Shown one piece after another: positions 1 to 64,000 of a stretch of 64,000 bases of DNA. Each line of letters starts with the position of its first letter. Positions within the stretch are counted from its first letter, which is position 1. The DNA is from Erysipelotrichaceae bacterium (lineage in GTDB: Bacteria; Bacillota_I; Bacilli_A; Erysipelotrichales; Erysipelotrichaceae), in the NCBI GenBank assembly GCA_017441765.1, contig JAFRVK010000036.1, positions 1 to 64,000 on the forward strand. Reading direction: 5' to 3'. The notes below the pieces were generated by a model. It made no database searches. It was not told the DNA's origin and was given only the letters and a program-made list of their open reading frames with translations. Position numbers and translations under genes: made by a program.

Positions 1-44
1 GAATACTTCCTATTCTTAGAGCCCTTAGGCCTTCCAATTCCCAT
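1..44 (-). CDS. Start of a probable IS transposase (partial)
   Basis: Only about 14 codons are inside the window. They read MGIGRPKGSKNRKY, a basic Gly-Arg-Pro-Lys-Gly-Ser-Lys segment like the AT-hook-like N-terminus of many IS transposases or OrfA proteins. I chose this Met because AAGGAG lies nine bases upstream; an in-frame Met six codons earlier has no good ribosome site. Just upstream is an inverted repeat, which fits an IS end. The family cannot be named from this fragment; IS3-like OrfA is a guess. Confidence 0.4.
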   Translation of the reverse strand, partial: MGIGRPKGSKNRKY

Positions 45-75
45 AGATATTTTCTCCTTCATTTCAATCATAAGA

Positions 76-127
76 AAAAGTAGACTTGGGATTAAGCCTT
101 ATATGACTTTTTCCTGTGTCTACTTTT
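76..127. repeat. 10-bp inverted repeat near a probable IS end
   Basis: AAAAGTAGAC (76-85) and GTCTACTTTT (118-127) are perfect inverted copies separated by 32 bases, just upstream of the transposase-like start. They could belong to an IS terminal region or be a hairpin that blocks read-through into the transposase. The outer IS boundary and any target duplication cannot be fixed from one end. Confidence 0.45.
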
Positions 128-227
128 AGCTTACTAGTTCAACTGACATGACGGCCTTTTCGTTACTGGTAAGTCACACTTCCCGTATTTATTTTAACAC
201 ATTATGAATAGATATGCTTTGACGATA

Positions 228-1142
228 TTAATGATTCAAATAATCACAAGCCTTGATTGCCGCGTTCGCTCCATCGCTGCAGGCTGTTGCGACCTGCCTC
301 AGAGATTTGGTCCGGCAGTCTCCTGCCACAAAGACGTTCGCTGTTCTGGTCAAGCCATATTCATCCGCAACGAAATATCCACGTTCATCCAAAGCGGCAA
401 CATTTTCAAAATTCTTATTATCCGGAATCAGACCGACCGCCAGGAAGACGCCATCGCATTCAACGATCTTCGCTTCGCCTTCTTCAAGGTATTTCACACC
501 TGTCAGTTTGCCTTCACTCAGGACGTATTCCATTACCTTTGTACCGCAATGCTTCTCGACATTATTCTTGAGCTGAAGCCGTTCCTGCAGCTTCTGATCC
601 GCCGTAAAGAAAGGAAGATCCTGCAAGATGATGAGTTTGTCTACGATGTCCGCCAGCAGTTCCGCTTCCACGAATGCCGAGTTGCCACCGCCAATCAGAA
701 CGACCTGCTTGTTACGATAGAAATTCCCGTCACAGACGGCACAGAAATGAATGCTCTTACCGATCAGGGATTCTTCGTTCGGAAGACCCAAAGAACGGTG
801 CTTGGTTCCGGTCGCCAGAATGGCTGTATGAGCTTTCAGTTCTTCTCCCATATCGGTATGAGCGACCACAAGATCCTTCTCGGTTTCGATATTCAGCACC
901 TCATCAAAAAGGACATCCCCTCCCTGATAGGTTATCTGTTCCATCATTAGATCGCCGAATTCATCTCCTGCGATCTCTTTAAAACCCGGAATATTCTCGA
1001 CCTTCGGTGAATTGACGATCTGTCCTCCGAAGACTTCCTTTTCAACGATCAGAACGGACTTTCCGTTACGCAAAGCATAGAGCGCTGCGCTCATTCCTGC
1101 AGGACCTCCGCCTACGACCAGGACATCATAGATCTTTTCCAT
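228..1142 (-). CDS. trxB: Thioredoxin-reductase-like NAD(P)/FAD oxidoreductase
   Basis: A 304-residue flavoprotein of usual TrxB length. The FAD-binding GGGPAGMSAALYA loop is near residue 11, the redox-active CAVC disulfide is in the middle domain, a second nucleotide-binding motif GGGNSAFVEA follows it, and the C-terminal FAD motif is VFVAGDC. The family transfers electrons from NAD(P)H or a related donor to a small redoxin. It is the last gene behind nrdD, whose product carries a fused redoxin-like domain with a CPKC motif, so I infer that this enzyme recharges the anaerobic ribonucleotide reductase. AAAGGAG lies eight bases before the ATG. A perfect hairpin separates it from nrdD and may lower its expression. 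A general thioredoxin or NrdH reductase role is equally possible. Confidence 0.88.
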   Translation of the reverse strand: MEKIYDVLVVGGGPAGMSAALYALRNGKSVLIVEKEVFGGQIVNSPKVENIPGFKEIAGDEFGDLMMEQITYQGGDVLFDEVLNIETEKDLVVAHTDMGEELKAHTAILATGTKHRSLGLPNEESLIGKSIHFCAVCDGNFYRNKQVVLIGGGNSAFVEAELLADIVDKLIILQDLPFFTADQKLQERLQLKNNVEKHCGTKVMEYVLSEGKLTGVKYLEEGEAKIVECDGVFLAVGLIPDNKNFENVAALDERGYFVADEYGLTRTANVFVAGDCRTKSLRQVATACSDGANAAIKACDYLNH

Positions 1143-1160
1143 AGTTCTTTCTCCTTTAAA

Positions 1161-1180
1161 AGCCCGCTGATCAGCGGGCT
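1161..1180 (-). terminator. Intercistronic hairpin between nrdD and trxB
   Basis: AGCCCGCTGA/TCAGCGGGCT is a perfect 20-base palindrome five bases after the nrdD stop, followed on the transcribed strand by TTTTAAAGGAG. The T-run is short and merges with the trxB ribosome site. It could be a leaky terminator, an mRNA 3'-end stabiliser, or both, making trxB subordinate to nrdD. Confidence 0.65.
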
Positions 1181-1185
1181 ATGTA

Positions 1186-3573
1186 TTATTTCGTGTTGTG
1201 ATATTTCATCCACTCGGCAGCGGCATTCGCTCCCACAAACATCGTTCCATCCGGATCGATGATTGTCGGCGTTTCCGTCAGATGAAGCTTTTCTGCTTCC
1301 GACATATCCTCGCTGCAGTTGACGACTCTATGCTCGATTCCACTGACCTGCAGGCGCTGTTCCGCGCCCTTGCACTTCGGACAATGGTCCTGGACATAGA
1401 TCGTCGGGATATCGAAATGGATCGTTTCCTGGATGATCTCATCCTTCTGCGCTTCCTTGGCTTCGACGACCTCGTTCATGATATCGCGAGCCTTCATGAC
1501 AGAAGTTTCGATATTGTATTCCTTACGCTGATGGAATTCCTGGACCTTGCCATCGTTCCAGTTCTGTACCGGACGGTAGTAGCCGGTGATCCTTGACCAG
1601 ACTTCGGTCTTCTTGCCGCACTTCGGGCAGGTGTAGGCTTCGCCATTGATATAGCCATGTTCCGGACAGATGGAATACGTCGGAGACAGGGTGTAGTAAG
1701 GAAGCTTGTAGTTGTCGGAAATCTTCTTGACCAGACTTGCAGCCGCTCTCCAGTCAGGGAGTTTTTCACCTAAGAAAGCATGGAAAACGGTTCCTGAAGT
1801 ATAGAGCGTCTGGAAATTATCCTGGATATCCAATGCACTGAAGATATCATCGGTATAGCCTACAGGCAGATGCGAGCTGTTGGTATAGTAAGGCGTTTCA
1901 CCTTCCTTGGCAGCCGTGATGATATCCGGATATCTCTTCTTATCGTGCTTTGCCAGACGGTAAGCGGTCGATTCTGCCGGAGTCGCTTCCAGGTTGTAGA
2001 GATCGTGGTACATCTCCTGATACGTGATCAGGCGCTTGCGCATGTAGTTGAGCACTTCGATCGCAAATTCCTGGGCAACCGGATCCGTGAGATCCTTTCT
2101 CAGCCAGTTGGCATTCAGACATGTTTCGTTCATGCCGACCAATCCGATCGTAGAGAAATGGTTGTTGAAGGTGCCCAGATAACGTTTAGTGTATGGATAC
2201 AGACCGTTATCCATCAGCTTGGTGATGACTTCACGCTTGACATGCAGGCTTCTTGCTGCGATGTCCATCATATTGTCAAGACGCTTGTAGAAATCTTCAC
2301 GATCCTTTGCAAGATAAGCGATACGCGGCATGTTGATCGTAACGACACCGACCGAACCTGTAGATTCGCCGGAGCCGAAGAATCCGCCGGATTTCTTTCT
2401 CAGTTCTCTCAAGTCGAGTCTCAGACGGCAGCACATCGAACGGATGTCGGATGGCTTCATGTCGGAGTTGACATAGTTGGAGAAATAAGGTGTTCCGTAT
2501 TTTGCGGTCATTTCAAACAGCATCCTGTTGTTTTCGGTATCAGACCAGTCGAAATCCCGGGTAATGGAGTAAGTTGGGATCGGATACTGGAAGCCACGAC
2601 CGTTGGCATCGCCTTCGATCATGACTTCAATGAACGCCTTGTTGACCATGTCCATTTCTTTCTTGCAGTCTTTATATTTGAAATCCAAAGTCTTGCCACC
2701 GACGATGCAGTACTGGTCAGCCAGGTCATCCGGGACGGTCCAGTCCAGAGTGACATTGGTGAAAGGAGCCTGGGTACCCCAGCGGGAAGGCGTATTGACA
2801 CCATAGATGAATGACTGGATATTCTGTTTGACTTCCTTGTAAGAAAGATTATCGACCTTGACGAACGGAGCAAGATAGGTATCGAAAGAACTGAATGCCT
2901 GAGCTCCTGCCCATTCATTTTGCATGATACCTAAGAAGTTAACCATCTGGTTGCACAGCGTGCTCAGGTGGTTTGCCGGCGTGGAAGTAATCTTGCCGTT
3001 GACACCGCCCAGACCTTCCTGGATCAGCTGTTTCAATGACCAGCCTGCGCAGTAGCCTGTCAGCATCGACAGGTCATGGATATGCATATCGCCGTTCTTG
3101 TGGGCGCTGCCGATCTCTTCATCATAGACTTCCGAGAGCCAGTAGTTTGCCGTGACCGCACCGGAGTTCGACAGGATCAGACCGCCGACCGAATAGGTCA
3201 CAGTCGAATTCTCCTTGACTCTCCAGTCGATCGCATTCACATAAGAATCCACCAGCTTCTTGTAGTCCAGCATCGTGGAGGACAGATTTCTGGCCTTTTC
3301 TCTCTGTTTACGGTAAAGGATATATGCTTTCGCCACATCCGGATATCCCGCTTCCGATAAGACTTTCTCCACGGAATCCTGGATATCCTCGACAGCGATC
3401 TGTTCCTCTTTCACTTTCGAAGCGAAGTCTGCCGTCACTCTTAATGCCAGCAGATTGATCACATCGGGATGATACTCCTTCTTGCATGCATCAAACGCCT
3501 TGGTGATCGCATCCGAGATCTTGCTCAGATCGAAATCAACGACTTTTCCATCTCTTTTCAATACACGGTACAT
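1186..3573 (-). CDS. nrdD: Class III anaerobic ribonucleotide reductase with C-terminal NrdH-like domain
   Basis: A 795-residue glycyl-radical enzyme that reduces ribonucleoside triphosphates without oxygen. In order: an ATP-cone (about 1-93), the catalytic barrel with Cys207 and a Cys381-Cys382 pair as thiyl/active-site candidates, a metal-binding segment (Cys636, His639, Cys649, Cys652), and the glycyl-radical site RITGYY with Gly664. Beyond residue 720 is an extra 74-residue domain, IPTIYVQDHCPKCKG onward, with a CPKC redox motif (731-734) and a TPT cis-Pro-type loop, as in glutaredoxin/NrdH. Class III enzymes use either formate or a redoxin as reductant; the fusion suggests the redoxin type. 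GAGGAG, eight bases before the ATG, is inside the last codons of the upstream activase gene, five bases away. Confidence 0.95.
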   Translation of the reverse strand: MYRVLKRDGKVVDFDLSKISDAITKAFDACKKEYHPDVINLLALRVTADFASKVKEEQIAVEDIQDSVEKVLSEAGYPDVAKAYILYRKQREKARNLSSTMLDYKKLVDSYVNAIDWRVKENSTVTYSVGGLILSNSGAVTANYWLSEVYDEEIGSAHKNGDMHIHDLSMLTGYCAGWSLKQLIQEGLGGVNGKITSTPANHLSTLCNQMVNFLGIMQNEWAGAQAFSSFDTYLAPFVKVDNLSYKEVKQNIQSFIYGVNTPSRWGTQAPFTNVTLDWTVPDDLADQYCIVGGKTLDFKYKDCKKEMDMVNKAFIEVMIEGDANGRGFQYPIPTYSITRDFDWSDTENNRMLFEMTAKYGTPYFSNYVNSDMKPSDIRSMCCRLRLDLRELRKKSGGFFGSGESTGSVGVVTINMPRIAYLAKDREDFYKRLDNMMDIAARSLHVKREVITKLMDNGLYPYTKRYLGTFNNHFSTIGLVGMNETCLNANWLRKDLTDPVAQEFAIEVLNYMRKRLITYQEMYHDLYNLEATPAESTAYRLAKHDKKRYPDIITAAKEGETPYYTNSSHLPVGYTDDIFSALDIQDNFQTLYTSGTVFHAFLGEKLPDWRAAASLVKKISDNYKLPYYTLSPTYSICPEHGYINGEAYTCPKCGKKTEVWSRITGYYRPVQNWNDGKVQEFHQRKEYNIETSVMKARDIMNEVVEAKEAQKDEIIQETIHFDIPTIYVQDHCPKCKGAEQRLQVSGIEHRVVNCSEDMSEAEKLHLTETPTIIDPDGTMFVGANAAAEWMKYHNTK

Positions 3574-3578
3574 AACAC

Positions 3579-4724
3579 TTACTCCTCTATTCCCCTTATT
3601 TCCACTTCCTGCACATAGGGCCGTACAGTCTCCTTCATCTGTTCCAGAACCTTTGAACCGACCTCACTCAGCCCGTTCTGGATACAGGTCCCATGATCCT
3701 CGAAATTCTGCAGATAATAGCGTCTGGCTCCCTGGATCCATTCGCCGATCTTCACAAAGTCTTCGATTTCATGGAACTGTTTCACGACCGTCGTGCGGAA
3801 TTCATACTCCACTCTACCCATCAGCAGCAGATCTTTTGTCTTCTCGATCTCTTTCAGATCGATATTCTCTACTCCGATGGTTCTGTGATACTTTGCGGGA
3901 TACTGTTTGATATCCATGGCAACATAATCGACCAGTCCCTCATCGATCAGTTCCTTCAATGCGTCATAGTTCGAGCCGTTGGTATCAAGCTTCACCAGCA
4001 AGCCCAGACTTCTGACCTTCCTGATAAAGTCCTTGAGCCCCTTGTGCAGAAGCGGTTCGCCCCCGCTGATACAGACGCCATCCAGGATCTTCTTGCGACT
4101 CTCCAGGTAATCCAGGATATCGCCAGTCATGATCTCGCCATCGTTCTCGTTCAAAAAAACCAGACTGCGATTATGGCAGTACGGGCAACGAAAATTACAT
4201 CCTCCGGTAAAGACCGTACAAGCCATTTTACCGGGATAGTCCAGCAAGGTCAGTTTCTGTAAGCCATAGAACGGAACCGTATCATCATCGAATTCTGCCG
4301 TATATTCCTTGGCTTTCTCGATCAGCTGGTTCTGGACCCGATAGTAGATATCGATCTCATTCTGTTCCAGACCCGATGATAAATAAGAGTTCCATTCGGA
4401 ACGCATCCTGTACAGATCAGGCATGATCTCCTGTGCCTTCTCTGTCGTAAATAATAATTTTGAACGTTTATCGATCTCACTATTCTCTATTCGCACATAG
4501 GAGAGTTGCTCCAATCTCTGAATAGATTTCGTAATCGTCCCCTTATCAAAGACACCGTTCAAAGCCAATTCATTCATCGAGATCCCCTCTTTTTCATAGA
4601 TCTGGGTCAGAAGAATCAGCTGTGTATAGCCGATCTCGTAGCGCGAAAGCAGCTTATCGAAGTGTTTCTGATTGCAGCGATACAAAATAGAGGAAGATAA
4701 ACTCAGATAATTTTTCTCACTCAT
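3579..4724 (-). CDS. nrdG: MarR-type regulator fused to NrdG2-type radical-SAM activase
   Basis: A 381-residue two-domain protein. Residues 1 to about 140 form a MarR-like winged helix: helix-turn-helix around MNELALNGVFDKGTITKSI, then the wing region RIENSEIDKRSKLLFTTEKA. Residues 152-381 are a radical-SAM activase starting GLQKLTLLDYPGK, with the cluster motif CNFRCPYCHN (Cys176, 180, 183) and GGEPLL; this is the NrdG2-like form that installs the NrdD glycyl radical. The start is the ATG with AAGG six bases upstream. A TTG ten codons earlier would lie inside the promoter. A palindrome over the -35 suggests that the protein represses its own operon, possibly sensing its cluster, SAM or NrdD status. 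That sensing is inference; the fusion itself is plain from one uninterrupted frame. Confidence 0.92.
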   Translation of the reverse strand: MSEKNYLSLSSSILYRCNQKHFDKLLSRYEIGYTQLILLTQIYEKEGISMNELALNGVFDKGTITKSIQRLEQLSYVRIENSEIDKRSKLLFTTEKAQEIMPDLYRMRSEWNSYLSSGLEQNEIDIYYRVQNQLIEKAKEYTAEFDDDTVPFYGLQKLTLLDYPGKMACTVFTGGCNFRCPYCHNRSLVFLNENDGEIMTGDILDYLESRKKILDGVCISGGEPLLHKGLKDFIRKVRSLGLLVKLDTNGSNYDALKELIDEGLVDYVAMDIKQYPAKYHRTIGVENIDLKEIEKTKDLLLMGRVEYEFRTTVVKQFHEIEDFVKIGEWIQGARRYYLQNFEDHGTCIQNGLSEVGSKVLEQMKETVRPYVQEVEIRGIEE

Positions 4725-4742
4725 AATGTACCTTGTAAGCAT

Positions 4743-4770
4743 ATTATAATCCAATTGGTTGAACTTTCAA
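4743..4770 (-). promoter_or_regulatory. Promoter of the nrdG-nrdD-trxB operon
   Basis: TTGAAA (4770-4765), a 16-base spacer and a perfect TATAAT (4748-4743) stand 18 bases before the chosen ATG of the MarR-NrdG gene. The implied leader is very short. Confidence 0.7.
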
Positions 4771-4774
4771 CTAA
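4755..4774. promoter_or_regulatory. MarR-type operator over the nrd promoter
   Basis: TTGGTTGAACTTTCAACTAA contains the inverted arms GTTGAA and TTCAAC around CT, with further matching T/A positions outside. This is the classical size and composition of a MarR-family site (TTxGTTGAA-N2-TTCAACxAA). It covers the -35 box, so a bound regulator should block RNA polymerase. The obvious candidate ligand is the MarR domain encoded immediately downstream. Confidence 0.72.
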
Positions 4775-5161
4775 AATAATACACAAAGCAAATCTTTTTT
4801 GACACAAATAATTTCCCGGAAATAAAACCGTAAAAAAACCGTTCAGAGAGCTCTTGATTTTTCACGGTTTTTGTGTTTAGGATACACTTTAAAACACCTG
4901 TTTTTTTGTGTTTTTATCTGAAAACATTTTCAATGAACTGAGACTTTTTGTGAAAGAAAATCACAGCTCTTTTCCAACATTCCTGATGTTGATTCTGGCT
5001 TGTTTTAGAGCGTTCTGGGACAGGTATTCATCCTGCGGATGATTACTCATTCAAGGAGGAAACAGCCCGAAAATGACACATACGGCATGTCTAAGCTGAT
5101 CCTATATGCATAGAAAGACAGACATAAAGTCTGTTAAAATGATGAATTGGGAGACAGACTT
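4775..5161. other. 387-base intergenic region between nrd operon and nucleotidase gene
   Basis: No convincing gene. It holds an inverted repeat AAAAACCGT (4834-4842)/ACGGTTTTT (4864-4872), an extra AAAACCG copy at 4824-4830, an AT-rich tract, and AAGGAGG (5053-5059) followed 13 bases later by an eight-codon ATG frame (5073-5099) too weak to call. ACAGAC-N5-GTCTGT (5118-5134) precedes TAAAAT (5135-5140), a candidate -10 for the rightward gene. I found no clear NrdR box. Confidence 0.45.
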
Positions 5162-6793
5162 ATGAAGAAAATCTTATCATTAATTATCGTTGTCCTTATT
5201 CTGACGTTAAGCAGCTGCCAGCAGCCGAAAGAAGACATCTATATCTTCTATACCGGCGATGTCCATTGCGGAATCGACAGCAATCTGGGCTATCCCGCAG
5301 TCAAAGCGTTCATCGATGAAACCAAAGCCGAACATAAGAATGTGCTGCTGGTCGATACCGGGGACTACCTGCAAGGCGGCATGGTCGGAAGCATGAGCAG
5401 GGGTTCCTACATCGTCAATCTGATGAATCAGATGAACTACGATCTTGCGACCTTCGGCAATCATGAATTCGACTACGACATGGACAGGCTCTCGGAGCTG
5501 ATGGAGATGGCTGACTTCGGCTTCATTGCCAGCAATGTCCGATACACCGGAAACAGAACCAGTGCATTTGAAAACGTTCCGACTTATGTTATTAAAGAGT
5601 TCCAGGGAACCAAAGTCGCCTTCCTAGGTGTACTCACACCGGAGACTCTGACGTCTTCGACTCCGGTATATTTTATGGAAGATAATGTTTTCGTCTATGA
5701 TTTCTACAGCGGAAACAATGGTAAGGATCTTAGCGAACAGGTCCAGAAAACTATTGACGAAGTCAGAAGTAAAGGCGCCGACTATGTCATCGTGCTCTCG
5801 CATCTCGGTTCGGAAACGCAATATGCACCTTATGATGCGATCACCCTCATCAGTAATACCACAGGCATCGATGTCGTGATCGATGGTCATTCACATTCCG
5901 TCGTATATGGCAATCCTTATCCCAATGCGGCAGGAGAAGATGTCATCCTGACTTCGACCGGAACCAAGCTGGAAAACCTGGGAGAACTGATCATTGCGGC
6001 AGATGGAACGATCAGCACGATGCTGATATCGGAATATGATAAAGCAGATGAAGAGATCGTGAATTCGATATCGGCGATCTACGATGAGCTGAACATCACA
6101 CTTGGCGAAAAGATCGGCGAACTGGAATTCCCGCTGTTGATCAGTGATGAAAACGGCATCCGCCAGGTCCGTTCCAGAGAAACCAATCTGGGTGACTTCT
6201 GTGCAGATGCGTTGCGATTCGAATTATTTACCGACATCACCATCGTCAATGGCGGTGGGATACGGAAAACCGTTGAAGCGGGAGATGTCACTTATGGAAA
6301 TCTTCTGGATGTCATGCCATTCGGCAACACGACAGCTTCCTGCTACGCGACCGGTCAGCAGATCCTGGACGCGCTGGAATTCGCTTCACGTTCGACCGAT
6401 GACTTGTATGTTTTCGAAGACAATGCAGTCGGTGAAAACGGTGCTTTCCTGCAGGTATCTGGACTGAAATACACGATCGATACTTCTGTCCCTTCCGGTG
6501 TTCTTCTGAATGAAGACGGTATGTTTATCGGCATTGAGGGCGAACGCAGAGTCAAAGATGTCATGGTGCTGCAGAATGGCGAATATGTCCCGATCGATCC
6601 GGAAATGTATTATACAGTAGGCGGTACCGATTATGTACTCTTCAAGAACGGTGATGGAAATACGGTTTTCCATGACTGTGAACGGATCATTGCCAATGGC
6701 GAAACCGATGTCGACCTGCTGATCCGTTATTTCAAGCAACTGGATTCTTTTGAAGAATACCGCGAGGTACAGAACAGAATCATAGTAAAATGA
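5162..6793 (+). CDS. 5'-nucleotidase / cyclic phosphodiesterase lipoprotein
   Basis: A 543-residue secreted lipoprotein. The signal peptide ends in the lipobox LSSC, so the protein should be tethered outside the membrane. Next comes a calcineurin-like metallophosphoesterase domain with TGDVHCG, VDTGDYLQGG, FGNHEFDYD and VIDGHSHS as metal ligands, then the 5'-nucleotidase C-terminal domain with NLGDFCADALR and the substrate loop near FGNTTA. The UshA/YfkN-type family removes phosphate from nucleotides or cyclic nucleotides for salvage. The ATG has GGGAG eight bases upstream; an in-frame TTG five codons earlier overlaps that site and is unlikely. It is a single-gene unit ending at a strong hairpin. 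Confidence 0.9.
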   Translation: MKKILSLIIVVLILTLSSCQQPKEDIYIFYTGDVHCGIDSNLGYPAVKAFIDETKAEHKNVLLVDTGDYLQGGMVGSMSRGSYIVNLMNQMNYDLATFGNHEFDYDMDRLSELMEMADFGFIASNVRYTGNRTSAFENVPTYVIKEFQGTKVAFLGVLTPETLTSSTPVYFMEDNVFVYDFYSGNNGKDLSEQVQKTIDEVRSKGADYVIVLSHLGSETQYAPYDAITLISNTTGIDVVIDGHSHSVVYGNPYPNAAGEDVILTSTGTKLENLGELIIAADGTISTMLISEYDKADEEIVNSISAIYDELNITLGEKIGELEFPLLISDENGIRQVRSRETNLGDFCADALRFELFTDITIVNGGGIRKTVEAGDVTYGNLLDVMPFGNTTASCYATGQQILDALEFASRSTDDLYVFEDNAVGENGAFLQVSGLKYTIDTSVPSGVLLNEDGMFIGIEGERRVKDVMVLQNGEYVPIDPEMYYTVGGTDYVLFKNGDGNTVFHDCERIIANGETDVDLLIRYFKQLDSFEEYREVQNRIIVK

Positions 6794-6814
6794 TGATCTG
6801 AAATACAGATGAAG

Positions 6815-6844
6815 AAAACAGCCTGGCATTGCCAAGCTGTTTTT
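6815..6844. terminator. Bidirectional terminator between convergent genes
   Basis: AAAACAGC-C-TGGC and GCCA-A-GCTGTTTT pair around a short loop with A/T tails on both sides, between the nucleotidase gene and the convergent six-gene operon. Confidence 0.85.
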
Positions 6845-6854
6845 ATCTTTTGTG

Positions 6855-7190
6855 TTATATTTCGATCGTTTCTCTGACGAAGTGCACCTGAGCGTCGGAA
6901 TATGTGACCATGACGCTTTCCTGGTGGAAAAACATGCACAGGTCTTTGGCGATCTCCTGAACGATCTCATCCGGCACATCCAGCATCGTCAGCACCAGCG
7001 TATTCTCTTCGACATAGGTTCCATCGTCATGGAAATAGCCGCCTGTGATCGTATTCATCGAGAATGCCACGTGATAGGACTGACAGACGTTTTTCAGCAA
7101 GGAGATATACTTCTCTGTCTCGAATTTCTGCTGCTTCGATGCGGAATCGTTCAGACCGATATAGATCGTGGCCTGTCTTGCGTTATGCAT
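6855..7190 (-). CDS. Small cytoplasmic protein of unknown function
   Basis: A 111-residue protein with no signal peptide or membrane segment. It begins with a strand-like segment ATIYIGLNDS and has a mixed alpha/beta look: KYISLLKNVCQ helix, GGYFHDDGTYVEENTLVLTML strand-turn-strand, then helix DEIVQEIAKDLC. It resembles small ferredoxin-fold proteins, but I do not recognise the family. The ATG lies one base after the stop of the STAS-kinase gene with only a weak AGG nearby, so translation is probably coupled. As the last gene of the operon it may be an accessory partner of that module. Confidence 0.75.
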   Translation of the reverse strand: MHNARQATIYIGLNDSASKQQKFETEKYISLLKNVCQSYHVAFSMNTITGGYFHDDGTYVEENTLVLTMLDVPDEIVQEIAKDLCMFFHQESVMVTYSDAQVHFVRETIEI

Positions 7191-7191
7191 C

Positions 7192-8373
7192 CTAATACAG
7201 CAGCGTATCGACGCTTTCCAGCAGTTCCGCGATACGTTTCTTGCAGTGATCGATCAGCGCTTTGCCCTGTTCAGTCTCATATCCGTTGCGGCGTATCGTC
7301 CTTCTCAGGATGCGGGAATAGCCGATCAGTTTCGCTTTATCGGCGATCGCCTGGATCTTTTCCTCGTTCTTGTCGTCGAAATAGAGCCTTAAGGTCTTAT
7401 CCCAGATCTCGGTACCCATTTCGAAAGTGATGCCTAAGAAATCCAGCATGTTCTGATGATCCAGTTCGCAATAGCCCTGGTAGGCGTTAAAGATCGATGC
7501 AAACTCAAAGATCGGATAACCGGTACATAAGGTATCCATATCGATCAGCAGTACTTCATCGTTCTGCAGCATGACGTTCTTGACATGATAGTCGCCATGA
7601 AGCATATGCAGATCGTAAGGCACTTCCTCGACAAGTTTGCGCAGCTTGGAGGATTGTTCCTCCGGCAGGTGCAGTTTCAGGAAATCCGCCCAGCCCAGGA
7701 CGACTTCTTTCATATCCGGCATGACGCCTTCGTCGACTTCCGTGCCATGGATCTTCTTCAGAAGATCGACAGACATCCCAATGATTTCATCCAGGCGTGA
7801 CGGATCTTCGATGATCAGCTGGCAGAAAGATTTCGCATTCAGCAGTTCATAGACCGAACCGTAGCTGTCTCCGACTTTGACGACATCGTATGGGATGGCA
7901 GTCGGAATGCCCAGAATCAAGGCAGTCCTTGCGAGTTCACGTTCACGTTTGATATCAGGAAGGGAATCGGAATCATAATAGACCTTGACGATCGTATCCG
8001 GATCGATCCGATAGACCTTGCCATTGGCTCCCTGGCCAATGACTTCGCATCCCTCGATGGAAATCTGGCGGAACGCCTTACTGACGGACATCATCTGGGT
8101 AAAGCCGGTGATATCGAAGATCTCATAGACTTCACTGGAGACGTTGATGATCCTCAGATCGGCACATTCTTTTTTTAAACGGAGGATGATCCTTAATCCT
8201 GCACTGGAAATATACTGCAGATCGGAACAGTCGATCACCAAAGGCAGTCCGTTCTGTTCTGTACGGGCTTCCGTGATCTCCTTTTCAATACTTGCAGCAT
8301 TATTCGAATCGATATGTCCTTTCAGACAGATCACAAATTCATCTTCATGTTTCTTGACATCGATCAGTTCCAT
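7192..8373 (-). CDS. STAS domain fused to a TIGR02172-like small-molecule kinase
   Basis: A 393-residue fusion. The first 100 residues are a STAS (anti-sigma-factor antagonist) domain with the signature DLQYISSAGLR, whose second Ser (residue 57) aligns with the SpoIIAA phosphorylation site. The remainder is a kinase of the aminoglycoside-phosphotransferase fold: Gly-rich loop VIGQGANGKVYRI (about 111-123), a Lys in VKVYY, the Brenner motif HGDYHVKN and a metal-binding DMD. The phosphate acceptor is unknown. Phosphorylation of the STAS part by the adjacent RsbW-like kinase may gate the catalytic part; this is inference. Two ATGs are adjacent; I chose the second, six bases from GGAGG. Confidence 0.88.
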   Translation of the reverse strand: MELIDVKKHEDEFVICLKGHIDSNNAASIEKEITEARTEQNGLPLVIDCSDLQYISSAGLRIILRLKKECADLRIINVSSEVYEIFDITGFTQMMSVSKAFRQISIEGCEVIGQGANGKVYRIDPDTIVKVYYDSDSLPDIKRERELARTALILGIPTAIPYDVVKVGDSYGSVYELLNAKSFCQLIIEDPSRLDEIIGMSVDLLKKIHGTEVDEGVMPDMKEVVLGWADFLKLHLPEEQSSKLRKLVEEVPYDLHMLHGDYHVKNVMLQNDEVLLIDMDTLCTGYPIFEFASIFNAYQGYCELDHQNMLDFLGITFEMGTEIWDKTLRLYFDDKNEEKIQAIADKAKLIGYSRILRRTIRRNGYETEQGKALIDHCKKRIAELLESVDTLLY

Positions 8374-8387
8374 CATTTTCCTCCGTA

Positions 8388-10496
8388 TTAAAGATTCTTC
8401 TTGATCCTAAGAATGTTCTGACCATCCTTATACTCATAGGACACATCATCCATTGTTTTCTTCACCAGATAAACGCCTAATCCACCGATCATTCTGTTTT
8501 CGATATCCGCATTCACATCCGGATCTTCATTCAGCAGAGGATCATAAGGCATGCCATGGTCGATAAAAGTGATGATCACAGCCATCGGATCATTTTCCAC
8601 TTCCACTCTCACCGTAGCCGGGCCTGTTTCCGGATGATAGGCAAATTTGGCGATATTGCTGAATAGTTCATCGATCGCGACATCGATCTGCATCTGGGCT
8701 TTCAAAGGACAGTCCAGCGCTTCCAGTTTCTGATCCACAAAATCCGTTACGATTGGAATATTGTCGATCGTCGCTTCTATCGTTAATTCTTCCATCATAG
8801 ATCCTCCATTATATTGTAACGCCAGCATCGTGATATCGTCGAATTGCGGCGCGTCCTGTACGAATTCATCGATCTTTTCTTTCATATGCATCAGCAGTTC
8901 CCTGACTGAAGCGTTCGGTTTGTCATTCAGAGCCTGCAGCAGGCGCTCTTCACCGAAACGTTCCTTATCCTTGTTGGCAGCATCCGTCACGCCATCGGTA
9001 TAGACAAAGATACGGTTTCCCTTTTCCAGCTTCAGTTCATACGTGGAATAGGTACTGTTATCGATGCCTCCCAAAACGAATCCATGCCTGTCTTTAAACA
9101 TGCCGTATCTGTCGTCTTTCAGCAGTACGCAAGGGTATTCATGTCCCCCGTTGGATGCTTTCAGGACGCCTGTAGAGATCTCCAGGATGCCCAGCCATAC
9201 TGTTACGAACATTTCCATCGGATTGTTTCGGACGATACGTCTGTTGACTTCTTCCAGAATGGCAGCAGGATCGGTAATGCCGATGGTCGCAAGATTGCTG
9301 ATGATGATCTTGGAGGCCATCATAAACAGAGCGGCCGGAATGCCTTTGCCCGAAACATCCGCAATGACCAGAGCTAGATGATCGTCATCGATCAGGAAGA
9401 AATCGTAGAAATCTCCTCCGACTTCCTTGGCTGTATACATCGAAGCATAGATGTCGAATTCCTTCCGTTCCGGAAATGGCGGGAAGACGTTTGGCAGCAT
9501 GCCTTCCTGGATCTGGGATGCGACATCCAGTTCGGTCGCGATCCTTTCACGGTCTGCCGTGATTCTTGTGAGATCCCGGATATTCTCCTGCAGCTGCTTC
9601 TCCATGTCCGTCATGATCAGCGCCAGGCTTTCGATCTCGTCCCCGGTATGGATATCAAGATTGCTGAAATGCAAAGAGCTCATTTCCTCATCCTGATCCT
9701 GCACATAGGCACGGGCAGCCGCGTTGAGTTCCAGGATCGGATTAACCACCGTACGTTTCATCTTCCTGATGATGATATTGTCGATGAAGACCGTCACCAG
9801 CAGCATCAGCAGAAAGAACTGCCAGAGATAGGTCCTGACCCTTTCAGCGACATCGTTCAGCGAATAAGCGGTAACGATCGTTGCGATATCCCGACCGTTT
9901 CTGTTGATCGTGCCCGCTCCCGTACAGTTATACTGTCCGTCATGACGATCGAAGATGACCGGCATCAGAGAGCCCAGTTTTTCAAATGCGCTGAGCGTTT
10001 CCTGGCTGACTGTTTCGATATGACCTAAAGGATGCGGATCACTGTTTCTGCTGACTTCAAACAGATACAGAAAATGACTTTCATCGACCATCTGGCCGAT
10101 GATGATCGATTCCGCTTTGTCTGTCTCCATGAATTCAGTCAGGATATCCTGGATCTTGTTGTAGCGGATGTCTTTCAATCCTTCAAAGGCTTTATAGTAT
10201 GCCACACTTTCAGGATCGCTGCGGATCGATTCATCCAGATCATCATAGATGTTTTCTGCTTCTTTCACGATTCTTCCGATCAGATCGGGATCGATCGCCA
10301 GAACGAGATTATCCGCCAGGATCGTCGCCTTTTCACTATATTGGGACTTGAGGTTGTTGGAATAGAAAGCCAATCCGAAAACAAGTGCAATCAGCGCCAG
10401 AACCGTTGAAAACATCAGTATCGTATGAAACATCTTGGCGCTTAACGAATTATGAAGGCGCTCAAGATAATTCATGTCGCGGACGCTTTTTTTCAT
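8388..10496 (-). CDS. Membrane SpoIIE-type phosphatase with HAMP and fused RsbW-like kinase domain
   Basis: A 702-residue signalling protein. Order: TM1 (22-45), an extracellular sensor region (46-222), TM2 (223-243), a HAMP-like linker and coiled coil (245-330), a PP2C/SpoIIE phosphatase (about 345-565) with GGDFYD, DVSGKG, YTDGVTDA and DDIT metal ligands, then a GHKL ATPase of SpoIIAB/RsbW type (about 572-702) with the N-box DELFSNIAKFAY and the ATP-lid motifs DHGMPYD and GGLGVYLV. One chain thus carries both activities of a partner switch: a kinase for STAS serines and a phosphatase that removes the phosphate under control of an external signal. Three STAS proteins in the same operon are the natural substrates. 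AGGAG is nine bases upstream of the ATG. Confidence 0.93.
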   Translation of the reverse strand: MKKSVRDMNYLERLHNSLSAKMFHTILMFSTVLALIALVFGLAFYSNNLKSQYSEKATILADNLVLAIDPDLIGRIVKEAENIYDDLDESIRSDPESVAYYKAFEGLKDIRYNKIQDILTEFMETDKAESIIIGQMVDESHFLYLFEVSRNSDPHPLGHIETVSQETLSAFEKLGSLMPVIFDRHDGQYNCTGAGTINRNGRDIATIVTAYSLNDVAERVRTYLWQFFLLMLLVTVFIDNIIIRKMKRTVVNPILELNAAARAYVQDQDEEMSSLHFSNLDIHTGDEIESLALIMTDMEKQLQENIRDLTRITADRERIATELDVASQIQEGMLPNVFPPFPERKEFDIYASMYTAKEVGGDFYDFFLIDDDHLALVIADVSGKGIPAALFMMASKIIISNLATIGITDPAAILEEVNRRIVRNNPMEMFVTVWLGILEISTGVLKASNGGHEYPCVLLKDDRYGMFKDRHGFVLGGIDNSTYSTYELKLEKGNRIFVYTDGVTDAANKDKERFGEERLLQALNDKPNASVRELLMHMKEKIDEFVQDAPQFDDITMLALQYNGGSMMEELTIEATIDNIPIVTDFVDQKLEALDCPLKAQMQIDVAIDELFSNIAKFAYHPETGPATVRVEVENDPMAVIITFIDHGMPYDPLLNEDPDVNADIENRMIGGLGVYLVKKTMDDVSYEYKDGQNILRIKKNL

Positions 10497-10504
10497 CTGC
10501 TCTC

Positions 10505-11587
10505 CTAAATCAGTCCGAAATGTTTCAAAGCGTTCATGATGCCATCTTCATCGACTGAAGTCGTGACATAATCCGCCTTCTGTTTCAGTTTATCCTTGCC
10601 ATTGCCCATCGCCACACCGATACCGGCAAAGCGCAACATATCCATATCATTCTCGCCATCGCCGAAGGCCATGGACTGCGAACGGGTCAGATCCTCCTTA
10701 TCCAGGAATTTCTGTATGCCTGCCGCCTTCCCTCCAGTCTTAGCGATGATGTCGATGCCAGTCTCGTTCCAGCTGGTGATCGTGCAATGATCCAGCATCT
10801 CTTCCAGCTTCATTCTGGTATCGCTGTCTACGAATGCCAGGCACTGATAGATGTTTTCTCCCTGATATTCACCGATATCCGGAACCGTACCATGCGTCGA
10901 CAGCTGTGTCTGTATCACGACGTCATCGACGTAGTTGATGTAGCGCTGTTTCTCGCCGATCAGCACGAACGGGATCTTGCCTGCCTTAAAGATGTTGACC
11001 AGGATATCCAGTTCTTCGGCAATGATCGCATTCCCCGCAAACATCTGTTCATTCTCGTCCAGACAGATATTGCCATTGAGCGTCAGATAGCCATCGAAAT
11101 GAATATCATCCAGCGGCAGTTTCTTGATTTCTGCAATATCCCTTCCGGTCGCGATCACGACTCTGATTCCTTTTTCCTGTACCATTGCGATGGCTTCTTT
11201 CGTGCTTTCAGGAACCTTTCCTGTTGCAGGCGAAAGCAAGGTGCCATCGATATCAAAAAAGATCACTCTGGTATCAGGTGCAGCGTTGCTTACTTTCATT
11301 ACCGTAAACAGGCCTGTAAATCCTGACAGATCAAAGACATCATAGACGACGTCATTGACGTTTATAAAAGTGATCTTGCTGTTGGCATAGGCTTTTCTGA
11401 GAAAAAGAATGACTCTCAATCCGGAAGAAGAAATGTATTCGGTCTCGTTGAAATCAAAAACGATGTCATGTTCATCATCAAGATTGGCATTCACAAACTC
11501 TTCAAATTCCTTTGAAGTATTGCTGTCGATCCTTCCGAAGGGCCGGATAATGATCTGCTGATCATTTACTTCTTTTTCAAATTTCAT
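10505..11587 (-). CDS. STAS domain fused to a HAD (Cof-type) phosphatase
   Basis: A 360-residue fusion. Residues 1-98 are a STAS domain with YISSSGLR, where Ser54 aligns with the phosphorylated Ser of SpoIIAA. From about residue 107 it is a Cof-type HAD hydrolase: motif I FFDIDGTLL (Asp112, Asp114), motif II ATGRD, a C2-type cap, and motif IV AFGDGENDMDML. Cof-type enzymes dephosphorylate sugar phosphates, nucleotides or flavins. A STAS domain directly joined to such an enzyme suggests output through enzyme activity rather than a sigma factor. It is five bases downstream of the lone STAS gene and eight bases upstream of the phosphatase-kinase gene. The frame is continuous, so the fusion is not an assembly of two genes. 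Confidence 0.9.
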   Translation of the reverse strand: MKFEKEVNDQQIIIRPFGRIDSNTSKEFEEFVNANLDDEHDIVFDFNETEYISSSGLRVILFLRKAYANSKITFINVNDVVYDVFDLSGFTGLFTVMKVSNAAPDTRVIFFDIDGTLLSPATGKVPESTKEAIAMVQEKGIRVVIATGRDIAEIKKLPLDDIHFDGYLTLNGNICLDENEQMFAGNAIIAEELDILVNIFKAGKIPFVLIGEKQRYINYVDDVVIQTQLSTHGTVPDIGEYQGENIYQCLAFVDSDTRMKLEEMLDHCTITSWNETGIDIIAKTGGKAAGIQKFLDKEDLTRSQSMAFGDGENDMDMLRFAGIGVAMGNGKDKLKQKADYVTTSVDEDGIMNALKHFGLI

Positions 11588-11592
11588 GCCGC

Positions 11593-11889
11593 TTATTCAA
11601 TTGTAAAGATATCGGCAAAACCGGTAACTTCAAAAATCTCCCGGATCACGTCGTTGATGTTGGTGATCTTCATCGTGCCCTGTTCTGCCATTTTCTTATA
11701 GGAAGTCAGCAGAACTCTTAAACCTGCCGATGAGATGTACTCCAGATCGCTGAAATCAAAGACCAGTTCCTCGACGCCTTCCAGCGATTCATCCAGCACC
11801 GCTTCCAGTTCCGGTGCGCTCACCGAATCCACTCTGCCCTTTACAGCTAACGTCAGTTTGTTCTCTTCCAAATTCTTATTTACTTCCAT
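11593..11889 (-). CDS. Stand-alone STAS protein (anti-sigma-factor antagonist type)
   Basis: A 98-residue protein consisting only of a STAS domain. The core motif DLEYISSAGLR places Ser54 at the SpoIIAA/RsbV phosphorylation position. The family binds an RsbW/SpoIIAB-type kinase when unphosphorylated. It is likely the central switch protein of this operon, competing with the two fused STAS domains for the GHKL kinase domain encoded two genes downstream. I see no sigma factor or separate anti-sigma gene nearby, so the final target is open. Confidence 0.92.
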   Translation of the reverse strand: MEVNKNLEENKLTLAVKGRVDSVSAPELEAVLDESLEGVEELVFDFSDLEYISSAGLRVLLTSYKKMAEQGTMKITNINDVIREIFEVTGFADIFTIE

Positions 11890-11948
11890 CTTCTACCTCA
11901 CTTTCTGCAGGCTATAGTATCGCCAGCCTGCCAAGCATGTTTCTGTCT

Positions 11949-12773
11949 TTATTTCTTTCTTTGCGGTTTTTCATCAAATAACGAGTCCATATAGAACAGC
12001 GGTCTGAGTTTATGTGCTTTCAGTTCTTCATAAACGATCTGGGTCGTCTGGATCCTCACCGCGCCTGCCTTGTGTGCCGGACAGTTGATCATGAGCGAAT
12101 ACAGAACGCCATTCTCATCGATCGAGACGATACCATTGTAGTTGATCTTTTTCAGGTTTTTCACTTCCGCTTTGGACCGTTCCGCGATCTTGTTCATGGC
12201 TTCGTCGATCTTCTCTCTCGGTGTTTCGAATTCGAAATAGTAGCTCAGAAAGAACTGGTCCTTGATCTTTTCGATCGATGTAATTACCGAGTTGTTTACC
12301 GTATACGTCGAATTGCTTCCGATCGAACGGAATTTAGTGACACGCGCGCTGAAGTACGAAACATCGCACATCTCTCCGTTCCAGCGTACCATGTCTCCCA
12401 CTTTATAGAAATTGTTGTTGTAGATGCTGATGCCGGCAAGGATGTCTTTCAGAGTATCCTGAAGAGCCAAGCCGACGATGGTAGCCATGATGCCTAAACC
12501 GGCAAGGATGCTGGCGACATTGACGCCATTGAGATGCAGAACCACGACCACGGCGCAGATGATGACGATATACTGCAGGACACCGAATATCATACCGATA
12601 AAGGTGTTCTTGTGCTGTTCATCTTTTCCGGAATAAGCGACTTTCTTGATCAGATACTGTTTGATGAAACGCAGTATCACCAGCGCGAACGCCGTAACCA
12701 AAACGCTCCCGATGAACGCTCCCGACTGCAGATATTTCAATAATCTGCTGTAATCTTTACCTATTGTATCCAT
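11949..12773 (-). CDS. MscS-family mechanosensitive channel
   Basis: A 274-residue small-conductance channel homologue. The N-terminal half has hydrophobic segments around 18-35 and 55-105. The last of these is the pore-lining helix, rich in Gly/Ala (SILAGLGIMATIVGLALQDTLKDILAG), typical of MscS TM3. The cytoplasmic beta domain follows (GDMVRWNGEMCDVSYFSARVTKFRS). The family releases solutes on hypo-osmotic shock. It is the first gene of the operon that continues with the STAS module, 59 bases before the lone STAS gene, which suggests that signalling and osmotic or envelope state are linked. Confidence 0.9.
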   Translation of the reverse strand: MDTIGKDYSRLLKYLQSGAFIGSVLVTAFALVILRFIKQYLIKKVAYSGKDEQHKNTFIGMIFGVLQYIVIICAVVVVLHLNGVNVASILAGLGIMATIVGLALQDTLKDILAGISIYNNNFYKVGDMVRWNGEMCDVSYFSARVTKFRSIGSNSTYTVNNSVITSIEKIKDQFFLSYYFEFETPREKIDEAMNKIAERSKAEVKNLKKINYNGIVSIDENGVLYSLMINCPAHKAGAVRIQTTQIVYEELKAHKLRPLFYMDSLFDEKPQRKK

Positions 12774-12841
12774 ACGCTATCATTATACACTCATTCTATC
12801 CAAATCACGATTCTACATTCTCTCCCATACGTATATTTACG

Positions 12842-13387
12842 CTATGAGACCGTGTATATCCGGTATTCCTTTCCTTCCAGCGTCTTCCAGGTGAATGTTT
12901 TATTCTCCAAGATCATATATCCCCTTGGCGTATCGTTTTTGGGCATTGACACAGATCCTGGGTTCATATAGATATAGCCATCGGATTCTTCGCATGCAGG
13001 AACATGCGTATGACCATGCAGAAGGATGTCTCCTGTTTTCAATGGAGGAAGATGATTTCTGTTGAAGATATGTCCATGGGTGATATAGATCATCCGGCTC
13101 TCTAAAGGAAGCAGTGCGAATTCTGCCAGAACAGGAAATTCCAGAACGGCCTGATCGACTTCCGCTTCACAGTTTCCCCGTACCGCGAAGATCTCCTCTT
13201 TTTTCTCGTTCAGCATGGCCATCACCTGTTTGGGGGCATAGTCTTCCGGCAAGTCGTTTCTCGGACCGTGATACAAAATATCGCCCAGAAGCAGCAGCCT
13301 ATCCGCTTTTTCTTTTTCATAAGCATCCATCAGTTCCCTGCAGTATCTGGCTGAGCCATGGATATCGGATGCGATCATCAGTTTCAT
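12842..13387 (-). CDS. yfcE: YfcE/MJ0936-type metallophosphodiesterase
   Basis: A 181-residue cytoplasmic calcineurin-fold enzyme. Metal-binding motifs are visible in order: ASDIHGS, LLLGDILYHG, VRGNCE, ITHGHIFN and LHGHTHVP, followed by the family's MNPGSVSMPK loop. YfcE-type enzymes hydrolyse phosphodiesters such as bis-p-nitrophenyl phosphate in vitro; the physiological substrate is unclear. AAAGGAG lies eight bases before the ATG. It seems to be a single gene between the PfkB operon and the MscS-STAS operon. Confidence 0.9.
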   Translation of the reverse strand: MKLMIASDIHGSARYCRELMDAYEKEKADRLLLLGDILYHGPRNDLPEDYAPKQVMAMLNEKKEEIFAVRGNCEAEVDQAVLEFPVLAEFALLPLESRMIYITHGHIFNRNHLPPLKTGDILLHGHTHVPACEESDGYIYMNPGSVSMPKNDTPRGYMILENKTFTWKTLEGKEYRIYTVS

Positions 13388-13456
13388 TTATGATACTCCT
13401 TTCGTTCTTGTATTCTTCAGTTTTATCATAAAACACAAACACTGTTTTCTTTATAA

Positions 13457-13500
13457 GAAAGGCTCGGTTTCAGGTATGAAATCAAGCCTTGGATTTTTTT
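13457..13500. terminator. Imperfect hairpin at the end of the sugar operon
   Basis: AAGGCT-N3-TTTC pairs with GAAA-N3-AGCCTT just after the last gene of the operon. The T-run is better on the plus strand; on the minus strand only TCTT follows, so termination may be partial. Confidence 0.45.
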
Positions 13501-13512
13501 CAATGCGACAAG

Positions 13513-14475
13513 TCAATCTGATAATTTCTTATAGTATTCATTCGCAAGCTTTCTGGCAAGTTCTTCATCTTCCGAAGCATACAATGGCCAAGGGCCGGAC
13601 TGTGCCGCATTGAAGCCTGCAGAAATCGCTGCCATGATGCCTGTCATCAATGGGTCCTGACCGGTCTCGCACCAGGCTGCCATTGCCGCTGCGGTCGAAC
13701 AGTTTCCGCAGCCCATCGGATCGACAGATTCTCTGATATCGATCAGCGGGACGAAGACCGCTTTCTTTGACGTGAGCACATAAGCGCCTCGATTGCCGCA
13801 GCGATAGTAGCACATCTCGAATTCCGGGAAATCCTGCAGTCTGGCGATGATGTCTTCATCCCTGTCTTTAGGGATATCAAATAAAACGGATGCCTCATTG
13901 CTGTTGAGAGACCACAGTCCTGCGATCCTTACCGCATCCTTGAGCTTTTCCAGATTGAAATACGGATAAGGAAGATCCTCCTCGTTGTTTACCAGTTCAT
14001 ACATGAAACGGATCCCGTATTTCTCTCTCATCTTGCGGATCTTGTCGAAACAGACCGTATCCGGAAGATGCGGATGATGATAGACCGCGATCGTATCAGG
14101 ATCGATATTGGCTTCGATCTGTTCCATCCTGAGTTCCATCATGCCTTGCAGATACGTATCATAAACCAGTCCGGAATGCGTCGGCGCGAAAGCGTAGGCT
14201 CCGCTTTCCGTATGTTTCATGCAGACGTGAGCAGTGTAGTCCTGTTCATAGCTGATGCCTTCTGCTGTCAGTCCATTATTTTTCAGCCAGGGTAGATAGT
14301 GTTCATCGAAGTCGAACTTCCCGCCATTGGCGACCATTTTCACGTCTCTGCTCCACAGGCGGATCCCCGAAGTCGCATACAGAGCCTGTCCGCCCATATG
14401 CTCACCCAGCTGCTTGCCATCAAGAGAGATCACCGAATCATATAAGATATTCCCGCATGCCAGATATTTTGCCAT
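13513..14475 (-). CDS. PfkB-family sugar-kinase-like protein with Asp-to-Asn catalytic change
   Basis: A 320-residue ribokinase-fold protein: N-terminal ACGNILYDSV, the GG hinge in HMGGQALYAT, and the C-terminal anion-hole region ESVDPMGCGNCSTAAAMAAW. In PfkB kinases this last motif reads DTxGAGD, and its final Asp is the catalytic base. Here it is Asn, and the neighbouring Ala is Cys. The enzyme may therefore be inactive as a kinase, use another base, or serve as a sugar sensor. It ends the large transport operon, 28 bases behind the carboxylesterase, where a kinase for the imported sugar would be expected. Two ATGs are adjacent; the second is six bases from AGGAG. Confidence 0.85.
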   Translation of the reverse strand: MAKYLACGNILYDSVISLDGKQLGEHMGGQALYATSGIRLWSRDVKMVANGGKFDFDEHYLPWLKNNGLTAEGISYEQDYTAHVCMKHTESGAYAFAPTHSGLVYDTYLQGMMELRMEQIEANIDPDTIAVYHHPHLPDTVCFDKIRKMREKYGIRFMYELVNNEEDLPYPYFNLEKLKDAVRIAGLWSLNSNEASVLFDIPKDRDEDIIARLQDFPEFEMCYYRCGNRGAYVLTSKKAVFVPLIDIRESVDPMGCGNCSTAAAMAAWCETGQDPLMTGIMAAISAGFNAAQSGPWPLYASEDEELARKLANEYYKKLSD

Positions 14476-14503
14476 CATCTTCTCCTATCGGTTATGAAAC
14501 ATA

Positions 14504-15850
14504 TCACTTCATCTGAGATCCTTTGCCATTGAACCACATTGCTCGGCCATTTGTATTGTAAGGTTCCCAGCAAGGCAGTCCATCGCTGTTTGGATCGCCT
14601 GTCATAGCGAAATTAGCCCAATATTGATTCATCTGTTCACTTAAATCATAATCTTCTTCTGTGTACGGTCTCCAGCAACCGTCCAGGGTTTTGAACTGAT
14701 AGCGGTTGTCACAGGAATGTGGAACTCCCGCATCATCTCCCGGCTGCTCCTGGTTGAACACATACATGTAGATATTCTTATGTTTATTCTTATCATAAAC
14801 TTCACAGAGATCTCTGATCTGGCCATACATATCCATACCCATGAAAGCCGGCTTGCTGTTGGCTCCTTCGTCTGCGGTACAGCCAATGATGATATCGACA
14901 TCATCCGGAAGCAGATCTTCCCGGATGCAGGTATCGATATTGTCGGTGAGCACATAGCCATCGGTATAGATGTTGAAGCCTCTCATGAAACCGAGCCTGT
15001 CGTTGGTAATCCTTAAGGTATCGGAATCCAGCTGCCGCATTTCATTGATGTTTCTGCAGCCTGTCATCTCCATGAATTCCTGACCCAGCTGTTCCATCTC
15101 ATCTCTGTTGCGCTCTTCCATGAAACGGCCCAGACCGCCTGCAGACTGGATCGAGACATGGCGAATCATCCCTTTCGTCAGAGGTGAACAAAGCAGTGAC
15201 AATGTCGACCTTCCTCCGGAGGACTGCCCGAAGACTGTGATATTCTTTGGGTCTCCGCCAAAGGCTTCAACATTTTCATAAACCCACTTTAATGCCTGGA
15301 TCTGATCCATCAGACCGTAGTTTCCGCTCGTTCCAGAAGAGCTTTCTTTGGCAAGTTCCGGATGCGCAAAGAAACCGAAGACGTTCAGACGGTAGGTGAT
15401 CGAAACCACGATACAGCCTTTGGAACAGAATGCGTCTCCGCAGTATTCATAATCGGAGCCATACCACTGCTGGCAGCCTCCGCCATGGATATAAAACAGA
15501 ACCGGAAGTTTTTCTTCTTTTGTTTCTGCAGGCGTGTAGATATTCAGATAGAGACAATCCTCGGACATTTTCGGAGGATAAGGATAGTTTGGTATAAGAA
15601 TGTAAGGATGTTCATCAGAGTTGGTGACATCATCGATCGCATCTGACCAGCGGTCATACTGCACACAGGCAGGACCAAAGGTATCGCAGACCTTGACGCC
15701 CTCGAATGGTTCCGGATCTTCCGGAGCTTTCCAGCGTCTCTCTCCGATCGGCGGTTTCGCATATGCGATCCCTCGAAACAGAGAGTATCCCGCATTGGAA
15801 TCGGCTGCCTGATAGGTTCCATATTTCGTTTCAGCGATTCTCAGTCTCAT
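14504..15850 (-). CDS. Type-B carboxylesterase
   Basis: A 448-residue carboxylesterase of the cholinesterase-like family: FRGIAYAKPPIGERRW near the N-terminus, EDCLYLNIYTP, oxyanion loop YIHGGG, nucleophile elbow FGQSSGG, the acid in the CTADEGAN region, and a catalytic His in VPHSCD. It lacks a signal peptide, so it should act in the cytoplasm on ester-bearing small molecules. At about 450 residues it is slightly shorter than the usual 500. Its ATG overlaps the stop of the ABC ATPase gene by four bases. A second paralogue lies at 28.7 kb. The substrate may be an acylated sugar brought in by this operon's transporter. Confidence 0.9.
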   Translation of the reverse strand: MRLRIAETKYGTYQAADSNAGYSLFRGIAYAKPPIGERRWKAPEDPEPFEGVKVCDTFGPACVQYDRWSDAIDDVTNSDEHPYILIPNYPYPPKMSEDCLYLNIYTPAETKEEKLPVLFYIHGGGCQQWYGSDYEYCGDAFCSKGCIVVSITYRLNVFGFFAHPELAKESSSGTSGNYGLMDQIQALKWVYENVEAFGGDPKNITVFGQSSGGRSTLSLLCSPLTKGMIRHVSIQSAGGLGRFMEERNRDEMEQLGQEFMEMTGCRNINEMRQLDSDTLRITNDRLGFMRGFNIYTDGYVLTDNIDTCIREDLLPDDVDIIIGCTADEGANSKPAFMGMDMYGQIRDLCEVYDKNKHKNIYMYVFNQEQPGDDAGVPHSCDNRYQFKTLDGCWRPYTEEDYDLSEQMNQYWANFAMTGDPNSDGLPCWEPYNTNGRAMWFNGKGSQMK

Positions 15851-17004
15851 ATCCTGTCCCCTTTCTTATTGAACAAGTGAAAATACATCGGATCGAAAGA
15901 GATCCTGATCTCCTGCCCGCGCATATATTTCATTTCATTGTTTCCATCCATCTTTTCGACGATGATGATCTCCTGATCATCGGCTTTCGCATGAATGATC
16001 AGATCCGCTTCGATCATTTCCGTATACTCGATGATCGCATCGACACCTTTATCAGCGATCGCAAGATTCGTTCCGCGGATACCGACATCGATGCATTTCT
16101 CTTTACCCAACTGTTTCTGCTGCTTATCTGTGAGCTCATAGGTCTGCCCGAACAGTTTGTATTTTCCGTCTTTGCTGACCGGGATATCCTCAAACGTGTT
16201 GAAGGTCGAAGAACCGATAAATTCCGCACAGAAGCGGTTGGCAGGATAGTTGTAGACATCCGCAGCCGTTGCGTCCATCTGTTTGATGCCGTCCTTCAGA
16301 AGGACGATCCTCTCCGCCAGAAACAGCGCATCATACTGGTCATGGGTCACATAGATGAACGTTGTCTTGTACGTTTCGTGGATCTTTTTCAGCTCATTTC
16401 TGAGCTCCTTACGCATCAGGACATCGAGATTCGAGAACGGTTCATCAAACAGGATGACGGAAGGTTTCCTGATCAGTGATCGGGCGATTACCACTCGTTG
16501 CTTTTCGCCACCCGACAATTCCTGAGGAAGCTTATTCAGTTTTTCATCCAGTTTCAATAATTCCGCGATCTTCTTTACTTCCGGTTCGATCTCTTCCCTT
16601 GGAATATGTTTCACTTCCAAAGGAAATGCGATATTCTGATAGACCGTCTGGTTGGGATAAAGGGAGTAGTTCTGGAAGACCATCGCTACATCTCTCTCCT
16701 GTGCCTGTACATCATTGAACAAGACATCATCAAAATAGATTTCACCCAAGACAGGGCGTTCCAGTCCGGCAATGATCCTCAGCAAGGTGCTTTTTCCCGA
16801 TCCTGATGGTCCCAGAACGACAGTGAAAGATCCTTCTTCAAAGGTACAATCGAAATGCTGAAGAGCGATGACTCCCTCATTGGAAGTATAAGGCATGTCC
16901 TGCTGCTGCTTCAGGATAAACTGTTTCTGTTTCCGTCCGATCAGTCCGGTCACCTTCTGGAAAGGATAGATCATCGTGACATCTTTTAAAGTGATCTTAG
17001 GCAT
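15847..17004 (-). CDS. Sugar ABC transporter ATPase (CUT1, MsmX/UgpC-like)
   Basis: A 385-residue ATPase: Walker A GPSGSGKST, Q-loop QNYSLYP, signature LSGGEKQR, Walker B VILFDEP, H-loop THD, and a C-terminal regulatory OB-like domain (about 240-385). An insertion between the first beta strand and Walker A (KVTGLIGRKQKQFILKQQQD) is unusual for this family and also occurs, with other residues, in the paralogue at 45.9 kb. It is the probable motor for the two Lpl-type permeases in the same operon. Lpl-type operons usually borrow a shared ATPase, so a dedicated one is notable. Confidence 0.92.
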   Translation of the reverse strand: MPKITLKDVTMIYPFQKVTGLIGRKQKQFILKQQQDMPYTSNEGVIALQHFDCTFEEGSFTVVLGPSGSGKSTLLRIIAGLERPVLGEIYFDDVLFNDVQAQERDVAMVFQNYSLYPNQTVYQNIAFPLEVKHIPREEIEPEVKKIAELLKLDEKLNKLPQELSGGEKQRVVIARSLIRKPSVILFDEPFSNLDVLMRKELRNELKKIHETYKTTFIYVTHDQYDALFLAERIVLLKDGIKQMDATAADVYNYPANRFCAEFIGSSTFNTFEDIPVSKDGKYKLFGQTYELTDKQQKQLGKEKCIDVGIRGTNLAIADKGVDAIIEYTEMIEADLIIHAKADDQEIIIVEKMDGNNEMKYMRGQEIRISFDPMYFHLFNKKGDRI

Positions 17005-17006
17005 GA

Positions 17007-17735
17007 TTATTTCCTCTCCTTATTGAAACGCTCTTCCAGATCGGTCATCGAAGTATCCGTTTCTGCTTTTGTTTCTTCTGTTTTATCTTGAGATTCTTCT
17101 GTCTCTTCCGATGTTTCTTCTTCCAGCAGATGATTCTCTTCCGCAAACAGGTCGAAATCTTTATTCAATGGTCCACGTTGGAAATCCGCATAGACTGCCG
17201 GCACGATCAGCAAAGCCAATGGAAACGCATAGACGCAAAGAATCATCGCCACAAACAGAAGACAGAAAAGGATGCTGCGTAAAGGCTTACGCATCGCGAA
17301 ATAGACCGCCATCCGGATAACGGATGACACAGGAGCCTCGAATCTGGATAGGACCGGAGCGATATGAACCAAAGCGGTCACAAAAAAGAAAGCGATCACG
17401 ATCCCCAACATCATATAGGCCATACCCCAGAGGCTGACTTTATGGAACTGATATCCGGTCCACAGACCTTCCAGAATGAACAATATCGCAACGATGACGA
17501 TCAGACTTAAAATGATTCCTTCTTTGAGATTTTCTTTAAAAGAATCATAGAAATCCCTGAATACGCCGTTCCCCTTTCCGGGACCGAAAATGATCTTGTT
17601 GGAGGTATGAAACAAAGCGGCAGACGAAGGTATGACTGTCACCAGAGGCAAAGCAAAGACCAGCCATAAGAAACTGACGATGACCATGTTTGCCAGTGTT
17701 TCCAGCATTTTGATAAAAGGATTATTGTAGTTCAT
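17007..17735 (-). CDS. DUF624 (YesL-like) membrane protein with acidic tail
   Basis: A 242-residue membrane protein with about five or six hydrophobic segments (18-40, 70-90, 105-128, 150-170, 172-190), matching the DUF624/YesL family that sits in Lpl/Yte-type sugar operons. The last 45 residues are hydrophilic and rich in Glu and Thr (EEETSEETEES, TEETKAETDTS), predicted cytoplasmic and disordered. Function is unknown; a role in assembly or regulation of the transporter is often supposed. The start follows the deacetylase stop by one base, with no strong ribosome site, so translation is probably coupled. Confidence 0.85.
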   Translation of the reverse strand: MNYNNPFIKMLETLANMVIVSFLWLVFALPLVTVIPSSAALFHTSNKIIFGPGKGNGVFRDFYDSFKENLKEGIILSLIVIVAILFILEGLWTGYQFHKVSLWGMAYMMLGIVIAFFFVTALVHIAPVLSRFEAPVSSVIRMAVYFAMRKPLRSILFCLLFVAMILCVYAFPLALLIVPAVYADFQRGPLNKDFDLFAEENHLLEEETSEETEESQDKTEETKAETDTSMTDLEERFNKERK

Positions 17736-17736
17736 A

Positions 17737-18597
17737 TTAAAGTGTCGTTTCCTTGATCTGCGTACAGGCTCCTGCTTTCAGTTCTTCTCTGTTCTGGAAC
17801 GAGGTCATTAGATAAACATCGGTGCAGGACGGATTGTAGATGATGGAACCATCTGCACTGTATTCCAGCATCTCGTATGCTTTCAGATAAGAGAGGATCT
17901 CTCCGTTGGTTGCATACCAGACATCGTCGTGTCCGCTCATATAGGAGAGAAGCTCTTCGATGCATTCCCAGTTGTTTGAACCATCGAATTCATAGCCATG
18001 GCCCCAGACATAGAAAAGCTGCGATCTGAAGGCTCTGCCATGCAGGAACTGATCTGCCAGATCCATGAGTTTCTCGTCGTTGTGATGACAGGTCGGATCC
18101 AGGACAAACGGATCTTTGGGAAGTTCAAAAGAATGGGTCGAATTGATCGTTCTGGCACCTTTGTAGCCCGCTTTCTTCAACAGATCGATGACCATGTCAT
18201 TATAGATCCCGAACGGATACGCAAACATCTCCAGTGGCTTACCGACAAGTTTTTCCAGACCCGCCTTGTCTTCGATGATCTCATACATCGCATAAGGCTC
18301 ACCCAAAGAAGCCAGATCGGAATGATACAGGCCATGTCCTCCGACTTCCTGATTCTCATAAAGGGCCTTTACTTCATCTTTTCTGACTCTGGAGATATCG
18401 GTCCTCGGTCTTCCAGGGAATTCCACGATTTCCTCATGATCCAGCGTTCCATAATTCAGATTGAAGGTCCCCTTGACTTTATAGTCATTAAACAGTTTCA
18501 CCAGACGCCGGTCCTGATTGACGCCATCATCGTAGCTTAAAGTAAAAGCTTTGGTTCTGAATCCGGGAAACAGTAATGAATCGAATCGTTTGCCCAT
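17737..18597 (-). CDS. Polysaccharide deacetylase (NodB-type), cytoplasmic
   Basis: A 286-residue NodB-homology protein. Motif 1 is LSYDDG with the paired Asp residues; motif 2 is HGLYH, with Gly in place of the usual Ser/Thr; FAYPFGIYND corresponds to the RxPY region. There is no signal peptide, unlike cell-wall deacetylases, so it should remove acetyl groups from an imported oligosaccharide. That inference fits the transport operon and the neighbouring esterases. GGAGG is five bases before the ATG, and an intercistronic hairpin lies between it and the upstream gene. Confidence 0.85.
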   Translation of the reverse strand: MGKRFDSLLFPGFRTKAFTLSYDDGVNQDRRLVKLFNDYKVKGTFNLNYGTLDHEEIVEFPGRPRTDISRVRKDEVKALYENQEVGGHGLYHSDLASLGEPYAMYEIIEDKAGLEKLVGKPLEMFAYPFGIYNDMVIDLLKKAGYKGARTINSTHSFELPKDPFVLDPTCHHNDEKLMDLADQFLHGRAFRSQLFYVWGHGYEFDGSNNWECIEELLSYMSGHDDVWYATNGEILSYLKAYEMLEYSADGSIIYNPSCTDVYLMTSFQNREELKAGACTQIKETTL

Positions 18598-18615
18598 GTT
18601 TCCTCCTTTTTTAAA

Positions 18616-18635
18616 AGCCCACTTTTCTGTGGGCT
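18616..18635 (-). terminator. Intercistronic hairpin before the deacetylase gene
   Basis: AGCCCAC and GTGGGCT pair around six bases, followed on the transcribed strand by TTTTAAAAAAGGAGG, the ribosome site of the next gene. The layout copies that between nrdD and trxB. Leaky termination or 3'-end protection of the upstream message is likely. Confidence 0.55.
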
Positions 18636-18641
18636 GTGTTT

Positions 18642-20141
18642 TTAGATTGCCTTCGCTGTGATATCCTCAGGATTGCCGAATTTCCAGGCGGAGTTGTTGT
18701 CCGCGTCGATCTTGATCCTGTCTCCATCGAAGGTAAAGGTATACGTATCCTGAATGCAGGTCTCGACCCAGCGTCCATGCAAGACAAGGACATTGTCTTC
18801 TTTCCAGTAGGCATCGCCCAGATAAAGCTGTGTCAGATCATCCGGTTTACCCAGGAGATTGCTGAAACGGACGCCATTGGTAGAGAAACGGATCTTTTCT
18901 TCTCTTCCGCTGTTGGTCTTGATATTCCAGACAAAGCCATAATCATCGAAATCGAAGGAGAAGACCTTGATACTGTCAGGACCCTGTCCGGACATGAAGT
19001 TTCCGCCAAACGGCGTGATATTGCCAGTCAGGACTTCATACTTCTTGCTGCAGATCTCTTTGACCAGCGGACTGAATGGCTGACATTCCGGATTGCCGAT
19101 ATTCAGAGTATGCAGTTTGCGTTGCAGCAGATCATAAGCCTCATCATCCGCTGGAAGCGTTTCATCGTTCGTGATCTTTTCGACAAACTTCCAGGTGATA
19201 TCCAGAGTAGACTGTGCCCAGTGCGCTCCGACTGCAGTCTCGGTGATCGCGATCTCCATATCCTGATCCGGCAGGACGATCGTGAACTGGCCCATGGCGC
19301 CATCGGCACGGTAAGCGCGATGCGGCTTGCACATCCAGATCTGGAAGCCGTAGCCCAGGAAGTTATCGAAAGCCTCAGGATTGTTGATGGATTCGGTAGC
19401 GGAATCATTCTGATTGGTGGTTGCCAGCTGCACATAGTCTTCAGCCAGGATCCTTTCGCCTTCCCAGACGCCGCCATCCGCATAGAGCTTCATCAGACGG
19501 AAGTTGTCTTCGGTCGTCGCATACATGCCGCCTCCGCCAATCTCCATGCCATCAGGCATGCACATGCAACGCAGGTTGTCATAGTTGATACCGATCTTGT
19601 CAAACAGACGAGGTTTCAGATAATCGAACAGACCCAATCCTGTCTTCTGACGGACGATCGCGCCTAACAGGGTGGAACCTGTCGAGTTATACATATAGGT
19701 CGTACCAGGTTTGTGGTTGACCGGAGTCGCCAGGAAGTCTCTGATCCATTCTTTGGAAGGTCTTGGCATCGTATCCATGCCACAGCCCATGCACAAGACA
19801 TCCCTGACGGTCAGCAACTGTAGATTCTTGCTTGGATTCTCCGGAGCTTCTTCCGGGAAGATATCGATGACTCTTTCATCCAGTTTCAGCAAGCCTTCGG
19901 TATAAGCGATACCGACAGCGGTCGCCGCATACGTCTTGGTATGAGACTGCAAGCCATGACGGATATTCGGACCATACGGGGTCCACCAGCCTTCGGTAAT
20001 CAGCTTATTGTGACGCATGATCATCAGGCCATGCATCTCCGTCTGGCTGTGTTCAAGATCGGATATATATTCCAGGATCGCTTTGCTGCTGACACCCACT
20101 TCTTCAGGGCGTGCAGTTTCAAACGGTTTTCTTGTTTCCAT
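18642..20141 (-). CDS. Beta-lactamase-fold serine hydrolase (class C / esterase type)
   Basis: A 499-residue serine hydrolase. The catalytic S-x-x-K motif is SHTK (Ser66, Lys69), and a Tyr-Asn segment (TYMYNSTGS) stands where YxN is expected. The beta-lactamase-fold domain ends near residue 330, and the rest is a beta-rich C-terminal domain seen in many such hydrolases. There is no signal peptide, so a cell-wall or antibiotic role is unlikely; a cytoplasmic esterase or amidase on an imported compound fits better. It is encoded directly behind the permease genes. Confidence 0.88.
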   Translation of the reverse strand: METRKPFETARPEEVGVSSKAILEYISDLEHSQTEMHGLMIMRHNKLITEGWWTPYGPNIRHGLQSHTKTYAATAVGIAYTEGLLKLDERVIDIFPEEAPENPSKNLQLLTVRDVLCMGCGMDTMPRPSKEWIRDFLATPVNHKPGTTYMYNSTGSTLLGAIVRQKTGLGLFDYLKPRLFDKIGINYDNLRCMCMPDGMEIGGGGMYATTEDNFRLMKLYADGGVWEGERILAEDYVQLATTNQNDSATESINNPEAFDNFLGYGFQIWMCKPHRAYRADGAMGQFTIVLPDQDMEIAITETAVGAHWAQSTLDITWKFVEKITNDETLPADDEAYDLLQRKLHTLNIGNPECQPFSPLVKEICSKKYEVLTGNITPFGGNFMSGQGPDSIKVFSFDFDDYGFVWNIKTNSGREEKIRFSTNGVRFSNLLGKPDDLTQLYLGDAYWKEDNVLVLHGRWVETCIQDTYTFTFDGDRIKIDADNNSAWKFGNPEDITAKAI

Positions 20142-20160
20142 GTAGTGTTACTCCTGTTGC

Positions 20161-21075
20161 TTAACCCTTGACACCGCCGACGACCATGCCTTTGATCAGT
20201 TCCTTCTGAATGAACGGATAGACCGCCAGGACAGGGATCAAAGCGATGATCGCAACCGCCATACGGGCTGACTCGGTCGGTAAGGAACGCGATGCCAGCA
20301 GGACGGCTTCGTTGGAAAGGTCGGTCGTCTTCAGGAACTGGATGGAATCCATCAGCTTCTTCAGATAGACCTGAATGGTGTACAGTTTCGGGTTGTTGAT
20401 GTAGTAGATACCGGCTGTCCAGTTGTTCCAGTAACCCAGAGCAGAGAACAGGCCGATGGTGATCATGATCGGCTTTGACAGCGGAACCATGATCTTGGAA
20501 TAGATGGTCCAGTCATTGGCGCCATCAAGACGTGCCGCTTCAATGATGGAATAAGGAATATTCGCATTGAAATAGTTTCTGACCAGCAGGACATTCATAC
20601 CGCCCATCAATGATCCCGGAAGCAGGTAAGCGAGCAGGGAATCTTTGATGTGGAACAGTCTGGTCCAGACCATGTAGGATGCGACCATACCGCCGTTGAA
20701 CAGCATCGTGAAGAACAGGATGAAGGCAACGACATTTCTCGGTTTGAAGTCTTTTCTTGACAGAGGATAAGCAAACATCGAGGTCATGATCAGGGAAATG
20801 ATTGTACCGATCACGGTGACCACGATCGTCAGACCATAGGCTCTTAGGATGGTTGCACGCTTTGCCCACATGAAGAAGTAGGCATCCAGCGACCACTGGG
20901 CAGGGATAAAACGATAGCCCTTGACCAGCGAAGCTTCGGAAGACAGTGATACTGTCAGCATCAGGATCAGCGGGACGATGCAGAAGATCATCAGCAGGAT
21001 CATGACGACCAGCGAAACATAATGGAAACCGGCTTCGCCTTTCATCAGTTGTATCTTATTTTTTTTCTTAGCCAT
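20161..21075 (-). CDS. Carbohydrate ABC permease, LplC-like (CUT1)
   Basis: A 304-residue inner-membrane permease with six predicted helices. The coupling motif EAARLDGANDWTIYSKIMVPLSKP (EAA loop) contacts the ATPase, and the C-terminus VVGGVKG is typical of the LplC/YtcP group. It pairs with the permease encoded ten bases upstream. GGAGG lies six bases before the ATG. Confidence 0.93.
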   Translation of the reverse strand: MAKKKNKIQLMKGEAGFHYVSLVVMILLMIFCIVPLILMLTVSLSSEASLVKGYRFIPAQWSLDAYFFMWAKRATILRAYGLTIVVTVIGTIISLIMTSMFAYPLSRKDFKPRNVVAFILFFTMLFNGGMVASYMVWTRLFHIKDSLLAYLLPGSLMGGMNVLLVRNYFNANIPYSIIEAARLDGANDWTIYSKIMVPLSKPIMITIGLFSALGYWNNWTAGIYYINNPKLYTIQVYLKKLMDSIQFLKTTDLSNEAVLLASRSLPTESARMAVAIIALIPVLAVYPFIQKELIKGMVVGGVKG

Positions 21076-21084
21076 GTTATCCTC

Positions 21085-22050
21085 CTAGAACAGCGAGTTC
21101 TCCGGGTTGATCTTACGTACCAGCAGGTTGGAGATCATGACCAGGATGAAGCCGATCACGGCCTGGAACACGCTGGCAGCCGAAGACTGTCCTACGTTAT
21201 TGTTTATGATCAGGGCACGGTAGACGAAGGTATCGATCGTCTGTGTCGTTTCATACAGCATGCCGTTTCCTAACGGAACCTGATAGAAGAGACCGAAGTC
21301 AGAGTTGAAGATACGTCCGATCGACAGCAGCAGCATCATGATGATCATCGGCTTCAGCAATGGCAGCGTTATGTAACGGATCTGCTCCAGTTTGTTTGCG
21401 CCATCGATTCTTGCGGACTCATACAGGCTCTTGTCGATACCGCCGATACTTGCCATGTAGATGACGGAGCTTTGTCCTGCACTTTGCCAGATATGGACGA
21501 TCGTCAGGATAAACGGCCAGTATCTGGCTGTCGTATACCACTGGACCGGATTGTCCGGGAAGAATACGGTATTCAGATAGCCGTAGCTCTGTGACAGGAA
21601 CGCATAGACCAGGAACGACAGAATGACTGCTGAAACCATGGATGGGAAGCAGATGATCGGCTGAATGACTTTGGCAATCTTTCTTTGAGCGATCTCGTTC
21701 ATGCACAGAGCGATAAAGACGGCGATCACCAGGTCCATGACGATCCACACCAGGTTATAGGCAACGGTGTTTCGGATCATGGTGAAGGCGTCTTTGGTCT
21801 TGAACAGATACTCAAAGTTGTCGAATTTCACCCATGGGCTCTTTAAGATACCCATGGCATAGTTGATTCTCTTGAACGCCAAAAGAATACCGAACATCGG
21901 CAGGTAGTTGTTACAGATGAGATAGACCATTCCCGGAAGCATCATCAGATACAGCGGGAGATCATTCTTCAGTTGTTCTTTGCGCTGGAGTTTCTTCTGT
22001 TCTTTCAGAACGTCATCGAACTCCGAGCTTTTTGTCTTTTTTTCGGACAT
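21085..22050 (-). CDS. Carbohydrate ABC permease, LplB-like (CUT1)
   Basis: A 321-residue permease with a 38-residue charged cytoplasmic N-terminus and six predicted helices. The EAA-type loop ESARIDGANKLEQIRYITLP is near residue 205, and the C-terminus RKINPENSLF is the usual LplB/YteP ending. With the LplC-like partner it forms the transport channel. AAGGAGG precedes the ATG. An 86-base gap with a possible regulator-like element separates it from the upstream gene. Confidence 0.93.
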   Translation of the reverse strand: MSEKKTKSSEFDDVLKEQKKLQRKEQLKNDLPLYLMMLPGMVYLICNNYLPMFGILLAFKRINYAMGILKSPWVKFDNFEYLFKTKDAFTMIRNTVAYNLVWIVMDLVIAVFIALCMNEIAQRKIAKVIQPIICFPSMVSAVILSFLVYAFLSQSYGYLNTVFFPDNPVQWYTTARYWPFILTIVHIWQSAGQSSVIYMASIGGIDKSLYESARIDGANKLEQIRYITLPLLKPMIIMMLLLSIGRIFNSDFGLFYQVPLGNGMLYETTQTIDTFVYRALIINNNVGQSSAASVFQAVIGFILVMISNLLVRKINPENSLF

Positions 22051-22136
22051 AACTCCTCCTTACCTGTAGAATTCTCTATATTCTCATGGTAACGGAATGG
22101 AATCGGTCATTCATTAAAAAAAGTACACTGCATTTA

Positions 22137-22811
22137 TCAATTTCTATCACTTAAAAGACGGAGAATAAAAGCCTGTGCAGCTTCCAGGTTGCCGCAGTTG
22201 GTCGCAATGCCCAGAACGACATCGCCATGGTAGTAGCCCGCTTCATGTAAAGGAGAACCTTCGTGCAAAAGGATGCCGCCGATAATGGATTGCCCGAAAG
22301 AGTTGTCGTAACGGTAGAGCTCATCTTCGTGAGCCTGAATGGTCTCTTCCGGAAGCAGTACGCTCAGATCATGAAAAGCATCCACTTCGGCAAAATAATC
22401 AAAATAATACTTATCTGAAACATAAAGATCGATATCATCCAGTGCAAACATGGCCGATAATACCTGTATGGTCTCAGAGTCTTCGTTTTCGCTTCCTTCC
22501 CTGCCGATGGAATAATTCACATTCACATCAGCCTGTTTCCCCTGCAGATCATATCCGCCTTCTTCCAATAGCCTGTCGAATACCGTATCATCACATTCTA
22601 CAACCAGAGAGTCATTGTTCAAAAGGATCACATGCATGGAGACGTCATGATCCGAACGGAACAGTAACGTGATCGCGATCAGACACAATGCGCATAAAGC
22701 GACGATGATCGGTATCTTGTAGTAATCCCAAAGGAAATTGAGTTTGCTTTGACGGTCAGGCAGTTTTGAAAAGCGTTCCTTATCCTGTTTCAGAAGATCA
22801 TTCAGTTTCAT
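22137..22811 (-). CDS. Single-pass membrane protein of unknown function
   Basis: A 224-residue protein: a basic cytoplasmic N-terminus of about 35 residues (KLNDLLKQDKERFSKLPDRQSK), one membrane helix (IPIIVALCALCLIAITLLF), then an acidic extracellular domain of about 165 residues. I do not recognise the family. The start chosen is the MKLNDLL Met with GGGAG upstream; an earlier in-frame start would overlap the response-regulator gene by 56 bases. It is encoded between the YesN-like regulator and the permeases, so it may be an accessory sensor or a modulator of the transporter. Confidence 0.8.
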   Translation of the reverse strand: MKLNDLLKQDKERFSKLPDRQSKLNFLWDYYKIPIIVALCALCLIAITLLFRSDHDVSMHVILLNNDSLVVECDDTVFDRLLEEGGYDLQGKQADVNVNYSIGREGSENEDSETIQVLSAMFALDDIDLYVSDKYYFDYFAEVDAFHDLSVLLPEETIQAHEDELYRYDNSFGQSIIGGILLHEGSPLHEAGYYHGDVVLGIATNCGNLEAAQAFILRLLSDRN

Positions 22812-24378
22812 TTTGCTCTCCCTTCTGATTGCGCCAGTCGAACGGACTGACACCTACCAGTTTATGGAATACCGTCGAGAAATAAGAGATATTGTAGTAA
22901 CCCACATTGGAAGCGATCTCCGATACCGACATCGATGTCGACAGCAATAATCGTTTTGCTTCTTCGATCCTCAGCTGATTGATATACTCCCTGAGGTTCA
23001 TGTTCATATTGTTTTTGAAAAGTTTAGACAGATAATTCGGGGTAACGAAAGTGACAGCCGCGACATCGTTGCGGTCGATGTTCTCCCGATAGTTTTCATC
23101 GATATATTTCTTGGCCCGTACGATGATATCTTCGGAATCGACCGTTTCTCTTAATTTATCCTGCTGAATACGGAAGAGTTCCATAGCGTAGTTCATCAGT
23201 CCTTTACGGGAGGAGGTCGCTTTCTCATCCGAAGCCATGATTGTAGGATTCATGAAGATGAGATTGGAACTCATGCCGTTGTCACGGAAATGCGTGATAA
23301 AGATATTGATCAGTTCCTTACGGAAACGATCCAGATTCTCTGCTGTATCATTGAGATTCTCGATGCGGTTGGACATGTATTCGCTGTAGCCTGCTTCGTC
23401 GCGTTTCTTGAGATACCACAGTACCTGGTTCTCATTGAGACGGATCGGATCGAGGTCATCCACACTGATCTCCTGATTCAGGAAAAAGATCTTTCCGGAA
23501 AAATAACGGATCTTGCGCATTTCATCATAAAGGTTGGCAACGACATTTCCCGTCTCATAGAAACGGAATGATTCACTGATCAAAGCGACCGGAACCAGAG
23601 ACATATAGCGGTCAGAGAAACCGATCAGTTTCTCACATTTCTCTTTGAGGATCTCATCTTCCTCACAACCCGGAACGAAGCAAAGACACCACAGGAAACG
23701 GTCATCCGAATTGATGACGCTGTGGGCGGAACCAACATAGTCTACCAGAGCCTCATCATGGAGTTTGGAAAAGGTATATAGGAGAAGATCTTTGTTCCAG
23801 GTCTTACGGATGGCATCCGTCATGTCAGCGCAGGTAAAAACGATGCGCCAGAGACTGTCGGCAGAGAATTCGATTCCGTTGGCTCTTAATCCCGCTTCCA
23901 CGATCTCTTTGTTCGAACCAAGAACCCCGTCGCTGGCCTGCCGTAAGATCGAAGACATCAGGGAATCATACTGGTTGTGCGGTTTTTCGCTTTCCGCAAG
24001 CTGATTCTTGCGCACATTTGCGACCATATTCTGGATACAGACCTTGACCTCTTTCAGGTCCAAAGGCTTGGTCAGATAGCTGGTCACCCCATACTGTATC
24101 GCTTTCTGGGCATATTCAAACGATTCGTAGCAGGTCAGGAAAGAGAATTCGATCTCTTTGTCTTTCTCATAGGCGTGTTTCAGGACTTCGATGCCATTAC
24201 CCATCGGCATATCGATATCGCAAAGGATCAGATCGGGTTCTTCCTTGTCGATGATATCCTTTGCCATCTGTCCGTTATACGCACGAAAGATCTGGGATAT
24301 CCCCAGTTTCTTGTAATCCAGCTGACTCTGGATCACATCGATCGTCGAGATATCGTCATCACAGATCAGCAGTTTCAT
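22798..24378 (-). CDS. YesN-type response regulator with AraC DNA-binding domain
   Basis: A 526-residue regulator. The receiver domain (about 1-120) has acidic pocket DDD at residues 8-10, the phosphoacceptor in LILCDIDMP, and the conserved Lys in LTKPLD. A middle region of about 280 residues of unknown fold follows, then a C-terminal AraC/XylS double helix-turn-helix (about 425-520) with VTPNYLSKLFKNNMN and SVSEIASNVGYYNISYFSTVFHK. Its gene overlaps the sensor kinase gene by 20 bases. It probably activates the promoter of the binding-protein gene, where two GCACTG copies 23 bases apart could be its target. Confidence 0.94.
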   Translation of the reverse strand: MKLLICDDDISTIDVIQSQLDYKKLGISQIFRAYNGQMAKDIIDKEEPDLILCDIDMPMGNGIEVLKHAYEKDKEIEFSFLTCYESFEYAQKAIQYGVTSYLTKPLDLKEVKVCIQNMVANVRKNQLAESEKPHNQYDSLMSSILRQASDGVLGSNKEIVEAGLRANGIEFSADSLWRIVFTCADMTDAIRKTWNKDLLLYTFSKLHDEALVDYVGSAHSVINSDDRFLWCLCFVPGCEEDEILKEKCEKLIGFSDRYMSLVPVALISESFRFYETGNVVANLYDEMRKIRYFSGKIFFLNQEISVDDLDPIRLNENQVLWYLKKRDEAGYSEYMSNRIENLNDTAENLDRFRKELINIFITHFRDNGMSSNLIFMNPTIMASDEKATSSRKGLMNYAMELFRIQQDKLRETVDSEDIIVRAKKYIDENYRENIDRNDVAAVTFVTPNYLSKLFKNNMNMNLREYINQLRIEEAKRLLLSTSMSVSEIASNVGYYNISYFSTVFHKLVGVSPFDWRNQKGEQNETE

Positions 24379-26068
24379 CTTCGTTCTCTCCTTCCGGAAT
24401 CAGCAGTTCGATGCGGGCTCCGCCCTCTTCTTTGTTCGACAGACGCAAAAGATCATCACGGTGATAGATCAGGTTCATACTGTAACGGACATTGGTCAGG
24501 CCGAGATGTTCCTTGGTGAAAAGATCGTCCTTGTCGATATCCGCAAGCTTCTCCAAAGATTTCTTCGAGAAACCCGGACCATTGTCTTCTTCGATCAGCC
24601 GTATTCCTTTAAAGCCTTCTTCTTCATAGAACTCTCCTCTGATCGTGACATACATCGTATCGACCAGCGTCATGGCATGCTTAAAGGAATTCTGCACCAG
24701 CGAGAACAGGATCAGATAAGGGATACGCTCCAGCATGATCTCCTGAGGGATGTCATAAGTGATCTCGATACTCTCCGGAAAACGGATCTGCTGCATCTCG
24801 ACATAGCTTCCGATATTCTTGATCTCTTCCTCGACCGTGGTCCAGTCTTTGGCTTTATACAGCATGTATCTGGTGAACGAAGCAAACGCGGCGATATATC
24901 TGCGGATATCCTCCGGTTTGCCGGTATAAGTCAGATTGTTGATGGTGTTGATCGCATTGAGGAAAGTATGCGGTTTGACCTGCGCCCTCAGCATCTTCAG
25001 TTGGTTCTGCTGTCTCTTGATTTCCGCATCGTAGGTTTCGATCGTCAGATGTTCGATCTTACCGCTCATATCATTAAAACTGGAATAGAGTTCCTCGAAT
25101 TCGCTGCTGCCTGCTTCATCAATATCCAGCTTGTAGTCGAAATCGCCATCCGCAAGATGCTTATCCGCCGTAACAAGCTGGCTGATCGGGATGCGGACCT
25201 TCTGGTTCAGATTATGGATCGATAGTCCGACCAGAAAGACACAAAGCGCGCTATCCGCAATCAGGAAGAGGGAAACGATATTCCAGGGGATGTCCGTTCC
25301 TTCATTCTTGCGGATATAGACCGTTGTCGCATCGGCATATTTCTGGGGGTTCGTACAGACTGCAAAACCCTTGCTGATATAGGAACCCGCTTTGTTTTCA
25401 TCGACATAACTGCTTAATGATTCGTCTCCCTGACAAAGAATGAAACCTTCCTCATCCATGATCATGCAGGTATCATTCATCAATGAATCCAGCGTATCGT
25501 TGAGACGGTAGGTCGCACAGTCACTCAAAGCGCCGATGATATATTTTCCCAGTTTGATCGCTTTATAATAGTACCCCTCATCCAGCACATGAACGATCTC
25601 CCAGATCTTGTTGCCGATCGAATTAGAGTGTTCCAGACAGTACTGCTGAGCGAAGAGTTTCAGTGCACTGTTCTGGGTCTGCGATAAGGTGCCGTTGCTG
25701 TAATAGAAATAGAGATCGCTCTCTGTATCGACCAGGAAAACGACAGAAAGGTCAGAGGATGCCATCAGTTTGGACTGCAATGCGTCCTGTACGGTTCTCC
25801 GGGTCGTAAGATCCATTTCCTCGGAACCGTTGTGGACAGCCGTACTGTTGTAGACGGTCGCGCACAGGTCGTAGACGTGTTCGTAGATCGTATTCAGACG
25901 CCTGTCGATATCGCTGGCCCAGCTGTAAGAAATCTTTTCAGCGACGCTTAAAACGCTCTGTTCATAAAAGGTCTTATACGTGACAGACATCGCCACAAAA
26001 AACAGCAGCGAAGTGATCAGCACGCCTGCCAGCAGGATCGCGACTTTCCGGATAAATGAATTCTTCAT
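24359..26068 (-). CDS. YesM-type sensor histidine kinase
   Basis: A 569-residue membrane kinase: TM1 (about 8-30), an extracellular sensing domain (31-270), TM2 (about 272-292), HAMP (295-350), the phosphoacceptor His in QVKPHTFLNAIN (family norm QINPHFLFN), and an ATPase domain with N-box LFSLVQNSFKHA and EDNGPGF. Such kinases usually report extracellular oligosaccharides or the loaded binding protein. Its ribosome site is weak (AAAAGAG against the ATG), and a strong terminator stands between it and the binding-protein gene, so regulators should be made at lower level than the binding protein. Confidence 0.93.
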   Translation of the reverse strand: MKNSFIRKVAILLAGVLITSLLFFVAMSVTYKTFYEQSVLSVAEKISYSWASDIDRRLNTIYEHVYDLCATVYNSTAVHNGSEEMDLTTRRTVQDALQSKLMASSDLSVVFLVDTESDLYFYYSNGTLSQTQNSALKLFAQQYCLEHSNSIGNKIWEIVHVLDEGYYYKAIKLGKYIIGALSDCATYRLNDTLDSLMNDTCMIMDEEGFILCQGDESLSSYVDENKAGSYISKGFAVCTNPQKYADATTVYIRKNEGTDIPWNIVSLFLIADSALCVFLVGLSIHNLNQKVRIPISQLVTADKHLADGDFDYKLDIDEAGSSEFEELYSSFNDMSGKIEHLTIETYDAEIKRQQNQLKMLRAQVKPHTFLNAINTINNLTYTGKPEDIRRYIAAFASFTRYMLYKAKDWTTVEEEIKNIGSYVEMQQIRFPESIEITYDIPQEIMLERIPYLILFSLVQNSFKHAMTLVDTMYVTIRGEFYEEEGFKGIRLIEEDNGPGFSKKSLEKLADIDKDDLFTKEHLGLTNVRYSMNLIYHRDDLLRLSNKEEGGARIELLIPEGENEDETADL

Positions 26069-26082
26069 CTCTTTTCATTATA

Positions 26083-26112
26083 CAAAAAAGCGGATGGTCT
26101 GAGCCATCCGCT
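26083..26112 (-). terminator. Strong terminator between binding-protein and sensor-kinase genes
   Basis: AGCGGATGG and CCATCCGCT pair around six bases, followed on the minus strand by TTTTTTG. Partial read-through would give high binding protein and low regulator and permease levels, as is common in such operons. Confidence 0.85.
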
Positions 26113-26137
26113 TCTTCTTTCGTTTCGCGAATCAGGA

Positions 26138-27637
26138 TTAGTTGCCTGCCAGCCAAGCGTCAGCCTGTGCCTGATATTCAGCAACGATCTTGTCGATACC
26201 TGCATCCTTCAGAGCAGCCAGGAATTCCGGATACTTCTCATCAGGATTGACATCGCCATAAGTCAGAACGTTGACATACTGTTCAACAACGTTGGATACA
26301 GCAGTCGTTTCATTCATGACACTCGTGCTGTCAGGGATGAAACCATAGAGTGGCGGTACACCAGCTGATTCAAACAGGATCTTGCCATATTGTCCATTGG
26401 AACCGGACTCGTTTCCGCTTTCCTGCTCGAGGAAGAAGTCGAAACCGTTACCGATCATACCGCAGGAGTACATGCAGTTGTAAGGTACGGAGTTGAAGTC
26501 TAAGCCTTCCGGATATCTGATCTTTGTATGATCTTCATTCCATTCGTAGTCCTGACCTTCAGCACCGTAAATGATCGTATCCCAGACAAACTGATCCGTG
26601 TAAAGCAGGTTGATGAACTTCGCTGCCTTATCCGGGTTCTTGCAGTAGTGAGCGATACCGATACCTAACGTATCCGTTGCCAGATCGTCGATTGCGATCG
26701 TAACCGCACCGAATTCATGAGTCTGACCATCGCCATAGTCAGCAGTCTGCGTGAACATATATGCGATCGAATCAACATCATTGGAGTGACCCATAATGAC
26801 ACCCTTTGAAGAACCGCCCATGACAACTGCGTCGTGGCTCAGCGTATTTGCGGAACCTTCCGGATCAGCATAGCCCTTCTGACGGAAATCATAAGCCTTG
26901 TAGATGGCATCCTTGAATGCATCTGTTTCATAGTAGTTGTACAGCGTCGTGCTGTCGCCGACAGTAGCCGTATACGTACCTACCTGAGAAGTGTGGCTCT
27001 TGGACTGAAGGATTCTGTCGAACTGGTTGCAGTATACCAGGAAGTGCTCTCCCGGATAAGCGACTTTCAGTTCAGCCAATGCATCGCCTAAAGTATCCAG
27101 GTCATTGATCTTGGAAACATCGATACCGGCAGCTTCTACCAGTTCCTTGTTGTAGATCCACTTCCAGTCAAGAACAGTACCGAAGTAACGAGGCATCATA
27201 TAAGTCTTGCCTGCGACTCTACCGTTGCCCATGATCGGCTTGATCAGATCATAAGTAGGTTTCAGTTCGTTGCCGAGGTAGTCATCCAACGGAAGGATGT
27301 AACCCTGGTTTGCCCAGTCAGAAACCGCAAAGACCTGTACTACATCCGGTGCATCATCGCCGCCGCTGGCGAGTTCCATCGGAATCTTTGAGAAGTAGTC
27401 GCCGATTGCCGTGATTACCAGATGAACTTTGAAATCTTCATGCAAAGTATTCAGCAGATAGTCATTCAACTGATCTTCGACCTTCTGAGTTGCTTCCAAA
27501 GAAGGAACGATGAAGAGGGTGGACATATCAAGAGTGATTGTCGGAACTTCTCCAGTGTTGCTTTCTTCTTTGCCGCCGCAAGCTGCGAGCGAGAAGACCA
27601 TAAGAGCGGTCAATAAAAGAACGATTAGTTTTTTCAT
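26138..27637 (-). CDS. Extracellular sugar-binding lipoprotein (LplA-like)
   Basis: A 499-residue solute-binding protein. The signal peptide ends in lipobox SLAACGG, then a short Gly/Glu/Ser-rich linker. The mature part has the family's early GGDDAPDVVQVFAVSDWANQGYILPLDDY region. Length and neighbours match LplA/YtcQ-type proteins that deliver oligosaccharides to CUT1 permeases. It heads the operon. AAGGAGG is seven bases before the ATG, and a perfect cre-type site lies about 42 bases upstream of the start. Confidence 0.94.
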   Translation of the reverse strand: MKKLIVLLLTALMVFSLAACGGKEESNTGEVPTITLDMSTLFIVPSLEATQKVEDQLNDYLLNTLHEDFKVHLVITAIGDYFSKIPMELASGGDDAPDVVQVFAVSDWANQGYILPLDDYLGNELKPTYDLIKPIMGNGRVAGKTYMMPRYFGTVLDWKWIYNKELVEAAGIDVSKINDLDTLGDALAELKVAYPGEHFLVYCNQFDRILQSKSHTSQVGTYTATVGDSTTLYNYYETDAFKDAIYKAYDFRQKGYADPEGSANTLSHDAVVMGGSSKGVIMGHSNDVDSIAYMFTQTADYGDGQTHEFGAVTIAIDDLATDTLGIGIAHYCKNPDKAAKFINLLYTDQFVWDTIIYGAEGQDYEWNEDHTKIRYPEGLDFNSVPYNCMYSCGMIGNGFDFFLEQESGNESGSNGQYGKILFESAGVPPLYGFIPDSTSVMNETTAVSNVVEQYVNVLTYGDVNPDEKYPEFLAALKDAGIDKIVAEYQAQADAWLAGN

Positions 27638-27678
27638 TAAAAAGCCTCCTTGTTGTTCTTTGTAAATTCATTTAACCA

Positions 27679-27692
27679 TGTAACCGCTATCA
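27679..27692. promoter_or_regulatory. Catabolite-repression (cre) site upstream of the sugar operon
   Basis: TGTAACCGCTATCA matches every fixed position of the TGWNANCGNTNWCA consensus for CcpA. It sits between the binding-protein start and the upstream GCACTG repeats, the usual position for repression by glucose. Confidence 0.65.
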
Positions 27693-27709
27693 ATTACTTT
27701 CAAAAAAAA

Positions 27710-27738
27710 GCACTGGTATTTCAAAATTAAATGCACTG
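27710..27738. promoter_or_regulatory. Paired GCACTG repeats, candidate activator site
   Basis: GCACTG occurs at 27710-27715 and 27733-27738, 23 bases apart and in the same orientation, within AT-rich sequence upstream of the binding-protein gene. Two-turn direct repeats are typical for AraC-type regulators. A related AAAAAAAGTACACTGCATTT element (22115-22134) precedes the permease genes. The match is short, so this is tentative. Confidence 0.3.
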
Positions 27739-27845
27739 TCGCCCTTTTATAAAAGTAGAAAAGTGAAACTTAAAAACCGATGACACTTTTTTGATATGAA
27801 CGCATCCCGGCTTTTTCTACAATGATGCTGAAGGAGAGTTTCATC

Positions 27846-28652
27846 ATGTCCACTCATTATGTGAAATTCAGATCGAACGCTCTGGCCCGCAATGGCGAGT
27901 TCTACGTTCATCTGGCAGAAAAAAACATGCCCGAGTTTATGATTGCCAATAATCCGTATTATAAACGCAAGGCAAAGACGATCATCCTCCTGCATGGCTA
28001 CAGCGGAGACTGCACGGATTGGCTCTACAATTCCAATGCTGCGGATTTCTGTCTGAAATACAATCTTAATGTAGTCATGCCCAGTGGCGGATTGGATTTC
28101 TATCTGGATAAGAAAGCGACCGGTCATCACTATTGTGAATTCATCGGTGAGGACCTGGTCAGCTATCTGCGCGATACCTTCAATATCGCGTTAAGCAAGG
28201 AGGACACCCTGATCGGAGGGCTGTCCATGGGAGGTTTCGGTTCGCTGCATACGGGCTTGACCTATCCGGAAACCTTCGGAGGCATCATGGCATTATCATC
28301 TGCCCTGATCATCTATCACCTCAAGGATATGAAACCGGATATGAAAGATCCGGTCATGGCCAACTATGAGTATTACGTGAATGCCTTCGGGGACCTAGAC
28401 AAAGCCGAACAGTCCGATCAAAATCCCGAAGTCCTGTATCTGAAAAACAAAGAAAAAGGAATCACGAATCCGAAGATCTTCATGGCCTGCGGAACGGAAG
28501 ACTTCCTCCTGGAGCCGAATCACAGGATGCGTGATTTCTTCCAGGATCAGAAAGCCGACTTCACCTACGTGGAAGGTCCCGGCATCCACGACTGGAATTT
28601 CTGGACACCTCATGCCTATAAAGGTATCGAATATCTGTTGAACGAAAAGTAA
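27846..28652 (+). CDS. Alpha/beta hydrolase, tributyrin/feruloyl esterase (EstA) type
   Basis: A 268-residue esterase: strand ILLHGYSG with the oxyanion region, nucleophile elbow GGLSMGGFGS, an Asp in GTEDFLLE and a catalytic His in GIHDWNFW. This D/esterase-like family includes tributyrin esterase and S-formylglutathione hydrolase. It has no signal peptide. AAGGAG is nine bases before the chosen ATG. It is transcribed away from the sugar operon, followed twelve bases later by a carboxylesterase gene. Confidence 0.9.
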   Translation: MSTHYVKFRSNALARNGEFYVHLAEKNMPEFMIANNPYYKRKAKTIILLHGYSGDCTDWLYNSNAADFCLKYNLNVVMPSGGLDFYLDKKATGHHYCEFIGEDLVSYLRDTFNIALSKEDTLIGGLSMGGFGSLHTGLTYPETFGGIMALSSALIIYHLKDMKPDMKDPVMANYEYYVNAFGDLDKAEQSDQNPEVLYLKNKEKGITNPKIFMACGTEDFLLEPNHRMRDFFQDQKADFTYVEGPGIHDWNFWTPHAYKGIEYLLNEK

Positions 28653-28663
28653 GGAGAATAAAT

Positions 28664-30262
28664 ATGTCAAATTTCGAGAATGCTAAAGTACAAGTCAAAC
28701 AAGGATGGCTGCAGGGTTACATCGAAGAGAACGTAAAGATCTTCAAAGGCATCCCTTATGCCGCTCCGCCGATCGGTGATCGCCGTTTCAAACATCCGGA
28801 AGATCCGGGAAAATGGAGAGGCGTACGTAAAGCGACGCAGTATTCCGCAGCTGCCATCCAGCATGTCATGGAACAGGCAGATATGCCTGCCAATGTCCAC
28901 GGTGTTCCGCAGTTTCTGGCACCTTCCCAGTACGAAGAAGACTGCCTCTATCTGAATGTCTGGACACCGGCAAAGACGCCGGAAGACAAGCTGCCTGTCT
29001 TCATCTGGATCCATGGCGGCGGCATGGTTGCAGGATCGGGCTGTGAAGTGGTTTGCGACGGTATCGGTTTTGCCAAGAGAAAAGATATCGTCGTCGTTAC
29101 GATCAACTACCGTCTTGGTTTCTTCGGTTTCTTCGCTCATCCGGAGCTGACGGAAGAAGCAGGCGGAACCAGCGGCAACTATGCCCTGTATGACATGCGC
29201 AAAGCCTGCATGTGGGTCAAGGAAAACATCGCCAAGTTCGGTGGCGATCCGGATCGCATCACGGTCGCGGGTCAGTCGGGCGGTGCTGCCGGTACAGGCG
29301 CTCTGCATGCTTCGCCTCTGATGAAGGGTATCATCAACAGAGTATCCATTGAAAGCGGTCCGATCTACTGGGGTTTCATGCAGCCGGGTCCGAGAAAGAC
29401 CATGGAAGATCTCGGTGTCGAATACATGAACTACATCGGATGCAAGAGTATCGAAGAAATCAGAAGAAAGGATGCCTGGGAACTGTTCGACAAATATGAA
29501 GAATTCCAGAGATCCAAGGGAATCGGTCCGATGGGCTTCGGTTTCTCCTTCTGTGTCGATGGCGAATTCATCCCGAAACCTTATTCCGAGATCATGGACA
29601 ATCATGAATTCAACGATTTCGATGTCCTGATGGGTTCCTGCGCGCAGGAATTCCCTGCAGTCAAAGTCGATGACTATTCTGTCGAGAAGTTCAATGAATA
29701 TCTCGAAGATGCTTTTGCGGATGCAGCAGCGGATATGAAGAGATGGTATCCTGCTTCCAACGCGATCGAAGCGGCAAAACAGGTTTCGACCATAGCGTCA
29801 GATATCATGCTGCTGGGTTCAGCAAAGCTGGGTGAACTGACCCATTCCAAAGGCGTCAATAAAGCCTTCATCTGGCTCATGAGCAAGGAAAATGAGACCG
29901 AGAGAGGACACAACGACGGATCTCCTCACTGTGCGGAAATGCCTTATGTCTTCGGCAGAGTCGATCATGGCGAGAGGAACCCGTTCTTCCCTTACCACTG
30001 GGTTGGTGCAGACTATGACTTCATGGAACTGATCCAGAACTACTGGTACAACTTCGCCGCTACCGGCGATCCGAATGGCCCTGGTCTTCCTGAATGGAAA
30101 GCATATGCGGACAAGTTCGACATCATCAACCTGAACAATCATTCCGCCATGATTCCGGCAGAGGAACAGGAAAAATTCTATTACTACTACGACAAGCTCT
30201 TAAGCAACAACTATGTCGTACGGCTCTTTGGCGCTCCGCGTTTCACTTCCAAAGATGAATAA
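28664..30262 (+). CDS. Type-B carboxylesterase
   Basis: A 532-residue carboxylesterase: FKGIPYAAPPIGDRRF, EDCLYLNVWTP, oxyanion loop IHGGGM, nucleophile elbow VAGQSGGAAG and a His in SPHCAEMPYVF. Length is normal for the family. It has no signal peptide. It resembles the shorter enzyme at 14.5 kb in motif layout. AAGGAG lies nine bases upstream. It appears to work with the preceding esterase and following DUF3237 protein in one short operon. Confidence 0.92.
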   Translation: MSNFENAKVQVKQGWLQGYIEENVKIFKGIPYAAPPIGDRRFKHPEDPGKWRGVRKATQYSAAAIQHVMEQADMPANVHGVPQFLAPSQYEEDCLYLNVWTPAKTPEDKLPVFIWIHGGGMVAGSGCEVVCDGIGFAKRKDIVVVTINYRLGFFGFFAHPELTEEAGGTSGNYALYDMRKACMWVKENIAKFGGDPDRITVAGQSGGAAGTGALHASPLMKGIINRVSIESGPIYWGFMQPGPRKTMEDLGVEYMNYIGCKSIEEIRRKDAWELFDKYEEFQRSKGIGPMGFGFSFCVDGEFIPKPYSEIMDNHEFNDFDVLMGSCAQEFPAVKVDDYSVEKFNEYLEDAFADAAADMKRWYPASNAIEAAKQVSTIASDIMLLGSAKLGELTHSKGVNKAFIWLMSKENETERGHNDGSPHCAEMPYVFGRVDHGERNPFFPYHWVGADYDFMELIQNYWYNFAATGDPNGPGLPEWKAYADKFDIINLNNHSAMIPAEEQEKFYYYYDKLLSNNYVVRLFGAPRFTSKDE

Positions 30263-30671
30263 CCCTTTGCTGGAGATCCATATCGATATCAGCCAGAAAG
30301 GGTTCCGCATGGAAACGGAACTTGGCGAAGTATCGATGATCCCGTTCGCCGGAACCGTAGATTGCGAGCTGTTCAAAGGCATCGTGGAACCATGGGGTGT
30401 CGATACGCAGATCGTCGATCAGACGAACATGCGTCATCTCTCCGCCAGATATGTCCTGACCGGAACCGATAAAGAAGGCAATGACTGCCACATCTATATC
30501 GAGAATAACGGCTGGATGATCAATGAACCTTCGAGATCCTTCAGAACCGTTCCGACCTTCCTGACAGACAGTCCATACCTGGCACCGATCCTGCATAAGA
30601 ATCATTTCATCGGAACTGGGAATGTCGAACAAGACGGACTCTGGATAAGATTCTACGAGATCGAAGCATGA
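30255..30671 (+). CDS. DUF3237-family protein
   Basis: A 138-residue protein that overlaps the esterase stop by eight bases. The start MNNPLLEIHIDI is chosen because an upstream in-frame start would run inside the esterase gene. The sequence is a lipocalin-like beta barrel typical of DUF3237: FAGTVDCELFKGIVEPWGVDTQ, LSARYVLTGTDKEGNDCHIYIENNG. Proteins of this family commonly accompany esterases; a ligand-binding or lyase role is unproven. A terminator follows. Confidence 0.82.
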   Translation: MNNPLLEIHIDISQKGFRMETELGEVSMIPFAGTVDCELFKGIVEPWGVDTQIVDQTNMRHLSARYVLTGTDKEGNDCHIYIENNGWMINEPSRSFRTVPTFLTDSPYLAPILHKNHFIGTGNVEQDGLWIRFYEIEA

Positions 30672-30696
30672 CACGTTTCTGATTCTAAACTTATAG

Positions 30697-30730
30697 CCCT
30701 GCGAGAGCGTAAACTCCGCAGGGTTTTTAT
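30697..30730 (+). terminator. Terminator of the esterase operon
   Basis: CCCTGCG (30697-30703) pairs with CGCAGGG (30717-30723), followed by TTTTTAT. Confidence 0.85.
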
Positions 30731-30771
30731 AACTGTGTCATAATAATGCCAATCAGACAGGAGGCAACAGA

Positions 30772-32472
30772 ATGGAAAGGTTTCAAGATCTGGAATATAT
30801 CCGACCTTCCTTTGAGGAGACGGAAAAAGACATTTATGCAGCATTGAAAGAATTCAACGAAGCAGCTGATTATGAAACAGCGAAAAAAGCCTTATTGAAA
30901 AAACAGACGATAAGCAATGGATTAAGAACGATGGCATCGATCGCCCGTATCCGGCATGACATCAACATGGCCGATCCTTTTTATGATGAAGAAGTTCAGT
31001 ATCTGAATGCCATCATGCCAAAACTTTCGGTCGTCATGAAGGAATTCAACGAAGCCCTGGCTGCATCCAGATTCAGAAAAGATTTTATGAATGAATTCGG
31101 CAATCAGCTGTTCAAACTGCTGGATGCGGATATCCGTACCAACAGCAGCGAGATCATCGAAGAAAGGATTGAAGAGGCAGCTCTGGTTAACGAATACTCA
31201 AAAATCGCTGCCTCATGCAAAACGGATTTCCGAGATGAAGAATGCAACTTCTATGGCTTACTGAAGCATATGCTGTCGACCGATCGCGTCGAAAGAAAAG
31301 AAGCTTTGGAACATTGGGCGGCTTTATATGAATCCGTCTCCGATCAGCTCGATGATGTCTATGACCGCTTATGCGCCATACGCCGGAAGATCGCTGCCAA
31401 GCTCGGTTTTGCCAGCTATATCGATTTTGCCTATCTGTCACGCCACCGTTTCGACTATACTCCGGATGACATCGAACGCTTCCGCAAGGCTGTTGCAGCA
31501 TACATCGTTCCGGTTGCCGAGGAAATCCATGAAGTACAAAAAAAGAGACTCTGCCTTGACAAATTGGAATATTATGACGAGCAGCTGTTCTTTCCGGACG
31601 GAAACTCCACACCGGATAAAGATACCGCAGGCATGATACAGGCAGCTTCCATCATGTATCATGAACTTTCCAAAGAAACCGGAGAATTCTTTGATTTCAT
31701 GGTCGAACACAACCTGTTCGATCTTGAGACCAGACCGAACAAACGTCTTGGCGGCTACTGCAGCGGACTTCCTGAATACAAAGCTCCGTTCATATTTTCC
31801 AATTTCAACAAAACCAGTGCCGATACGGAAGTACTGACTCATGAAGCAGGACATGCCTTTGAATCCTATATCGCCAACAGGAATCAGGTTCTGATGGAAT
31901 ATACCCATTCCACTTCAGAAATCAATGAGATCCATTCCATGTCCATGGAGTTCTTCACGGAACCGTGGTATCCGCTTTTCTATCCGGAAGGCGAAGGAAA
32001 CCGTTATGTCTATGAACATCTGGCAGACAGTCTTGCCAATATCACCTATCTGGTCAGTGTCGATGAATTTCAGCATCGGGTCTTTGAAAACGATCAGCCA
32101 ACATCCAAAGAATTGCGCACGATCTGGAAAAACATCGAAGAGAAATTCATGCCATGGCGCAGCTATGGCGATGACGATTTCCTGAATAATGGAGGTTTCT
32201 GGATGCAGAAGCAGCATATCTTCATGTATCCGTTCTATTATGTGGACTATGCTCTGGCCATGATCTGTGCATTGCAGTTCTACCTCAGGATGCGCGTGGA
32301 CAGAGAAAGCGCCTGGAACGACTATATGGAGCTGTGTTCTCTGGGCGGTTCTCTTGGTTACTTCGACCTGTTGAAAGAGGCCAATCTGAAGAATCCTTTT
32401 GAAGAAGAAACGATCCGGGAAGTCGCAAAAGGAATCACAGCGATCCTGAAAGAAATGGAACAGACACTGTAA
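30772..32472 (+). CDS. M3-family oligoendopeptidase
   Basis: A 566-residue zinc peptidase of the PepF/oligoendopeptidase group. The zinc motif is LTHEAGHAFESY (HExxH with the third ligand Glu downstream in the STSEINEIHSMSMEF helix). The family cuts short peptides in the cytoplasm. No signal peptide. AGGAGG is seven bases upstream of the ATG. It is a single gene between two terminators. Confidence 0.92.
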   Translation: MERFQDLEYIRPSFEETEKDIYAALKEFNEAADYETAKKALLKKQTISNGLRTMASIARIRHDINMADPFYDEEVQYLNAIMPKLSVVMKEFNEALAASRFRKDFMNEFGNQLFKLLDADIRTNSSEIIEERIEEAALVNEYSKIAASCKTDFRDEECNFYGLLKHMLSTDRVERKEALEHWAALYESVSDQLDDVYDRLCAIRRKIAAKLGFASYIDFAYLSRHRFDYTPDDIERFRKAVAAYIVPVAEEIHEVQKKRLCLDKLEYYDEQLFFPDGNSTPDKDTAGMIQAASIMYHELSKETGEFFDFMVEHNLFDLETRPNKRLGGYCSGLPEYKAPFIFSNFNKTSADTEVLTHEAGHAFESYIANRNQVLMEYTHSTSEINEIHSMSMEFFTEPWYPLFYPEGEGNRYVYEHLADSLANITYLVSVDEFQHRVFENDQPTSKELRTIWKNIEEKFMPWRSYGDDDFLNNGGFWMQKQHIFMYPFYYVDYALAMICALQFYLRMRVDRESAWNDYMELCSLGGSLGYFDLLKEANLKNPFEEETIREVAKGITAILKEMEQTL

Positions 32473-32527
32473 AAGGATCGGCATCAGAAGATTCCACAAA
32501 ATATTCATTGTTGTTCAATAAAAAACC

Positions 32528-32559
32528 AGGACTCTGAAATAAACTCAGAGTCCTTTTTC
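32528..32559. terminator. Bidirectional terminator between convergent genes
   Basis: AGGACTCTGA and TCAGAGTCCT pair around seven bases with AAAAACC on one side and TTTTTC on the other, serving the peptidase gene and the convergent GntR-ABC-transglycosylase operon. Confidence 0.85.
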
Positions 32560-32593
32560 AAACATTTGATTGATTCGAAACGATATACCTTAT

Positions 32594-33307
32594 TTATCTT
32601 GGCCTTACATCTTCCTGTAAAGCTTCTGCCACTTCTGATTCAGTGATATAGCCGTTATTGCACATGGTCTGAAGGACCCATTCCTGTCTTTCTTTCGCCT
32701 TGTCATAACCGTCAGAAAGCTGATAAACGGATGGCGCATTCGGAAGTCCTGCCAGAATCGCTGCCCGGGCAAGAGACAGATCGCTCGCGGAAGCGTCATA
32801 GTAGCCTTTGGCAGCTTCAGAGATCCCGTGATAGGAATCCCCATAGTAATTCATATTCACATACAGCGCCAGCAGTTCTTCCTTGCTGTAATGCTTCTCC
32901 AGATCGAACAGGAGAAAGATCCCTGCGATCTTTTCCTCCATCCCATTGATATAACCGCCCAGATAAAGATTCTTGGAGATCTGTTCCGTGATCGTCGAAC
33001 CGCCTTCAACGATCTCCCCGGCCTGCAGATCATGGTACAGAGCTCTTCCTAATGCGATGAAATCATAACCCTTTCTGGTAAAGAAACGCTTGTCTTCTAC
33101 CGCAATCACCGCATTGATGAAGTCTTCATCGAGTTCCTCGTAAGGGACATAATCTTTTTTTAAAGTATAGGACTCGACTGCATCCTTCACAGGCAACGCT
33201 TCGATCTCTCTCTGATAACGGAAATAGCCCTGATACAGCAGAGTTCCTGCTGCGACCGTAAAGATCAGCAGCAGGATACCGAAGACTCTTAATAAATGCT
33301 TTCTCAT
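32594..33307 (-). CDS. Monofunctional peptidoglycan transglycosylase (GT51)
   Basis: A 237-residue membrane-anchored enzyme. After one N-terminal helix (about 7-28) comes the GT51 glycosyltransferase fold: catalytic Glu in VIAVEDKRFF, then GGSTITEQISKNLYL, a membrane-binding helix, ELLALYVNMNYYGDSYHGISEAAKGYY. It lacks the transpeptidase domain of class A PBPs. It polymerises lipid II outside the membrane. The gene overlaps the ABC permease stop as ATGA and belongs to a YtrA-type operon, suggesting that it is made on cell-envelope stress. Confidence 0.92.
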   Translation of the reverse strand: MRKHLLRVFGILLLIFTVAAGTLLYQGYFRYQREIEALPVKDAVESYTLKKDYVPYEELDEDFINAVIAVEDKRFFTRKGYDFIALGRALYHDLQAGEIVEGGSTITEQISKNLYLGGYINGMEEKIAGIFLLFDLEKHYSKEELLALYVNMNYYGDSYHGISEAAKGYYDASASDLSLARAAILAGLPNAPSVYQLSDGYDKAKERQEWVLQTMCNNGYITESEVAEALQEDVRPR

Positions 33308-34059
33308 TCCAGATTCAGCCTTCGATCCAGGATGAACCAGGTCAGTGCCGCATACAGGCCCGCACAGATGATCGGCGGGATGATCATGATAAGATCATCG
33401 GTAAACACATGAGTCGGAGCTGTAAACCGATCACTCAGATTGACTAACCCGACCCACAGGAATGAACGAAGCACACAGACCACGATCAGGAAAGCGACCG
33501 CGATCATCTTCTGATTCTTGCTGAAGAGATGACCTACCGCCATGGCGGCATAGATCAGACAGATCGAAGCGATCATTTCCAGCATTACCATCACGATGAT
33601 CTGCAGGACAGTGAACAGAAGATCTCTTTCGATCAGACCGAAAGACTGGAATACTTCCTCGAAGAAATATGCGACTTCCTTGATGCTTCCCATCACCGTT
33701 CCCATGATCAGCAGGCACACGCAAAGCATCAGTCCTTCGATCAGAGCCCAGATGACCGCATTGATCACCTTGGCAAGAATGTGCATCGCCGTACTTACCG
33801 GCAAGGCAAAGGACAGATAGCCTTCATTCTTCAATAAGCCATGAGAGAATCTTGTAACCACGAAGAATACGCAGGCGATGATCGAACCGTTCAGAGCTGC
33901 CACAAACAGGCACGCAAAGATTGTAAACAGAAGTCCCTGATCGAAATGAAGCTTGACCATCAAAGAGAAAACCAGCGTCAGCACGATCAGTGCGATATAG
34001 ATCGGATACAGATTCCTAAACATCGCTTTAAAATCATATTTGATCAGTTTCCTTAACAT
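33304..34059 (-). CDS. ABC-2-type permease
   Basis: A 251-residue membrane protein with six predicted helices and a short C-terminal tail. It begins MLRKLIKYDFKAMFRNLYPI, the usual amphipathic start of ABC-2 permeases of the Ytr/Bcr group. It pairs with the ATPase encoded immediately upstream (genes overlap by seven bases). The substrate is unknown; homologous systems respond to cell-wall-active peptides. Confidence 0.85.
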   Translation of the reverse strand: MLRKLIKYDFKAMFRNLYPIYIALIVLTLVFSLMVKLHFDQGLLFTIFACLFVAALNGSIIACVFFVVTRFSHGLLKNEGYLSFALPVSTAMHILAKVINAVIWALIEGLMLCVCLLIMGTVMGSIKEVAYFFEEVFQSFGLIERDLLFTVLQIIVMVMLEMIASICLIYAAMAVGHLFSKNQKMIAVAFLIVVCVLRSFLWVGLVNLSDRFTAPTHVFTDDLIMIIPPIICAGLYAALTWFILDRRLNLE

Positions 34060-34751
34060 TTGAACACCTCCCTGAAATACTCATCGACACTCTTTCCGGT
34101 AGAATCACGCAGTTCATCGACATTCTGATGAAGAACGACTTTTCCTTCCTTGAGGAAGATCGCTTCATCCAGGACACTCTCCACATCGGCGATCAGGTGC
34201 GTAGAGATCAGCACCGTAGCCGTTTCATCGTAATTCGAGATGATCGTCCTCAGAATATAGTCTCTGGCAGCCGGATCAACTCCCGCAATCGGTTCATCCA
34301 GGAGATACAGTTTTGCATGCCTTGACATCGTCAGGATCAGCTGTACCTTTTCTTTCGTACCCTTGGACATCTTCTTTAAAGGCATATCATAATCGATATT
34401 CAGCGAGTTCAGCATCTCTTGAGCTCTCTCTGCATCGAAGTCGCCATAGAAGTCCTGATACATTTCCAGCAGGTCTTTTGTCTTCATCCAGTCCGGCAGA
34501 TAGTTCCTGTCCGGCAGATAAGACACCATGGCCTTGGTCTCGGGCGAAGGAAGCTCTCCGCAGATCCTGACTTCGCCTTCCGTCGGAACCAGCAGTCTTG
34601 AAGCAAGCTTGATCAAAGTCGTCTTGCCTGATCCGTTCGGTCCCAATAATCCTATGATCCTGCCCTCTTCAAGATGCAGGTCAACGTTATCTAGCGCTTT
34701 GACTGAACCATAGTACTTGCATAAACCGTTACATACCATTGTTTCCATCAT
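34053..34751 (-). CDS. ABC transporter ATPase (YtrB-like)
   Basis: A 232-residue ATPase: Walker A LLGPNGSGKTT, the Q-loop replaced by a SYLPDRNYLPDW segment, signature KMSKGTKEKVQL, Walker B LYLLDEP and H-loop STHLI. SKGTKEKV in place of LSGGQ is normal for this subfamily. The gene starts within the regulator stop codon as ATGA, with GGAGGAG five bases upstream. It energises the neighbouring six-helix permease. Confidence 0.92.
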   Translation of the reverse strand: MMETMVCNGLCKYYGSVKALDNVDLHLEEGRIIGLLGPNGSGKTTLIKLASRLLVPTEGEVRICGELPSPETKAMVSYLPDRNYLPDWMKTKDLLEMYQDFYGDFDAERAQEMLNSLNIDYDMPLKKMSKGTKEKVQLILTMSRHAKLYLLDEPIAGVDPAARDYILRTIISNYDETATVLISTHLIADVESVLDEAIFLKEGKVVLHQNVDELRDSTGKSVDEYFREVFKC

Positions 34752-35113
34752 TGTTTCTCCTCCCACTTGTTTACAGCATCTTTGATCATCTGATCATCCA
34801 TGCCCATCTTTCTTAGATTCGCAAACATCTCGGCGATATAGCTGCCGCTGATGTCGCTGCGTAATTCCTCGATATCTTTCTCATCGATACTGACATAACG
34901 CCCGCTGGTCCGTTCACTCTGGACCAGTCCCTGCCGTTCCAGTTCCGCAAATGCTTTCTGGACCGTATTCGGATTGACTCCGAGTTCCATGGCCAGGTCT
35001 CTTACCGCCGGCAGTTTATCACCGCTGTGATACTTGCCTGCCACGATATCGGTCTTCAGGATATTGATGATCTGCAGATAGATAGGAATATCATCAGCAA
35101 ATTTCCATGTCAT
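34748..35113 (-). CDS. GntR-family regulator, YtrA subfamily
   Basis: A 121-residue regulator. The GntR winged helix (about 10-75) includes GDKLPAVRDLAMELGVNPNTVQKAFAELERQGLV, and the short C-terminal dimerisation helices are those of the YtrA subfamily, which has no large ligand domain. It probably represses its own operon from the palindrome just upstream and is released by envelope stress. AAGGA is nine bases before the ATG. Confidence 0.92.
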   Translation of the reverse strand: MTWKFADDIPIYLQIINILKTDIVAGKYHSGDKLPAVRDLAMELGVNPNTVQKAFAELERQGLVQSERTSGRYVSIDEKDIEELRSDISGSYIAEMFANLRKMGMDDQMIKDAVNKWEEKQ

Positions 35114-35129
35114 AGTCGTAGATCCTTTC

Positions 35130-35155
35130 TATTGTATTAATACACTAATACAATA
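35130..35155. promoter_or_regulatory. Palindromic operator of the GntR-ABC operon
   Basis: TATTGTATTA (35130-35139) and TAATACAATA (35146-35155) are perfect inverted copies around ATACAC. Nested inside is the palindrome TGTATTAATACA (35133-35144). GTAT...ATAC symmetry is typical of YtrA-subfamily operators. It lies 17 bases before the regulator ATG. Confidence 0.75.
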
Positions 35156-35182
35156 ACACATCATTATATGACTGTCAAGCAT

Positions 35183-35213
35183 AAAAAAAGGAGAAGTTGT
35201 TCTGACTTCTCCT
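35183..35213 (-). terminator. Terminator of the 43.8-35.2 kb catabolic operon
   Basis: AGGAGAAGT and ACTTCTCCT pair around seven bases; the transcribed strand continues with seven T. Confidence 0.85.
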
Positions 35214-35242
35214 GTATGATCGGATACTAATAATAGTATATG

Positions 35243-36892
35243 TTATGATTCGATAACGATCTTTCCGTCTTTTCTGCGGAACTGTTTTGCGAACTGGTAG
35301 GCATAACGGTTCGTGAACGGACGGATCTCGTGTTTGTGTTCGGTGATCGCAATCAGGCAGGTGTAGCAGTTGCCGTCTTTGGAATCAAAGTAATGAGCGA
35401 AATACTGGCTGTCCGGGAACATCTCATCGTGGAGTTCTTCCACTTTCTCGCCTTTGCAGCCCATATACGGATCTGCCCAGCTGTCCTTGTCTTCGATCTT
35501 CAGATCGAAATCCTGTTTGAGATCGTTGACCTGTGCCAGATACTTGATCCTGGCGACAGCGCGGTCATGCTGGAAAGGAAGCTCGACAAGAGGGGAAGCG
35601 ACACCGCCCACATACAGCAACGGTACCATGACATCCTGATTGATGTTTTCGGTATGACCGAAGAAGCAGTTCATACCCGGATAATCCACGGCATCCATCG
35701 GCAGCAGACACGCAAAACGTTCCGGACACTGCTGGAAGAGATCCCAGCTCTTGATACCGCCCATCGAGAAACCGGTCGCATAGATCTTCTCTTCATCGAT
35801 CGCGTATTCTTCTTTCAGATGATCGATCAGGGAAACGACCTCCAGTGCGGATACATTCATATGCATCTCCACCGCTACCGTGATGAAACCTTCTTCCTGA
35901 CCGATTTCCGGCCACTCTGCAAGAGATGCGGTCGCGATCGCCGTATCGCCTCCGCCATGGAATACCAGCATCAACGGGTGTTTCTCGTTATGTACATCAA
36001 GGTTCTTGTCATAGAAGGTCACATAACCGACCTTGTGTTCCGTATTGCGCATGAACGGGCCTTTACGGAAACTCTGGTTGTCTTCGGCGATCGGCAGCAT
36101 CACGGATTCCGCTTTGCAGACGATGCCTTCCTGGTCATAGTTGTACGCCTTCATGATCCGGCCGACCCAGCGGCGGTAGCTTCCGACATATTCCTGGAAA
36201 TCACGCTCCAGATTCAGGTCATCTCTGACCAGAACATCTTCGCAGTATTCTTTCAGGATCGCATTCTGTTCCTCGCTGTTATTGATGGAAACCACATGGA
36301 TATCCGTCTTCTCCGGTTCAGGCAGGACAGAGAGGTCTTTCAAAGTTACGCAGACCGGCGTCACATCCGCGGTACCCAGATCGCCCATCAGGATATTGCC
36401 GCTGACTTTCTTCAGATAATGCTTTGCCAGATAATCGGCACCAGTTCCGAAGCCATAGGCATACATCCTGACGCAGGAACCGAGGATATTGTAGGTCTGT
36501 TCATCCGGGATCGCTTCATTCTTCATGACCGCAAGGCCATCCCGGAAATTCATCTGAGCGATGCCAAGATTGGCAGTGACAGCTTCATAGGCTCCCTTTT
36601 CTTCCTCTGTCCAGTTCTCGCCTTTCGGATTCACCAGCGCGATACCGACGCCATTTTCCATAGCGGCTTTTTTCAGTCCGCTCTGTTCGATCAGCCTCTT
36701 TAATCCGACGAAATCGACTTTCTGATCCGGAAAGACCAGGAAGGTCGGGCCTGTGAATCCGTAGTTGATCAGATTAGACTGGATCTCGTTTGCGGGTTGG
36801 GTATAGAGGATCTGATAGCCCTGATCCTCGAACTCATAGTAGATGTCGCCATTATCGGTGGTGATCATCTTTTTGATCTGTTTAAATGCCAT
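35243..36892 (-). CDS. Two-domain alpha/beta hydrolase (PHB-depolymerase/feruloyl-esterase-like)
   Basis: A 549-residue protein. The N-terminal 270 residues form a divergent alpha/beta domain containing YGFGTGADYLAKHY where a nucleophile elbow would be, but with Thr at the Ser position. The C-terminal half is a full hydrolase: oxyanion strand MLVFHGGGDT, nucleophile elbow ATGFSMGGIKSWD and a likely catalytic His in EHKHEI. No signal peptide. It resembles a tandem pair in which one copy became structural. It ends an operon of esterases and a sugar phosphorylase. Substrate unknown; an acylated sugar or ester-linked phenolic is plausible. Confidence 0.8.
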   Translation of the reverse strand: MAFKQIKKMITTDNGDIYYEFEDQGYQILYTQPANEIQSNLINYGFTGPTFLVFPDQKVDFVGLKRLIEQSGLKKAAMENGVGIALVNPKGENWTEEEKGAYEAVTANLGIAQMNFRDGLAVMKNEAIPDEQTYNILGSCVRMYAYGFGTGADYLAKHYLKKVSGNILMGDLGTADVTPVCVTLKDLSVLPEPEKTDIHVVSINNSEEQNAILKEYCEDVLVRDDLNLERDFQEYVGSYRRWVGRIMKAYNYDQEGIVCKAESVMLPIAEDNQSFRKGPFMRNTEHKVGYVTFYDKNLDVHNEKHPLMLVFHGGGDTAIATASLAEWPEIGQEEGFITVAVEMHMNVSALEVVSLIDHLKEEYAIDEEKIYATGFSMGGIKSWDLFQQCPERFACLLPMDAVDYPGMNCFFGHTENINQDVMVPLLYVGGVASPLVELPFQHDRAVARIKYLAQVNDLKQDFDLKIEDKDSWADPYMGCKGEKVEELHDEMFPDSQYFAHYFDSKDGNCYTCLIAITEHKHEIRPFTNRYAYQFAKQFRRKDGKIVIES

Positions 36893-36893
36893 A

Positions 36894-38561
36894 TCAATAC
36901 TCCTTTTCTATCTCATAAGTATCTTTCGCCAGATCGGCTTTCAATGCGACTTTACCTGCGGCATTCTGCCAGCAGATCATCAACACAGAACCATCACACT
37001 CCACATTAATATCCGCATCTTCGGTAAAGATCGGGCAGGTATTGCGGAAACGCAGCAGTTCCAGCTGCTTCTGAACCACATCTTCCTTCAGCAGCGCTTC
37101 GGCATCCTGCAATGATAGGTTGGTCCGGTTGATCTCCTTATGTCCGCCGACACCTGCACGCTTCATCGCTTCATAGTCGTTCTTTCCGGCAAAAAGATCC
37201 AGATACCAGATCTGCGGCTTGCCCGGCATGAACATCTGTATCGCCCGTGCCGTCAGCATTCTCTGATCGCTCTCACCCAGTGCCGAATAGTAGGTCGCGT
37301 TGACCTGATAGTAGACATTCTTGGCGCCATGGAGGTCTTTGACATAGCCTCCTCTGCCGACGACCGCATCGATCAGATTCTGTATATCCTCTTCCGGCAG
37401 CAAGCCTTTAAGATCCAATAGCGGTATGCCATCGTGGCAGCCCAGCATGTTTACGGTACGGATCCTGTTTTCCGTGATCTCATCGATCCATTTCTTCAGA
37501 TAGGTTCCATTCTTTCTTAGGAACGCATCGATCAAGAGACCCGGCAGGAAGAAGTCATAGACCATATAGCCTTTATCCGCCAGTAGTTTGTATGTCTTCT
37601 CTCCATAGGATGCATGGATCTCCGGCAGCAATGTCAAACCTAATCCGGAAGCGATTTCGTCGATCTTCTGCAAGAGTTCCCAGGTTCCCGGATCATTGAG
37701 GAAGTTGCGTTCCCCGACTTCTTTCGGAGCATAGGCGAAGGCATCCAGCCTGACGATCGCAACACCGTAGTCGGAGAGTTTCTTTAACGTATCGCGGTAG
37801 TAATCCCAGACCAGAGGGGACTTGATATTCAGGTCCATCTGACCCAGATAGCTTCGATGCGCATTGAGATATTCCTTGATTGCAGGAAGATAGCGGTTCT
37901 GATCGCCTAGATCCAGTTCTTCCAGAGATACTTTATTCTCTAATGCTTCATTGACGTTTCTGCTTACAGATAAAGCAGTTTCATACTGCATATCCAGTTC
38001 CCTGACCAGAGCCAGAGGATCGACCGGATTGTAGATCACTTCCTGATAGAAGGTATTCCAGTAAGGCACATCCCGCCCGTCCGGGAAACGTACCATCAAT
38101 ATAGGCAATCCCGCCTTCCTAAAAAACATGTCTTTGATGATTTCCGGATCCGGTACGATATAGCCTTCCTCGCTCATCGTTCCATGACCATCCCAGAACT
38201 TGTTCCAATCGATAAAGAAATCGCGGTACTTGGATTCATCTCCGTTGCGGATGATGTCCTGGAACTGATGGGATAACACAGAAATGTGGTTTAGGATGAA
38301 ATCCATCATAAGGTCGATATTCAGTTTGTGAAGATCATCGATATCCTGCGGAGAAGCGTAAGTTTCGCTCAATTCATAATCGATCAGAGAAAAGCCTCTG
38401 TCCAGATCCGTATTGAAGACGCTTGGCAGGATGTAGAAGGAACGGAATACATCTTTGAATTCCGGCCGCTTCAGCAGTGTGACGATATCGGACAGCTTGC
38501 CTCCGACTGAATCGGGATAGGCATTCAGCAGGGTCCCGATCCCCATTTTTCTTTGTTCCAT
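36894..38561 (-). CDS. GH13_18 sugar phosphorylase (sucrose-phosphorylase-like)
   Basis: A 555-residue alpha-amylase-superfamily enzyme of the phosphorylase subfamily. Nucleophile Asp273 (IVRLDAFAYAP), acid/base Glu314 (LLPEIH) and Asp377 (LGCHDGIP) are all present, as is the family hallmark near PGKPQIWYLDLFAGKND. GH13_18 enzymes split sucrose or glucosyl-glycerate/glycerol with phosphate, giving glucose 1-phosphate. Between residues about 185 and 245 is an additional helical stretch, which moves the nucleophile about 80 positions later than in the standard enzyme of about 500 residues. Aglycone specificity cannot be read from sequence. It probably acts after the esterases have deacylated the substrate. 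Confidence 0.88.
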   Translation of the reverse strand: MEQRKMGIGTLLNAYPDSVGGKLSDIVTLLKRPEFKDVFRSFYILPSVFNTDLDRGFSLIDYELSETYASPQDIDDLHKLNIDLMMDFILNHISVLSHQFQDIIRNGDESKYRDFFIDWNKFWDGHGTMSEEGYIVPDPEIIKDMFFRKAGLPILMVRFPDGRDVPYWNTFYQEVIYNPVDPLALVRELDMQYETALSVSRNVNEALENKVSLEELDLGDQNRYLPAIKEYLNAHRSYLGQMDLNIKSPLVWDYYRDTLKKLSDYGVAIVRLDAFAYAPKEVGERNFLNDPGTWELLQKIDEIASGLGLTLLPEIHASYGEKTYKLLADKGYMVYDFFLPGLLIDAFLRKNGTYLKKWIDEITENRIRTVNMLGCHDGIPLLDLKGLLPEEDIQNLIDAVVGRGGYVKDLHGAKNVYYQVNATYYSALGESDQRMLTARAIQMFMPGKPQIWYLDLFAGKNDYEAMKRAGVGGHKEINRTNLSLQDAEALLKEDVVQKQLELLRFRNTCPIFTEDADINVECDGSVLMICWQNAAGKVALKADLAKDTYEIEKEY

Positions 38562-38570
38562 AATTGTCTC

Positions 38571-39482
38571 CTAAAAGGTTTCAGGATCCAGGAAATCACC
38601 GCTCTTGGAAAGGATGATCTTCGCTGTCTTGGCCCGTTCCATGAGCTCTGCCTGTTCGATTTCCAGGACCATCGTCGTAAACGCAGAATCCGTCTTCCCG
38701 TCACGGGCACGCAGACGCCGGTGTTCCCTGGTCTCTTCCGGAGTGGAATTCAGCAGGATCGGAATATCCACGCCATGAAGATCCTTGTTGCCGCCATGGG
38801 TCCATTCGATGATCAGGACATCGGTATCGCTGAAGTCGATTTCATCGTACCAGCGTTCTTCTTCCGTACGTCCCATGCGTTTGAGATAGATCTTCTCCTG
38901 AGCGTTTCTAAAGGCTTCCAGGATCGCATTCAGCTGTTCATAGTCCTGTTCCTTCGGCGTTCCTAAATAATGGCTCAATGCTTCTCTTCCGGCTTTCTGG
39001 TAAGCAGAGAGCCATGGATATTCATTCACCTTGGCAGGATCCGGATCGGTCTCGTTTGCCCAGAGTTCATCCAGTGTTTTCTGCACCTCAGGCGTATAGT
39101 CTCCCGAAGCGGCCAGCCCTTTCAGACCTTCGCTTCGGAAGATCGACAGACGTTCCGCATCGTTATACAAAGGGATGCGTCTCGGATAATTGTCTCCTGA
39201 CAGGACATAAGCCTTGATACCGCTGTCATTCAGATAATATGCAAGTAAAGAAGCAATCTCGCTCTTGCCTACCCCGGATCCTCCGAATACGGAAAGAACG
39301 ACCTTGTCTCTGTCTTTGTATCCTTTCAGTTCTTCCAGCAATGCAGGAAAAATCTTTGTCGCTTTATATACATGCTCCTCACCGATCTTGATCTTGTCTC
39401 CCGGCATATCGCCATGAGGCATATTCTCCGTCAACGCGGGAGCTTTCCAGTCGGTGATGCGTTCCAGTTTCTCCTTCAGCAT
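38571..39482 (-). CDS. P-loop small-molecule kinase (APS/uridine-kinase-like)
   Basis: A 303-residue protein with Walker A FGGSGVGKSEIAS (about 66-78), followed by GDNYPRRIP, resembling the substrate loop of uridine or adenylylsulfate kinases, and IIEWTHGG as a Walker-B-like strand. RRLRARDGKTD is a likely lid. The usual APS-kinase length is about 200, so the extra sequence (about 95-190) may set specificity. In this operon a sugar or glycerate-type acceptor is more likely than APS, but that is inference. Confidence 0.72.
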   Translation of the reverse strand: MLKEKLERITDWKAPALTENMPHGDMPGDKIKIGEEHVYKATKIFPALLEELKGYKDRDKVVLSVFGGSGVGKSEIASLLAYYLNDSGIKAYVLSGDNYPRRIPLYNDAERLSIFRSEGLKGLAASGDYTPEVQKTLDELWANETDPDPAKVNEYPWLSAYQKAGREALSHYLGTPKEQDYEQLNAILEAFRNAQEKIYLKRMGRTEEERWYDEIDFSDTDVLIIEWTHGGNKDLHGVDIPILLNSTPEETREHRRLRARDGKTDSAFTTMVLEIEQAELMERAKTAKIILSKSGDFLDPETF

Positions 39483-39483
39483 A

Positions 39484-40572
39484 TCATTCTCCTAAAACGA
39501 ACTTGCGGATATAGGCAGCCAGTTCCTTGCCCATACGTGCATGCGTCTTGGCCGACGGATGTCCGGCAGCGCCATATCCTTCGAACATCATATTGATCGG
39601 AATATATTCGAAGCAGCAGATCTTCTCATCTCCTGTTTCCGATTTGATCTCATTCACGACATCACGGATATGATAGTAGAGATAGTAATCCATCGAACCC
39701 AGGCTGCAGCAGATATAGGTATCTGGACCGTTCAGCTCTCTTACCTGTTGAACGAATGCCTTGTACTGTTTGTGGAACCAGTTCTCCATTGCTTCGATCT
39801 GATTGAAATCACGATAGAAACGGATCGGGTTGGAATCGTTGGTGCCCAGGTTGATCACGACGATATCGTTGTGATGTTTCTTGAAATCCCAGTCTTCGAG
39901 ATCCTTGCCGTACTTCTTGGCATACATCTCATCGGTGTAGCGGTAGATGTCGTCCATCGCGTGCATCGGGAACATCGGGTGTTCCGGGTTGGAGGCGCTG
40001 ATTCCGGATTCGCAGACCATCGAGAAATCATAACCCAGTTCCCTGGCAGCCAGCGCTCCATAAGTGATCCAGCCGTTCTCTTCCATCGTTTTGAATTCGA
40101 AAGCGTTGTTCGGAGCTTCGTTTCCGTAACCACAGGTGATCGAATCGCCGATAATCTCCATGACCGGTCTGTCATCTTCGACTTTAAAGATTTCGCCGTC
40201 GGTTTCCAGTTCTGCGAACGCCATTTTGCCTCTGGCATTTTCCGAAAGTTTCATGACACGCAAGGTCTCGCTCTTTTCTTCCGTGCTCTCCCAGAGGGTG
40301 ACCCACTGTTCGCTTTCTCTGCATTCATAACGGAAGGTCAGTTCATCCCCGATCGCTACGGCAACACAAGGCCAGTCTGCCGGCGGCTGAGGCATGCCGG
40401 GGAAACCCTCGAGTTGATCGGAATCCGCCAGGATTCTCGCTTTCAGATAGGTTCCCTTGACACCCAGGCTGAAACCGGAACAGGACCAGTCGCAGTATAA
40501 GGCCTGTTTCTCTTCATCATAGACAGTACGTCCATGGATCTTCAGCAAGGGCATGATTTCTTTGATCAGCAT
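39484..40572 (-). CDS. SGNH/GDSL esterase, CE2-like with N-terminal beta domain
   Basis: A 362-residue two-domain esterase. The first 125 residues are a beta-rich jelly-roll-like domain; the SGNH hydrolase follows with block I IIGDSITCGYG (nucleophile Ser), a Gly in SGISAS, block III VVINLGTNDS, and catalytic His in AAGHPSAKTH. The order matches carbohydrate esterase family 2, which removes acetyl groups from sugars. No signal peptide is present, whereas many CE2 enzymes are secreted, so it should work inside the cell. AGGAGG-type site seven bases upstream. Confidence 0.85.
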   Translation of the reverse strand: MLIKEIMPLLKIHGRTVYDEEKQALYCDWSCSGFSLGVKGTYLKARILADSDQLEGFPGMPQPPADWPCVAVAIGDELTFRYECRESEQWVTLWESTEEKSETLRVMKLSENARGKMAFAELETDGEIFKVEDDRPVMEIIGDSITCGYGNEAPNNAFEFKTMEENGWITYGALAARELGYDFSMVCESGISASNPEHPMFPMHAMDDIYRYTDEMYAKKYGKDLEDWDFKKHHNDIVVINLGTNDSNPIRFYRDFNQIEAMENWFHKQYKAFVQQVRELNGPDTYICCSLGSMDYYLYYHIRDVVNEIKSETGDEKICCFEYIPINMMFEGYGAAGHPSAKTHARMGKELAAYIRKFVLGE

Positions 40573-40575
40573 TCT

Positions 40576-41442
40576 TTATTCTCCTCCTTTGACGATAAAG
40601 TCATACATATCTTCACTTGGTACATAAGTCACTTCAAGTTCGTTCTTTAACAGTTCACTCAGCCAGTCTTTCATGTATCTCATTCCAAGCTCTTCCCAGT
40701 TGAAATGCCCGATACAGATGGCTGCTTTATTCTTGCCCAGCTGCTTCGCATCACGGATATAGGACAAGACCGTCCAGTCAGTGACCTCACCCGGAATGAT
40801 GAGATCGACATCCTTTTCCAGCGATTCGATGATGCTGACCGAATACTCTCCGGTCCGTCCGTCTTTCTTGTGATACTCGTTCGGGAACAGATGTCCGACC
40901 AGAGCGATCTTTCTGACAACGGCTTCCGGATCACCGACGATACGTGCCCCGTTGAGTCCGATCTTTTCGATCAGTTCCTTTGCAACATCTTTCACTTTCA
41001 TCGGTTGCACATCGATGATGAAATGTGCAAACAGACCGGTATCGAGATCCACATGGGAATTCTCTTCCCAACCCATATACTTCAGTACGCCGGTAAAAAT
41101 GGCATCCGGCTGATGGGCATGCATATGATCGTGATCGCGCCAGATGGCGATCCCATGTTCATCGAGCAGTTTCCGCTTTTCCTCGTAGACTTCGTTCGGA
41201 AAGTCTACGAACCATCCGTTCTGATCTGCCGAAGTATAGAAGGTCGGTTCATGGACCACGATCAGGTTCGCATTCAGTTCGATCGCCTTGCGGATGACAT
41301 TGATGGTCGGAACCATCGCCGTGACCACTCCGGTACATTCCGCTTCCGGATCGCCGCACTTGTAGGCATCGCAGCCATCGTAGCTGTCCGGAAAACGGGG
41401 ATGGTAATCAAGGATCTTGTTGATGACGTCTTTAATTTTCAT
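40576..41442 (-). CDS. NIF3-like dinuclear-metal protein
   Basis: A 288-residue NIF3/YqfO-type protein. Visible metal-ligand regions are VVHEPTFY, WRDHDHMHAH, a Glu in IPGEVTDW and a His in GHFNWEELG. The widespread NIF3 family has GTP cyclohydrolase-like fold, and its function is unsettled. Within a catabolic operon it may be a hydrolase for a cyclic or phosphorylated intermediate. Start chosen at ATG with GAGGT eight bases upstream, just after the esterase gene stop. Confidence 0.85.
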   Translation of the reverse strand: MKIKDVINKILDYHPRFPDSYDGCDAYKCGDPEAECTGVVTAMVPTINVIRKAIELNANLIVVHEPTFYTSADQNGWFVDFPNEVYEEKRKLLDEHGIAIWRDHDHMHAHQPDAIFTGVLKYMGWEENSHVDLDTGLFAHFIIDVQPMKVKDVAKELIEKIGLNGARIVGDPEAVVRKIALVGHLFPNEYHKKDGRTGEYSVSIIESLEKDVDLIIPGEVTDWTVLSYIRDAKQLGKNKAAICIGHFNWEELGMRYMKDWLSELLKNELEVTYVPSEDMYDFIVKGGE

Positions 41443-41444
41443 CG

Positions 41445-42974
41445 TTACACCTCACAGGTAAAGCCAAAGGCCGGCTGACCTTCGGAATTATACAAGACCG
41501 CAACACAGTAATTGCTGTAGCAGTAAGAAACAGTTACTTTTTCTGTGAAGAAACCTTTCAGGATCAGTTCATCTTTGTCTGTTTCATAATCATAATCGAT
41601 GGCCCGATCCTGTTCTTCAAGGAACAGATATTTTTTCAGGTCTCCTGCTGTTTTCAGACCATCGGCACAGTGATCGAAACGGATCACGATCCGATGCTCT
41701 TCTCTTCTGGCTTCCACGAAACGCGGACAGTCTGCGGTCAGTGATTCATCGCCATAGCTGTGTTTCATTACGATGCGTCCAAGCCGTTCACCGACGATCT
41801 TCTTGTGACGGGGATGGATATTGTATTCTTCTCCGGCATCCAGGATACAGATCTCGTAGACTTCAGGCAGGGCCTTGGAAGCGGCATACTGTTTCTCACG
41901 CATGATGTGATAGCGTTTCGCTGCCGTGATGCCGACACCCCGGAATGGAGCCAGTTCTACCTGATAGAAAGGCAGTTCTTCCTTCCATAACTTGCGCCAG
42001 CTTCGGATCATCGTTATCATGCTTTCATCGTAACAGTCGATCCTCTCTCGGGCGTCATCATCCTCTCCCTGATACCACAGGAAGCCTCTGATCGCATACG
42101 GAGCGACTTTCTTCAGCATATTCTCATACAAAGCGGAATGTTTCACTGCCGATAACGGAGAGATCGTAAAGGCATTCCAGAGGCTCGGATCCGGCTTCGG
42201 CATACTTCCCAAATTCTTGAAGAATTCACTCATGTCTTCACCCATCATGAACCTGTCGTTGAATTCCTGCATCTCTTTGGTAGGAAGAGGCACAGGCTTG
42301 GCTGCGCTCTCATAGTATTTGCGTAAATCGATCTGTTTCAGGCTTTCTTCGTATTCCTCGAAGATGGGTCTGAGTTTCTCGTTTGCTTCGAGATCTTCCA
42401 GAGCCGTCCAGGCTGCCGCAGGCGTTCCGCCCCAGTTGCAGCTGATGATCCCGACAGGAACCTTCAGTTTCTCGCGCAGGATCCTGCCCATATACATTCC
42501 TACCGCACTGAACATGATCCGTTCATCTTCCTCTTTCCAGCGTCTCCAGAAGCCGTGTTCAGGAAGGATTTCTTTTTCCTGATAGCCCAAAAAAGGCGTC
42601 TGCGGGCAGGTGAAGCAGCGCAGATATTCGTCATCTTCTGTGCTTAAAGCTTCCTCACGGTCAAAATCATATTTGAGGATGAACTCCATATTGGACTGAC
42701 CGCCTGCCAGCCAGACTTCACCGATCGCGATATCTCTGAAGCAGATCTCTTCATCCAGCTTTTTTGATTTTACGATGAGCGTAGTCTTATCAATCGCTTC
42801 CATCGGATCGAAGCACACTTCAAAACGGCCATTCACGGTTTCTGTCTTTTTTTCAACGCCGTTCAATGCGACAGTGATCTCATCATTATTGACGGAAGTC
42901 CCCCAGACAGGAATGTTCTTCCCTTGCTGCAGGACCATGTGCTCGCCAAATAATTGACCCAACTGGAGTTTCAT
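41445..42974 (-). CDS. Sialate O-acetylesterase-like (SASA) esterase
   Basis: A 509-residue SASA-family hydrolase. The nucleophile is in LAGGQSNMEF (near residue 95), the catalytic Asp/His partner region is in WYQGEDDA, and flanking beta-sandwich domains occur at both ends. The family removes O-acetyl groups from sialic acid or xylo-oligosaccharides. No signal peptide, so it should be cytoplasmic. It is encoded between an alpha/beta hydrolase and the NIF3 protein with only two bases between genes, pointing to one transcript. Confidence 0.88.
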   Translation of the reverse strand: MKLQLGQLFGEHMVLQQGKNIPVWGTSVNNDEITVALNGVEKKTETVNGRFEVCFDPMEAIDKTTLIVKSKKLDEEICFRDIAIGEVWLAGGQSNMEFILKYDFDREEALSTEDDEYLRCFTCPQTPFLGYQEKEILPEHGFWRRWKEEDERIMFSAVGMYMGRILREKLKVPVGIISCNWGGTPAAAWTALEDLEANEKLRPIFEEYEESLKQIDLRKYYESAAKPVPLPTKEMQEFNDRFMMGEDMSEFFKNLGSMPKPDPSLWNAFTISPLSAVKHSALYENMLKKVAPYAIRGFLWYQGEDDDARERIDCYDESMITMIRSWRKLWKEELPFYQVELAPFRGVGITAAKRYHIMREKQYAASKALPEVYEICILDAGEEYNIHPRHKKIVGERLGRIVMKHSYGDESLTADCPRFVEARREEHRIVIRFDHCADGLKTAGDLKKYLFLEEQDRAIDYDYETDKDELILKGFFTEKVTVSYCYSNYCVAVLYNSEGQPAFGFTCEV

Positions 42975-43835
42975 TTATAAGATCCTTCCCTCGACATCCT
43001 TAAAGAAACGGTCGCAGTCTCTTGCGGTCAGTTCCGGCATTTCATCCGCGCCGCCATGACCGAGATGCTGATACATGAGATACTGCGCACCAGGGATCAC
43101 TTTTGCGACTTCCAAAGCCGCTTCCGGTGTTGCCAGCGGATCAAGACCGCCTTCCCAGATCATGACCGGGAAATTGATCTCATGCAGCCTCTCCAGCAAT
43201 TCTTCCTGAGATTTCGCTTCACATCCTGTCATGTCCCCCAGCATCGGCAGGGCGAACTCTTCTTCCTTGCGATGCATTAGGATATCCAGGTGTTCCTCGA
43301 AATTCGCCTGGCGTCTAGCCAACCGTTCAGGATTGCTTGTTGGCCAGGTTTCGATCCATGCGGTCTTGCGCAGCTGTTCCTCATTGCCTACGAATTCTTT
43401 TGCACGGTCTCTCATCTTTGCCAGAGGCGCAGGCAGATCACGCTGTTCATGGTACTGGGTGATGCCGTCGCAGCAGACATAAGCACGGATCAGTTCCGGA
43501 TTATGGAACGCGATATACCAGCTTGCCCAGTTTCCGTGGGAGATGCCCGTATAGTAGAAGGATGGGATATTCATCGCTTCCGCAAAAGCCATCAGATCCT
43601 CGCCCCAGATCTTGGCATAATCTCTTCTGGTCTGATCGAAGATATGCTCGGACTCGCCATAGCCTCTCATATAGACCAGGAAGCAATGATAATCATAAGG
43701 CGGCTGTCCCAGCAGCGCCATATGGGAATCTTTAAAGAAGAAATTCTGGGTCGACAGCAGATATTTATCGCCGCTGCCATATTCCCTATAAGCTAACGTA
43801 ACGCCATTGACTTTGATCGTTTTGATTTCGTGCAT
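42975..43835 (-). CDS. Alpha/beta hydrolase
   Basis: A 286-residue alpha/beta hydrolase: nucleophile elbow in YYTGISHGNWASW (GISHG), an acid in WEGGLDPLATPEA and catalytic His in HLGHGGADEMPE. No signal peptide. AAGGGG is seven bases before the chosen ATG; an upstream in-frame start would overlap the AT-rich promoter region. It opens the seven-gene catabolic operon. The substrate is unknown; ester or lactone hydrolysis is likely. Confidence 0.85.
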   Translation of the reverse strand: MHEIKTIKVNGVTLAYREYGSGDKYLLSTQNFFFKDSHMALLGQPPYDYHCFLVYMRGYGESEHIFDQTRRDYAKIWGEDLMAFAEAMNIPSFYYTGISHGNWASWYIAFHNPELIRAYVCCDGITQYHEQRDLPAPLAKMRDRAKEFVGNEEQLRKTAWIETWPTSNPERLARRQANFEEHLDILMHRKEEEFALPMLGDMTGCEAKSQEELLERLHEINFPVMIWEGGLDPLATPEAALEVAKVIPGAQYLMYQHLGHGGADEMPELTARDCDRFFKDVEGRIL

Positions 43836-43929
43836 AATAAAACCCCTTTTCTTTTCATCCTCAGCATAACAATCCCTTCTTTTCAAAAAAATCAAAATAA
43901 ATGCATTGTTTTATAATTTTCTCTTCTTA

Positions 43930-43956
43930 CAAAAAAGCTATCCTCTAGGGATAACT
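43930..43956 (-). terminator. Terminator of the multidomain lipoprotein gene
   Basis: GTTATCC and GGATAGC pair imperfectly around a short loop, followed on the minus strand by TTTTTT. Confidence 0.6.
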
Positions 43957-43980
43957 CTCTGCAAGTCTATTTATCTTGAT

Positions 43981-45552
43981 CTATTCTTCTTTTGTCCAAT
44001 GTGCGTACACATTGAAATTGCCATTCTTGACATCGATCGAATCATCGATCTTCGTGCCGCCTCTTGCCTGGTCGTACCAGCCTTCAAAGACATAGCCGTC
44101 TCTGACAGGTTCTTCCGGAAGTTTGTAAGAGATCGAAGAAAGATTATATGTATTCAAGGTAGAATCATAGAAAGCTTCGTTCTCGGCTGTAAAATCTGTC
44201 GCTTCCTTGCCGTCTTCCAGCTGCAGTTCGGAGATCCAGATCGTACCCGCCTTATCTGCATAAAGATGCATATAGTAGTCATACGCGACTTTCTTGTCCA
44301 TGCGGATCGTATACTTCTGCCAGTAAGGGGTCAAAGTGACGCTTCTGGCATCCGTGGTGCTTTCATAGCCCCAACGGAAATACAGATTGGTATCCTTACT
44401 GTCAGCTTTCGCATAGAAGCTCAATGTCATCGGTCTATCATCACCGACATAATCGCCGTGGTTCGATGCGCCCATCGTCAGAGTCTTGATAATGACAGAC
44501 TTATCTGCTGCGCCTGCCTGATGATTCTCAATCTTCAAAGAGTTACAGCCATCATGTTTCTCATTCTCATCAACAGAAAGCGTCTGATAAACGGAATCGC
44601 TGCTGAAATAATACTCTTGATCCAATTCCCTGAAATCAGACCCATAGACATAATTCTTATTGCTGTAATTGAGATAGGCATTCAACACGAATGTCGCCTG
44701 GTAACACGGACGGACGAAGATCGTCGTATAGATATTCAGTTCATGACCGATATTGAAGATGCCGTTGACCGGATTCACGGAACGATCGATCGTCCGGATA
44801 TGTAGAAGATCTGCCCCTTGTCCGCCATCGACTGTTGAAATCTTGTTGATGGAACTGTTATCTGAACGCATCATGCCCACATGGTAGCCATTGCCATCAC
44901 TGTACTTGGCATACTGCTTCATCGACATATCCGCGCTGGATATCAGGCCAAAGAAAACGACATCTCCTTTTCTTGGCGCATAATTATGATTCAGGAGATC
45001 TTTCCAGGTATAAGCTTCGCACTTATAGTTCAGTTCCCCTGTGCTCTCATTGACGAAATTAAAGCAGCTGCTGCCTGCGGCCGCGATCGGCGTATAACGA
45101 TAATGGACTCCGCTTCTCAAACCGGCAGCTCCCAACGCTTCAGAGACCATGCGTGCGCACATGCCTTCCTGAAGCTGATCCACACGATCCATCATCCACT
45201 GCAGAGCCGTATCCCGCTGTTCCGTTTCCATGCCTGCGACTCTCTTGTCTCCCTGTGACAGATAAAGATGCAGATCGTCATATAGCAGACTGTCTGACAC
45301 AGGATTCGACAAAGATAGGAGCTTTAGATTGACGGAATAATCATTCTGCAGCAGAAGGACATCGCTCATGCAGAAATCTTCGGTATCCTGACCATCGTCT
45401 TCCTGATAAGGAACAGCTCCATTGTCGGGTAAAACAGATGTGTCGTTATTTGTGTTGCAGGCACAACAGAGACATAACAAAAATGCGCTTAAGCAGAAAC
45501 GTAAACTGGTTTTCAGGATATCTGTCAAAGTCTTTTTCAAAGTGTCCGACAC
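43981..45552 (-). CDS. Lipoprotein with CHAP/NlpC-like domain, CBM-like domain and InlB-type repeat
   Basis: A 523-residue surface lipoprotein. A long N-terminus ends in a Cys-rich membrane helix, LCLCCAC. Residues about 125-250 look like a papain-fold cell-wall amidase or peptidase: MCARMVSEALG (possible catalytic Cys), RKGDVVFFG, then GYHVGMM (possible His). A beta-sandwich resembling a carbohydrate-binding module follows (about 320-450), then one InlB/Flg_new-type repeat near the C-terminus (GYVFEGWYDQARGG ... NFNVYAHW), which usually mediates surface contact. It starts at GTG with GGAGG five bases upstream. The enzyme activity is inference. Confidence 0.75.
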   Translation of the reverse strand: MSDTLKKTLTDILKTSLRFCLSAFLLCLCCACNTNNDTSVLPDNGAVPYQEDDGQDTEDFCMSDVLLLQNDYSVNLKLLSLSNPVSDSLLYDDLHLYLSQGDKRVAGMETEQRDTALQWMMDRVDQLQEGMCARMVSEALGAAGLRSGVHYRYTPIAAAGSSCFNFVNESTGELNYKCEAYTWKDLLNHNYAPRKGDVVFFGLISSADMSMKQYAKYSDGNGYHVGMMRSDNSSINKISTVDGGQGADLLHIRTIDRSVNPVNGIFNIGHELNIYTTIFVRPCYQATFVLNAYLNYSNKNYVYGSDFRELDQEYYFSSDSVYQTLSVDENEKHDGCNSLKIENHQAGAADKSVIIKTLTMGASNHGDYVGDDRPMTLSFYAKADSKDTNLYFRWGYESTTDARSVTLTPYWQKYTIRMDKKVAYDYYMHLYADKAGTIWISELQLEDGKEATDFTAENEAFYDSTLNTYNLSSISYKLPEEPVRDGYVFEGWYDQARGGTKIDDSIDVKNGNFNVYAHWTKEE

Positions 45553-45582
45553 AAAAACCTCCGACTTTCCGTCTAATACTAT

Positions 45583-45611
45583 ATTATCGTTTTTTTGATC
45601 ATCTGTTTCAA
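45583..45611 (-). promoter_or_regulatory. Promoter of the multidomain lipoprotein gene
   Basis: TTGAAA (45611-45606), 17 bases, GATAAT (45588-45583), about 31 bases before the GTG start. Confidence 0.6.
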
Positions 45612-45623
45612 GGAAATTACCTC

Positions 45624-45639
45624 ATGTAAACCGTTACAT
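45624..45639. promoter_or_regulatory. cre-like / LacI-type palindrome in divergent region
   Basis: ATGTAAACCGTTACAT has six-base inverted arms around ACCG and deviates from the CcpA consensus at one central position. It lies upstream of the lipoprotein -35 and of the divergent MsmX-like gene, so either may be controlled. Confidence 0.5.
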
Positions 45640-45740
45640 TAGATAAACTGTAAGATAAACTTTTTTTCAAAAGCACAGTTTACTTATTTACAAGCCTTCT
45701 TGATTTATGAATTGGCATAATTATCTTAGATAATACTGCG
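45640..45740. other. AT-rich promoter region upstream of the MsmX-like leader
   Basis: This holds tandem AGATAAACT copies, an inverted AGTTTACT, and GATAAT at 45729-45734 that could be a -10 for the rightward leader. I do not see a well-spaced -35. No gene. Confidence 0.4.
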
Positions 45741-45883
45741 CTCCACCGATTTCGGCGGTAAAGAAAAGGAGGAAACCGTGACTCGCGGGTCAGCATAGTG
45801 GAGACATGCTGAAAATGTTCCATATCTTAATGTCGGTATGGAATGAGGCAGGAAAGCGAAGGCCGAACTGCCAGAGTACATTT
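45741..45883 (+). ncRNA. Structured 5' leader, candidate regulatory RNA
   Basis: Consecutive helices can be drawn: CCACCG/CGGCGG (45743-45758, one mismatch), TCAGCAT/ATGCTGA (45790-45812), TTCCATA/TATGGAA (45818-45843) and GGCAG/CTGCC (45847-45872). Two longer-range pairings add to this: loop GUGGAG (45798-45803) is complementary to CUCCAC (45741-45746), competing with the first helix; and UCGG in one loop (45833-45836) matches CCGA in the next (45863-45866). The coding start follows 11 bases after the last helix with only a weak ribosome site. I do not recognise a known riboswitch class. The structure is hand-drawn, and no covariation is available. Confidence 0.5.
45778..45798 (+). CDS. Possible six-codon leader peptide
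   Basis: AGGAGG (45767-45772) stands five bases before GTG, opening the frame M-T-R-G-S-A-stop inside the structured leader. This is the strongest ribosome site in the region, stronger than that of the ATPase itself. Ribosome occupancy would disturb the TCAGCAT/ATGCTGA helix. It may equally be a purine tract of the RNA fold. Confidence 0.25.
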   Translation: MTRGSA

Positions 45884-47089
45884 ATGTCAAGTATTACACT
45901 GAAAAACATCAAGAAGATCTATCCGATCACAGCTGAGGAAGTCAAATCCAACCGGAAAGCAGCCAAGAAGAGAAAAGTCGACACACCGGAACCGGATGAC
46001 GGCTTTGTCCCGAATCTGCAGATCACCGATGAAGGCGTCGTTGCCGTTCAGGATTTCAACCTGGAAATCAAAGACAAGGAATTCGTCGTCCTGGTCGGCC
46101 CTTCCGGCTGCGGTAAGTCAACGACTTTGAGAATGATTGCCGGTCTGGAAGAAATCACCGATGGTGAACTGTACATCGGCGATGTCTATTCGAATGTTAT
46201 CGCACCACGTGACCGTAATATCGCGATGGTCTTCCAGAACTATTCATTGTATCCGCACATGACGGTCTATGAAAACATGGCGTTCTCTCTGAAACTGGCA
46301 AAACTGCCAAAGGAAGAGATCGACAGGAAAGTCAAGGAAGCTGCACAGATCCTGGAGATCACCCAGATCCTCGACCGTCTCCCGAAAGCGTTGTCCGGCG
46401 GTCAGAGACAGCGTGTCGCTATCGGCCGCGCCATCGTCAGACAGCCTCAGGTCATCCTGATGGATGAACCGTTATCCAACCTGGATGCCAAGCTGCGTGG
46501 ACAGATGCGTTCCGAAATCATCAGATTGCGTCAGAAGATCGATACGACTTTCGTTTACGTCACCCATGACCAGATCGAAGCTATGACTCTGGGCGATCGA
46601 ATCGTTGTCATGAAAGATGGCTTCATCCAGCAGGTAGGTACGCCGCAGGAAGTCTTCAACCATCCGATCAACGTCTTTGTTGCCGGCTTCATCGGCACAC
46701 CGCAGATCAACTTCTTCCACCATGTTCCTCTCACCAAGAAAGGTGACGACTACTATATCACGATCCAGGGCAGAGAGATCAAATTGGATGACAGATATCA
46801 GAAAGCATTAAGAGAAAAGAACGTGCCTGAAAAAGAAGTCATCGTCGGTGTCAGACCGGTCCATATCGAGAAAACGGAAGATGGTTTCACAGGCAAGATC
46901 GAAGTATCCGAAATGATGGGCTCCGAGGTACATCTGCACATCAACCTGAATGGCGATGATATCGTCGCGGTCATTCCTACTGCGAATCTGGATCTCGAGA
47001 CCGTATCACTGGATAAAGATTTCACCTTCAACTTCAACCCGACATTGATCCATGTGTTCGATGCGGAAACAGAAGAAAATCTGATCTAA
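45884..47089 (+). CDS. msmX: Multiple-sugar ABC ATPase, MsmX/UgpC type
   Basis: A 401-residue ATPase: Walker A GPSGCGKST, Q-loop QNYSLYP, signature LSGGQRQR, Walker B VILMDEP, H-loop THD, and a C-terminal OB-type regulatory domain. Compared with standard MsmX (about 365) it has an insertion of about 35 residues after the first strand, rich in Lys/Arg (KSNRKAAKKRK). It is not linked to permease genes, as expected for an ATPase shared by several sugar importers. The start MSSITLKNIKKIYP has a weak ribosome site; an upstream in-frame Met would translate the structured leader, which is unlikely. Confidence 0.9.
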   Translation: MSSITLKNIKKIYPITAEEVKSNRKAAKKRKVDTPEPDDGFVPNLQITDEGVVAVQDFNLEIKDKEFVVLVGPSGCGKSTTLRMIAGLEEITDGELYIGDVYSNVIAPRDRNIAMVFQNYSLYPHMTVYENMAFSLKLAKLPKEEIDRKVKEAAQILEITQILDRLPKALSGGQRQRVAIGRAIVRQPQVILMDEPLSNLDAKLRGQMRSEIIRLRQKIDTTFVYVTHDQIEAMTLGDRIVVMKDGFIQQVGTPQEVFNHPINVFVAGFIGTPQINFFHHVPLTKKGDDYYITIQGREIKLDDRYQKALREKNVPEKEVIVGVRPVHIEKTEDGFTGKIEVSEMMGSEVHLHINLNGDDIVAVIPTANLDLETVSLDKDFTFNFNPTLIHVFDAETEENLI

Positions 47090-47091
47090 AG

Positions 47092-47115
47092 AAAAAGGTC
47101 CGAAAGGACCTTTTT
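47092..47115 (+). terminator. Terminator/attenuator before the next gene
   Basis: AAAAAGGTCC-GAAA-GGACCTTTTT is a perfect stem with a stable tetraloop. The next gene's GAGG site follows within three bases, so any expression from the upstream promoter depends on read-through. Confidence 0.85.
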
Positions 47116-47126
47116 AGAGGTAAAAC

Positions 47127-48089
47127 ATGTACGAGAATAATTATCTTGAATTAAAGAAAACTATCGAAGAAGATGCGGTCGTCATCAATATCTCAAGACA
47201 TCGCAAACCGGATGGCTCGATGAACCGGGAACTGAATATGAATACCTGGAATGATGCGGTCAAACGCTTTGAGATCATTCCGTTGTGGCCGGAAAGAAAG
47301 ACACCGAACTGGGATGATCGGGATCCGCTGCAGATCGAGCCGAATATCATCTTCATTCCGGCACAGAATACAGAGAAAAAGACAGGAACCATCATCGTTG
47401 CCTGCGGCGGAGGTTTCTCCACCAGAACGGGCTGCGAAGGCTTCAATGTGGCAGAATACTTTGCGACTAACGGTTTCAATACAGCGATCCTGACCTACCG
47501 TCTGCAGCCATATGGAAGACAGGATGCCCTGGATGATATGCAGAGGGCGATCCGTCTGATCCGTTATAAGAAAGACGAATTGAATGTCACAGACAAGGTC
47601 GTATGCATGGGATTCTCTGCCGGAGGCATGCTTTCAGGGAATGCGGCAACTTTGTTCGATGAAGGAAACAAGGATGCGGAAGATCCGATCGATCGGGAAT
47701 CCTCAAGACCGGATGGCGCAGTCCTGGGCTATGGCGCATTCTGTTTTGCCGGACTGCCTGGAGGCTTCTTTGTCGATCCGTTCTCTAATCAGATCCGCAA
47801 TCCGTTCTTTGCAAATAAGGAAGAACTCCTGCGTTTCTCTCCTGAGGTCAATATCTCAACAGACACGCCGCCATTCTTTATCTGGCAGACCAACAGCGAC
47901 GACCCGCGCAATTCCTTTACGATGGGACAGGCACTGACTGCCAAAGGTATTCCATTTGAGATGCACCTGTATCCGGAAGGCGTTCATGGTCTGGCCATGG
48001 CGGATGGTCACAACGACCTGGCGATGGATATCCCTTCGGTTGCGACCTGGGCAAAGCTCTGCCTGGGTTGGCTGGAAAAGATACTGTAG
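47127..48089 (+). CDS. Alpha/beta hydrolase, acetyl-xylan-esterase/BD-FAE type
   Basis: A 320-residue hydrolase: oxyanion loop ACGGGFST, nucleophile elbow MGFSAGGMLSG, an Asp in TNSDDPR and a catalytic His in EGVHGLAM. The layout is that of bacterial carbohydrate acetyl esterases and bifunctional xylan/feruloyl esterases. No signal peptide, so it deacylates internal substrates. It is one of at least eight esterase-type genes in the window. Confidence 0.88.
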   Translation: MYENNYLELKKTIEEDAVVINISRHRKPDGSMNRELNMNTWNDAVKRFEIIPLWPERKTPNWDDRDPLQIEPNIIFIPAQNTEKKTGTIIVACGGGFSTRTGCEGFNVAEYFATNGFNTAILTYRLQPYGRQDALDDMQRAIRLIRYKKDELNVTDKVVCMGFSAGGMLSGNAATLFDEGNKDAEDPIDRESSRPDGAVLGYGAFCFAGLPGGFFVDPFSNQIRNPFFANKEELLRFSPEVNISTDTPPFFIWQTNSDDPRNSFTMGQALTAKGIPFEMHLYPEGVHGLAMADGHNDLAMDIPSVATWAKLCLGWLEKIL

Positions 48090-48102
48090 TAAAATTACCT
48101 GA

Positions 48103-48133
48103 AACTGCCGCTCATATGAGTGGCAGTTTTTTT
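48103..48133 (+). terminator. Terminator of the acetyl-esterase gene
   Basis: ACTGCC-G-CTCATATGAG-T-GGCAGT stem followed by TTTTTTT. Confidence 0.85.
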
Positions 48134-48147
48134 ATGTTCCTGATAAG

Positions 48148-48762
48148 ATGAAATCAATGATTAGAAACATTATTTTCGATATGGGAAGGGTCCTGATTCA
48201 GTTCGATCCAGAATATTTCCTTGATAAAGAGAAGGTAACTGATTCGAAAGACAGAGAGATTCTGCTGAAAGAGGTCTTTCATTCGCCCTACTGGAAACAG
48301 ATGGATGAAGGAAAACTGGATGAAACAGAGATGTATGAAAAGATCATAGACAAGATTCCAGATCATCTTCACGATGTCGCTGAACGGTTGCAGTTTCACT
48401 GGTGGGAACCGTTGTTACCTGTCGAAGGGATGAAAGAACTTGTCAGGGAACTGAAAAAGAAAGGCTATGGAATCTATCTGCTTTCCAATGCCAGTGTCAG
48501 TCAGAGGCATTACTGGCCTACTTTCAGCTGTTCAGATTGTTTCGATGGCGTCGTTGTTTCCGCATTTGAGAAATGCATCAAGCCAGATCCGAGAATCTAT
48601 CAGATATTGCTGGAAAGATATGATCTTAAGCCGGAAGAATGCATCTTTATCGATGATGCGCCTGCCAATATCGAAGCGGCAGAACGTTTAGGCATCACAG
48701 GCCATCTTTTTATCAACGCGGATACACTCATTCAGTTTCTAAAGAAAGAAGGAGTCCTGTAA
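48148..48762 (+). CDS. HAD-superfamily hydrolase (YihX/HAD-IA type)
   Basis: A 204-residue HAD phosphatase: motif I FDMGRVL (nucleophile Asp; Gly at the third position as in YihX-like enzymes), motif II LLSNAS, Lys in SAFEKCIKPDPRIY, and motif IV FIDDAPANIEAA. YihX-like enzymes hydrolyse sugar phosphates such as glucose 1-phosphate. That would fit with a GH13_18 phosphorylase in the genome, but specificity is not shown. The ribosome site is weak; a second ATG three codons on is an alternative start. Confidence 0.88.
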   Translation: MKSMIRNIIFDMGRVLIQFDPEYFLDKEKVTDSKDREILLKEVFHSPYWKQMDEGKLDETEMYEKIIDKIPDHLHDVAERLQFHWWEPLLPVEGMKELVRELKKKGYGIYLLSNASVSQRHYWPTFSCSDCFDGVVVSAFEKCIKPDPRIYQILLERYDLKPEECIFIDDAPANIEAAERLGITGHLFINADTLIQFLKKEGVL

Positions 48763-48989
48763 TGGCAAAGTTCACTTTCATTATCGGCGTGATCACGCTG
48801 AGCCTGTGCATGCTGGTGTATGAACTGGAGCCTCTGTGGATCCTTCTGGATCTGCTTGGGGTCATCCTTGCTTTTATCGGATACAGAAAAGGAAACAAAG
48901 ACTGTAAGGCAGGCCTGATCCTTTGCGGCATTGGTCTGTTGTTTTCGAGCAGTTTTCTTATTGTCATGTATTTTGCAAGCCACAGATAA
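48762..48989 (+). CDS. Small two-to-three-helix membrane protein
   Basis: A 75-residue hydrophobic protein with helices at about 3-20, 25-42 and 52-70 and a basic loop YRKGNKDCKAG between the last two. The ATG overlaps the HAD stop codon (TAATG), so translation is coupled. It resembles small DUF4190-like membrane proteins, but no function can be assigned. Confidence 0.7.
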   Translation: MAKFTFIIGVITLSLCMLVYELEPLWILLDLLGVILAFIGYRKGNKDCKAGLILCGIGLLFSSSFLIVMYFASHR

Positions 48990-48990
48990 A

Positions 48991-49011
48991 GAAAAACTCC
49001 TTGCGGAGTTC
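48991..49011. terminator. Terminator between convergent genes (first hairpin)
   Basis: AAAAACTCC-TTGC-GGAGTT forms a stem; on the minus strand it is followed by TTTTTC and can end the ABC exporter transcript. Confidence 0.7.
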
Positions 49012-49022
49012 TTCATTTAAGG

Positions 49023-49042
49023 GAAGGTTCATCCTTCTTTTT
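49023..49042 (+). terminator. Terminator between convergent genes (second hairpin)
   Basis: GAAGG-TTCAT-CCTTC followed by TTTTTTT ends the rightward HAD/membrane-protein transcript, right at the convergent gene's stop. Confidence 0.65.
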
Positions 49043-50968
49043 TTATTCCAGTTCGAATGCACCGGTATAGAGCTGATAGTAGGTACCCTTCTGTTCCAGA
49101 AGTTGTTCATGTGTACCGCGCTCGATGATGTGGCCATGATCCAGTACCATGATCGCATCGGCATCCCTGACTGTCGACAGACGGTGCGCAATGACAAAGA
49201 CCGTTCTTCCTTTCATCAGGTTGTCCATACCCTTCTGAACCAGAGCCTCGGTCCTGGTATCGATCGAAGAAGTCGCTTCATCCAGGATCATGACCGGCGG
49301 ATCAGCAACCGCTGCCCTGGCGATACTCAACAGCTGACGCTGTCCCTGTGACAGCTGCGAACCGTTTCCTGTCAGCGTCGTCTGGTAGCCATCCGGCAGT
49401 CTCGTGATGAAATCATGAGCGTTCGCCAGTTTTGCTGCTTCGATGCATTCCGCATCGGTCGCATCCAGTTTGCCGTAACGGATATTATCCATGACCGTTC
49501 CTGTGAACAGGTTGACATCCTGCAGGACCATGCCCAAAGATCTTCTTAGATCCGGCTTCTTGATCTTGTTGATATTGATGCCGTCATAACGGATCTTGCC
49601 ATCCGGAATGTCATAGAAACGGTTGATCAGGTTGGTGATCGTCGTCTTGCCTGCGCCGGTCGCGCCGACAAAGGCGATTTTCTGACCCGGATGGGCATAA
49701 AGTGATACATCGAAGAGGACCTGCTTGTCAGGTACGTAGGCGAAGTCCACATCGACCATTTCGATATCACCTTTCAGTTCGACATAAGTCGTGGAATGGT
49801 CGCTCTGGGCGTGGTAGTGTTTCCAGGCCCATTTTTCGGTATAGTCTTCCGTTTCGTGAATCGTTCCATCCTCATCGATGTAGCATCTTACAAGCGTGAC
49901 ATAGCCGTCATCCTTTTCTGATTCTTCATCGATCAGCGCAAAGACACGGTCACTTCCGGCCAAAGCCATAGCTACCGTTGACACCTGCATGGAAGTCTGG
50001 GAAACGGTATGCGACAGCTGTCTTGAAAGCGACAGGAACGAAACGATGACGCCAATGCTGATTGAACTGAGTCCGGTCAGCGACAGGTTCGGCACATTCG
50101 CCACTACCAGCAGACCACCTACCACCGCCAGCAGCACATACATGATATTGCCCACATTGCCAAGGATAGGCATCAGGGCATTTGCGTTGGAGTTGGCTTT
50201 ATTGGAATCTTCAAACAGACGTTCGTTGACTTCATCGAATTTCTTCTTGGCTTCTTCTTCATGGGTAAAGACTTTGACGACTTTCATGCCTTCCATCATT
50301 TCTTCGATGAAACCTTCTTCTTCCGCCAAAGATTTCTGCTGTGCCGTCATATATCTGGCAGAACGTCCGCCGAATTTTCCGGTGATCTTGAACATGATGA
50401 AGATCACCGCGACGACAACGATGGACAGCCAGATGCTGTAACGGATCATCGAGAAGAAAACGGTCGTGATCGACATGATGGATTGGAAGAGATTCGGAAT
50501 GCTCTGCCCTACCAGCATTCTTATGGTTCCGACGTCGTTGGTATAGGTAGACATGATCTCGCCATGCTGATGGGAATCGAAATAACGGATCGGCAGAGTC
50601 TCCATATTGTCGAACATGTCATCTCTTAAGGATTTGATCGTACCCTGTCCGACGACAGCCATGATTCTTGGATAGATCGTCGAGCCGATGATGCCCAGGA
50701 CATCGAATGTGACCATGATCGTAATGATACGCATGAGACCCGAATAAACGCTGTCCAAACCGTTGGCGATACCCGGGAGGATCACATCATCGATCAGCTG
50801 AGCCATGAAGGCATTGACGATGACATTCGATACTGCTGCAATAACGATGCAGATCAGTACGACGATAAAGTGCAGAGAATAACGTTTAAACACATACGCA
50901 AGCAGACGCTTGAGCGATTTCATATCGATCTTCTTGTTTGTGACATATCTGGCTGGTCTCGGTGGCAT
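49043..50968 (-). CDS. ABC exporter subunit with canonical ATPase (heterodimer partner)
   Basis: A 641-residue half-transporter: six membrane helices (about 35-335), then the ATPase with Walker A GATGAGKTT, signature LSQGQRQ, Walker B VMILDEATSS (catalytic Glu present) and H-loop AHRL. An insertion of about 50 residues between membrane and ATPase domains (about 345-395, with CYIDEDGTIHETEDY) is typical of one half of LmrCD/BmrCD-type heterodimers. It probably exports drugs or peptides. Encoded one base after its partner. Confidence 0.92.
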   Translation of the reverse strand: MPPRPARYVTNKKIDMKSLKRLLAYVFKRYSLHFIVVLICIVIAAVSNVIVNAFMAQLIDDVILPGIANGLDSVYSGLMRIITIMVTFDVLGIIGSTIYPRIMAVVGQGTIKSLRDDMFDNMETLPIRYFDSHQHGEIMSTYTNDVGTIRMLVGQSIPNLFQSIMSITTVFFSMIRYSIWLSIVVVAVIFIMFKITGKFGGRSARYMTAQQKSLAEEEGFIEEMMEGMKVVKVFTHEEEAKKKFDEVNERLFEDSNKANSNANALMPILGNVGNIMYVLLAVVGGLLVVANVPNLSLTGLSSISIGVIVSFLSLSRQLSHTVSQTSMQVSTVAMALAGSDRVFALIDEESEKDDGYVTLVRCYIDEDGTIHETEDYTEKWAWKHYHAQSDHSTTYVELKGDIEMVDVDFAYVPDKQVLFDVSLYAHPGQKIAFVGATGAGKTTITNLINRFYDIPDGKIRYDGININKIKKPDLRRSLGMVLQDVNLFTGTVMDNIRYGKLDATDAECIEAAKLANAHDFITRLPDGYQTTLTGNGSQLSQGQRQLLSIARAAVADPPVMILDEATSSIDTRTEALVQKGMDNLMKGRTVFVIAHRLSTVRDADAIMVLDHGHIIERGTHEQLLEQKGTYYQLYTGAFELE

Positions 50969-50969
50969 C

Positions 50970-52706
50970 TTAGTTCTCCTCCTTTCCTTTGGTCTGGGAA
51001 TCGTAGATTTCTTTATAGATTCCTCCTTGTTTCATCAGTTCTTCATGATTGCCTTTTTCAACGATCCTGCCTCCATCCATGACGATGATCAGGTCGCTGT
51101 CTTCCACGGAAGAGACACGCTGGGCGATGATGATTTTGGTGGTTTCCGGGATATATTCTTTAAAGCCTTTGCGGATCAATGCGTCCGTCTTGGTGTCGAC
51201 CGCACTGGTCGAGTCATCCAGGATCAGGACTTTCGGTCTCTTTAATAACGCTCTGGCGATACACAGTCTCTGTTTCTGTCCGCCGGAGACATTGGTTCCT
51301 CCCTGTGTCAGCATGGTGTCGTATTTCTCCGGCATCTGTTCGATGAATTCTTCAGCCTGAGCCAGTCTGCAGGCTTCCATGATTTCTTCGTCTGTCGCCT
51401 CTTTGTTGCCCCAGCGCAGGTTCTCTTTGATCGTACCTGAGAACAGCACGTTCTTCTGCAGAACCACGGAAACGGCATCTCTGAGGGTCTTGAGGTTATA
51501 ATCCCTGACATCGACACCTCCGACGTAGACCGCACCTTCCGTGACATCATACAATCGGGAAATCAGCTGGATCAGCGTGGTCTTTGAGGAACCCGTCGAG
51601 CCCAGGATACCTACCGTCTGACCGGACTTGATGTCGAGATCGATATCCGACAAAGCTGCCAAATGACTGGTGGAGCTGTAACGGAACGATACATGATCGA
51701 AAAGGATGCTTCCGTCTTTGACTTCTTTGACACCATTTGGAGGCGATACCAGCTGGGATTCATGGGTCAGCACTTCACAGATACGGGTCGCCGCTTCCTG
51801 CGAGAATGCCATCTGGATGAACACCATCGAAAACATCATCATGGATGTCAGGATCTGCACGCCGTAGCTGATCAAAGAAGACAGCTCTCCGGTCGTCAGT
51901 TCCGTTGCAGCCGTTCTGATGATCGTCAATGCGCCAAGGTAACAGATCAGTTCCTTTGCGAGCTTGATGCAGAATAACTGGATCGGGTTGTTCCAGGCAA
52001 GGACTTTTTCAGCTTTTACAAAATCGCTTCTGACTTCTTCGGATGCCTGATTGAATTTCTTGATTTCATAGTCTTCTCTGACAAAGGATTTGACGACACG
52101 GATTCCCGCCACGTTCTCCTGCACGGAATTGTTCAAAGCATCGTAACGCTTGAAGATGCGACGGAAGATCGGATGCGAGATCTTGAAAATCAAAACGAGA
52201 CCGACACCCAGGATCGGTACAATACCTAAAAAGATCAGTGACATCCTGTGGTTGATACGGAAAGCCATGATGATGGAGAAGATCAGCATCAGTGGTGTTC
52301 TGACCGCCATCCGTATCATCATCTGGAAGGCCATCTGGATCTGCGAAATGTCATTGGTCATACGGGTGACCAGAGAAGAGGAAGAGAAATAATCGATGTC
52401 CGCAAAGTCGAATTCCTGGACCTTGTAGAACATGTCTCTTCTCAGATTCTTCGCAAAACCGGTGGAAGCTTTCGCTCCGAAACGGGCGGAATTGGCACCG
52501 CACCACAGCGATACCAGAGCCAGTACCAGCAGGAACGATCCATACTTCAGAACCGGTTCCAGACTTTCGGTATTCATCTGGTCGATCAGCATCGCCATGA
52601 CCGCCGGAATGAGGCATTCCATTGCCACCTCTCCCAGCATGAATAACGGCGTCAGGATCGTTTCCTTCTTGTATTCGCCTATCTTATCAATCAGTATTTT
52701 CAGCAT
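50970..52706 (-). CDS. ABC exporter subunit with degenerate ATPase (heterodimer partner)
   Basis: A 578-residue half-transporter: six helices, then ATPase with Walker A GSTGSSKTT (Ser for the usual Gly before Lys), signature VSGGQKQR, and Walker B VLILDDSTSA, where the catalytic Glu is Asp. Such degeneracy in one half is the hallmark of heterodimeric exporters such as BmrC or TM287. Its start is within the last codons of the MarR gene, with no strong ribosome site, so translation is coupled. Confidence 0.92.
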   Translation of the reverse strand: MLKILIDKIGEYKKETILTPLFMLGEVAMECLIPAVMAMLIDQMNTESLEPVLKYGSFLLVLALVSLWCGANSARFGAKASTGFAKNLRRDMFYKVQEFDFADIDYFSSSSLVTRMTNDISQIQMAFQMMIRMAVRTPLMLIFSIIMAFRINHRMSLIFLGIVPILGVGLVLIFKISHPIFRRIFKRYDALNNSVQENVAGIRVVKSFVREDYEIKKFNQASEEVRSDFVKAEKVLAWNNPIQLFCIKLAKELICYLGALTIIRTAATELTTGELSSLISYGVQILTSMMMFSMVFIQMAFSQEAATRICEVLTHESQLVSPPNGVKEVKDGSILFDHVSFRYSSTSHLAALSDIDLDIKSGQTVGILGSTGSSKTTLIQLISRLYDVTEGAVYVGGVDVRDYNLKTLRDAVSVVLQKNVLFSGTIKENLRWGNKEATDEEIMEACRLAQAEEFIEQMPEKYDTMLTQGGTNVSGGQKQRLCIARALLKRPKVLILDDSTSAVDTKTDALIRKGFKEYIPETTKIIIAQRVSSVEDSDLIIVMDGGRIVEKGNHEELMKQGGIYKEIYDSQTKGKEEN

Positions 52707-53137
52707 GTTTCTACCTCACTTATATTCTTATATACTCTATCTAACAGATCCGTCAGGATCTCTTTTTCTTCCTTGCTCAAACCTTTCAGCATCGCTTTCT
52801 CGTTGTCCTCACGGATCTGCCGCATCTCTTTGCCGAAGGCTCTGGCCTGTTCCGTAAGTTCCACGATCTTGTAACGTTTATCCTCTTCATCGGTATAGGT
52901 CCTGACGAATTCGTTAGCTTCCAGCCGCTGGATCAGACCCACCATTGTCGGATGCGAGACCCGCATCAGATCCTGGAGCTTCTTCTGGGAAAGCTTCCCG
53001 TCATTGATCGCCAGCAGGAATAAAACCTGGGACTGCGAGAAGGTCAGCTTGTAGCGGTTCATTCCGATATCGATCTTCGCTTTGGTCTTATTATCGATCC
53101 TGTGGATCAGCATGCCGATATTGTTTACCTTTTCCAT
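52700..53137 (-). CDS. MarR-family repressor of the exporter operon
   Basis: A 145-residue winged-helix regulator: recognition region KLSQKKLQDLMRVSHPTMVGLIQRLEANEFV, wing DEEDKRYKIVELTEQA. The start is the Met with GGAGG four bases upstream. It probably binds the two palindromes just upstream and is released by a compound that the exporter removes. Confidence 0.92.
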   Translation of the reverse strand: MEKVNNIGMLIHRIDNKTKAKIDIGMNRYKLTFSQSQVLFLLAINDGKLSQKKLQDLMRVSHPTMVGLIQRLEANEFVRTYTDEEDKRYKIVELTEQARAFGKEMRQIREDNEKAMLKGLSKEEKEILTDLLDRVYKNISEVETC

Positions 53138-53150
53138 GGACCCTCCTTTC

Positions 53151-53179
53151 TGTAGCATACTACATGTAGCACGCTACAT
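53151..53179. promoter_or_regulatory. Tandem MarR operators
   Basis: TGTAG-CATA-CTACA (53151-53164) and ATGTAGC-AC-GCTACAT (53164-53179) are two abutting palindromes between the -10 and the MarR start. Confidence 0.72.
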
Positions 53180-53185
53180 ATTATA
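53180..53185 (-). promoter_or_regulatory. -10 box of the MarR-exporter operon
   Basis: A perfect TATAAT stands directly upstream of the two palindromes, so the transcription start falls inside the operators. No good -35 is visible. Confidence 0.55.
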
Positions 53186-53232
53186 ACACGTTTTCTTTTG
53201 CGATAGATATAATTTTGTACACTCCGTTTTCT

Positions 53233-53253
53233 AAAAAAGCTCTTTCGAGCTTT
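53233..53253 (-). terminator. Terminator of the beta-propeller gene
   Basis: AAAGCTC-TTTC-GAGCTTT; the transcribed strand continues TTTTTTAG. Confidence 0.8.
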
Positions 53254-53256
53254 GTC

Positions 53257-54543
53257 TCATTTGTATTCGTATTTGATTCTGACTTCCTGAATCTTCAGCG
53301 ACCAGCGTCCCCATCCGCGTCCGTAGCCATAACCTGCCAGAAGCGTATCCTTGCTGGTGATGTGTCCATCCAGGCCTTTGCTGATACCGAGATTGTGGGC
53401 ATAGTCCATAACGTTGGTCTTGACGGTCTCTGCCTTTGTATAGTCCGTTCCATCTTTCGACAGGTAGACGATGATCCGTGAACTCTCGGTCATGCGATAT
53501 TCGATCGAAAAAGCCAGAAAGACATCCAGATCTTCCACATAGACCACATCCAGAGAATCCTGGTGTTCACGTGGACAGACAGGCCCTTCGAATCGCAAGG
53601 TGGCAGGCCAGTCCTCTACCAGATCCGCTCTGGCCAGCGCTTCATAGCCGCCGTTGATATCAAAATAAGTATAATACACCAGCAGTTCTTCATCCTTGAT
53701 GACGAAGCTGACTTCACCGATCCCCCAGCCATCCGGATCTCCTTCGTAAGCGATCAGCGGTTCAGGATCATCGGACCAGCCTGTGCCATCCCATTTCTCG
53801 AACGGTCCATCCGGATTCTTGCTGCGGCAGACAAAAGCGGAATTGTTGTAGCCTTTCCTTCCGGCATCTGCCGTTGCGGTATAGGCAAGATAGTAGTAGC
53901 CATTGAAATAGGTGATACCAGGATCACAGACGGAACAGCGGTCTTTGGAACCTTTGGTCGGTTTTAGGACCGTCTTCTCGCTGGACCAGCTGATCCCATC
54001 CTCGCTGTGCCGGTAGGTGATATAATCCCATTCCGTGGAATTGTTCCCCGGAGAAGCGAACCAGGCGTCCAAGGAACCGTCTTTGTTCCGGACGATCGAA
54101 GGGCCATAGCGATAGCCTCCATGATCCGAAGTATAGAAGATCGTCACACCCTCATCCGGTACATCGACTTTCAGCGTCAGGTTTTTCTTTTTCTGGTTTT
54201 CTTTGATATAGGTATCCAGATCAAAGACTTCTTTTTCTTTGATCGTAATGATCAGCGGTTCTCCCTTGCTGATGCGATGATGAGCCAAGGTGATGAATAG
54301 AACCAGGCCTATGACAATGATGCAACCCAATACAAAATAAGACTTCTGTTTCTTGGAAGATTCCTGTTTCTTCAGGGCTTCCTGCCTGTTGACTGGCTTC
54401 TGCTTATTCGAAGATTTCTTCGTATCCGAAGAGCTCTGTTTATTTACAGTTTTCTGTTTCTTGACCGTTTCCTGTTTTTTTGAAGACTTCTGTTTGTTTG
54501 CGGACTTCTGTGCATTCGAAGACTTCTTTTTCTTTGAACTCAT
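53257..54543 (-). CDS. Membrane-anchored five-bladed beta-propeller (GH43/GH32-like fold) with KQ-rich tail
   Basis: A 428-residue protein. Residues 1-68 are a cytoplasmic, very basic low-complexity tail made of imperfect repeats such as NKQKSSKKQE and NKQKPVNRQE. One helix follows (about 70-90), then an extracellular domain. That domain has propeller-type blade motifs (YGPSIVRNKDGSLDAWF, SVCDPGITYFNGYYYLAYT, GIGEVSFVIKDEELLVYYT) as in GH43/GH32-type proteins. The catalytic residues are not certain, so it may bind rather than cut glycans. The positive tail inside the membrane could contact nucleic acid, ribosome or acidic lipid. Transcribed alone. Confidence 0.75.
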   Translation of the reverse strand: MSSKKKKSSNAQKSANKQKSSKKQETVKKQKTVNKQSSSDTKKSSNKQKPVNRQEALKKQESSKKQKSYFVLGCIIVIGLVLFITLAHHRISKGEPLIITIKEKEVFDLDTYIKENQKKKNLTLKVDVPDEGVTIFYTSDHGGYRYGPSIVRNKDGSLDAWFASPGNNSTEWDYITYRHSEDGISWSSEKTVLKPTKGSKDRCSVCDPGITYFNGYYYLAYTATADAGRKGYNNSAFVCRSKNPDGPFEKWDGTGWSDDPEPLIAYEGDPDGWGIGEVSFVIKDEELLVYYTYFDINGGYEALARADLVEDWPATLRFEGPVCPREHQDSLDVVYVEDLDVFLAFSIEYRMTESSRIIVYLSKDGTDYTKAETVKTNVMDYAHNLGISKGLDGHITSKDTLLAGYGYGRGWGRWSLKIQEVRIKYEYK

Positions 54544-54562
54544 AATTCTATCTTAACAGGAA

Positions 54563-55135
54563 TCAGCGTCTGGATGAGAAAAGTTCCTCCAACGATTTTC
54601 CCTGATCCTGAGGGTCAAGGTCCACATCTTTGGCACTTTCTTTATAGGAACTTTCCGGAAGGAATTCATAAGCGATATTGTGCTGAAGCCATTCATAGGC
54701 CATATCTGCAGCGGTACGGTAAGAAACCATGTCGCTTCCATGAATCGGATGAATATCATTCAAAGCCTCGCAGATGATCTCCATATCCCTGCTGTTACGG
54801 ACCCGATAGGAATCATAGATGGTCCAGTTATCCGGGGTATAGACAGCTTTAAATGACTGCCCGTCATAAGTGAAACGGACCGTATCGCCATCGCGAGAAA
54901 GATCCAGATCATCTGCAGAATGCAGGACCGGATCGGACTGCACATAATCGATCACGAACCCGAAAAACGTTTCGATGTCCTCCGGTTCGATATCGATTTC
55001 TTCGATCACTTCCGTGATCTCCTGTGTGATTTCTTCAAAATCATTGGCTTGTCTGATACCGGTAATGATCATATACAATCCTCCGATCATCGCCAGCATC
55101 GCTGCAATAAGCAATATATTTACTGTTTTCTTCAT
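54563..55135 (-). CDS. Membrane-anchored or exported protein of unknown function
   Basis: A 190-residue protein with one N-terminal helix (about 4-26; no lipobox), an acidic helix (DFEEITQEITEVIEEIDIEPEDIE), then a mixed alpha/beta domain with a beta hairpin DGDTVRFTYDGQSFKAVYTPDNWTIYDSY. I do not recognise it. AAAGGAG is 13 bases before the ATG, farther than usual. It lies 19 bases upstream of the propeller gene and may be in the same transcript. Confidence 0.7.
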   Translation of the reverse strand: MKKTVNILLIAAMLAMIGGLYMIITGIRQANDFEEITQEITEVIEEIDIEPEDIETFFGFVIDYVQSDPVLHSADDLDLSRDGDTVRFTYDGQSFKAVYTPDNWTIYDSYRVRNSRDMEIICEALNDIHPIHGSDMVSYRTAADMAYEWLQHNIAYEFLPESSYKESAKDVDLDPQDQGKSLEELFSSRR

Positions 55136-55254
55136 GGATTACAGTGTTCTCCTTTGTTTCTGCAAGTTCGTGTCAAACATCATTGAAACAGCAGACAGAT
55201 CCAGACACGTATTTCTATTTTATACTTTTATGAATCCTAAGAACAGCCCTCGAA

Positions 55255-55282
55255 TAAAAAGAACTTTCTCATTCGAAAGTTC
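55255..55282 (-). terminator. Terminator of the M18-adenosine deaminase operon
   Basis: GAACTTTC and GAAAGTTC pair around six bases; the minus strand continues with TTTTT. Confidence 0.8.
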
Positions 55283-55315
55283 CTGATAAATGTTGTTTTG
55301 TTCAAATGATACGGA

Positions 55316-56317
55316 TCAGAGTCCGTAATGGAGCAACACTTTCCTGCGCAGTTCTTCTTTTTCTGTTTCATTCAGGAAAGCCGCTTCGACTGCGTTCAGG
55401 TTGCATTGCCTGAACTGTTCATCGGTCATGCCGATCTTTTTCAGGACGAAATACTCATAAGCGAGATCGTTCAGATCGAACATGCCGTCATCTGTATTGA
55501 TCGTTACCTTGACCCCCTGACTGATCAGTTTTCTGATCGGGTGTGTCGCATAATTGAAACCGAAGCTCCGGTTGGAGGTCACACAGACTTCCAGGGTCAC
55601 GTCATGATCGATGATCGCCTGAATGTAGGATGGAGTCTGTATCGCAAAGATCCCGTGGCCCAGCCGTTTCGCTCCCATGTCGATGGCTTTAAGCACATTC
55701 TCACCGTTTCCCATCTCTCCCGCATGGATCGTATAGGGGATATTCTTCTCTTTGGCCATTTGGAATAACGGTGCGTATTCGTAAAAATCACAGTTGTTTT
55801 CATAGCCCGCAAGATCGAGTCCTGCAACCCCTTTTCCAAGGTATTTCTCAGTCAGCTGCAGTGTTTCAAGATTCTCCTTCTCGTTGACTTTTGCGCTGTT
55901 TCCCGCATGCATGAAGGCATTCAGGATATTGACCTTGATCGAAGGATAGTCACACATCGCATCATGCGTACCTTGCAAGGCAGCCGCCAGAGCTTCTTCC
56001 TGTGTCAATCCATTCCGGGTATGCAGCTGCGGCCCGAAGCGCAGTTCCGCATACAGCAGGCCTTCTTCCGCGATCTCCTTTACCAGACCGTAACAGGCAT
56101 CATGGATATCCTCTTCACACTGCATGACCGCCAAGGGAACATCAAACTTGTTGAAGATAGCGGCACCTGATTCTCTGGAAGGAAACAGACTGTCATAGTA
56201 ATCGGAAAACGATGTATCTTGAGTAATGATGCCCCGCAAAAGAGCCCGCTCATACATCCAGCGGATATTGAGAGAACCGTCGATATGCAGATGAAGGTCG
56301 ATCAGATCATGTCTCAT
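55316..56317 (-). CDS. add: Adenosine deaminase
   Basis: A 333-residue zinc hydrolase converting adenosine to inosine. The metal motif DLHLHIDGSL is at the N-terminus, HAGEMGN carries the catalytic Glu and a ligand His, GHGIFA the second His, and TINTDD the catalytic Asp. The usual length is 330-350. Together with the nucleotidase lipoprotein at 5.2 kb it suggests nucleoside salvage. The gene overlaps the aminopeptidase stop by four bases. Confidence 0.93.
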   Translation of the reverse strand: MRHDLIDLHLHIDGSLNIRWMYERALLRGIITQDTSFSDYYDSLFPSRESGAAIFNKFDVPLAVMQCEEDIHDACYGLVKEIAEEGLLYAELRFGPQLHTRNGLTQEEALAAALQGTHDAMCDYPSIKVNILNAFMHAGNSAKVNEKENLETLQLTEKYLGKGVAGLDLAGYENNCDFYEYAPLFQMAKEKNIPYTIHAGEMGNGENVLKAIDMGAKRLGHGIFAIQTPSYIQAIIDHDVTLEVCVTSNRSFGFNYATHPIRKLISQGVKVTINTDDGMFDLNDLAYEYFVLKKIGMTDEQFRQCNLNAVEAAFLNETEKEELRRKVLLHYGL

Positions 56318-57594
56318 TCTTTTGTCCTTACCGTGTAGGCTTCCCCATCATAATGGATATGGGAATCATAAAATGCGGAAACAGCATCCACCATTGTCTG
56401 GACATCTTCTGCGCCTGCCGTTTCGATTGATGAATGCATTGCCCACTGGGCCAATCCGACATCGGCTGATAAAAGAGAAACCTGAGAATTCGAGATATTA
56501 CCTAACGTGCTCCCGCCACGGATACCAGTCTTATTCGCATAGATCTGATAAGGGATCTTCTTCTGGTCCCAGATCTGTTTCATGATGGCCGCACTGACTG
56601 CATCCGTACAGTACGACTGAGAGGCATTGTATTTCAGGACGATGCCCTGATTCAGCTTAGGGGCGTTGTTTCTGTCGTAGAGTTCCGGGTAGTTCGGATG
56701 CAGCGCATGGGCATTGTCGCACGACAGAAGGAAACCCTGCTGAAGCAGATCATAGGGGTACAGATCCAGATCTCTGCACAGACGGTCGATGATCGATTTC
56801 AGGAAATCGGAATCAGCCCCTTGCCTGGTCTTCGAACCGACTTCTTCATTATCGAAGGATGCATAGATATTGATATTGTCATCATGGAAACGGTCGATGA
56901 ATGCCCGCAGAGACAGATAGGCGCATTCCAGATTGTCCAGATGATGGCTGGTGATGAATTCTTTCTTCTGCCCCCACCGGGAAGCTTTCTGTACAGGATA
57001 CAGGTAGAGATCGTAACCCATGATCTGTAAAGCTTTCAGCTGAAGGCGGTCTGCAAGATACTGTTTCAGATCGAATTCTTTTTCCATGGTTACGATCGGA
57101 ACAAGATCCTTGGATGCTTCGATCTTTTTATCTTCGATCTCTTTGTCCAAGTGTCTGGCCATGGAAGGGATGATGCAGAACGCTTCCTCGTCTTTAAAGA
57201 TGCGGGAACAGATCCTGTCTTTTTCGCTGATGACGACTCTTCCTGCCAGAGCCAAAGGGCGATCGAACCAGGTCCTCTTCAGCAGTCCTCCGTATTCTTC
57301 GATCCCTAAAGAAATACTGTTATCACCTTTGATGACCGCCTCAGGTTTCAGTTTCAGAACAGGACAGTCGGTATGGGATGCGGCGATATGCAAAGCCGGT
57401 TCATTCAGACGTTTACCCACGTTCAATGCGATGATTCCGGAATCGTTTCGTGTCAGATAATACTTTCCGCCCTTCTCTATCTTCTGTCTGTCCAGTTTCT
57501 GATAGCCTGCTTCGATCAGCAGCTGCTTCAGATGTTCCGTTGCCAGATAAGCTGTCGGACTTTCATCTAAAAAATGTAACAAATCATTCACCAT
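56314..57594 (-). CDS. M18-family aminopeptidase
   Basis: A 426-residue metallopeptidase of the aspartyl/leucyl (M18) type: ASHTDCPVLKLKP with the first metal-binding His-x-Asp, FDNEEVGSKTRQGAD, CDNAHALHPNY and IRGGSTLG near the C-terminus. It removes N-terminal residues from peptides in the cytoplasm. I start at MVNDLLHFLDESPTAY, where AGAGGT lies four bases upstream; this matches the family's usual N-terminus. An upstream in-frame start would add 33 unusual residues. Confidence 0.92.
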   Translation of the reverse strand: MVNDLLHFLDESPTAYLATEHLKQLLIEAGYQKLDRQKIEKGGKYYLTRNDSGIIALNVGKRLNEPALHIAASHTDCPVLKLKPEAVIKGDNSISLGIEEYGGLLKRTWFDRPLALAGRVVISEKDRICSRIFKDEEAFCIIPSMARHLDKEIEDKKIEASKDLVPIVTMEKEFDLKQYLADRLQLKALQIMGYDLYLYPVQKASRWGQKKEFITSHHLDNLECAYLSLRAFIDRFHDDNINIYASFDNEEVGSKTRQGADSDFLKSIIDRLCRDLDLYPYDLLQQGFLLSCDNAHALHPNYPELYDRNNAPKLNQGIVLKYNASQSYCTDAVSAAIMKQIWDQKKIPYQIYANKTGIRGGSTLGNISNSQVSLLSADVGLAQWAMHSSIETAGAEDVQTMVDAVSAFYDSHIHYDGEAYTVRTKE

Positions 57595-57691
57595 ACGCAC
57601 CTCTTTTCCACGTTTCTGTGATTGCTGCTTTTTTCCCATTATAACATGCATGCATCTGCGATCTCTTCTTTCAAAGATTGCAGGCTGTATC

Positions 57692-57718
57692 AAAAAACGC
57701 TTCTGTTTTGAAGCGTTT
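57692..57718 (-). terminator. Terminator of the pckA operon
   Basis: AAACGCTTC and GAAGCGTTT pair around six bases, with TTTTTTG following on the minus strand after the gtrA-like gene. Confidence 0.85.
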
Positions 57719-57738
57719 CGATCATGTGACTTGCAGGA

Positions 57739-58218
57739 TCACTCTTTGTTTTTGAACACAAAGAGTTTGGAAATGAAATAGTTCAGGATCGCCGTGATCG
57801 GGATCAGGATGGCCTTGATGATCTTGATATCGATATGCAGAAGATCGGTAAACACAAAGACCGTCGCTGTCTCGAACAGAAGCGTAAAGATCCTGGCAGA
57901 AGCGAATTTGATCAGTTCGTTCAGGAAGCTGTTGTTTGTCCTATCGAAATAGAAATAACGGAACAGGACAAACGATATCAGCGTCGATAAGAGCCATGCC
58001 AGGACATTCGCGACGGTACCATAGATGCCCAGACTGTCCGCGAAGACGACTGCAAAGACATAGTTGCATGCCGTTGAGATGAAGCCCAAGAAGCAGTAGA
58101 TCCAGAAGGCTTTCTTCCACTCATAGAGAGGCTTGACGATACGGATGACCGGCAAGGACACGATCTTGTCGAAGATCGCAAACTGCGGCTTGCTGTTGAC
58201 ATTGTTCTCTTCCATCAC
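57739..58218 (-). CDS. GtrA-family membrane protein
   Basis: A 159-residue protein with four predicted helices (about 35-58, 65-88, 105-122, 130-150), including the FLGFISTACNYVFAVVFAD segment typical of GtrA/DPMS3. The family is thought to move or organise lipid-linked sugars for surface glycans. It overlaps the aminotransferase gene by four bases, an unexpected partner for pckA, and no glycosyltransferase is encoded beside it. Confidence 0.88.
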   Translation of the reverse strand: MMEENNVNSKPQFAIFDKIVSLPVIRIVKPLYEWKKAFWIYCFLGFISTACNYVFAVVFADSLGIYGTVANVLAWLLSTLISFVLFRYFYFDRTNNSFLNELIKFASARIFTLLFETATVFVFTDLLHIDIKIIKAILIPITAILNYFISKLFVFKNKE

Positions 58219-59381
58219 ATCTGCTCCTTCAGCTTTGCAGCCAGACCATCAAGCTTGGCCAGAGGCACGGAACACAAAGCGACGCGAATACCTTTGTTGA
58301 CTTTGATCGTGTAGATGTGTTCGTCCATCAGACGCTGATGGATCTGATCTCTTAAAGTGTTATCAGGTACCCTTACAGTTGCGAAGAAACCGTCGGAAAG
58401 ATCATAGAGATCCAAACCGCATTCTTTTGCCTGCTGCAGGAAGAGATCGCTTCTCTTCTTCAGCATCGCTTTGGCTTCCTTCAGTTCCTTCTCATATTCA
58501 TCCCGTTTTTCCAGGAGGACCTTGCTGATCGTCTGCATGCCTCCGTTGTTGATGTTGGACCAGGTGGCCCGTCCGTAACGGCTGGCCAGATTGGCGAAAT
58601 GATCCAGGAATTCCTCATCGTTGTTGATGGCGATCAGACAGCCCAAACGGTAGCCGTAGCAGGAGAATGCCTTGGAGCAGGAAGCGCAGATCAGTACCAG
58701 CAGGTCATCGCTGATCTCGTTGAACAGGGCAAAATATTTCTTCGGATCGCCGTTCGCATAATCGATATAAGCGATATCGCAGACCAGCACAGCTTCTTTA
58801 TGCAGACTGTTAAGCTTATCGATGATCTTCTGCCACTGTTCATAGGTATAGGAATGTCCCAGCGGATTATGGCACGGACTGTTGACCACCAGAAAGACTT
58901 TGCCTTCGATAGCGTCGATCTTATGGAACAGATCTTCCATATCATAGACATCATAGTTCAGTATCTTGTATCCGAATTCTTCGGACATGACCTTATAGTT
59001 GCCCCAGGAGATCTCCGGATAAAGGATCGTATCCCCCTCATCCAGACAGAGATTGAAAGCCATAGCCAAAGCACCGGTTCCTCCCGGAGATGCGATTGCC
59101 TGGTAATGATTAGTCACCTTGCCTTCCAGGACAAAGGAACTGACCGTATCCAGATATTCTTTATTCCCTGCAGGAGAGGAAGCATAAGCGGCTTTCTGTG
59201 CCTGGGTGAGTTCTTTTTCCGCCTCCTGGACACAATGGTATGTCAGCATCTTTCCTTCTTCATCATAGAGACAGCCTGCCGTCGCGTTGATGCCGGCAGG
59301 ATCTTTCTTGGCCAGATTGGACACAGAAAAGATATTGTCGACATAACGGTTCGTATTCTCGCTTTGTTTTACAAACTTCAT
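58215..59381 (-). CDS. PLP-dependent class I/II aminotransferase
   Basis: A 388-residue fold-type I aminotransferase. The PLP Lys is in ICASCSKAFSCYGYRLG, the Asn-Pro motif in VNSPCHNPLG, the Asp in VCDIAYIDY, and the C-terminal Arg in IRVALCSV. This resembles the aspartate/aromatic aminotransferase group. Its gene overlaps pckA by four bases, so a role linking oxaloacetate from carbon metabolism to aspartate is reasonable but unproven. Confidence 0.92.
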   Translation of the reverse strand: MKFVKQSENTNRYVDNIFSVSNLAKKDPAGINATAGCLYDEEGKMLTYHCVQEAEKELTQAQKAAYASSPAGNKEYLDTVSSFVLEGKVTNHYQAIASPGGTGALAMAFNLCLDEGDTILYPEISWGNYKVMSEEFGYKILNYDVYDMEDLFHKIDAIEGKVFLVVNSPCHNPLGHSYTYEQWQKIIDKLNSLHKEAVLVCDIAYIDYANGDPKKYFALFNEISDDLLVLICASCSKAFSCYGYRLGCLIAINNDEEFLDHFANLASRYGRATWSNINNGGMQTISKVLLEKRDEYEKELKEAKAMLKKRSDLFLQQAKECGLDLYDLSDGFFATVRVPDNTLRDQIHQRLMDEHIYTIKVNKGIRVALCSVPLAKLDGLAAKLKEQM

Positions 59382-60916
59382 AGCTGCGGTCCTGCTTTCA
59401 CGATTTCTTCATCCATTTCCGGATATTTCTTAGCGAAGTTGCTGATGAACATCTGAGCCAGTTCTTTCGCTGCGGCATCATACGCCTCCGGATCGCTCCA
59501 GGTATTGCGCGGATCCAGGATCTCGTCAGGAACGCCCGGGCAGGAAACGGGGAAGTCCAGATTGAAGATGTCGCTGTGTCTGAATTCGACGTCTTTAAAT
59601 TCATTGTTCAAAGCAGCCGTCACCATGGCTCTGGTATACTTCAGATCGATACGCTTTGCTCCGGAAGCAGCACTTCCGCCGGACCATCCGGTATTGATCA
59701 GATAAACAGAGGTTCCATATTTCTCCAGCTTTTCTCCCAGCATTCTGGCATAGAGCTGCGGCTTAAGCGGCATGAATGGTTCACCGAACAATGTCGAGAA
59801 GGTCGGCTGCGGTTCTTTGACGCCGCGTTCCGTACCGGCAAGCTTGGATGTGAAACCGGTCACGAAATGATACATGGCGGCTTCTTTGGATAACTTGGAG
59901 ATCGGCGGCAAAACACCGAAAGCATCCGCAGTCAGGAAGATGATGACGCTTGGAATGCCTCCCACAGAAGGGATGACGGCGTTATCGATATAGTTCAATG
60001 GATAGCCCACTCTGGTGTTTTCCGTATATTTTGCATCATCGAAATCCAGATGTCCGTTCTCATCCATGACGACATTTTCTACGATGGAACCGTAACGGAT
60101 CGCGTTATAGATCTGCGGTTCCTTTTCTTTGGAAAGATTGATGCATTTTGCGTAGCAGCCGCCTTCGATATTGAACACGCCATCATCCGAGAATCCGTGT
60201 TCATCATCGCCGATCAGCATCCTGTTTTCATCCGCAGACAAGGTTGTCTTTCCTGTTCCGGACAATCCAAAGAAGATCGCTGTTTCTCTGGTCTCAGGAT
60301 CCATATTGGCGCTGCAATGCATCGGCAGCACATTCATCTTAGGCATGATGAAATTCATCGTCGAGAAGACCGACTTCTTGATCTCGCCGCAGTACATCGA
60401 ACCGCAGATCAGGATCTCATGTGTGCCATAATCGATGCCGATGAACGCTTCCGAATGGACATGATCTGTCTCAGGATCGCATTTGTAATCAGGTGCGGCA
60501 AGGATACGGTAATCGGGTTCTCCATAATTCTCCAGTTCCTCTTCGGTCGGCCGTATCAGCAAGTCGGAAATAAACAGACACTGGCTTGCCAGTTCGCAGA
60601 CGACTTCGAATTTTTGGCGGTACTTCGGATCCGCTCCTGCAAAGCCTTTGAAGACATAGAGATCTTTGTCTTCAAGATACTTTTCAACTTTTTCCTTGAT
60701 TGCGTTAAAACCCTCTTTCGAGATCGGACGGTTTACCTTGCCCCAGGCAATCTCATCATGAGAATACTCATCATCGACGATGAATTTGTCGTCAGGGGAA
60801 CGTCCGGTATATTTGCCGGTATAAATGACCAGGGCTTCATTATCAGCTAATGATCCTTCGTTTCGCGCTAAAGCGATGTCTACCAGTTCTTTGGTGCTCA
60901 GATTGATATGTTTCAT
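59378..60916 (-). CDS. pckA: Phosphoenolpyruvate carboxykinase (ATP)
   Basis: A 512-residue ATP-dependent PEP carboxykinase: kinase loops GLSGTGKTTLSADENR and LIGDDEHGF, the substrate Arg in YTGRSPDDKF and the PCK signature INTGWSGG. In gut anaerobes it often runs toward CO2 fixation, making oxaloacetate and ATP. The downstream overlapping aminotransferase supports use of that oxaloacetate for aspartate. AAGGAG lies seven bases before the ATG. Confidence 0.95.
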   Translation of the reverse strand: MKHINLSTKELVDIALARNEGSLADNEALVIYTGKYTGRSPDDKFIVDDEYSHDEIAWGKVNRPISKEGFNAIKEKVEKYLEDKDLYVFKGFAGADPKYRQKFEVVCELASQCLFISDLLIRPTEEELENYGEPDYRILAAPDYKCDPETDHVHSEAFIGIDYGTHEILICGSMYCGEIKKSVFSTMNFIMPKMNVLPMHCSANMDPETRETAIFFGLSGTGKTTLSADENRMLIGDDEHGFSDDGVFNIEGGCYAKCINLSKEKEPQIYNAIRYGSIVENVVMDENGHLDFDDAKYTENTRVGYPLNYIDNAVIPSVGGIPSVIIFLTADAFGVLPPISKLSKEAAMYHFVTGFTSKLAGTERGVKEPQPTFSTLFGEPFMPLKPQLYARMLGEKLEKYGTSVYLINTGWSGGSAASGAKRIDLKYTRAMVTAALNNEFKDVEFRHSDIFNLDFPVSCPGVPDEILDPRNTWSDPEAYDAAAKELAQMFISNFAKKYPEMDEEIVKAGPQL

Positions 60917-61099
60917 AAGGACTCCTTCCTATGTGTATTTCTTCTACTACTATTCTACTAAATAAAACAAATGTTTACACCCAAAGCTGAGGAGAAGATG
61001 TTTTACAGGAAGAACTGTTTTCCGTTTCTAGACCTTGAGACAGCGAAATGATATGATGAAGACAGAAAAGGAGCTCAGCTCCGGGAGGATACACATAAT

Positions 61100-62029
61100 A
61101 TGCTGCATGAAGTAAAATTTACCTCATTTAATGAACGTGATCAGGTCTATGGCTGGATCTATGTCCCTGCGTGCAAACCGCTGGGTATCATTCAGCTGAT
61201 CCATGGATTCGGCGAACATTCCCGCCGTTATCTGCATATGATCACGACTTTTATGGAAGCGGGCTATATCGTTGCGGCCGATGATCACGTCGGTCATGGC
61301 AAGACTGCTTTGGAGAACGATACCTGGGGCAACTGGGGTGAAAAAGGGTTCACCACGATGATGGAAGACGAAAAGAAACTCCATGACCTGGTGGTAGAGA
61401 TGTACCCGGAACTTCCGTATTTCATGTTCGGCCACAGCATGGGTTCGTTCATCACCAGACAGTATATCGCCAAGTACGGCATGGATCTCGATGGCGCGAC
61501 GATCTGCGGTACCACAGGCGTCTGGCCGAATCTGGACGACAATATCGCGATCGTACAGAAACTGGTCGACGAGGGCAAGGGCGATGAGTCCGATCCATCG
61601 TTAGGTGCCACTTTCATGGGATGGATGTTTGCGCGCTGCGATGAGGGTGTGACTCTGGGCAATGAATGGATCTGCGACAGCCCATATGTCCAGAAAGACC
61701 ATGCGGAAGACCCGTTCGATGCGTTCACGAAACCGACCAGCAACCGCGCATGGCTCTACTTCCTTGAAATGATGAAAGACATCACAGGCAAGGAATGGGC
61801 AGAAAAGGTTCCGAAGGATCTGCCGATCTACAACATCGCAGGCGATCAGGACCCGGTCGGTCAGTATGGCGAAGGCGTTTATCAGGCTGCCAACTGGCTC
61901 ACAGAAACCGGACATGATGTCACGACCGTGCTATACACTGGCTACCGTCATGAGATCCACAACTACAGCGAGCTCAAAGACGAAGTCGAAATGGGTATCG
62001 TCGATTTCTTTGATTCCTGCTGGATGTAA
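61100..62029 (+). CDS. Alpha/beta hydrolase, monoglyceride-lipase/lysophospholipase type
   Basis: A 309-residue hydrolase: IQLIHGFGEHSRRY with the oxyanion region, GHGKTA, nucleophile elbow FGHSMGSFIT, an Asp in AGDQDPVG and catalytic His in YRHEIHNY. The order is that of monoglyceride lipases and lysophospholipases. No signal peptide. GGGAGG is eleven bases upstream, preceded by a GGAGCT-C-AGCTCC hairpin that may affect initiation. Single-gene unit. Confidence 0.9.
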   Translation: MLHEVKFTSFNERDQVYGWIYVPACKPLGIIQLIHGFGEHSRRYLHMITTFMEAGYIVAADDHVGHGKTALENDTWGNWGEKGFTTMMEDEKKLHDLVVEMYPELPYFMFGHSMGSFITRQYIAKYGMDLDGATICGTTGVWPNLDDNIAIVQKLVDEGKGDESDPSLGATFMGWMFARCDEGVTLGNEWICDSPYVQKDHAEDPFDAFTKPTSNRAWLYFLEMMKDITGKEWAEKVPKDLPIYNIAGDQDPVGQYGEGVYQAANWLTETGHDVTTVLYTGYRHEIHNYSELKDEVEMGIVDFFDSCWM

Positions 62030-62065
62030 ATCTTTATAGTTCGGATAAGTCGTTTGATTTAAACA

Positions 62066-62103
62066 AAAAGATCGTTTGGTTTTCGATACAAGCGATCTTT
62101 TTC
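62066..62103. terminator. Bidirectional terminator between lipase and rhomboid genes
   Basis: AAAAAGATCG and CGATCTTTTT pair around an 18-base loop with A/T tails on both sides. Confidence 0.8.
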
Positions 62104-62126
62104 TTTTCATTCTTTTTCTACAGCGA

Positions 62127-62657
62127 TCAGATATACAGGAGCCCGGCGATCACTCCGCCGATGAAGCCTCCCAGATGTCCGGCCCAGGATACTCCCGGCA
62201 TCAGTGAAATGATCACATTTGGTATCAGCATCCTTGCCAGGGTGCTTTTCTCCACTTCATCCCAGCGTCCGTCATTCTTGTAAAGAAGGATCGCATAATA
62301 TCCCATGATCCCGAATACGACACCGGAAAAGCCGACCGTATAGGAATCGGTAAAGAAAGTGACCATCAGTCCCGATGTCAGCATCGAAAACAGTATCGCA
62401 GCAAGATATCCTTTCCGGTTCGTACGCAATTCACAGTAGCTGCCGATATTGAAGAAAGAAAGCAGATTCGCAACGATATGGCTGTAGCTCGCGTGCATCA
62501 GAGCGCCGGTAACGAGTCTGTAGATCTGTCCCTGTCTGACCAGAGATGGAACGATCGCAAAGATGGAATAGCTCATCATGCCCAAAAGCTGCAGCACAAA
62601 TACAATAACGTTGATGACAGTGAAGAGGATCGTAAATTTTAAATCGTTTCTTTTCAT
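62127..62657 (-). CDS. Rhomboid-family intramembrane serine protease
   Basis: A 176-residue membrane protein with six predicted helices. The catalytic Ser is in VGFSGVVFG (GxSG), the His in WAGHLGGFIGG, and the structural HASYSHIVANL motif lies in helix 2. The family cleaves membrane proteins within the bilayer. It is a minimal six-helix form. AAAGGAC precedes the ATG by eight bases. Confidence 0.9.
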   Translation of the reverse strand: MKRNDLKFTILFTVINVIVFVLQLLGMMSYSIFAIVPSLVRQGQIYRLVTGALMHASYSHIVANLLSFFNIGSYCELRTNRKGYLAAILFSMLTSGLMVTFFTDSYTVGFSGVVFGIMGYYAILLYKNDGRWDEVEKSTLARMLIPNVIISLMPGVSWAGHLGGFIGGVIAGLLYI

Positions 62658-62764
62658 TTTACTTGTCCTTTCTTTTTAAATCTTGCCATGGAATACAGAT
62701 TATTTTTTATTATAAAACATGTTTCAAGCTACGGAAAACAATAATAATCCGATATCATCAGTCA

Positions 62765-62796
62765 AAGAAAACACTCCTGAACCGATTCAGGAGTGT
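62765..62796 (-). terminator. Terminator overlapping the rtcB stop
   Basis: ACACTCCTGA and TCAGGAGTGT pair around six bases beginning at the stop codon; TTTTCTTT follows on the minus strand. Confidence 0.8.
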
Positions 62797-63998
62797 CATT
62801 CCGCTTTGAAGTTGTATACCGGCTTGATCGTACGGATGATCTCTGCCGTATCGGTGATATTGGCGATGATATCGCCCATATCCTTGTACGCCATCGGGCT
62901 TTCGTCCAGAGTGTTCGCGTTTGCCGTAGTCGTGTAGATCCCTTCCATCTGACGGCTGAATTCTTCGACGCTCAAGGTCTGAAACGCTTTCGAACGGGAT
63001 ATGATACGTCCTGCCCCATGAGGAGCGGAACAGTTCCAGTCCTCGTTGCCCTTGCCGATGCAGATCAGGGAACCATCACGCATATTCATCGGAATCAGCA
63101 GTTTCTGTCCTTCTTTGGCAGAGACTGCGCCTTTTCTCAGGATCATCGCATCCGTATCGATGTAGTTATGGATCGTCGTAAACTGATCGGTGATCGTCAG
63201 ATTCATTCCTTCAACGATGATTTCCATCATCGTCTTGCGATTGATGTCAGCATATTCCTGCATAATCTTCATGTCATGGATGTAGTCATCAAACAGTTTG
63301 CCTCGGACATAAGCCAGTTCCTTCGGAATCTCTGTTTTGGCTTTCTCCTTGATTTCTGCCATGACCGAAGCGATTTCCTTTTCTCTGCCCTGGGCTTTCA
63401 TTTCAGCGATCATTTGATTCAGATCGCCCCTGTACGTACCCTTCAGCTGATCATACGCATGTCTCTGGTAGATCTCGGCGACTTCTTTGCCCAGATGACG
63501 TGATCCGGAATGAATGACGATGTAGAGGTTGCCTTCTTCATCCTTATCGACCTCGATGAAGTGATTTCCTCCACCTAACGTGCCGATCGCCTTCAATTCC
63601 TTCTCCAGTTGATTCACATCCTCGAGGCATCTCAAAGACATCACGGAAGTCTGATCCGCATTGGAATGTTTACGGTCACGCACATTCATGCCTGCCGGAA
63701 TCTCTTTCTTAATCAGTGCATCCAGACGGGCAAAGTCGATTTCCTTTTCTTTGATCATGACAGTCTCCATCCCGCAGCCGATATCTACACCGACCATATT
63801 CGGAGTGACCGCCCCATGCAGCGTCATGGTCGTACCGATCGTACAGCCTGCACCGGCATGCACATCAGGCATGATCCTGATCTTGCTGGAAGCATAGACC
63901 TCCAGATCGCAGATGGCACGGATCTGTCCGATCGCTTCTTCTTCTATCGTTGAAGTGAATACTTTCGCTTCATTGTATTTTCCATTAATGTTGATCAT
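62796..63998 (-). CDS. rtcB: RtcB-family RNA ligase
   Basis: A 400-residue RtcB: manganese-binding PDVHAGAGCTIG and VGVDIGCGM, GGGNHFIEV, a second His in HSGSRHLG, and SAPHGAGRIISR with the guanylated His region near the C-terminus. RtcB joins 2',3'-cyclic phosphate and 5'-OH RNA ends in tRNA repair or splicing. At 400 residues this is the shorter bacterial type. Neither archease nor an RtcR regulator is visible here, but the upstream side is outside the window. The ATG is two bases from the right edge, so its ribosome site is not seen. Confidence 0.93.
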   Translation of the reverse strand: MININGKYNEAKVFTSTIEEEAIGQIRAICDLEVYASSKIRIMPDVHAGAGCTIGTTMTLHGAVTPNMVGVDIGCGMETVMIKEKEIDFARLDALIKKEIPAGMNVRDRKHSNADQTSVMSLRCLEDVNQLEKELKAIGTLGGGNHFIEVDKDEEGNLYIVIHSGSRHLGKEVAEIYQRHAYDQLKGTYRGDLNQMIAEMKAQGREKEIASVMAEIKEKAKTEIPKELAYVRGKLFDDYIHDMKIMQEYADINRKTMMEIIVEGMNLTITDQFTTIHNYIDTDAMILRKGAVSAKEGQKLLIPMNMRDGSLICIGKGNEDWNCSAPHGAGRIISRSKAFQTLSVEEFSRQMEGIYTTTANANTLDESPMAYKDMGDIIANITDTAEIIRTIKPVYNFKAE

Positions 63999-64000
63999 AT

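Follow-up and report, generated by a model that had tools for sequence, protein, structure and literature searches.

Partner switching is mostly known for the release of sigma factors, as in the SpoIIE-SpoIIAB-SpoIIAA and RsbU-RsbW-RsbV systems, which are the sigma-F and sigma-B switches of Bacillus subtilis. Outputs other than sigma factors for which the target is known are few and recent. In CapK-CapS and VapKSC, a GHKL kinase phosphorylates a STAS domain, either that of CapS, a STAS-wHTH protein, or that of VapS, which holds the toxin VapC, an RNase; no sigma factor takes part (PMC13373217). In Pseudomonas aeruginosa, a partner protein controls a diguanylate cyclase in SiaC-SiaD (PMC8457831, PMC7647112) as well as in HsbA-HsbD (PMC5085249). 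SypA, RbaV and HmpV are non-sigma STAS outputs whose targets are not known (PMC8256260). A search of the open-access literature, subscription papers aside, found nothing on STAS-APH, STAS-HAD or TIGR02172. Non-sigma outputs as such are already known, while STAS fused to APH or HAD is new within the open-access literature searched.

We analysed an operon within a window of 64,000 nucleotides, i.e. the whole stretch of contig JAFRVK010000036.1 under study, from a 77% complete Erysipelotrichaceae genome close to Solobacterium. Judged from its sequence, the operon is probably a partner-switching module in which enzymes take the place of the sigma factor as outputs. A first-pass annotation had placed six genes between positions 12773 and 6855, and all six were recovered with the same boundaries and on the same (minus) strand. 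An MscS-type mechanosensitive channel of 274 aa (11949..12773; Pfam MS_channel_2nd, the beta-domain, 31.5 bits) is followed by a lone RsbV/SpoIIAA-like STAS protein of 98 aa with the motif EYISSAGLR (11593..11889; PF01740, 60.6 bits; TIGR00377, 69 bits and over the cut-off). The next gene encodes a STAS-HAD protein of 360 aa, in which an N-terminal STAS domain (EYISSSGLR) precedes a Cof-type HAD-IIB phosphatase by Pfam and NCBIfam (10505..11587). It is followed by a membrane sensor-PP2C-GHKL protein of 702 aa (8388..10496) and by a STAS-APH protein of 394 aa, whose N-terminal STAS domain (QYISSAGLR) and APH-fold kinase were assigned by Pfam and NCBIfam, residues and fold (7192..8376). The last gene encodes a small protein of 111 aa (6855..7190) with sub-threshold similarity to DUF3574 and S-AdoMet lyase; we found neither a solved relative nor a family above threshold for it, and among the surveyed loci it occurred only in the closest relative. 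Tight packing, as originally described, holds from the lone STAS gene through the small gene, with gaps of 1-11 bp (5 bp from STAS to STAS-HAD, 8 bp to PP2C-GHKL, 11 bp to STAS-APH and 1 bp to the small gene), but not for the MscS gene, which is set 59 bp apart from the STAS gene. The MscS gene is possibly the first gene of the operon and outside its core. A scan for promoters and terminators performed no better than on shuffled sequences.

In the 702 aa protein the PP2C domain is of SpoIIE type (PF07228, 161.7 bits) and the GHKL domain is RsbW-like (PF13581, HATPase_c_2, 67 bits). Its reading as TM-HAMP-PP2C-GHKL was borne out for the transmembrane, PP2C and GHKL parts, but HAMP gave no Pfam match in the window's own protein; PF00672 matched two relatives weakly, below the cut-off. 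For the N-terminus, AF2 and Foldseek predicted a transmembrane helix, a Cache-like domain, a second transmembrane helix and a long, HAMP-like helix. The model of the window's sensor (pLDDT 80.6, pTM 0.58) resembled the extracellular Cache domains of WalK and Tlp3. The same gene may also yield a free GHKL protein of 136 aa (8388..8798, minus strand) from an internal start, since a GGAGG is followed by an in-frame ATGATG at 8798. A strong Shine-Dalgarno sequence at the PP2C/GHKL junction was present in 9 of 33 fused homologues versus about 2% of internal ATGs, a contrast that is somewhat generous because the count took the best among several candidate start codons. The stand-alone GHKL proteins of relatives often have 135-137 aa.

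All parts of a partner switch are present: a PP2C domain with its metal-binding Asp residues, an RsbW/SpoIIAB-like GHKL domain and STAS domains with a phosphorylatable Ser, and the catalytic and phosphorylation motifs are intact in all operon proteins. The three STAS domains scored 49-61 bits against a cut-off of 22.6 (Pfam/NCBIfam), and they are the only STAS domains found in the 77% complete genome. As noted before, each carries the phosphorylatable Ser within YISS[AS]GLR, the second S of which we take to be the equivalent of Ser56 of B. subtilis RsbV and Ser58 of SpoIIAA. Loss of this serine in orthologues had been named as an observation that would speak against the switch. Instead, it was kept in 73/73 STAS-APH proteins, 28/28 STAS-APH-GHKL triple fusions, 68/68 lone STAS proteins and 3/3 STAS-AMP-binding proteins, counts that are partly biased for loci L071-L150, as these were gathered with YISSAGLR as one of two search patterns, and unbiased for L031-L070; it was also kept in 11/11 STAS-HAD proteins, every row of which is unbiased. 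In the PP2C domain the key residues GGD, ADVSGKG, TDG and DDIT were kept in 52-53 of 53 proteins, and for the GHKL domain about 88-91 of 91 proteins retained the E, N, DxG and GGLG of the N, G1 and G2 boxes.

The enzyme parts are equally well preserved. The HAD part belongs to the Cof-type HAD-IIB family (TIGR00099, 182.6 versus 137 bits), has the sugar-phosphate phosphatase BT4131 as its closest solved relative, and retains motifs I-IV (DIDGT / ATGR / K / GDGEND), which are invariant in 11 other STAS-HAD proteins. The APH part matched PF01636 with 51.4 bits against a cut-off of 23.2 and stayed below that of the TIGR02172 paralog family (111.9 versus 228.2 bits). Its G-loop, K131, HGDxHxxN and IDMD are all intact, and the APH residues are invariant across relatives. 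For the AF2 model of a fused STAS-APH-GHKL homologue (pLDDT 87.8, pTM 0.79) the best PDB matches in Foldseek were small-molecule kinases, namely Cph001, APH(2'') and methylthioribose kinase. A Hanks-type protein kinase was rejected, as the top folds were antibiotic and methylthioribose kinases; a protein may nevertheless be the substrate.

The STAS-APH protein is by no means confined to this operon. It was present in 29 of 36 same-genus genomes, in two further genera of the family, in one genome from another family of the order and, in an even draw across the phylum, in 12 of 392 genomes. At least 577 relatives turned up when named genomes were scanned. Of these, the best 80 come nearly all from anaerobic Bacillota, mostly of gut or rumen, and cover Erysipelotrichaceae, Lachnospiraceae, Oscillospiraceae, Christensenella and one Spirochaetales MAG. 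The nearest named protein, from Solobacterium sp. RGIG2592, is 69% identical. MAGs make up most of the carriers, with Butyrivibrio sp. XPD2002 (L149) as a named strain. Both fusions recur: at least 17 genomes have a collinear STAS-HAD, and about 99 distinct proteins have the STAS-APH arrangement. This recurrence rules out a sequencing artefact, a chance fusion and an assembly error. A plasmid origin was discarded as well, since PLSDB returned only STAS-level matches.

To characterize the neighbourhood of STAS-APH, genes were called in 120 loci, and the proteins of the window together with relatives served to label their domains. In the non-redundant set of 99 STAS-APH loci, a GHKL domain, either fused or within 5 same-strand genes, was found in 81 and PP2C in 45; for the 18 loci without a nearby GHKL, many contigs stop near the locus. 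In 28 loci STAS, APH and GHKL form a single chain of about 500-585 aa. Because both lie on one chain there, the GHKL domain is the likely kinase of the STAS domain of STAS-APH, and the two are very likely cognate. Of all observations, this triple fusion most strongly suggests that GHKL would act on the STAS domain of STAS-APH. Overall, the comparison of genomes partly bears out the earlier interpretation, in favour of enzymes as STAS outputs. Only the small clade of the window has STAS-HAD inside this operon; elsewhere in the genus STAS-HAD sits in other loci, often beside a LytS/LytR-type pair, and it is missing from some genomes with STAS-APH. Regarding conserved gene order, the linkage of STAS, PP2C, GHKL and STAS-APH recurs. 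MscS was found upstream on the same strand in only 9 surveyed loci, all close kin. With the same arrangement in about a hundred loci of gut-type anaerobes, the module looks like a widespread regulatory circuit.

In the reading that we favour, the Cache-like domain of the membrane protein would sense an extracellular signal. The GHKL domain, perhaps acting also as the separate 136 aa protein, would add phosphate to the conserved Ser of the three STAS domains and the PP2C domain would remove it. The lone STAS would be the classical soluble switch partner; of the other two STAS domains, one is joined to a small-molecule kinase of APH fold and one to a HAD enzyme resembling sugar phosphatases. The phosphorylation state, together with binding of GHKL by the unphosphorylated STAS domains, would then set the activity or availability of the enzymes. 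As STAS is fused directly to APH and HAD, such control could occur in one step without transcription. Gene content, fusions, residue conservation, recurrent linkage and the lack of a matching sigma factor are observed, whereas the phosphorylation cycle and an allosteric effect on the enzymes, with its sign and the substrates, are inferred.

The lone STAS protein could instead be the real output, as for SypA and RbaV, with the fused STAS domains only docking APH and HAD without regulating them. Such a role would fit that SypA, RbaV and HmpV are non-sigma STAS outputs (PMC8256260) and that a lone STAS gene occurs in 56 of the 99 loci, mostly upstream. We consider it unlikely, since mere docking would not need the phosphorylatable Ser and the YISSxGLR motif that are near-invariant in the fused STAS domains, and many STAS-APH loci have no nearby lone STAS.

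For the sigma factor, whose absence from the operon had been pointed out from the start, we searched the window's genome and 35 same-genus genomes, 17 of the 36 being at least 90% complete, with the SigB/F/G model TIGR02980 (cut-off 234 bits). None of the 36 passed; the best match in the window's genome was a 405 aa frame with 125 bits, as expected for the housekeeping factor. Relatives within the order (e.g. G070, G082 and G065) served as positive control: they pass TIGR02980 and have a STAS match near the sigma gene. A local SigF-type HMM was additionally run over 1.78 Mb of surveyed loci; one of its four seeds had been misread at 40 aa, yet it gave 401 bits for L070, the canonical spoIIAA-sigF locus. 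In STAS-APH loci the sole same-strand match was a short gene of L126, directly upstream of PP2C-GHKL, and matches on the other strand were a gene of L133 and one in L115 with 76 bits. These searches, which were aimed at SigB/F/G or SigF type, led us to reject a canonical sigma switch as the main reading. An ordinary switch could still act on a distant target (SigA, an ECF factor or a factor encoded in the 23% of the genome that is missing) with the enzyme parts as passengers, as GHKL, STAS and PP2C are classical parts, the genome is incomplete and L126 has its short sigma-70-like gene. This is quite unlikely given the absence of SigB/F/G from all 36 genomes, the single same-strand sigma-like gene across the surveyed STAS-APH loci and the GHKL fusions with STAS-APH and with a MATE transporter.

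Many relatives carry a further enzyme before STAS-APH, a MESH1-like putative alarmone hydrolase (HD_4). In the window's genus the genes typically run STAS - (sensor)-PP2C-GHKL - HD_4 - STAS-APH. HD_4 scored 83.5 bits, over the cut-off, matched the structures of MESH1, Lmo0812 and Rel, and kept the residues H / HD / ED / D..N in 33/33 proteins; by these features the gene encodes a putative small alarmone hydrolase of the MESH1 type. It was absent from the window's operon and from the rest of its 77% complete genome, where the genome-wide absence says little because this incomplete assembly lacks the Rel protein of the genus as well. The closest relative, G017, likewise has no HD_4 in the operon. 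In a tree of APH domains the triple fusions cluster (3 changes needed versus 21 in shuffles), while HD_4 carriers are scattered, with the window and G017 adjoining HD_4 carriers. Given this placement, the operon probably lost HD_4 and gained STAS-HAD in the window's lineage, and STAS - PP2C/GHKL - (MESH1-like HD hydrolase) - STAS-APH would be the ancestral core. Other loci contain a PHP phosphoesterase, which matches an exoribonuclease and 2yb1, presumably the bisphosphonucleotide phosphatase Cv1693. HD_4 never occurred together with the triple fusion or with PHP in the surveyed loci, an exclusion pattern that may partly reflect phylogeny.

One might speculate that STAS-APH makes or modifies a nucleotide-like signal that is removed by the swapping hydrolase (MESH1-like HD_4, PHP of Cv1693/RNase AM type or STAS-HAD), so that the partner switch of anaerobic Bacillota would directly set the level of a second messenger that is new or unexpected, and transport proteins of MATE, CstA or MscS type would be further outputs; we regard this as decidedly unlikely. 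That STAS-APH and STAS-HAD form an opposed pair, phosphorylating and dephosphorylating one small molecule with the switch tipping the balance, appears very unlikely: a kinase and a phosphatase with intact active sites do share the operon, and other loci have a different hydrolase beside STAS-APH (HD_4 in 30 and PHP in 17 of the 99), but STAS-HAD lies mostly away from STAS-APH or is absent where STAS-APH is present.

Returning to enzymes as direct outputs of the switch, STAS was found fused to four enzyme classes: APH, HAD, an AMP-binding ligase (L053) and GH3 (L115), where the STAS domain is at the C-terminus of a GH3 enzyme that adjoins STAS-APH. MATE transporters with a fused GHKL domain were found in L094, L103 and L115 as well as on another contig of the window's genome, which also encodes two further SpoIIE/PP2C proteins, one of them with a Reg_prop propeller. 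These additional PP2C and MATE-GHKL proteins make a wiring into a network possible, such that the system is better seen as a sigma-less network rather than a single operon. If the favoured reading is true, fast post-translational control of metabolism by Rsb/Spo logic would be common in gut and rumen bacteria. The single-polypeptide STAS-APH-GHKL allows Ser phosphorylation and enzyme activity to be examined together, and as a MESH1-like hydrolase recurs in these loci, one may ask whether alarmone levels are affected by the switch.

The operon has in common with the Spo/Rsb systems its PP2C, GHKL kinase and STAS parts, the phospho-Ser motif and conserved active sites, but it comes without a matching sigma factor, joins PP2C and GHKL in one chain and fuses an enzyme to two of its three STAS domains. 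SypE-SypA of Vibrio fischeri is alike in that one protein acts as Ser kinase and phosphatase on a STAS protein with no known sigma factor; SypA, however, is a lone STAS with an unknown target and without the STAS-enzyme fusions of the operon (PMC8256260). CapK-CapS provides a precedent for a GHKL kinase phosphorylating an effector-fused STAS domain. In CapK-CapS and VapKSC, however, a DNA-binding domain or a bound RNase acts as effector in place of a fused enzyme of metabolic type, the domain order differs from that of the operon, and no PP2C is described in the available portion of that source (PMC13373217); no operon protein contained an HTH. The SiaABCD and HsbA-HsbD pathways share with the operon that partner-switch phosphatases and kinases control an enzyme. 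An operon protein reached a sub-threshold 74 bits against SiaA, and there was no GGDEF match among the operon proteins. In SiaABCD and HsbA-HsbD the controlled enzyme is a separate protein that makes c-di-GMP, whereas in the operon the enzymes are a kinase and a phosphatase, each fused to its STAS domain.

Beyond the operon, the window's own genome encodes a 590-aa protein in which a MATE-family transporter carries an RsbW-like GHKL domain at its C-terminus (contig C31, locus L155:2405-4177, plus strand). Similar MatE-GHKL fusions occur in each of the STAS-APH clusters at the surveyed loci L094, L103 and L115. The extended cluster at L094 (8934-18708) has the gene order GHKL, HD_4, STAS-APH, STAS, formyltransferase-like, LPG_synthase_C-like, MatE-GHKL, PP2C-GHKL and CstA. 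Its families were assigned by tests on L094; the cluster at L103 (8933-18832) shares this layout, with a broken STAS-APH.

STAS domains were also found fused to other enzymes. L115 encodes a 680-aa GH3-family enzyme that ends in a C-terminal STAS (13493-15535, plus strand); its near neighbours are STAS-APH, a lone STAS and a MatE-GHKL. Three same-genus genomes combine STAS and an AMP-binding (acyl-adenylating) enzyme in one chain of 627-628 aa (L053:485-2368, L054:7389-9275 and L055:1124-3007, all minus strand), with the serine motif YITS[AV]GLR.

The window genome contains two further SpoIIE phosphatases (L156:4285-7473 and L157:4867-6384, both minus strand), one with a Reg_prop/Y_Y_Y sensor. 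Neither has obvious STAS substrates, unless these are the three STAS domains of the window's operon.

STAS-APH-GHKL fusions in Oscillospiraceae/Clostridiales MAGs adjoin an SDF-type dicarboxylate symporter (L086:8331-9977, plus strand) and a PHP phosphoesterase (L084:11902-12777, plus strand). Within the window, a single protein (3579-4754, minus strand) combines a MarR-type regulator with a radical SAM domain that resembles the anaerobic RNR activase (NrdG2). Proteins like it, of 381-391 aa, are encoded near the locus in the relatives L031, L042, L045 and L047.
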